From a virus: a stretch of DNA of 22,582 nucleotides. The position numbers and the translations under genes are program-made. Shown in pieces: positions 1 through 22,582 of the stretch; position 1 is the first letter of the stretch, and each line of letters starts with the position of its first letter. Under the pieces are notes generated by a model, which saw only the letters and a list, made by a program, of their open reading frames with translations, did not search any database and was not told where the DNA came from. The stretch covers positions 1 to 22,582 of the IMG/VR virus record IMGVR_UViG_3300006990_000184, one strand, 5' to 3'.

Positions 1-157
1 AAATGTTTTATATGAAATTGCTGTAACAATGACAGATAGTAAAACAGGAGAAAAAAATATACCTGATGGTGCTAGATATTTTTATCTAGATAGAGATGAT
101 GCAACAAATGTTCAACAGAAAATTTTCTTAGATTCTGGATTTAATCCTATAATATAA
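1..157 (+). CDS. C-terminal end of an unidentified, probably virion, protein (partial)
   Basis: An open frame enters from the left edge (first full codon at base 2) and ends with TAA at 155-157, giving 51 visible residues. The tail is acidic and polar and finishes with SGFNPII. No start is in the window, so the family cannot be recognised. It lies 9 bases upstream of the large structural gene, on the same strand and with the AGGAGG Shine-Dalgarno of that gene in between, so it is probably part of the same virion operon. Its function is not inferable from this fragment. Confidence 0.6.
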   Translation, partial: NVLYEIAVTMTDSKTGEKNIPDGARYFYLDRDDATNVQQKIFLDSGFNPII

Positions 158-166
158 GGAGGGTAA

Positions 167-3100
167 ATGGCTTTTGACCTTGACGAAATCCTTAAACAAC
201 AATCTGGAACTAATACAAATGTAAATAAAAAAACTACTTTTGATATAAACGAACTATTAGAAAAAAAACCTTCAACAATTTCACAACCTGAAAAAAAATC
301 TAGTGACACAGATGAATCTTTAGAATCCGAAGCTGAAGATAATAGTAATATATCAGGACTAACTGCTGCAACAGCTGGGATTATATCAGGTGCTATAAAA
401 GTTCCGGAAGGAGTTATATCATTAGCTGCTGATTTAATAGATTTAGGTTTAGATACAAACTCAGCTGCAAAGGTTGAACAATTTTTTGACACATTAAATC
501 CTTTTGAAGAATTAGCACAAGAAAGAGCTATAGGTAGACTTACAGAAGCTTTAGTTCAAATTGGAGTACCAGGTGCTATAGGTGCTAAGGTTGCAACTAA
601 ACTAGCTACTAAAGCTTTAAATGCTAAGAAAACAGGTAACTATCTTAATCTTGGTAGTAAAAATGTTAAAAATGGACTTAAAGCAACAGAGAGTTTAAAT
701 AAGTTAACAGGAAGACAGAAGTTTGGAGCAATCGTTGTTGGTGGTTTAGCTGGAGAAACATTTGTAGCTGATGTTGAAAAATTAGGAACTATTGGAGATG
801 CGTTTGAAGCTGGTCCAACTCAATTAGATAGAAAAATTAGAGAGTCTGAAAGAGATGATGCTTCAAGAAGATTATTAAATAGGTTTAAATTTGGTTCAGA
901 GTCTTTATTAGTTACTCCCATTGTTTATGGAATAGGAAGAGGAGTATCAAGCCTTCTTCAAAAAAAAGGTAAGGATCTTGCATACAGTGATAATGCTATT
1001 GAAAGAAAACTAGATAAGTTTGGTGGTGTATTTAGATTTAGAGGAAATAAACCGGTTCAACAAGCTTTAGCAAGAGAACAAGAATCAGCTAGTAAGATGG
1101 TTGATACTAACTTTGCAATGGAACAAGTAGGTAGAATTGATAAAGAAGTAAATAAAATTTTTCCTGAAACTAGAAATATATTGTTTGCAGCCAATACTGC
1201 AGAAAGAAAACAATTGTATAAAGAAATGAATGACCTTTTGTTTGAAGGTGATTTAGTTAAAGGACTAGACGAAGCTAAAACATTAGACTTTGTAGATTTA
1301 CTAACTAGAAACGGAGCAACTCCAGAAGGGGTTGAGGTAATTTTAAATGGAATAAAGAATAGTAGAAGTTATTTTGTAGACCTTTTAAAAATTGCTTCTA
1401 ACAGTCCTTCAGTAAATGATCTTCCTAAAACTATGCAGGGAGAATTTTCTAGTTTATTAGGTAGTAGAGTAAAAGATAGTATAGCGAATACTTTTGAAAT
1501 ATTTGAAAATGCAGACGCAGGTTTATTACAAAAATATAAACCAACAAAAGATACAGTTGATAGAGTAGCTAATATTTTTATGAGATACGCTGCAAAAAAT
1601 AATCAACCAATTACAAGATTACAAGCAGAGTCTTATGTTGATGATATTGTAAGTCAAGCTCGTGAAATGAACCCTAAAAAAGATACACTACCTACATTTG
1701 AATATGTAAACTTAACTAAAGGAGCTGATACTCCTTTTAATATTAAAACTTTTAGACAAACTTTAGAAAAAAATTTACCAGATGGTACAAAAGATTTTCG
1801 TGTCATAGGTAAAGGAAGTAAAGCATTTAGACAATTATTCGGTGAAGTAGAAGACGCACGTCACTCTATATTCGCATCTGTTTCAAGACTGTCATCAATC
1901 GCTAGACGTGGTGAACTTTTTCAAGACATGCTTGATGTAGACAAAGCAATAAAATCTAGAATTACATCTGAAACTCCAGAAGGTGCTAGAGGTTTTTTTC
2001 ATGCTACACCGTTAGCTGCTAAGCAAGCCTTTGGATCAAAAACTCCAATAGTAAAAATGCCAGAAGAAATGAGTAAATATTTTCCGGATGAAAATATTTA
2101 TACTTCAAAAGATATTGCAGAAGGTTTTGAAAGTGTAGCTGGACTTCAAGATTGGATGAGAGGTGAAGCTAAAGGACAAGGTCTTTTAGGAAGAACAGCC
2201 GCAGCTGCATACAGATATGGATTACTTACACCTAAAGCTGGAGCACAGTTTGCTAAAACTGTTTTATCTATACCAACACACATAAGAAACTTTTTAAGTT
2301 CTGCAGCTTTTTCACTTGCTAATGGTACAATATTAACAAGTCCTAGACTAATGGCACAAGCTATGAACGAAGCTAGAAAAGTAGTTCAAGTAGGTATGAG
2401 ACAACCAGAAGCTATGGCCAAGTATCGAGAATACTTAGATCTAGGTATTGTAAATACAAACGTAAGACTTGGTGATATTCGTAATTTATTTAAAGATGTT
2501 AGATTTGGTGATGGTAATATTGCTACAGACAGTGTCTTAAAACCTTTGTTAAATAACTTAGGTAAAGGAATAAGTAGAGGTGTTAAAAAAACTACTAAAG
2601 CGTTTCAAGACGCATACGTTGCAGAAGATGATTTTTGGAAAATATATAATTATGAAATAGAACTAGCTAGATTAAGAAATGCTTACGCAAAAAAAGGTTT
2701 ACCTATTCCTGCAAACATAAAACAAGAAGTAGCTGAGGTAGTAAAAAATACAGTACCTAACTATGCAAGAGTAGGTCAGTTTGTAAGAAGTATGCGTATG
2801 TCACCTTTTGGTAATTTTATGTCATGGCCATCAGAAATATTTAGAACAGGTTTTGGTATTTTTAATCAAGCGATAAAAGAAATTAAAAATCCAGTGACAA
2901 GAGCAATAGGTATGAAAAGATTAACAGGAGCAACTTTTGCTACTGCTGTACTACCTTATAGTATTGTCGAAGGATCTAAATCTATATTCGGTGTTACAAA
3001 TAAAGAAGCGGATGCAATTAATTATTTCGTTGCTCCATGGTCAAGAGATTCACAAAAAATATTATTTAAAAATCCAACAAGTGGAGAATATTACTACATC

Positions 3101-4192
3101 GATTGGTCTAAAAATAATGTCTATGATACTCTTACAAGACCTTTCCAAACAGTTTTATTTAACATCCAACAAGGAATAGAAGATGAAGAGGTTTTAACTA
3201 AAGGTTTTTTAAGAGGTATATTAGATGCTACCGCTCAAACTGCTTCACCTTTCGTATCTGAATCTATTTATACAGAAGCGTTTATGGATATATGGAGTAG
3301 AAACGGAAGAACAAGAGAAGGTAAACAACTTTACGGAGATAGAACTCCAGATATGGAAAAATATTTAATTATAACTGAACATCTTGCTAAAACAATGTTG
3401 CCGTCTACACAACCTTTCCAAAGAACTATAAAAGCAATTACAGGAGAGCCTGGAAAAGGAGCTGCTACTTATGAAATAGGACCAGAAGTTGCAGGTATAT
3501 TCGGTATGAGACCAATTAAAATTGACCCTGAAAGAAGTCTAGACTTTTATCTTGGACGATTCCAAAAAGAACAATCAGAAGATAGAAAAAACTTTACGTC
3601 AGGAAGATTTGGAGTTTTAAGTGGTGAGAGAAAAACACCTAAAGAAGTTGTTGAAAGATTTTTTATTGCAAACAAAACTTTATTTGAAACACAAAGAAAT
3701 ATGAAACAAGTTTTAAATGCATCTGAGACTTTAGGTCTAAACGACAAAGACTTAAAAAATATATTTGACAGAAGAAATATTTCTAAGAAAACTTTAAAAA
3801 GATTATTAAGAGGAAAATTTAATGCATTTGAAGTTACAGATGGAATAGAAGATGCGTTTGAACGTAATGCAGAAAAAGGTGGAATAGAAAATCCGTTCTT
3901 ACCGGTTGAGTCTTTAATAAAACAAATGGTAAAAGATTTTGAAAATCAAAGTTTAGATAGTCCTTTAGAATTAAAAATAGAGAATTATCTACCTCAATTA
4001 GAAAATATTCAAGGACAACAGTCGTCAATGACACCATTACCGCCGACACCTATGCCAAATCCAGGTGCTTTTAAAACTCCGGTCCAACAAAATCCAATGA
4101 TGGCTTCAGGGTTAACACCTATGGAAGAGTCATATTTATCACCTTCTGAAAAACAAATAAGACTAAGATCAAGAGGAATTAATAATGCCTAA
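167..4192 (+). CDS. Very large internal virion / ejection-type structural protein (1341 aa)
   Basis: The ATG at 167 follows a strong AGGAGG (157-162). Residues 1-60 are charged and low-complexity, as in a disordered leader. Residues about 63-155 are rich in Gly, Ala, Leu and Ile, with amphipathic or membrane-active-looking segments (for example QIGVPGAIGAK). The middle is a long, mostly helical, Lys/Arg/Glu-rich body. A second hydrophobic, Gly/Ala-rich stretch starts near residue 680 (LTPKAGAQFAKT). The last 60 residues hold a Pro-rich linker (PLPPTPMP) and end in a basic tail. From memory, similar very long proteins with the same leader, glycine-rich block and PLPPTPMP tail close the structural module of marine podovirus-like phages. 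A role as an internal core or DNA-ejection protein, analogous to T7 gp16, is inference; no transglycosylase motif was seen. It overlaps the next gene by 8 bases. Confidence 0.75.
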   Translation: MAFDLDEILKQQSGTNTNVNKKTTFDINELLEKKPSTISQPEKKSSDTDESLESEAEDNSNISGLTAATAGIISGAIKVPEGVISLAADLIDLGLDTNSAAKVEQFFDTLNPFEELAQERAIGRLTEALVQIGVPGAIGAKVATKLATKALNAKKTGNYLNLGSKNVKNGLKATESLNKLTGRQKFGAIVVGGLAGETFVADVEKLGTIGDAFEAGPTQLDRKIRESERDDASRRLLNRFKFGSESLLVTPIVYGIGRGVSSLLQKKGKDLAYSDNAIERKLDKFGGVFRFRGNKPVQQALAREQESASKMVDTNFAMEQVGRIDKEVNKIFPETRNILFAANTAERKQLYKEMNDLLFEGDLVKGLDEAKTLDFVDLLTRNGATPEGVEVILNGIKNSRSYFVDLLKIASNSPSVNDLPKTMQGEFSSLLGSRVKDSIANTFEIFENADAGLLQKYKPTKDTVDRVANIFMRYAAKNNQPITRLQAESYVDDIVSQAREMNPKKDTLPTFEYVNLTKGADTPFNIKTFRQTLEKNLPDGTKDFRVIGKGSKAFRQLFGEVEDARHSIFASVSRLSSIARRGELFQDMLDVDKAIKSRITSETPEGARGFFHATPLAAKQAFGSKTPIVKMPEEMSKYFPDENIYTSKDIAEGFESVAGLQDWMRGEAKGQGLLGRTAAAAYRYGLLTPKAGAQFAKTVLSIPTHIRNFLSSAAFSLANGTILTSPRLMAQAMNEARKVVQVGMRQPEAMAKYREYLDLGIVNTNVRLGDIRNLFKDVRFGDGNIATDSVLKPLLNNLGKGISRGVKKTTKAFQDAYVAEDDFWKIYNYEIELARLRNAYAKKGLPIPANIKQEVAEVVKNTVPNYARVGQFVRSMRMSPFGNFMSWPSEIFRTGFGIFNQAIKEIKNPVTRAIGMKRLTGATFATAVLPYSIVEGSKSIFGVTNKEADAINYFVAPWSRDSQKILFKNPTSGEYYYIDWSKNNVYDTLTRPFQTVLFNIQQGIEDEEVLTKGFLRGILDATAQTASPFVSESIYTEAFMDIWSRNGRTREGKQLYGDRTPDMEKYLIITEHLAKTMLPSTQPFQRTIKAITGEPGKGAATYEIGPEVAGIFGMRPIKIDPERSLDFYLGRFQKEQSEDRKNFTSGRFGVLSGERKTPKEVVERFFIANKTLFETQRNMKQVLNASETLGLNDKDLKNIFDRRNISKKTLKRLLRGKFNAFEVTDGIEDAFERNAEKGGIENPFLPVESLIKQMVKDFENQSLDSPLELKIENYLPQLENIQGQQSSMTPLPPTPMPNPGAFKTPVQQNPMMASGLTPMEESYLSPSEKQIRLRSRGINNA

Positions 4193-4364
4193 AAAATCAG
4201 CATTAGAAAAAATTGAATCACACGAAAAACTTTGTAGAATAATGCAAAAACAAACCTTCGAACAAATAAAAGAAATGCAAGAAAGAATTAAAAGATTAGA
4301 GTATTGGATTGTCGGTGGTATGGGAGCCGTAATTATAATTTTACTTTCAGATATTATTAATTAA
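4185..4364 (+). CDS. 59-aa coiled-coil plus C-terminal transmembrane protein, XhlA/holin-like
   Basis: The ATG at 4185 overlaps the end of the large virion gene by 8 bases, and TAA is at 4362-4364. Residues 1-40 form a charged amphipathic helix (EQIKEMQERIKRLEY) that looks like a short coiled coil. Residues 41-57 are a single hydrophobic segment (WIVGGMGAVIIILLSDI), giving a soluble N-terminus and a C-terminal membrane anchor. This architecture matches the XhlA-type haemolysin/holin-associated family, whose members sit in the inner membrane and help endolysin release. The match is by layout only. The stop codon lies in a TTAA shared with the stop of the convergent helicase gene, leaving no intergenic space. 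It could also be a virion-linked membrane protein. Confidence 0.7.
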   Translation: MPKKSALEKIESHEKLCRIMQKQTFEQIKEMQERIKRLEYWIVGGMGAVIIILLSDIIN

Positions 4365-5791
4365 ATCCAAGATTTAATTTCTTCACCCATAATTTGACTA
4401 GCGATGTTTTGTTTTTTACGTAACGCTAAAACTATCCTATCATCAACTGTATCTTCAGAAATAATATCAATGTAAGTCATAGGTTTAGTTTGGCCAATAC
4501 GATCTATACGAGCTTCTGATTGAGTTCTTTTTTCTAAATCATAACCATTAGAAAAATAAACCATTGTACTTGCAGCAGTTAATGTGATACCATAACCGCC
4601 AGTTTGTGTTGTACCTATAAAAAATCTGCACTTGTCATCTTCTTGAAATTTCTTTATATTATCTTGTCTTTTTTCTTGAGGTGTTAATCCATAATAATCA
4701 ACATAACTATCTTCACCATATTCTTTTGATACAGCATTTATAATTTTATTAATATCTCTTTGATACTGAGCCCAAATAACAACTTTACCTTCAACTTGTG
4801 CAACAATGTCTAAAAGTTCATCAACTCTTTTACAAGGTAAGTCTTTTGTAGAGCCATCATCAGCTACAAAATGGCCACAAGTTATTTGATGTAAACGCAT
4901 CAGTTGAGTCAATACAGTATTAGTAGTTAATACTTTTCCATCTAAATGCGCTAAAGCAGTTTGTTTCATTTCTTTATAAACTTTTTCTTGTTCTGGAGTC
5001 ATTGATACAGTTCTTTTCATCCAAGTTTTTTTAGGTAAATCTAAACAATCTTCTTTTAGAACTCTGTATGAAAAAGGTTTTAATTTATCTGAAAGCTCAC
5101 CTAAGTTTCTATAACCAACAATAACTTGAACAGTTCTTGCACCTAAATTCATATTACGCATAACAGCGTATCTAGCTCTAAAAGTAAAAAAAGAATGATG
5201 ACCTAAAAGATATGGGTCTAAAAACTCACACTGAGAATATAAATCTAAAGGTGATTTAGTAATAGGAGAACCTGTAAGTATTCTTCTATACTTAGAGTCT
5301 TTTGATATCTTTAAAATATTTTTAGTTCGTTTAGCAGAAGGGTTTTTAATAGTTGTAGCTTCATCAATGGCAATCATAGACTTATGAGAAGATAAAAATT
5401 TATCTGCAAACTCTAAACCTTTTTTAGTAGAGAAAGCTTCAACATTCATAATTAAAATATGTAAATCAGTTCCTGTCTCAAACAGAGAGTTTAGTTCTTT
5501 TAGTTTTGGTTTAGTATGTGATGCAGTCCACAAAACAGTTTTCTTTTCAATATGGTCAGCCATGTGTACCGGTATTTCAGAATCGTACCAGTTTTTATAA
5601 ACACCTTTAGGTGCAATTAAAAGAAGACCATTTATTTCTCCTTTATCATACAACATAGATACATTATCAATTAATACTTTTGATTTACCTGTACCCATTT
5701 CCATAAAATAAGCGTAGACTTCTTTGTCCCAAGACATTTCTAACGCTTTAAGTTGATGCGCAAAAGGTTTTGTTTTAAATTTATAGAACAT
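4361..5791 (-). CDS. SNF2-like superfamily 2 DNA helicase/ATPase
   Basis: The 476-residue protein has the full SF2 motif set: a Q-like N-terminus (FAHQLKALEM), Walker A MGTGKS (residues 32-37), Walker B/motif II DEAT (143-146), motif III TGSP (173-176), motif V near GTTQTGGYGITLTAAS, and motif VI QSEARIDRIGQ near the C-terminus. The RIDRIGQ box and spacing are typical of SNF2/Rad54-like translocases. It is shorter than cellular remodellers and has no accessory domain. It probably remodels or unwinds phage DNA during replication or recombination. It is transcribed leftward, overlaps the convergent 59-aa gene by 4 bases, and has its own promoter-like sequence just upstream. The ATG at 5789-5791 is the only sensible start. 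Confidence 0.93.
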   Translation of the reverse strand: MFYKFKTKPFAHQLKALEMSWDKEVYAYFMEMGTGKSKVLIDNVSMLYDKGEINGLLLIAPKGVYKNWYDSEIPVHMADHIEKKTVLWTASHTKPKLKELNSLFETGTDLHILIMNVEAFSTKKGLEFADKFLSSHKSMIAIDEATTIKNPSAKRTKNILKISKDSKYRRILTGSPITKSPLDLYSQCEFLDPYLLGHHSFFTFRARYAVMRNMNLGARTVQVIVGYRNLGELSDKLKPFSYRVLKEDCLDLPKKTWMKRTVSMTPEQEKVYKEMKQTALAHLDGKVLTTNTVLTQLMRLHQITCGHFVADDGSTKDLPCKRVDELLDIVAQVEGKVVIWAQYQRDINKIINAVSKEYGEDSYVDYYGLTPQEKRQDNIKKFQEDDKCRFFIGTTQTGGYGITLTAASTMVYFSNGYDLEKRTQSEARIDRIGQTKPMTYIDIISEDTVDDRIVLALRKKQNIASQIMGEEIKSWI

Positions 5792-5814
5792 AATATTTTA
5801 TACTTTCTAAATAT

Positions 5815-5843
5815 AAAATAGGATACATTAGGATAGTTGTCAA
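5815..5843 (-). promoter_or_regulatory. Sigma-70-type promoter for the SNF2-like helicase
   Basis: On the minus strand, TTGACA (complement of 5838-5843) is followed by a 17-base spacer and TATTTT (complement of 5815-5820), in a short AT-rich leader upstream of the ATG at 5791. The spacer holds two copies of TATCCTA. The -35 box abuts the stop codon of the sulfotransferase gene (5844-5846), so the helicase can be transcribed independently of it. Confidence 0.6.
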
Positions 5844-6638
5844 CTATTTATAATTAAATTTTTTGCAGTATTCACTGTATTTTTCCATAGCAATTTGACA
5901 GGCTTTTGGAAATTTAGTTTTCATATAATCTACAGTAGCACTATTAAGCCTTTGTTTAGCTCCTGGAATTTTGTCTTTATGATCAACTCTTTTAATTTTA
6001 GATTTAAAAGTCTTCATTCTTTCTGCAAGACCTACAAGACCTGGAATTTTTTGTTCTAATTTTTTTATATCTTCATTTAGATTTTCAAATCTGATCATGT
6101 GATCAATTATATACTCACCATTTATTTCATAAAATTTTTTAAAATCTTTTACAGGCGCTTGAATTGCATAATCTCTAAAAGACACGTTCTGTAAATCAAT
6201 ACCAAAAAAATAATAGTTAGATATAAGATAGTCAATTGGATGCCTTACAATAGAAACTTTTGTATAAGAGTTAAAAATATCTTCACCTATTCTTTTTTTA
6301 ATTTTTCTAGCTTCTATGTGATTATAGTATCTCTGACTATTTGCTTCAAACACACGAAGTATTGTTCCCATACCTTGATAACAATCATTATTCATAACAT
6401 TACCAGATACGTGAAAATCAACATCTAATCCAATAACATGATCAAAATATTTAGCTCCATTGTTTTCATTTTGAAAATGAATTTTATTTCTTTCCAAACT
6501 AATTCTTTCATCTTCTGGAGTGCACATAGTTATTATATCTTCTGGCCCACAATAATTTCTTAATGCTAATTCAAAAGATGTGCCGGCTACCTTAAGAGGT
6601 TTTATAAATATCAGTTTATGCTTATGTGATATAATCAT
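5844..6638 (-). CDS. Sulfotransferase-family protein
   Basis: The 264-residue protein begins with a beta strand and a PAPS-binding-loop-like segment, FIKPLKVAGTSFE (about residues 11-23), matching the 'IPKTAGTS' 5'-phosphosulfate loop of the Sulfotransfer_2-type family. A 3'-phosphate-binding-like motif, SIVRHPIDYLISNYY, lies near the middle. Enzymes of this fold transfer sulfate from PAPS to hydroxyl or amino groups of carbohydrates or small molecules. The substrate here is unknown; modification of the host surface, of phage structures or of a metabolite is possible. The Lys-for-Pro/Thr change in the loop is unusual but occurs in marine relatives as far as I recall. It is transcribed leftward from the overlapping divergent promoter, and the helicase gene follows downstream after its own promoter. 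Confidence 0.85.
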   Translation of the reverse strand: MIISHKHKLIFIKPLKVAGTSFELALRNYCGPEDIITMCTPEDERISLERNKIHFQNENNGAKYFDHVIGLDVDFHVSGNVMNNDCYQGMGTILRVFEANSQRYYNHIEARKIKKRIGEDIFNSYTKVSIVRHPIDYLISNYYFFGIDLQNVSFRDYAIQAPVKDFKKFYEINGEYIIDHMIRFENLNEDIKKLEQKIPGLVGLAERMKTFKSKIKRVDHKDKIPGAKQRLNSATVDYMKTKFPKACQIAMEKYSEYCKKFNYK

Positions 6639-6665
6639 TGATTTCTTTCTAAAAATAGCTATACT
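6638..6665 (+). promoter_or_regulatory. Rightward half of an overlapping divergent promoter
   Basis: TTGATT (6638-6643), a 16-base spacer and TATACT (6660-6665) form a plausible sigma-70 promoter for the gene starting at 6685, with an expected start site near 6672. The -35 box overlaps the first base of the divergent sulfotransferase start codon. Confidence 0.5.
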
Positions 6666-6685
6666 AAACCAAAAGAGAAAGTCAA
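6658..6685 (-). promoter_or_regulatory. Leftward half of an overlapping divergent promoter
   Basis: On the minus strand, TTGACT (complement of 6680-6685), a 16-base spacer and TATAGC (complement of 6658-6663) precede the sulfotransferase start at 6638. The -35 box overlaps the ATG of the rightward gene, and the two -10 boxes share four bases, so only one polymerase could be accommodated at a time. Confidence 0.5.
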
Positions 6686-7023
6686 TGACTAAAGTTTATT
6701 TAACTCAAGAAATACCTACAGATAGAGAAACAGGTAAACCTAAATATAATGTTATGGGTGCAGCAAAGTATGGAGAAATAAAAACTTTATTACCTATGTA
6801 TTCTCAAATGATACTTTCTCCTGGTCCATTAATACAAAAACTTAGAACTCTTTTAAAAGACTACACGTCAGACGATTATCTTTTATTATCAGGCGACCCC
6901 GCAACTATCGGTGTTATTTGTTCAGTAGTTTCTGATATGACAAATGGAAAATTTAAATTTCTAAAATGGGATAGACAAGAAAAAACTTATTATCCAATAG
7001 AAATAGATTTATTTAAAAAATAG
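6685..7023 (+). CDS. Conserved marine-phage protein of unknown function (112 aa)
   Basis: I chose the ATG at 6685 (MTKVYLTQEIPTDRETGKP), because the longer upstream frame would run through the divergent promoter and the sulfotransferase start. AGAGAAAG a few bases upstream is a weak ribosome site. The protein has a basic, beta-rich N-terminus, a central SPGPLIQKLRTLL helix, a YLLLSGDPATIGVICSVVSDM segment and a C-terminal FKFLKWDRQEKTYYPIEIDL. This arrangement is familiar to me from pelagiphage-like genomes next to replication genes. No catalytic motif is visible. It is the first gene of the rightward replication block, although a strong promoter follows directly behind it. Confidence 0.85.
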   Translation: MTKVYLTQEIPTDRETGKPKYNVMGAAKYGEIKTLLPMYSQMILSPGPLIQKLRTLLKDYTSDDYLLLSGDPATIGVICSVVSDMTNGKFKFLKWDRQEKTYYPIEIDLFKK

Positions 7024-7025
7024 TA

Positions 7026-7054
7026 TTGACAAAACAAAAGTCTAGGATTATATA
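7026..7054 (+). promoter_or_regulatory. Strong sigma-70-type promoter for the replication block
   Basis: A consensus TTGACA (7026-7031) is followed by a 17-base spacer and TATATA (7049-7054). The expected start is near 7061 and an AAAGGA ribosome site lies just before the ATG at 7075. It begins 3 bases after the stop of the preceding gene. The 3' part of the spacer contains TAGGAT, which also occurs near other promoters in the window. Confidence 0.7.
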
Positions 7055-7074
7055 CAATTTACGAAAGGAATTGT

Positions 7075-7653
7075 ATGACGATTAATTATGAAGATGATAG
7101 ATTAGAATCTGTAAAGCAAATAGATGCTGCAGCTTCTTTATCTAATAAAGTTATTGAATTAAAAAATATTGAAGACGAAATTGAAAACGCAGAAAAAAGT
7201 ATTTCAAAATTAAAAGAACAGTCTAAAGTATTATCAGAGGTAGAAATACCTAAGATGATGCAAGATATGAACATTACAAAATTAAAGCTTAAAGATGGTG
7301 AATCTATAGAACTTAAACCATTTTATTATGCTTCTATTGCAAAAGGAAGAAACGAAAGTGATTCTGATTTTTTAGATAGAAAGGATAAAGCTTTTAAATG
7401 GCTTCGAGATAACGGCCTAGGTGATATTATTAAAAATGATATTACCGTTACCTTTGGTCGGGACGAAGATAACAAGGCACTGCAATATGCAGACCTTGCA
7501 AAGAGTAATGGCTTTGAACCAATTCAGCGCGAAACGGTTCATGCTGTAACTCTTAAAGCGCTAGTCAGAGAGCGTCTTGAGAATAATCTTGAGATGCCTT
7601 CTGACATTTTTAAAATCTACGCGGGTAACAGTACAAAAATCAAAAGGAGATAA
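7075..7653 (+). CDS. Conserved phage replication-region protein with N-terminal coiled coil (192 aa)
   Basis: The ATG at 7075 follows GAAAGGA. Residues 18-60 are a charged coiled coil (IEDEIENAEKSISKLKEQ). Then comes a conserved globular part with KLKLKDGESIELKPFYYASI, AFKWLRDNGLGDIIKND and a C-terminal basic helix LKALVRERLENN, ending KIYAGNSTKIKRR. This family is widespread in phages just upstream of replication genes, and I recall it only as a conserved domain of unknown function. DNA binding or annealing is a reasonable but unproven guess. Base composition shifts within the gene: bases 7141-7200 contain 13 G/C of 60, whereas 7441-7500 contain 28 of 60. It is followed after 1 base by the next gene. 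Confidence 0.85.
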   Translation: MTINYEDDRLESVKQIDAAASLSNKVIELKNIEDEIENAEKSISKLKEQSKVLSEVEIPKMMQDMNITKLKLKDGESIELKPFYYASIAKGRNESDSDFLDRKDKAFKWLRDNGLGDIIKNDITVTFGRDEDNKALQYADLAKSNGFEPIQRETVHAVTLKALVRERLENNLEMPSDIFKIYAGNSTKIKRR

Positions 7654-7654
7654 T

Positions 7655-8380
7655 ATGGAAACTAGTAACGAGAAACAAGTGACTATAAAAAAAGAAAATC
7701 TGCCTTCAGATATTTTATTTGAAGCAGATGCAGCACAAGGTTTGGAAAACGTAAGAACAGAAAATCTGGCCTTACCAATTCTAAAACTTTTACAAAACGG
7801 ATCTGGAGAAGCTCAGAAGCGTAATCAAAATTACGTTGAAGGTGCTGAACCAGGGATGTTCCTAAACACCGTAACTAAAAAATGTTATAATGGTGCTGAT
7901 GGAATAGAGGTTGTACCCTGCTATTACAAACTTGAGTTTCAAGAGTGGGCAGACTTTGGTACAGGTTCAGGAAGACCAGAAAATATTTTTGGTCATGATT
8001 CTGATATTTTATCTAAAACAACTAAAGATACTGGAGGTAAAGATCGTCTTGAAAACGGTAATTACATTCTAACAGTTGGTCAACATTTTGTTTTAATTGT
8101 TGATGGTGAAATTACAGAACCTGCATTAATCTCTATGAGTTCTTCTCAAGGTAAAGTGAGTAGAAAATGGAATTCAATGATGGCTTCAATTACACTTGAA
8201 GGCAAAAATGGTCCTTTCACTCCTGCTACTTACAGTCATAAATATGTCCTGTCTTCTGTACTTAACAGTGGAAAAGGTAATCAATGGTATGGCTTTAATG
8301 TTGTAAGAGGTGCTATGATTGATAACGCATCACTCTACGAAAGAGCGAAAAAGTTTCACAACTCATTCGCCGGCAAATAG
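7655..8380 (+). CDS. Conserved phage protein, candidate ssDNA-binding or replication accessory protein (241 aa)
   Basis: I place the start at the ATG at 7655 (METSNEKQ), 7 bases after an AAAGGAGA ribosome site; the longer frame runs back into the previous gene. Conserved-looking features are an acidic N-terminus, LALPILKLLQNGSGEAQK near residue 40, the segment GIEVVPCYYKLEFQEW, a central beta-rich region, and WYGFNVVRGAMI before a C-terminal helix. The family is common in tailed phages between the coiled-coil protein and primase, and I recall annotations as an ssDNA-binding-like protein, which I cannot verify here. No OB-fold signature can be asserted by eye. Its tight coupling to the preceding gene and position in front of the primase support a replication role. 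Confidence 0.8.
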   Translation: METSNEKQVTIKKENLPSDILFEADAAQGLENVRTENLALPILKLLQNGSGEAQKRNQNYVEGAEPGMFLNTVTKKCYNGADGIEVVPCYYKLEFQEWADFGTGSGRPENIFGHDSDILSKTTKDTGGKDRLENGNYILTVGQHFVLIVDGEITEPALISMSSSQGKVSRKWNSMMASITLEGKNGPFTPATYSHKYVLSSVLNSGKGNQWYGFNVVRGAMIDNASLYERAKKFHNSFAGK

Positions 8381-8388
8381 TGTGAAAA

Positions 8389-8420
8389 GTGGGCGCCTAG
8401 GGGAGACTCAAAGCGCCCAT
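8389..8420 (+). promoter_or_regulatory. GC-rich hairpin with a Shine-Dalgarno-like loop before the primase gene
   Basis: GGGCGC (8391-8396) pairs perfectly with GCGCCC (8413-8418), extendable by a T-A and a G-U pair to 8389/8420. The 16-base loop contains AGGGGAGA (8399-8406). The 3' arm runs directly into an ATG at 8419. No T-run follows, so it is not a classical terminator. It fills the 62-base gap between the two genes, and could set which primase start is used or protect the transcript. Confidence 0.5.
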
Positions 8421-8442
8421 GCAACGACAGACAGGACAGGAC

Positions 8443-9999
8443 ATGACAGACACATTAAAAAAATTTAAAAGTATATTTGAAGGCTTAGACATAGCTCGTG
8501 GTGAAACCCGTAAGACAGGTGAGGTATCTGCAAAAGGTAAAAGTATTACTAGGTCTAAAACAATTACAGAACCACCTACGGATAAAATGTGGGAAGATCA
8601 TTTAAAAGGTACTGACCCTGCATTAGGTATCATTCCAATAAGAAGAGACAATACTTGTATATGGGGATGCATTGACTGGGATGTATATCCTTTAGATCAC
8701 AAAGAAATAGTACAAGATTTAAAAAAGAAAAAGATACCACTTACAGTATTCAGATCAAAATCTGGTGGTGCACATTTATTTTTATTTACAAAAGAACCTG
8801 TTCCTGCAGTTATGATGAGAGATAAATTAAAAACATATGCTTCAGCTATTGGTCATGCAAGAGCAGAGATATTTCCAAAACAAGAAAAGATAAATATTGA
8901 TCGTGGCGATGTAGGTAGTTTTTTAAACCTACCTTACCACAATTTAGAAAATACAGTTAGATATGCTTTCAATAATGATGGTGAACCAATATTAAATGTT
9001 GAAAAGTTTTTTGAACACTATGAAAAAAATGTTTTAAGTGTAGACCAATTTAATAATCTAAAATTAAAAGAAACAGAAGAAGATGACTTTCTTGAAATGC
9101 CACCATGTTTAGTTACGCTTTTATCTGAAGGTGTTGGTGAAGGAATGAGGAATGAAACTATGTATAATGTAGGAGTATATCTGAAGAAAAGATTTTCTGA
9201 GGACGATCTTTGGAAAAAGAAAATGAATCACTACAACATAAAATATTTTAAACCACCTATCAATGCATCAGAACTTGTTAAGACTCAAGAATCATTAGAT
9301 AACAAAGATTATTTTTATAAATGTAAAGATGAACCTTTATCATCTTTTTGTAATTCTAAACTGTGTGTAACAAAAAAATATGGTGTAGGTGATGATGATG
9401 CACCGGTACAAACCATATCTGCAATTAGAAAATATAATTCAGACCCACCATTATTTTTCTGTGATATCGATGGACAAACAGTGATGGTTGAAACTGCAGT
9501 TCTTCATGAGCCAGATAAATTTTCAATGGCGTGCTTAGAACAAATCAATAGACCACAAATGCCTATGTCTAAAATTATATGGCGTAAGATGTTAATAAAA
9601 CTCTTACAAGAAAAACAAGAAACAGACCTTAAGGCTACTGAAGATTTAAAAATAGACAACCAACTAAAAGAATACATGGAAGACTTTGTAAATAAAGTTA
9701 GAGGTAAAGATATCAATGATATTCAAAGAGGTGTTGCATATAGTGATGATAACTATAGTTATTTTAAAATGAAAGATTTTTGGAAACATTTAGTAAAAAA
9801 CAAATGGCCAGATAAAAGGTATCCAAAACATGTAGTAGTACAAAAACTACAGACTCAATTAAAGATTGAAGAGGATTATCCAAAAATAAACGGTAAAACA
9901 GTGCGTTGCTTTAAGATGTTAAAGATTGTATCTGTTGAACCAGAGAAAGCAAAATATGAAAGTCAGGAACCATCGTGGAAAAGAAAAATAGAACAGTAA
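8443..9999 (+). CDS. Archaeo-eukaryotic primase (AEP) superfamily DNA primase
   Basis: The protein (518 aa from the ATG at 8443; 526 aa if translation starts at 8419) carries AEP signatures like those of TOTE-type and phage PrimPol-like primases. A metal-binding DxD lies in IDWDVY (D78, D80). SGGAHL (107-112) provides the catalytic His. ARAEIFPKQ and GDVGSFLNLPYHN follow. A later Cys motif, YKCKDEPLSSFCNSKLC, resembles the zinc-binding C-terminal region of this family. It synthesises primers for PolA. I prefer 8443 because AGGA sits 6 bases upstream and the ATG at 8419 has its ribosome site 13 bases away across a hairpin stem. The gene overlaps the SF1 helicase by 25 bases, implying coupled translation. 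Confidence 0.88.
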   Translation: MTDTLKKFKSIFEGLDIARGETRKTGEVSAKGKSITRSKTITEPPTDKMWEDHLKGTDPALGIIPIRRDNTCIWGCIDWDVYPLDHKEIVQDLKKKKIPLTVFRSKSGGAHLFLFTKEPVPAVMMRDKLKTYASAIGHARAEIFPKQEKINIDRGDVGSFLNLPYHNLENTVRYAFNNDGEPILNVEKFFEHYEKNVLSVDQFNNLKLKETEEDDFLEMPPCLVTLLSEGVGEGMRNETMYNVGVYLKKRFSEDDLWKKKMNHYNIKYFKPPINASELVKTQESLDNKDYFYKCKDEPLSSFCNSKLCVTKKYGVGDDDAPVQTISAIRKYNSDPPLFFCDIDGQTVMVETAVLHEPDKFSMACLEQINRPQMPMSKIIWRKMLIKLLQEKQETDLKATEDLKIDNQLKEYMEDFVNKVRGKDINDIQRGVAYSDDNYSYFKMKDFWKHLVKNKWPDKRYPKHVVVQKLQTQLKIEEDYPKINGKTVRCFKMLKIVSVEPEKAKYESQEPSWKRKIEQ

Positions 10000-11519
10000 T
10001 ACCTGGACCACCAGGAACAGGTAAAACATATAGATTATTAAATCACTATATGGCCAAAGAAATAAAAGAAAATAAAACTAATCCTAAAAAAATTTGTTAC
10101 ATTACTTTTAGTAAAGCAGCTGCAGAAGAAGCAACTGAAAGATTTGAAGAATTATTTCCTAAAGAAAAACTTGGATATATAGGGACTATGCATGCATTAG
10201 GGGTAAGAGAATTAAATATCGATGTAAGTGCAAAATTATTAAGAGGTAATAGTCAATGGAATCAATTTAAACTCTATGAACCAATGGCAGCTAGATTAAA
10301 TACTGATATGAGTATTGATTCAATCACTGGTAAAACTAGATTTAAAGACCCTATACTAACTACAAGAGACTATGCAAAAAATAAAAAAATATCTTTGAAT
10401 GAAGCTGCAATACAAAAAGGTATGGCAGGTTGGGCAGATATACACATCGCAGAAAAAATAGATGATGCACTAACGCAATATAAAAAAGATACAGGAGTCA
10501 TAGAATTTTATGACATGATCAGTTTGTTTACGGATAAAATAAAAACTAAAGATAGTTTTTATGATGTTATATTTTTAGATGAAGCTCAAGACTTAAACGC
10601 GTTGCAATGGGATATGTTTTTTGAATTAGAAAAACTAAGTGCAAGATCATATATTGCCGGTGATGACGATCAAACTATTTATGGTTTTCAAGGCGCAGAT
10701 GCATCTACATTTATAAACTTAGAAGGAACTATCGACGAACAAGTAAAGTCGAGACGAGTACCGAGAAGCGTGCATCGAGTAGCTTTAAATATATTAGATA
10801 GACTTAACGAACGTAGGACAAAGAATTGGGAAGCGAGAGACGAGGAAGGTGAAGTTAATTATGAAACATCACTAGAGAACATAGACTTTTCAAAAGGTAA
10901 GTGGATGATACTTGGTAGAACCAATAAGCTTTGTGAAAAAGCAAGAGATCATTTGTATATGAAAGGTTTAAGATATGAATTTACAGGTGATAAATACTTA
11001 GATAAAAATTCTATGTTAGCATTTACTACTTGGAAAAGATTAAACAATGGTGCAAGTATTGATTCAAAAGATGTAAAAATAATGTACTCTTTTTTAAAAG
11101 TAAAACTAGGTCATCTACAAAGGGGTTTTGCTAGTGGTAAAACTCTAGACTCTGTTTTTTCTGTGACGTTAGAAGAACTAAAAAAAGATCATGGTTTACT
11201 TGTTGAAGGTAGTTGGGAACATCTTGACTTTGATGAAGATACAAAAATTTTTATGAAACATTTAATACAAAATAATTATGATCTCATGAAAGAAGCTGAC
11301 ATAAAGATAATGACTTTACACGGATCAAAAGGAAAAGAATGTGAAAACGTAGTTTTATTTACAGACTTTGGTGCAGATGAATATCAAAGTAATTTTATTG
11401 AAGGTGAGTTTGAAAAATCACCAGACAATGAACACAGATTATTTTTTGTTGGAGTTACCAGAGCTAAACAAAAACTTTATTTACTACAATCAGAGGAGGG
11501 TACAGGGTATGTCATATAA
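9975..11519 (+). CDS. UvrD/Rep-type superfamily 1 DNA helicase
   Basis: The 514-residue protein starts at GTG (9975), inside the primase gene and behind CAGGAA. It has Walker A GPPGTGKT (11-18), motif Ia-like ITFSKAAAEEA, motif II DEAQD (202-206), motif III GDDDQTIYGFQGA (229-241), motif V-like IMTLHGSKGKE, and motif VI FFVGVTRAK near the C-terminus. These are the hallmarks of 3'-5' UvrD/Rep/PcrA helicases. The protein is shorter than E. coli UvrD and has reduced 1B/2B insertions. It most likely serves as the replicative or recombination helicase partner of the primase and PolA next door. Codon use becomes richer in CGA around 10750-10830, where motif IV (VPRSVHRVA) lies. Confidence 0.95.
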   Translation: MEKKNRTVIPGPPGTGKTYRLLNHYMAKEIKENKTNPKKICYITFSKAAAEEATERFEELFPKEKLGYIGTMHALGVRELNIDVSAKLLRGNSQWNQFKLYEPMAARLNTDMSIDSITGKTRFKDPILTTRDYAKNKKISLNEAAIQKGMAGWADIHIAEKIDDALTQYKKDTGVIEFYDMISLFTDKIKTKDSFYDVIFLDEAQDLNALQWDMFFELEKLSARSYIAGDDDQTIYGFQGADASTFINLEGTIDEQVKSRRVPRSVHRVALNILDRLNERRTKNWEARDEEGEVNYETSLENIDFSKGKWMILGRTNKLCEKARDHLYMKGLRYEFTGDKYLDKNSMLAFTTWKRLNNGASIDSKDVKIMYSFLKVKLGHLQRGFASGKTLDSVFSVTLEELKKDHGLLVEGSWEHLDFDEDTKIFMKHLIQNNYDLMKEADIKIMTLHGSKGKECENVVLFTDFGADEYQSNFIEGEFEKSPDNEHRLFFVGVTRAKQKLYLLQSEEGTGYVI

Positions 11520-11730
11520 ATCATTAGATAAACAAGTCCAGGGGAATCACTATCAAGATTTTAAGATTCAGCCTGCAGAGTTTGTAAATCAAAATAAACT
11601 TTTATTTGCTGAGGGAAATGCTATAAAATATATTTGCAGACATTCTAAGAAAGGTAAACACTACGATATTAAGAAGGCTATACATTATTTAGAAATGATT
11701 CTAGAAAGGGATTATGGAGAATTTATTTAA
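11509..11730 (+). CDS. DUF3310 (SaV-like, phage nucleotide-kinase-like) small protein
   Basis: The ATG at 11509 follows GAGGAGG (11492-11498). The frame could be opened further upstream but only inside the helicase gene. The 73 residues carry the DUF3310 pattern: QGNHYQDFKIQPAEFV, a central FAEGNAIKYICRHSKKGKHYDIKKAIHYLEMIL helix pair with conserved Asn-Ala-x-Lys-Tyr and Arg-His, and a short C-terminus. Family members are found in many phages beside replication genes and are often labelled nucleotide kinase, although the biochemical role is unclear. It overlaps the helicase end by 11 bases and the polymerase start by 17 bases. Confidence 0.9.
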   Translation: MSYKSLDKQVQGNHYQDFKIQPAEFVNQNKLLFAEGNAIKYICRHSKKGKHYDIKKAIHYLEMILERDYGEFI

Positions 11731-13588
11731 CGAAGAGATGTGGAACTCACCGGACGAGTTTAAAGATTTAAGTAGTTATAAATACATAGCAATTGACTTA
11801 GAAACAAGAGACCCAAACTTAAAAAAAATGGGTTCAGGTTCTGTAAGAGGTGATGGAGAAATTATTGGTGTTGCTGTTGCAGTAGATGGTTGGTCCGGAT
11901 ATTATTCTTTTGGCCACGAGCAAGGTAATTTTTTTGCTAAAGAATCTGTAATGAAATGGGTTAAAAGTATTTGTGCATTACCTTGTACTAAAATATTTCA
12001 TAATGCAATGTATGACGTATGTTGGTTGAGAGCGTACGGCGTAAAGATAAACGGAATTATTGTAGATACAATGATGATGGCAGCTGTATTAGATGAAAAC
12101 AGGTTGTATTACTCATTGAATTCATTATCTTTTATAGAGTTGGGTAAAGTTAAGAATGAAAAAGCTTTACAAGATGCAGCAGACAAAGCTGGTGTAGATG
12201 CAAAGTCTGAAATGTATAAACTTCCTGCATCAATGGTAGGAGCATACGCTGAAGCAGATGCTGAACTAACTTTACAATTATTTAAAAAATTTTCAGGGCA
12301 GATAAGAGATCAAAACTTACAGAGAATATTTAACTTAGAGACAAGTTTATTTCCTATGTTAGTAGATATGAAATTTAAGGGCGTTCGAGTAGACGTCGAT
12401 AAAGCGATTCAACTGAAACATGTGCTAGAGAAAAGAGAAGGGCTATGCCTTGCAAAAGTGAAACAAGTAACAGGAGTAGAAGTACAAATATGGGCAGCAA
12501 GATCGATCTCCAAAGTATTTGACAACCTTGGACTATCTTATTCCAGAACTGCAAAAAGTAAGATGCCATCATTTACAAAAGCTACACTAGAAAATCATGA
12601 AAATCCAGTGATAAAAAACATTGCAGAAGCTAGAGAATTAAACAAAGCGCATACAACATTTATAGATACAATATTAAAACATGAACACAATGGACGTATT
12701 CATGCTGACATAAATCAGTTAAGATCAGACGCAGGCGGGACTGTAACCGGACGTTTCTCATATTCTAATCCAAACTTACAACAAATACCTGCAAGAAACA
12801 ATTTATTAGGTCCTGCAATTCGTGGACTATTTATACCTGAACAAAACTGTGATTGGGGTTGCTTTGACTATTCACAACAAGAACCTAGATTAGTTTTACA
12901 CTACGCAGCAGAACATCCTATCTTAAAAAATTCTGAGTCTGTAACTGAAATGGTTTCTAAGTTTAACAAAGACCCCAAAATGGACTTTCATGGAATGGTA
13001 GCTAAACTTGCAAACATAAAAAGAAAAGAAGCTAAGACTATTAACTTAGGTTTGTTTTATGGAATGGGTAAAGCAAAACTTCAACAGTCTTTGGATTTAG
13101 AAAACAAAGAAGATGCTGATAAACTTTTTAATAATTATCATGACAGTGTACCTTTTGTAAAAGGTTTGATGGATGCTACGATGAGAGATTCACAAAGAGA
13201 CGGAGAGATTCAAACGATTGCCGGTAGAGTATGTAGGTTTGATAAATGGGAAGAAGCAAGATTTGCTCCAGGTGAACTAAGAGCACCTATGACCTATGAA
13301 GAAGCTAAAGGAAAATATGGTGAGGATAGAATTAGAAGAGCCTATACATACAAAGCTTTAAATAAATTAATACAGGGTTCTGCGGCAGATATGACCAAGC
13401 AAGCTATGTTAGATTTATATAATGAAGGTATTACACCACATATACAAGTACATGATGAACTTGATATATCTGTTGAATCAGATCACCAGGCTCAAAAAAT
13501 TATTGCAATTATGCAAGATGCAGTTAAACTTTCTGTTAAAAATAAAGTTGATTATGAAAAAGGCCCAACGTGGGGTGATGTAAAATGA
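11714..13588 (+). CDS. polA: Family A DNA polymerase with 3'-5' exonuclease domain
   Basis: The 624-residue protein has an N-terminal proofreading exonuclease with ExoI DLET (28-31), ExoII HNAMYD (96-101) and ExoIII YAEAD (178-182), but no 5'-3' exonuclease domain. The polymerase part has GRFSYSNPNLQQIPAR, motif A DYSQQEPR (385-392; usual DYSQIELR), motif B RKEAKTINLGLFYG, and motif C VHDE (579-582). The catalytic Asp385 and Asp581, and the Arg, Lys and Tyr of the O-helix, are present. The position equivalent to E. coli Phe762 is Leu445. It is the main replicative polymerase. The start overlaps the DUF3310 gene by 17 bases with GGGATTATGG around it. A patch at 12370-12530 is richer in GC than the flanks. 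Confidence 0.97.
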   Translation: MENLFNEEMWNSPDEFKDLSSYKYIAIDLETRDPNLKKMGSGSVRGDGEIIGVAVAVDGWSGYYSFGHEQGNFFAKESVMKWVKSICALPCTKIFHNAMYDVCWLRAYGVKINGIIVDTMMMAAVLDENRLYYSLNSLSFIELGKVKNEKALQDAADKAGVDAKSEMYKLPASMVGAYAEADAELTLQLFKKFSGQIRDQNLQRIFNLETSLFPMLVDMKFKGVRVDVDKAIQLKHVLEKREGLCLAKVKQVTGVEVQIWAARSISKVFDNLGLSYSRTAKSKMPSFTKATLENHENPVIKNIAEARELNKAHTTFIDTILKHEHNGRIHADINQLRSDAGGTVTGRFSYSNPNLQQIPARNNLLGPAIRGLFIPEQNCDWGCFDYSQQEPRLVLHYAAEHPILKNSESVTEMVSKFNKDPKMDFHGMVAKLANIKRKEAKTINLGLFYGMGKAKLQQSLDLENKEDADKLFNNYHDSVPFVKGLMDATMRDSQRDGEIQTIAGRVCRFDKWEEARFAPGELRAPMTYEEAKGKYGEDRIRRAYTYKALNKLIQGSAADMTKQAMLDLYNEGITPHIQVHDELDISVESDHQAQKIIAIMQDAVKLSVKNKVDYEKGPTWGDVK

Positions 13589-13597
13589 GGATTTTTT

Positions 13598-14248
13598 ATG
13601 GCGTACTTAAATGCAAATATACCACCGACTTATGCACAAATCAGAAGAGAGTATCTTTATGATCTTAAGAAACATAAGGGAGAAGTTGAAGACTGTATCA
13701 TATTCGGTATTAGCGCTCTTACAGGACGTGCAATACTATTTCATGCTATTATGGAAAACGGTGCAATATTCTATCGCCTACCTATTAGCGCTTTTATTCA
13801 ACAGGGATTTGATGCATCCGGAGTGCCCACAAGACGACTTGATGAACTACAGCTCTGGAATTGTTTTTCTTATTATCCTTCTGTCCATCGTTGGGATATA
13901 CTAGACGGTCAAGCCGGTAAGTATATTGGAAAAGACAAGAAATGGCACCCTGGAAAGTATTTATTTACCGTTGACTTTGCACATCCAGATAGTAATATAC
14001 TTGATACCGATCATTCGGAAATACCGCACGAACACAAGTGCGCTCACATAATTGCCTTAGATGATGGTAATTTTGCAGCACAACCTAACAACAGATGTAT
14101 ATGGGATATACCTTCTTTCACAGTGAAAGATAGTACTCCTGACTGGAAAGTGCAAACTTCTGAATGGAACGTAGAAGATAGTAGAGCATGGCGGACAGAA
14201 GATACCGACAAGTTCTTCTATGAAATAGAGGAGAAAAAAAATGATTAA
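13598..14248 (+). CDS. Conserved marine-phage protein of unknown function (216 aa)
   Basis: The ATG at 13598 follows GAGG nine bases after the polymerase stop. The sequence has IPPTYAQIRREYLYDLKKH, CIIFGISALTGRAILFHAIMENGAIFYRLPISAF, DELQLWNCFSYYPSVH and a Trp-rich, acidic C-terminus (WNVEDSRAWRTEDTDKFFYEI). I recognise the overall pattern as recurrent directly downstream of polA in pelagiphage-like genomes, where it is uncharacterised. Codons are more GC-rich than in polA. No signal, membrane segment or catalytic motif is evident; HEHKCAH might bind a metal but is not diagnostic. Its stop overlaps the Trp-rich peptide start by 8 bases. Confidence 0.85.
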   Translation: MAYLNANIPPTYAQIRREYLYDLKKHKGEVEDCIIFGISALTGRAILFHAIMENGAIFYRLPISAFIQQGFDASGVPTRRLDELQLWNCFSYYPSVHRWDILDGQAGKYIGKDKKWHPGKYLFTVDFAHPDSNILDTDHSEIPHEHKCAHIIALDDGNFAAQPNNRCIWDIPSFTVKDSTPDWKVQTSEWNVEDSRAWRTEDTDKFFYEIEEKKND

Positions 14249-14324
14249 AAAAATATTAGGATGGGCCTGGACTATAATTTGTTGGCCTTGGAAAAAATTA
14301 GTAAAGTGGCTTTGGAATAGTTAA
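14241..14324 (+). CDS. Trp-rich cationic 27-aa peptide
   Basis: The ATG at 14241 lies 7 bases after GAGGAG, and its TAA at 14322-14324 abuts the next ATG. Six of 27 residues are Trp (positions 8, 10, 15, 17, 23, 25), interleaved with Ile, Leu and five Lys: GWAWTIICWPWKKLVKWLW. It would be a short amphipathic or membrane-embedded helix. Its position between polymerase-linked genes and the lysis cassette allows a holin-like, pinholin or membrane-active role, but this is inference. It is too short for standard gene callers. The ribosome site and exact gene abutment argue for expression. Confidence 0.6.
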   Translation: MIKKILGWAWTIICWPWKKLVKWLWNS

Positions 14325-14486
14325 ATGACCACTTGCAAGACATGTTTTCATCCTTGTCATTGTGGTGAAGATAAAGATCTTCACGCAGATGAATATGGTG
14401 TATGCACCTGCGAAAAATGTACTTGCAAACGAACTTACAAAAAAGAAAAAGATCACGGTACGGACATAACATACGAAAATGAATAA
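14325..14486 (+). CDS. Cys/His-rich 53-aa putative metal-binding protein
   Basis: The ATG at 14325 directly follows the stop of the Trp-rich peptide, and TAA is at 14484-14486. It carries eight Cys and several His: TCKTCFHPCHCGED, then VCTCEKCTCKR. The Cys-x-x-Cys and Cys-x-Cys spacings fit one or two zinc-binding knuckles or a small metallothionein-like cluster. The C-terminus is charged (KKEKDHGTDITYENE). No separate ribosome site is obvious, so translation is probably by re-initiation after the upstream stop. The last 8 bases overlap the next gene. The function is unknown; zinc-mediated binding to nucleic acid or protein is the simplest guess. Confidence 0.65.
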   Translation: MTTCKTCFHPCHCGEDKDLHADEYGVCTCEKCTCKRTYKKEKDHGTDITYENE

Positions 14487-14859
14487 AAAACCTTTGGATA
14501 TCGGAGAAGAGGCAAGAGTGCAGATGCCAATGAAGACGGTTGCTAGCCTGATTGTGCTCGTAGCAATGGGAGTCTTTGCTTATACGGAGCTGACTGCGAG
14601 GTTAGTATCGTTAGAGACATCACGTGAATTGTTTGAAAATGATTTATTAAAAAAATCTGAACAAGTGCCCACGGATCAGGAGCAACATTTTTTATTGGAA
14701 GATCTTTATAAAAGTGTCGAGCAGATAGAAACGAGAATCGAGGACATGATGCACAACAAAGTAAACATACAGTTTATACAAAAACAAACTGAAAAGCTTT
14801 TAGTTGATGTTGAAAATTTAAAAGATAAAGTAAGAGCAAACGGTAACGGAGCACATTGA
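14479..14859 (+). CDS. N-terminally anchored coiled-coil protein, spanin/holin-like (126 aa)
   Basis: The ATG at 14479 starts inside the previous gene. Residues 1-18 are cytoplasmic-looking (DIGEEARVQMPMK), residues 19-40 form one hydrophobic span (VASLIVLVAMGVFAYTEL), and residues 41-120 are a long charged coiled coil. One anchor plus a periplasmic coiled coil is the layout of inner-membrane spanins (Rz-like) and of some holins. I recall the GEEARVQMP leader as recurrent near marine phage endolysins. The position one gene upstream of the endolysin supports a lysis role. Its TGA overlaps the next ATG by one base. Confidence 0.8.
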   Translation: MNKKPLDIGEEARVQMPMKTVASLIVLVAMGVFAYTELTARLVSLETSRELFENDLLKKSEQVPTDQEQHFLLEDLYKSVEQIETRIEDMMHNKVNIQFIQKQTEKLLVDVENLKDKVRANGNGAH

Positions 14860-15071
14860 TGACAGAGTTAGTGGTAGCCCTACTTATGATTGTACACGGA
14901 GAGATCAAGGAAGCACGTATTCAGCCTTCAATGTCTGAATGTCTTAAGGGAGCACGGACAGCTAGACGTGATGCTAAATCGCACGTAAAGTATCAATGCC
15001 TAAAACAAATGGCTGAGCTCGAAAAAAATATAGATGGATCTTTGTCTATAAAAAAGTTAATATTGGAGTAA
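14859..15071 (+). CDS. Small secreted-like protein with conserved Cys pair (70 aa)
   Basis: The ATG at 14859 overlaps the previous TGA (14857-14859), and a TTG three bases upstream is a less likely start. Residues 1-14 are hydrophobic (ELVVALLMIVHG), resembling a short signal or anchor sequence. Next is SMSECLKGARTARRDAKSHVKYQCLKQM, with two Cys spaced for a helical-hairpin disulfide. This fits a periplasmic small protein, possibly an outer-membrane-side spanin partner, but no lipobox is seen at the cleavage region. It lies directly upstream of, and overlaps by one base, the endolysin gene. Function is inferred from context only. Confidence 0.75.
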   Translation: MTELVVALLMIVHGEIKEARIQPSMSECLKGARTARRDAKSHVKYQCLKQMAELEKNIDGSLSIKKLILE

Positions 15072-15547
15072 TGAATCTTTCACGAAATTTTACTCTATTA
15101 GAGTTGATTAAATCGGACACAGCTGTTCGTAAGGGAATCAACAACAATCCAAACGCAGGTCAAATAGAAAAACTAAAAGACTTGTGTGAAAATATTTTAC
15201 AGCCCGTCCGGGACCATTTTGGTAGAGTTAAAGTCACTAGCGGGTTCCGTTCAGAAGACCTGTGCCTTGCCATAGGATCGAGTCGAGACAGTCAACATGC
15301 AAAAGCTGAGGCGGCTGATTTCGAATGTGTTGGAGTCGATAATGCTGAGGTTGCTGATTGGATCAAAACTAATCTTGAAACAGATCAGCTAATTCTTGAG
15401 TTCTATACTCCAGGTGAACCTAACTCGGGGTGGATTCATTGTAGTTGGATACCTGAAGGAAGACGTGAGCAGTATATGCACGCCTATAAATCAGAAAATA
15501 AAACAAAATACAAACCAATAATAGGAAAAGCAAAAGATTTAGTATGA
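15071..15547 (+). CDS. Peptidase M15 family endolysin (zinc peptidoglycan peptidase)
   Basis: The 158-residue protein has the M15A (Peptidase_M15_3) core: VTSGFR (55-60), the SxxxHxxxxxxD zinc motif in DSQHAKAEAADFE with His76 and Asp83, catalytic-region Glu110 (LILEFY), and the third zinc ligand His123 in GWIHCSW. It cuts the D-Ala/D-Ala or L-Ala/D-Glu peptide cross-links of peptidoglycan to lyse the host. There is no signal peptide, so it needs a holin-type partner for export. GGAG lies 4 bases before the ATG, which overlaps the upstream TAA by one base. Confidence 0.95.
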   Translation: MNLSRNFTLLELIKSDTAVRKGINNNPNAGQIEKLKDLCENILQPVRDHFGRVKVTSGFRSEDLCLAIGSSRDSQHAKAEAADFECVGVDNAEVADWIKTNLETDQLILEFYTPGEPNSGWIHCSWIPEGRREQYMHAYKSENKTKYKPIIGKAKDLV

Positions 15548-15771
15548 GCATAATAGATAAGAAAGCAGTAAAGTATTTTCAAAAAATAGATACAGTTCAC
15601 GGTGTTTGTGAAGAGTGTGAAGAAGAAGCAATTTTAGTTGCAATTGTCACTGATTTTTATAGATGTACTAATTGTGGTCATGATACAAAACAACATATTA
15701 ATGGCAGAATTAGATATCTTAAATTAGATGAGTCTGATAAGAAATGGATAAAAGATAATTATATTGAATAA
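15544..15771 (+). CDS. Zinc-ribbon small protein (75 aa)
   Basis: The ATG at 15544 overlaps the endolysin TGA by 4 bases. Two Cys knuckles, CEEC (near residue 22) and CTNC (near 41), separated by about 16 residues, form a classical zinc ribbon. The C-terminal half is charged (NGRIRYLKLDESDKKW). Small zinc-ribbon proteins like this recur in pelagiphage-like genomes and could regulate transcription or bind nucleic acid. No enzymatic function is evident. The stop overlaps the next ATG by one base. Confidence 0.8.
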   Translation: MSIIDKKAVKYFQKIDTVHGVCEECEEEAILVAIVTDFYRCTNCGHDTKQHINGRIRYLKLDESDKKWIKDNYIE

Positions 15772-15908
15772 TGGCTAAGAAATTTAAAGATCATATTGTA
15801 AGGGATAAGCCTAAGAAACGTGGTGCACGTCAGCACAAGAAAAATAAAAATAAACACGAGAAGCGTCAGAAAAAACAAACGAGATACAAGGGACAAGGAA
15901 AAGGATAA
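15771..15908 (+). CDS. 45-aa polybasic protein
   Basis: The ATG at 15771 overlaps the previous TAA by one base, and TAA is at 15906-15908. About half the residues are Lys, Arg or His, and Gly is frequent at the end (RYKGQGKG). There is no hydrophobic core. Proteins of this type may bind nucleic acid, condense DNA or associate with ribosomes. Small Lys/Arg-rich genes in the same neighbourhood are familiar from marine phages, but I cannot name a function. The sequence also has an open second frame (see the following gene). Confidence 0.7.
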   Translation: MAKKFKDHIVRDKPKKRGARQHKKNKNKHEKRQKKQTRYKGQGKG

Positions 15909-15909
15909 T

Positions 15910-16491
15910 TTGTCTCTCATACCTGAAAATTTTATTTTTGTAAAAAAATACAACAATATCAATAGTTTAAAAGAAAAAGTCTTAAAATATACAAAAGAAG
16001 ACTGGCACAAATACGACTATAGGCAAAAAAATTATATGGTCCACATGAATACAAAGACCATACCTTTGATATGGAATGAAATGGATAAATACAATCAAAG
16101 AAATTTAGAAAAAGATAATAGAAAATTTTGGCCTGAAGCAGATAATTATAAAACAGAGTTAGATTCTATTTCACAAATATTTACAGAAAAATACGGAGAA
16201 GGTTTTATTACAAGTGCATTGTTAATTAATCTACCTTCTAGGTCTATCATAGCTCCACACGTAGATAATCAAGATGCTTATTTTGATCTTGTTAAAAGAA
16301 CTCATTTAGCTATTGTATCTGATGATGAAGTAAGATTTATTGTAGGTGGTGAGGATAAAAATATAAAAGAGGGTGAGATATTTGAGATTAATAATAATCA
16401 AAAATTACATGAAGTTAAAAATAATTCTGAAATAGATAGGATTCATTTATTAACTGATTGGTTAACTATAAAAGGAGAAAGAAATGAGTGA
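15910..16491 (+). CDS. Aspartyl/asparaginyl beta-hydroxylase-like 2OG-Fe(II) oxygenase (193 aa)
   Basis: I take TTG at 15910, two bases after the polybasic gene stop and behind AAGGAAAAGGA, as the start. An ATG at 15820 would give a 30-residue Lys/Arg-rich leader produced only by frame overlap with the previous gene. The C-terminal half matches the cupin core of the Asp/Asn hydroxylase family: APHVDNQ with His117 and Asp119, RTHLAI (131-136), VGGEDKNIKEGEIFEINN, then His167 in KLHEVKNNS and Arg177/His179 in DRIHLLTDW. Such enzymes hydroxylate protein side chains or cap small molecules. The substrate is unknown. It overlaps the next gene by 8 bases. Confidence 0.75.
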   Translation: MSLIPENFIFVKKYNNINSLKEKVLKYTKEDWHKYDYRQKNYMVHMNTKTIPLIWNEMDKYNQRNLEKDNRKFWPEADNYKTELDSISQIFTEKYGEGFITSALLINLPSRSIIAPHVDNQDAYFDLVKRTHLAIVSDDEVRFIVGGEDKNIKEGEIFEINNNQKLHEVKNNSEIDRIHLLTDWLTIKGERNE

Positions 16492-16705
16492 GAAGAAACT
16501 AACATTAAAAGCAACAGGCGTAACTCAAAAACAATGGGGCGTACTTGTTCTTGAACTTAATATACTTAAGAAAGCATGGAAGAGTTACGGGGTAGATATA
16601 GATTTGTCTGGTCACGGAATTAAATCTATTGTTGAAAAAGGTACAAGAATTTACGAATTTAAAAACGCTGATGAAAAAACTAAAAGAAATAAATTAAGCG
16701 GGTAA
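16484..16705 (+). CDS. Short conserved phage protein of unknown function (73 aa)
   Basis: The ATG at 16484 is preceded by AAAGGAG at good distance and overlaps the oxygenase end. Residues include LKATGVTQKQWGVLVLELNILKKAWKSYG and IKSIVEKGTRIYEF, a helix-strand mix. The WGVLVLELNILKKAW helix is recurrent in related marine phages. No motif suggests an activity. It ends convergently with the following minus-strand gene, overlapping 12 bases. Confidence 0.8.
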   Translation: MSEKKLTLKATGVTQKQWGVLVLELNILKKAWKSYGVDIDLSGHGIKSIVEKGTRIYEFKNADEKTKRNKLSG

Positions 16706-16969
16706 TTTAGGTTTTCTTGGTGGGACAGTAATGTCGTGAATTTTTATTGCTCTACATTCAAATTTTACTACCAATTTTTGTTGTTCTATAACGTCTCTTT
16801 CAAAGTCTTCCATTTTTTTTAATTCCATAAAAGTTTTTTGAGCAACCCCATATCCATTTAATGCACAATCATAGTGAGTTTCAAAACTAGTTTTTATTGA
16901 AAAATGGGTAGAAGGACATTGTCCCGTAACCATAGAACATAGATGTAATACAATTATAAATTTAGTCAT
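16694..16969 (-). CDS. Secreted-like small protein with conserved Cys (91 aa)
   Basis: Starts at ATG 16967-16969 behind CAGGAG. Residues 1-18 are a hydrophobic signal-like stretch, TKFIIVLHLCSMVTGQCP, followed by Cys at about 11, 19, 35 and 73, and a C-terminal tail rich in Pro and Lys (ITVPPRKPKLPA). Cys-containing, signal-bearing 90-residue proteins of this pattern occur in marine phages. A periplasmic or membrane-associated role is inferred; no enzymatic motif is seen. It is the only minus-strand gene in this stretch, diverges from the RHH-like gene, and its start codon touches the -35 box of the rightward promoter. Confidence 0.75.
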   Translation of the reverse strand: MTKFIIVLHLCSMVTGQCPSTHFSIKTSFETHYDCALNGYGVAQKTFMELKKMEDFERDVIEQQKLVVKFECRAIKIHDITVPPRKPKLPA

Positions 16970-16998
16970 TGACTCCTGTTGTAATTTTAATATATAAT
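16969..16998 (+). promoter_or_regulatory. Sigma-70-type promoter for the RHH-led operon
   Basis: TTGACT (16969-16974) is followed by an 18-base spacer and a consensus TATAAT (16993-16998; alternatively TATATA at 16991 with a 16-base spacer). The leader is about 31 bases to the ATG at 17036, with a GAAAGGA ribosome site. It shares its first base with the start codon of the divergent secreted-like gene. ATCCTA follows the -10 box. Confidence 0.65.
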
Positions 16999-17035
16999 CC
17001 TATATGTCAGAAATAACTTTGAAAGGATATAACAA

Positions 17036-17206
17036 ATGACAGATATAAGCAAATACAAAAGTATAGCAATTGATCATGACTGCTATAATAAACTAACGAA
17101 ACTATCAAAACATCTCGCTCCGAAGCATGCCAAATTGTCTAGGGCACAAGTCGTAAGAGTATTAGTCGAAGAGAAAGTGGAGAAGTTAAATGGCAAACTT
17201 AGATAG
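17036..17206 (+). CDS. Ribbon-helix-helix-like small DNA-binding protein (56 aa)
   Basis: The ATG at 17036 follows GAAAGGA by 8 bases. The layout fits the RHH (Arc/MetJ/CopG) fold: a short strand (YKSIAID), helix A (CYNKLTKLSKHLA), a turn, helix B (LSRAQVVRVLVEEKVEKL). It is the first gene behind a strong promoter, which suits an autoregulatory repressor acting on this promoter or on the phage transcription switch. RHH dimers bind short direct repeats. The fold assignment is by pattern, not by a profile search. It overlaps the next gene by 17 bases. Confidence 0.6.
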   Translation: MTDISKYKSIAIDHDCYNKLTKLSKHLAPKHAKLSRAQVVRVLVEEKVEKLNGKLR

Positions 17207-17459
17207 AGAAATATGTCCCGTGTGTAGCGGAAATGGGTATGTATTATCCGGCGTAACCGTTTATCAATGTAGTTACTGTGAATCTCAAGGCGAGATACCT
17301 AAGCGAGAAGCGAGCGTCGAGGAGCTACAAAAAGTAGTTTCAGAACTTCAAATACATAGAGGAGTGTTGCAAGCAAAAATAAAACAACAAGCTTCTAAAA
17401 TTGCAGAGCTAGAAAACTATTTAAATGTTCAAGCGTTCAAAAAGAATTCTTTACAATGA
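17190..17459 (+). CDS. DnaJ-type zinc knuckle plus leucine-zipper protein (89 aa)
   Basis: ATG at 17190. The N-terminus carries CPVCSGNGYV (Cys-x-x-Cys-x-Gly-x-Gly), then CSYCESQGEI, together a DnaJ-like zinc centre. Residues 45-78 are a coiled coil with Leu/Ile at heptad spacing (VEELQKVVSELQIHRGVLQ). It is probably a dimeric zinc-binding nucleic-acid or protein adaptor. It sits second in the RHH-led operon and overlaps the endonuclease gene by 4 bases. Confidence 0.8.
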   Translation: MANLDREICPVCSGNGYVLSGVTVYQCSYCESQGEIPKREASVEELQKVVSELQIHRGVLQAKIKQQASKIAELENYLNVQAFKKNSLQ

Positions 17460-17884
17460 TATCGGAAATTGATTGCGCATACATTGCAGGTTTATTTGAT
17501 GGTGAAGGCTCAATACACATAAGACGTGGTATTGAAAAAAAGAAAAGACACAAAGGTAAACCTGGATACAGACTTTCTAATTCTATGCGTATCAGTATGG
17601 AAATTACCATGACAGATAAATCTGTTTTAGTTTGGGTCCATGAAGTATTGGGTGTAGGTACACTTATACCTAAGAAAGTAAAAGGGAACAGAGTTGATGG
17701 TACACCTTATCTTAAACAATGGAGATGGCGTTGTACGTTTCGTGATGCTTATCGTGTGTGTTGTATGCTTTGGCCTTTTGCTCATACAAAACTACCTAAG
17801 ATACAAGAAGTAATAGATCATTACTCAGACAGTAATATAGTTGATTTAACAGAGTACAGAGTAGCAAAGGAGTTAGAGGTTTGA
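17456..17884 (+). CDS. LAGLIDADG homing-endonuclease-type protein (142 aa)
   Basis: The start ATG at 17456 overlaps the previous TGA. The N-terminal AYIAGLFDGEGSIHI (8-22) matches the LAGLIDADG motif with the catalytic acidic residue Asp15 in GLFDGEGS. The remainder forms beta strands and helices of the usual fold (SMRISMEITMTDKSVL, WRWRCTFRDAYRVCCMLWPF). With a single motif it should act as a homodimer on a near-palindromic site. It is free-standing, not inside an intron or intein, and is translationally coupled to both neighbours by 4-base overlaps, which is unusual for an invasive endonuclease and could indicate domestication. Confidence 0.9.
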   Translation: MISEIDCAYIAGLFDGEGSIHIRRGIEKKKRHKGKPGYRLSNSMRISMEITMTDKSVLVWVHEVLGVGTLIPKKVKGNRVDGTPYLKQWRWRCTFRDAYRVCCMLWPFAHTKLPKIQEVIDHYSDSNIVDLTEYRVAKELEV

Positions 17885-18060
17885 ACTGTTGGCACTGTAA
17901 AACAGAATTAATATGGGGTGGTGACCACGATACCGAAGATAATGAGGATTATGATATTGTCAGTAATTTATCATGTCCTAACTGTCATGCAGCGGTTGAT
18001 GTGTGGCATCCGTCAGAAAAATTAATAGAGGAGTATAAAAAATATGAAAACGATAAGTAA
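17881..18060 (+). CDS. Zinc-binding small protein, TTG start (59 aa)
   Basis: TTG at 17881-17883 follows AAGGAG, and the reading frame overlaps the endonuclease stop by 4 bases (TTGA). CWHC near the N-terminus (residues 3-6) and CPNC near residue 32 form a two-knuckle zinc site, separated by an acidic linker (GGDHDTEDNEDYD). I recall a similar 'CWHC...CPNC' protein from marine phages. It ends EKLIEEYKKYENDK, a charged helix. It lacks an ATG and is easy to miss in annotation. Role unknown, presumably nucleic-acid or protein binding. Confidence 0.75.
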   Translation: MNCWHCKTELIWGGDHDTEDNEDYDIVSNLSCPNCHAAVDVWHPSEKLIEEYKKYENDK

Positions 18061-18112
18061 TAAAAAATGGAATAAGAAATACGGGTTTAGATCAAAAAGG
18101 AGAAAAAAATGA
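18044..18112 (+). CDS. Possible 22-aa basic peptide
   Basis: The ATG at 18044 lies 9 bases behind GAGGAG and its TGA overlaps the next gene's ATG (ATGA). The peptide is MKTISNKKWNKKYGFRSKRRKK, mostly Lys and Arg. Start and stop coupling fit the tight organisation of the operon, but the length gives weak statistical support and the segment might just be a leader. No other ORF covers 18061-18108. Confidence 0.35.
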   Translation: MKTISNKKWNKKYGFRSKRRKK

Positions 18113-18459
18113 AGTTGAAAGATAATATAACACTAGCTGAAGAAGTTAAAACTGAAAAGTTTAGAAACGAAAAGTTACATAAAAAATGTAATAAATTAAT
18201 GAAACAATCTAAAAACCAAGAAGAGGAAATTTTAGAACTGAATGAGTATATTGATTCCTTAGAAGCACAGATCACAGACTACAAGAGAAGGTTTGTACCT
18301 GACTTTGATATGCTAGCAAAAGGTGGTGAGTCGGTCCCAATATCTGATTTAAAAATTATGTCAGACAAAGCAAGACGTTCTATGGCTAAAAGGTTTCTTA
18401 AAAAATATGGTGAGGAATGGGTTAGAATTAATATCCTAGAGAATAAGGATTTAAAATAA
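18109..18459 (+). CDS. Coiled-coil protein of unknown function (116 aa)
   Basis: ATG at 18109 behind AAGGAGA. Residues 10-65 are a continuous charged coiled coil (EEVKTEKFRNEKLHKKCNK, EEEILELNEYIDSLEAQ). The C-terminal 50 residues look globular or helical, with PDFDMLAKGGESVPISDLKIMSDKARR and KKYGEEWVRINIL. I do not recognise the family. It fits an oligomeric adaptor. Its stop shares one base with the next ATG. Confidence 0.7.
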   Translation: MKLKDNITLAEEVKTEKFRNEKLHKKCNKLMKQSKNQEEEILELNEYIDSLEAQITDYKRRFVPDFDMLAKGGESVPISDLKIMSDKARRSMAKRFLKKYGEEWVRINILENKDLK

Positions 18460-18668
18460 TGCCTAGAAGATGCTACGTTAAAAAAGAAATAAAGATAAGC
18501 AAACATAAATTTCTATTAGAGATTTATTTAGCTTTGGAAGGACATAAAGATATCTGTTGGGAAGTATTTCCATATAATAACCAGGCGTCTTTGTATGCTT
18601 TTGAAAATAAAAACAAAATAGAAAAAATAGTAGAGAGAAAACATTTGTATGAATCTAAAGTGGAATAA
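18459..18668 (+). CDS. Small conserved protein of unknown function (69 aa)
   Basis: The ATG at 18459 overlaps the previous TAA by one base. It contains a basic N-terminus (RRCYVKKEIKISKHK), a hydrophobic helix FLLEIYLALEG, ICWEVFPYNNQASLYAFENKNK and a basic C-terminus. No signal peptide or motif. Gene order and overlap, rather than sequence, support it as real. It overlaps the nuclease gene by 20 bases. Confidence 0.65.
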   Translation: MPRRCYVKKEIKISKHKFLLEIYLALEGHKDICWEVFPYNNQASLYAFENKNKIEKIVERKHLYESKVE

Positions 18669-19368
18669 AAAATATACTTACCCTACATCAACAAGGTCAC
18701 TATTAAATGATGAAAGAGTCTATGACGTATCTCAAGAAAAGTTACCAAGTGTTACAACCATATTATCGGCTACTCAGCCTCAAGATAAGCTAGATTCTAT
18801 CGCGAAATGGAAGGCTAGGGTTGGAGACGCTGAAGCGGATAAAATTAAGAATACTGCTGCTAATCGAGGAACTATCATGCATAGCATTTTAGAGGGTTAT
18901 ATACTTGAAAAAGAGGTCTTAGACATGACTGAGGCGGGCGTACAAGCTCATTCGATGGCTAAAACGATCATCGATAAGGGTTTGCCTGATTTAGAGGAAA
19001 TATGGGGTTCTGAGGTGGTAGTAAGCTATCCTGGACTGTATGCCGGTGCAACTGATCTCGTTGGAATTTATATGGGGCGTGATAGTATAATAGACTTCAA
19101 GCAATCGAACAAGCCCAAACGTATCGAGTGGATAACTGATTATAAGTTGCAGATGGTGGCTTATGCGATGGCCCATAACTACGTTCACGGGTCAGAGATC
19201 GAGCAAGGAGTTATATTGATGTGTACTCCTGATAATTTTTTTCAACGATTCATAATCAATGGCTCCGAGTTTCGAGCACTTAGTCACGAGTGGCTGGCCC
19301 GAGTTGATGCTTATTACAAGGTTCGAGCAGCTAGGAGCGAGAGTCGAGAAACGGGGAAAAATGAGTAA
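18649..19368 (+). CDS. RecB/Cas4-like PD-(D/E)XK exonuclease (239 aa)
   Basis: The protein shows the RecB-nuclease-type core: PSVTTIL, a conserved His in RGTIMHSILEGY (H78), GATDL with Asp136, IIDFK with Asp149 and Lys151, and the helix motif YKLQMVAYAMAH with Tyr165 and Gln168. These are the metal- and DNA-binding residues of the PD-(D/E)XK exonucleases used in phage recombination and host-DNA breakdown. An Arg/Glu-rich C-terminus follows. The gene is GC-richer and uses CGA codons more than its neighbours, hinting at a separate history. The start overlaps the previous gene by 20 bases and has only a weak ribosome site (AGAGAGAAA). Confidence 0.85.
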   Translation: MNLKWNKKYTYPTSTRSLLNDERVYDVSQEKLPSVTTILSATQPQDKLDSIAKWKARVGDAEADKIKNTAANRGTIMHSILEGYILEKEVLDMTEAGVQAHSMAKTIIDKGLPDLEEIWGSEVVVSYPGLYAGATDLVGIYMGRDSIIDFKQSNKPKRIEWITDYKLQMVAYAMAHNYVHGSEIEQGVILMCTPDNFFQRFIINGSEFRALSHEWLARVDAYYKVRAARSESRETGKNE

Positions 19369-19669
19369 AATTAATTTGTGGAACTTTTGTGGAAACCACG
19401 AAAATTTTGTGGAAAATCGTTTTTACTTTAGAATAATTCTAAACTTTTGTTACATTCTGACGCAGATTTTGGCCATTTTCCACATTTTCCACATTTTTTT
19501 TCGACGAAATGTGGAAGATTTTGTGGAACTTTTATTCAATGATTTCAACTACTTAAAGGTTGTTTTTATGATTTCCACATTTTCCACAGCGTTTCAGAAA
19601 TATTTTCAGAATTTTTATATTTATATATATTTATATCTTATAAAGTGGAAAGGAATCAGCTATGAATAA
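19361..19669 (+). CDS. Uncertain ORF across the candidate origin (102 aa)
   Basis: ATG at 19361 overlaps the nuclease stop (19366-19368) behind GGGG, and TAA at 19667-19669 overlaps the next start by 8 bases, as for true genes of this operon. Composition is extremely Phe/Ile/Tyr-rich with short motif echoes (HENFVENR, NVEDFVEL, FHIFHIFF) created by the TGTGGAA/TTCCACA repeats. No recognisable domain, and the repeats are more readily explained as DNA sites. An open frame of 103 codons in such AT-rich DNA is unlikely by chance, which is the only argument for coding. Confidence 0.3.
   Translation: MSKINLWNFCGNHENFVENRFYFRIILNFCYILTQILAIFHIFHIFFRRNVEDFVELLFNDFNYLKVVFMISTFSTAFQKYFQNFYIYIYLYLIKWKGISYE
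19377..19650 (+). other. Candidate DnaA-box-like replication origin
   Basis: Nine TGTGGAA or TTCCACA elements: forward at 19377, 19388, 19408; reverse at 19478, 19487; forward at 19510, 19522; reverse at 19573, 19582 (first bases). Four fit the DnaA-box consensus TTWTNCACA as TTTTCCACA or its complement: 19408-19416, 19476-19484, 19485-19493 and 19580-19588. A T/A-only tract of about 30 bases follows (roughly 19612-19642), suiting a DNA-unwinding element. Clustering of DnaA-like boxes next to an AT tract is the usual pattern of an initiator-dependent origin. Alternatives are operator repeats or a coding artefact. Confidence 0.6.
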
Positions 19670-19943
19670 AAAATCAAAATACAGACATGTAGTGCTTAAG
19701 AAGAAGAAATATTACTTCTACAAAATAACATGGCTTGATATTTTAGGTGATAGCGGGCACGCTACGGCTCATGAGTTTAATGGTATGATGCCTTCAATAA
19801 TGGTCACTAATGCTTACCTATATGATAAGGATTCTAAGTGCATAAGAACGTTTGCCAGTTACGATGAAGCTGATGGTCTATTCTCTGATCGAAATGTATT
19901 TCCTAAAGGTTGTATTGTTAAAATGGAAAAGATATTATTGTAA
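19662..19943 (+). CDS. Conserved marine-phage protein of unknown function (93 aa)
   Basis: ATG at 19662 behind GGAAAGGA. The sequence is basic at the start (KKSKYRHVVLKKKKYYFYK), then ITWLDILGDSGHATAHEFNGMMPSIMVTNAYLY, and a DEADGLFSDRNVFPKGCIVKMEKIL end. I recall this pattern as a recurrent small gene near the replication/terminase boundary of marine phages. It looks like a single small beta-barrel-like domain. It ends convergently with the terminase gene, overlapping 9 bases. Confidence 0.8.
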   Translation: MNKKSKYRHVVLKKKKYYFYKITWLDILGDSGHATAHEFNGMMPSIMVTNAYLYDKDSKCIRTFASYDEADGLFSDRNVFPKGCIVKMEKILL

Positions 19944-20522
19944 TGAAGGTTCTGGCTCTTCTGGAATGGGTTCTTCAAGTAACTCTTGGTCTGTTTCTTC
20001 TATGGTTTCTATTTCATCTTCCGGCTCTGATGATAGCTCTATTAGCGGTTGTTCTTCTGTAGATTCACCCTCAATTATTTTTGAATGGTCCTCTACCATC
20101 TTCTCTAGTTTAGACATTAACTGATCTCTATCGAGATCATCTATCTTACCAGTCTTAATCATTTTTCTGTCAATGTAATATCCGGCAACCTTTCCTCTGG
20201 CTACTTCCATGTTACCCGCTGCAGAATATGCTCCCTTCTTCAACGCTTGGTCACGTATTTTTGCAAGCTGCTCAAGGTGCCTGTCCATAGTAACTTCGTA
20301 CTTCTTTCTGGCTTCCTCGCGCAGCTCACCAATGTACTTAACTACAAGAGGGTACAATTTAGGATTAGTTAATTTTGAAGAGGCGACTCTTGCTGCAAGG
20401 TCAGACCCTGGGCCGTAGCCAGCTTCTTTTGCACACTCCCAAGCATCTCTGCTTCCGTCGTTATACACAATAAGCTCAGCGAATTTTTTCTGCTTCTCTG
20501 TCAATCTTTTAGGTAATCCCAT
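19935..20522 (-). CDS. terS: Terminase small subunit
   Basis: The 195-residue protein begins MGLPKRLTEKQKKFAELIV, with the Terminase_2-type N-terminal helix-turn-helix (DGSRDAWECAKEAGYG) and AARVASSKLTNPKLYPLVVKYI. A coiled-coil centre (ARKKYEVTMDRHLEQLAKIRDQ) follows, then a strongly acidic tail after residue 150 with many Glu and Pro. The small subunit recognises packaging sites and regulates the large terminase. It is encoded on the minus strand with GC-richer codons than the plus-strand neighbours, and the large subunit is not in the window. The ATG at 20520-20522 faces the divergent genes at 20561. Confidence 0.93.
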   Translation of the reverse strand: MGLPKRLTEKQKKFAELIVYNDGSRDAWECAKEAGYGPGSDLAARVASSKLTNPKLYPLVVKYIGELREEARKKYEVTMDRHLEQLAKIRDQALKKGAYSAAGNMEVARGKVAGYYIDRKMIKTGKIDDLDRDQLMSKLEKMVEDHSKIIEGESTEEQPLIELSSEPEDEIETIEETDQELLEEPIPEEPEPSLQ

Positions 20523-20524
20523 GT

Positions 20525-20551
20525 TTGACTTTTACCCTAACATTTTATAAA
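20525..20551 (+). promoter_or_regulatory. Possible promoter for the 20561 operon
   Basis: TTGACT (20525-20530) lies two bases after the divergent terminase start and TATAAA-like sequence follows at a 15-base spacing (TATAAA, 20546-20551). The spacing is short, so it is only a candidate. The placement is the same as at the 6.6 kb and 17.0 kb divergent regions. Confidence 0.35.
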
Positions 20552-20560
20552 AGGCAATAC

Positions 20561-20728
20561 ATGAGAGATACAAAGAAATTGACTGAATACGCAGACAAGG
20601 CCAAGAGAAAACTAAAAGAAAGCTACCTATTCAAACACCTGGTTAAGGCTGTTGAATCAGGAGCTAATGGTACATTGAAATACATAATCAAAGAAGGTCC
20701 AGGTAAAGGAAAGGAACCAAAAAAATAA
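20561..20728 (+). CDS. Small basic protein of unknown function (55 aa)
   Basis: I use ATG at 20561 (MRDTKKLTEYADKAKRKLK), which is preceded by AAAAGG; the longer frame from 20525 would begin inside the putative promoter. It is Lys-rich and helical in the first half (DKAKRKLKESYLFKHLVKAV), with a Gly-rich basic tail (KEGPGKGKEPKK). Gly/Lys-rich tails like this often contact nucleic acid. I do not recognise the family. The stop overlaps the next start by one base. Confidence 0.7.
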   Translation: MRDTKKLTEYADKAKRKLKESYLFKHLVKAVESGANGTLKYIIKEGPGKGKEPKK

Positions 20729-20958
20729 TGTACGTAAGACACCTTCAAGAATATCTTGACAAATTTACAGATGGTACTAAAGGCAACGCCGTAAGTAATG
20801 CTACGATCTACATGGATAATGGCAGCGGAAATATTTTTCCAATTGGTAAAATTGAAGTACAGGAATCGACTATAATAGGCAAACCTTCTGTTAGAGTTGT
20901 GATCAAACCCGACCTCAAAGATCAGATACCAAAACTGAAAAAATTCATACTTACATAG
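20728..20958 (+). CDS. Small protein of unknown function (76 aa)
   Basis: ATG at 20728 overlaps the previous TAA. MYVRHLQEYLDKFTDG starts with a helix, followed by a beta-rich region (ATIYMDNGSGNIFPIGKIEVQES, PSVRVVIKPDL). No motif or membrane segment. The strand pattern suggests a compact beta domain. It precedes the VRR-NUC-like gene after a short gap. Confidence 0.7.
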   Translation: MYVRHLQEYLDKFTDGTKGNAVSNATIYMDNGSGNIFPIGKIEVQESTIIGKPSVRVVIKPDLKDQIPKLKKFILT

Positions 20959-20980
20959 GCACCTGTTAGGGTGAATATTA

Positions 20981-21373
20981 ATGAAACCTGAGACTAAATT
21001 TTGGCATGAAATTAAGAAAAATACTAAGCAAATTTCCTGGACTAGACTTGAAAACCTTAGCGCTTTTGGTACTCCCGATCTATTGGGCTATAATACTAAT
21101 AGCCACTTTTTCACTGTAGAGCTGAAGGTAACAAGAGCTAACAAGATTAAGTTCTCACCCCACCAAATTGCCTTCCATATTAAGCACCCTGACAATACTT
21201 TCATCTTAGTTTCTCGCCTCTTGTCTCGAGGCTCAAAACTTTTTGAGAAAGAAGAAGTTTACTTGTACAGAGGAAAGAGAATAAAAGAGCTTGCTGCTTG
21301 TGGCTTGAAGCTTGATGCTTGCCGCTCAGGTCTTGATGCTTGCGTCAATCACTTGACCCGGCTTGGAGCTTGA
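20981..21373 (+). CDS. VRR-NUC-type nuclease with a repeat-derived C-terminus (130 aa)
   Basis: The core has FGTPDLLGY with Asp33, FTVELKV with Glu47 and Lys49, and FSPHQIAFH with Gln62: the PD-(D/E)XK signature of small VRR-NUC-like nucleases, often DNA-junction or flap endonucleases in phages. The core spans about residues 1-105. The remaining residues (from ELAACGLKL) derive from the GCTTGNN repeat array and end by chance in GCTTGA. So the gene either acquired a repeat tail or the array formed over its end. GGGTG upstream of the ATG is the likely ribosome site. Confidence 0.8.
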   Translation: MKPETKFWHEIKKNTKQISWTRLENLSAFGTPDLLGYNTNSHFFTVELKVTRANKIKFSPHQIAFHIKHPDNTFILVSRLLSRGSKLFEKEEVYLYRGKRIKELAACGLKLDACRSGLDACVNHLTRLGA

Positions 21374-21440
21374 CGCTTGTTGCTTGAGGCTTGAAGCTTT
21401 CGAACCAACCTTGCTTGAGGCTTGCTGCTTGGAGCTTTGG
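21289..21440 (+). repeat. Degenerate 7-base tandem repeat array (GCTTGNN), copy 1
   Basis: Units of seven bases starting GCTTG follow one another: five in a row at 21289-21323 (last two bases CT, TG, AA, AT, CC), degenerate units to 21358, then five at 21361-21395 (GA, AC, TT, AG, AA), a variant GCTTTCG, and four more from 21413 (AG, CT, GA, then GCTTTGG). The first five bases are kept while the last two vary freely. The array covers the end of the VRR-NUC gene and the 3' part of the minus-strand 76-aa ORF. Confidence 0.85.
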
Positions 21441-21556
21441 CCCGGATCAGGGCGCACGCTATCAACGACTTCGCGAGTGTCGGGTTTGCTAATGGCCTGA
21501 TCCGATTTATCCCTGGGGATTCTGTAAAATTTTGGATGTTTAAATACAAATGTCAT
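21326..21556 (-). CDS. Small ORF with a Ser/Lys/Gln/Ala repeat tail (76 aa)
   Basis: The ATG at 21554-21556 begins two bases after the stop of the GP88-type gene, as in an operon. The first 35 residues (MTFVFKHPKFYRIPRD, KPDTREVVDS) look like an ordinary short domain; the remainder is a Ser/Lys/Gln/Ala-rich heptad tail (SSKQQASSK, SSLKQQASSSK) specified by the repeat array. A second open frame across the same bases (21549 to 21349) is rejected. Convergent with and overlapping the VRR-NUC gene. Coding status is moderate; function unknown. Confidence 0.5.
   Translation of the reverse strand: MTFVFKHPKFYRIPRDKSDQAISKPDTREVVDSVRPDPGQSSKQQASSKVGSKASSLKQQASSSKPGQVIDASIKT
21443..21504. repeat. 9-bp inverted repeat with 44-base spacer
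   Basis: CGGATCAGG (21443-21451) and its exact complement CCTGATCCG (21496-21504) flank a 44-base GC-rich spacer that itself contains the palindrome TCGCGA. It could form a hairpin with internal structure. It begins three bases after the end of the first repeat array and lies within the minus-strand 76-aa ORF. No T-run follows on either strand. Confidence 0.5.
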
Positions 21557-21558
21557 TT

Positions 21559-22158
21559 TTAGTGTTTACCATAACTAACATTTTTTATATCTTTATTCCA
21601 GCAAGCTCGACAATCTAAACACTGGCCGCCCTGATTAGGCGCTGGGCAGCTGGGGTTGCCATCGGTAACAACCGTTGAGCTGTGAGTCCAGGCGTTGCCA
21701 GCGGTCCCGTCTACACGTGCAGCTGATAATCTAATAATTAAATTTGTCGGAACCTCTTCAGGGGCTGGCAGGTATTGCCGCTCTTGAGTTGGTAACCAGT
21801 GTTTGGTGTCAGGCGTGAGCTTGCACACTTCAATAATTTTTGCCATATGCTCATGACTTTGTACATCTCCCGCGTCATGCCATCTAAACCATTTTTGACG
21901 CTTGATAACAGCCGCCATTGCTTCAACCCATTGTGGGTGATTGATAGCGTCCAGCCTTCTATATTGCGCTTCTCTAATTGCAGGGTATCTAACATAATTA
22001 TTTTTCATAGCATAACAGCCGTAACATGGTGAAGTCTTAACCTTCCTGAGTTTCGCGCCAGTCTGGCAGGCCCAGGCTGGCAAGCTGTAACTAAGACCAG
22101 GCATTTTGCTGGTCTTAGTAAATGAGTCTGTTATTTTAAGCGCTTCTTTTACTTTCAC
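21559..22158 (-). CDS. GP88-family phage protein (199 aa)
   Basis: I take GTG at 22156-22158 as start (MKVKEALKIT), because the ribosome site AAAGGAGG lies 7 bases upstream; a TTG at 22174-22176 would put the ribosome site inside the gene. The sequence has GLSYSLPAWACQTGAKL, a SPCYGCYAMK double-Cys motif (Cys45, Cys48), YRRLDAINHPQWVEAM, RWHDAGDVQSHEHM, TKHWLPTQE and a terminal Cys cluster (CPAPNQGGQCLDCRACW). This matches the phage gene-product-88 family, whose function is not established; several Cys could bind a metal or Fe-S cluster. GC-rich relative to the window, suggesting a transferred module. Confidence 0.9.
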   Translation of the reverse strand: MKVKEALKITDSFTKTSKMPGLSYSLPAWACQTGAKLRKVKTSPCYGCYAMKNNYVRYPAIREAQYRRLDAINHPQWVEAMAAVIKRQKWFRWHDAGDVQSHEHMAKIIEVCKLTPDTKHWLPTQERQYLPAPEEVPTNLIIRLSAARVDGTAGNAWTHSSTVVTDGNPSCPAPNQGGQCLDCRACWNKDIKNVSYGKH

Positions 22159-22354
22159 GTTCAACCCTCCTTTCAAAATCTTCTTCAGCTAGCGTTATAA
22201 TTCTGTCAATCAGGTCCCTATATTCACCAGTTGGCATCAGTCCAGCCAGTGAGCTAACAGTACAGTCTTTCCACCTGTCAACCCATTGTTGCTTTGTGTT
22301 TTTAATTTCTTTACCCATCATTGAGTAAGTGTCTATTGTTTTTTCTTCTTTCAT
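22136..22354 (-). CDS. Small helical protein upstream of the GP88 gene (72 aa)
   Basis: ATG at 22352-22354 behind AAAGGAGA. Helical, charged sequence with KNTKQQWVDRWKDCTVSSLAGLMPTGEYRDLIDRIITLAEEDFERR and an Arg/Ser-rich end. It overlaps the GP88-type gene by 23 bases, so the pair is translationally coupled. I do not recognise the family; a role linked with the GP88 protein is plausible from conserved position only. Confidence 0.75.
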   Translation of the reverse strand: MKEEKTIDTYSMMGKEIKNTKQQWVDRWKDCTVSSLAGLMPTGEYRDLIDRIITLAEEDFERRVERESKRSA

Positions 22355-22371
22355 AATTTCTCCTTTATTAT

Positions 22372-22400
22372 CCTATACTATAAATCTTTTACCATGTCAA
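22372..22400 (-). promoter_or_regulatory. Sigma-70-type promoter for the GP88 module
   Basis: On the minus strand, TTGACA (complement of 22395-22400), a 17-base spacer and TATAGG (complement of 22372-22377) lie 18 bases before the ATG at 22354, with AAAGGAGA between. It is the clearest consensus promoter on this strand. The -35 box is six bases from the second GCTTGNN array. Confidence 0.65.
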
Positions 22401-22582
22401 CAGCTGCTTGAGGCTTGCCGCTTGTTGCTTGCCGCTTGTAGCTCGGGTTTTTAATTTTTTCGATCCCCAGCATCCGCAGCTGTGACCTGCTCAGGGTCCT
22501 TCCCTTGTTTATGTTTAGAAAATTTTCTGGCCGCATCACGTGCCCATCCCAGGACCGGTATAAAAAACTGTATTTACTTTCT
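22378..22582 (-). CDS. Possible partial ORF entering from the right edge
   Basis: Open to the window edge in the frame with last codon TAG at 22378-22380 (68 codons). It includes FLYRSWDGHVMRPENFLNINKG, LSRSQLRMLGI and a repeat-derived tail (SYKRQATSGKPQAA) reminiscent of the minus-strand 76-aa ORF. A second frame of the same strand, ending TAA at 22453-22455, gives FIPVLGWARDAARKFSKHK and DPEQVTAADAGDRKN with more ordinary codons but an in-frame stop at 22574-22576 and no ATG. I cannot decide which, if either, is real. Confidence 0.4.
   Translation of the reverse strand, partial: ESKYSFLYRSWDGHVMRPENFLNINKGRTLSRSQLRMLGIEKIKNPSYKRQATSGKPQAAVDMVKDL
22406..22447 (+). repeat. Degenerate 7-base tandem repeat array (GCTTGNN), copy 2
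   Basis: Six successive units, GCTTG followed by AG, CC, TT, CC, TA, then GCTCGGG, with the same strand and unit as the array at 21289-21440. It sits upstream of the GP88 module promoter, so the two arrays bracket that module as direct repeats. The stretch 22448-22582 beyond it holds only the uncertain ORFs described above. Confidence 0.85.

Follow-up and report, generated by a model that had tools for sequence, protein, structure and literature searches.

GCTTGNN heptanucleotide arrays in relatives of SAR11 phages: probable docking strips for a small phage DNA-binding protein

Introduction

Why would a phage keep long runs of a 7-nucleotide unit, five bases of it fixed (GCTTG) and two of it free (NN), at one place and on one strand of its genome? 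The question is raised by a window of 22,582 bases, the whole stretch of a virus record that we analyzed, which encodes a DNA polymerase A, a SNF2-type helicase and a terminase small subunit (TerS) and is, judging from its sequence, a fragment of an HTVC023P/HTVC027P-type pelagiphage. Phages of the HTVC023P type are described as widespread and abundant in the ocean (PMC9599517). Our literature searches, which covered open-licence papers, did not find the GCTTGNN arrays of these phages described. The arrays are best read, we argue here, as docking strips for a small phage DNA-binding protein that would control neighbouring promoters, in preference to random repeats or a code for a protein tail.

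Table 1. Features of the window that bear on the arrays
Feature	Position	Strand	Remarks
RHH-like protein, 56 aa	17036..17206	+	ribbon-helix-helix (RHH)-like; HTVC027P gp21 homolog; candidate array reader
Terminase small subunit (TerS)	19935..20522	-	Pfam Terminase_2, E 6e-6
VRR/Hjc-like PD-(D/E)xK nuclease gene	20981..21373	+	weak Pfam Hjc match, E 0.034; PHROG 2165, E 9e-12
Array 1	21289..21438	+	14 exact GCTTG cores at 7-nt spacing, plus decayed units
gp32-like small ORF	21326..21556	-	head conserved (MTFVFKHPKFYRIPR), array 1 encoding the tail
GP88-family gene (PF17338)	21559..22176	-	Pfam E 9e-29; HTVC027P gp33 homolog, 90.6% aa identity
72-aa ORF (ORF72)	22136..22354	-	first gene behind the array-2 promoter
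-10 element TATAGG	22372..22377	-	17-nt spacer to the -35 box
-35 box TTGACA	22395..22400	-	promoter reading ORF72 and GP88; directly after array 2
Array 2	22406..22445	+	five exact units and one decayed unit (GCTCG)

Results

Two arrays of one repeat class

All 10 exact matches to GCTTGNNGCTTGNNGCTTG in the window lie on the plus strand, within 21289-21431 and 22406-22438, and when up to two mismatches are allowed the window holds 14 matches, a number that 0 of 100 dinucleotide shuffles attained. The exact cores of array 1 fall into three phase blocks (21289-21342, 21361-21393 and 21413-21431) with decayed units between them and contain contiguous runs of 5, 5 and 3 units; those of array 2 start at 22406, 22413, 22420, 22427 and 22434. 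The two same-strand arrays that the initial annotation had proposed are thus present where it placed them and exceed what shuffling would produce, and its counts of 18 and 6 units hold when decayed units are included, the exact cores numbering 14 and 5. It had also set the pattern apart from CRISPR, iteron and microsatellite repeats, and this was borne out: 1690 of about 1900 in-phase array-1 units from phages are exact, and their free pair uses all 16 dinucleotides, making this a genuine repeat class in which the core is constant and the pair free. CRISPR arrays, which need repeats of 20 or more nucleotides with unique spacers of similar length, were rejected for a 5-nt core with 2-nt gaps.

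The arrays recur at one locus in phages related to those of SAR11

Hundreds of phage contigs related to known SAR11 phages share GCTTGNN arrays in this position. Searching viral contigs for runs of four exact units gave at least 120 stretches; nearly all of those listed are low in GC, and in most of them a long array is followed about 700-1000 bp on by a shorter one on the same strand. The layout is recurrent (TerS, a VRR/Hjc-like nuclease, the long array, the GP88 gene and the short array, always on one strand), and among the 120 listed array loci TerS was found at 98, a VRR/Hjc-like ORF at 101 and GP88 at 87. Contigs picked without regard to arrays gave the same picture, with arrays in 78 of the 80 selected through GP88 and in 74 of the 80 selected through the VRR-like protein; across 257 deduplicated GP88 loci we counted 241 arrays of the array-1 type. 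Of 13 chosen records, most of them 30-63 kb long, 11 had arrays, and only at this locus and in a single orientation. The search of marine phage contigs that the initial annotation had called for finds the arrays widespread.

In HTVC027P itself there are three arrays (16506-16631, 17396-17439 and 17719-17737), with next to none in the rest of its genome; at the threshold used for that scan HTVC023P and HTVC033P had none. Just upstream of terS in HTVC023P (L249, 11680-11771), where GCTTG arrays are absent, there are five copies of CTAGGAAA, and these, together with a divergent RHH-like gp13 (8538-8759), may constitute another operator, read by a protein of its own. Three further contigs (L502, also labelled G402; L501; and L397) have the VRR-like gene adjacent to a terL-like ORF, with arrays and GP88 missing, and the first of them nevertheless encodes the RHH-like protein.

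Bacterial genomes tell a different story. Four-unit arrays were found in just 3 of 385 alphaproteobacterial genomes, at least one of these homogeneous, and a host-wide element was rejected on that count. The GCTTGNN arrays found in bacteria (Pseudomonas, Halomonas, Alcanivorax and others) are mostly ordinary microsatellites, with the same NN in each unit for the most part. The Pseudomonas dryadis genome holds 150 four-unit matches on both strands at many sites, some of them mixed in NN and some forming inverted pairs.

Selection maintains the nucleotides of the core

Among close relatives the two free bases change 9-10 times as fast as the core. In 54 disjoint pairs for array 1 the change was 1.6% in the core, 15.1% in NN and 6.1% in the flanks, and in 55 disjoint pairs for the arrays upstream of GP88 it was 2.7, 25.2 and 10.4%, with a slight bias toward low core rates, as a unit was labelled only where one or both members of the pair had it in exact form. 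That the arrays might be functionless products of slippage, as in many bacterial genomes where homogeneous GCTTGNN runs do exist, is contradicted by this pattern: the phage arrays keep the core and randomize the pair (all 16 NN occur, and NN changes by 15-25% against 1.6-2.7% in the core), which is the opposite of slippage homogenization, and their genomic position, strand and promoter linkage are fixed. We consider slippage extremely improbable.

Selection on an encoded protein deserves closer scrutiny. The initial annotation held that each array encodes a 7-residue periodic tail. This period follows from three 7-nt units making seven codons, and such a tail does occur, in the ORF at 21326-21556 on the minus strand, and the nuclease gene likewise extends at its 3' end into array 1; no stop codon is possible in any frame of the CAAGC strand, and the gp32-like ORFs run into the array in all 79 of the 79 found. 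These facts would be accounted for if the array were there to supply the gp32-like protein or the nuclease with a periodic C-terminal tail rich in K, Q, A and S. In the gp32-like frame, however, the core changes by 2.0, 3.0 and 2.5% and NN by 17.5, 14.3 and 13.9% at codon positions 1, 2 and 3, so that neither carries a codon-position signal. Because core rates are similar at the three positions, and because arrays upstream of promoters retain the identical core, we place selection on the nucleotides and not on the encoded tail, a tail code being disfavoured by the codon-position test and, in our judgment, very unlikely.

Of the functions that the initial annotation had entertained, diversification of a protein tail is disfavoured on the same two grounds. 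RNA structure fares no better, as folding of the arrays was unremarkable on both strands; an Rfam search of the window returned no match, and evidence for a role in recombination was not found. Between the arrays and terL (L247:17740-18120; L461:2540-2650; L427:4770-4890) the non-coding sequence contains large, imperfect hairpins in which a CTGATCCCAGGTCC / GGACCAGGGATCAG stem recurs; they may represent a structured RNA or a terminator.

Most short arrays lie close to a minus-strand promoter

On the minus strand the window reads CAAGC-AGCTG-TTGACA-N17-TATAGGATAAT, followed by the 72-aa ORF, for which Pfam and PHROG searches gave no match, and then by GP88; array 2, read in this direction, ends 5 nt ahead of the -35 box. 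This arrangement is common. A TTGAC[AT] box lies within 45 nt after the array on the CAAGC strand in 250 of 315 arrays upstream of GP88, against 6 of 241 copies of array 1 and a random-position background of 4%, and after clustering the contrast stands at 110 of 147 short arrays versus 2 of 97 for array 1, which sits where the VRR-like gene (+) and the GP88 operon (-) converge at their 3' ends. In 55 clusters, half of the promoter-linked short arrays, the last CAAGC abuts the -35 box at distance 0, and the distances from array to -35 box follow no single helical phase. The CAAGC|TTGACA junction contains a palindrome, CAAGCTTG, and a reversed unit therefore covers part of the -35 box. On the CAAGC strand, short arrays are repeatedly preceded at close range by a hairpin-like motif, CCGG(G)TGAGACCTACCGG (in L275, L278 and L334, for example).

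In HTVC027P, promoters with arrays precede gp33 and gp34; gp02 and gp36 are preceded by comparable promoters that lack an array. Published RNA-seq of this phage assigns gp33 and gp34, and no other gene, to a temporal class, 'extra cluster 2', with high expression 6-9 h post infection (PMC12753301). The match between array promoters and this timing is correlational, the two genes also being adjacent and on the same strand.

These data bear on the idea that the arrays are elements at the 3' ends of CAAGC-strand transcription units, serving in Rho loading or in the binding of a protein to mRNA 3' ends, with promoter adjacency arising from compact gene spacing. Such an element would explain array 1 as well, and it would sit comfortably with the array-less minus-strand promoter upstream of the most distal HTVC027P array. 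It accords poorly with the exact abutment of the -35 box by half of the non-redundant promoter-linked arrays, with the private shared timing of gp33 and gp34, with the strict 7-nt spacing, which is unexpected for Rho sites, and with the RNA structure that was not found; we regard it as quite unlikely.

A ribbon-helix-helix-like protein is a candidate reader

A presence/absence comparison combined with visual inspection of sequences led us to an RHH-like candidate, gp21 of HTVC027P. The protein is encoded in 21 of 21 contigs with 7-nt-type arrays and at least 7 kb upstream, and in 38 of 45 when an upstream stretch of 4.5 kb or more is required. Since the gene is also encoded by two array-less genomes, the contig G402 and, in divergent form, HTVC023P, presence alone is no proof of a link. 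Upstream of the RHH-like gene there is a promoter-like TTGAC/TATAAT sequence without an array, and a small minus-strand ORF (16694-16969, PHROG 19893) diverges from the gene in the window, as gp20 does from gp21 in HTVC027P.

The fold is a prediction. A first structure model was of low confidence and without useful matches; a second, from AlphaFold2 (pLDDT 74.6), shows an extended segment followed by two helices, and its structural matches include TTHA0139 (Z 6.3) and, in a group at Z 4.7-5.5, PutA RHH (Z 5.5 and 5.2) along with Arc (Z 5.4), all of them middling values; the basic helix-loop-helix entries follow from Z 3.1 down. Foldseek with the model gave no E value below 0.37. At the sequence level the psg01 homolog matched Pfam RHH_1 (E 0.0023) below the curated cut-off; all Pfam RHH models missed the 56-aa protein of the window, the 25 families that Pfam listed for 47 small proteins of HTVC027P included no RHH, a profile of the candidate found nothing significant in the PDB, and an hhalign comparison with CopG and Arc sequences was not significant. 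Correlation, in the form of co-occurrence and a predicted fold, thus suggests the RHH-like protein as reader of the arrays.

Some phages carry an 8-nt period

Some phages have arrays of GCTTGNNN, with a period of 8 nt. Where both sides of GP88 were informative, the period was 7/7 in 184 cases, 8/8 in 2 and discordant in 0. The RHH proteins of two 8-nt phages share 93% identity, versus 27-77% for other shared genes, and among contigs fetched purely by similarity to the 8-nt-type RHH protein, 37 of the 42 that could be classified have the 8-nt period, often interspersed with steps of 7 nt. In these RHH-fetched contigs a -35 box follows 32 of 154 runs of at least two units, against a background of 2%. 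A GGGCCCACCC motif accompanies the arrays of 8-nt-type and psg01-type phages (L251:15367-15490 and 16220-16290; L295; L323), and in L323 a run of T comes after it, as at an intrinsic terminator.

When the period of an array was predicted from its nearest neighbour, in a sample biased by its selection through RHH, the RHH protein was right in 65 of 70 cases, the VRR-like protein in 63, TerS in 62 and GP88 in 53, which favours the RHH protein, with the VRR-like protein and TerS nearly as good. The showing of TerS would suit a packaging or pac-type site at which a TerS ring binds the long array and starts DNA packaging, as would its presence at 98/120 listed array loci and the location of array 1, which adjoins terS and in HTVC027P lies between terS and terL. 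Packaging does not predict the tie of the short arrays to minus-strand -35 boxes, and we hold it to be unlikely. The RHH protein and the arrays may instead form a co-evolving protein-DNA ruler, in which the 5-base core was kept while one RHH subfamily moved from a 7-nt to an 8-nt period, dimer-dimer packing and not base recognition having evolved; we offer this tentatively, as a possibility with the odds somewhat against it.

Discussion

The arrays are conserved, keep to one strand and one position, mostly adjoin promoters when short, and are under selection at the nucleotide level. We infer binding, repression and a role for array 1 as follows. The arrays would be contiguous-heptad operators bound by a phage RHH protein that sets timing at the short arrays and nucleates on array 1, a reading to which we assign a probability of roughly 0.6. 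Counting against it are the largest array, which no promoter follows, the array-to-box distances, which keep to no single helical phase, and the two array-less genomes that encode the RHH-like protein. Dimers of the protein would line up along the array, one on each GCTTG core, and at short arrays would cover or adjoin the -35 box of sigma70-type promoters on the minus strand. The protein would be most likely a repressor that accumulates during infection and gives GP88 (gp33) and the gp34-type genes their special timing. Array 1, which has the largest number of units and is not followed by a promoter, would offer a nucleation site of high capacity where the GP88 operon ends, and would there block convergent transcription or loop to array 2.

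Most genes of HTVC023P-type phages are without known function, and a conserved operator array with a candidate regulator would make their transcription programme accessible to experiment. For the packing of RHH dimers along DNA, the phages with 7-nt and 8-nt periods would furnish a natural comparative system.

Comparison with known systems

The closest likeness is to plasmid pSM19035, in which 7-10 consecutive heptads overlap promoters and each dimer of ParB (omega), an RHH repressor, binds one heptad (PMC9499535). Both systems have contiguous 7-bp repeats with a 5-bp core and two degenerate positions, at least four in a row (five in array 2), and the phage short arrays also lie at promoters (110 of 147 within 45 nt of a -35 box), array 1 excepted. 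The omega/parS reader is a small RHH protein with one dimer per repeat; the phage candidate is RHH-like by predicted fold and co-occurrence. The two also differ: the omega/parS consensus is WATCACW (core ATCAC) and the phage core is GCTTG, pSM19035 mixes heptad orientations whereas the phage units all point one way, and the phage arrays reside in a SAR11 phage and not a plasmid, the longest of them without a promoter. No family of ParA, the ATPase partner in omega/parS, was among those listed for the 47 small HTVC027P proteins.

Other systems share fewer traits. MetJ is an RHH protein that acts on tandem 8-bp met boxes beside promoters and resembles the phage system in the type of the candidate reader, in promoter adjacency and in the 8-nt period of some of these phages, but met boxes are palindromes and the phage units are not. 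Streptomyces SARP regulators use heptameric direct repeats near promoters, as the phage arrays do, with spacers between heptamers that are contiguous in the phages. The bacterial GCTTGNN microsatellites have the consensus unit in common with the phage arrays and, unlike them, mostly identical NN across units. As the consensus differs and the orientation is uniform, we claim neither membership of omega/parS nor kinship with it; by analogy, the best reading is that the phage arrays would work like omega (ParB) arrays.
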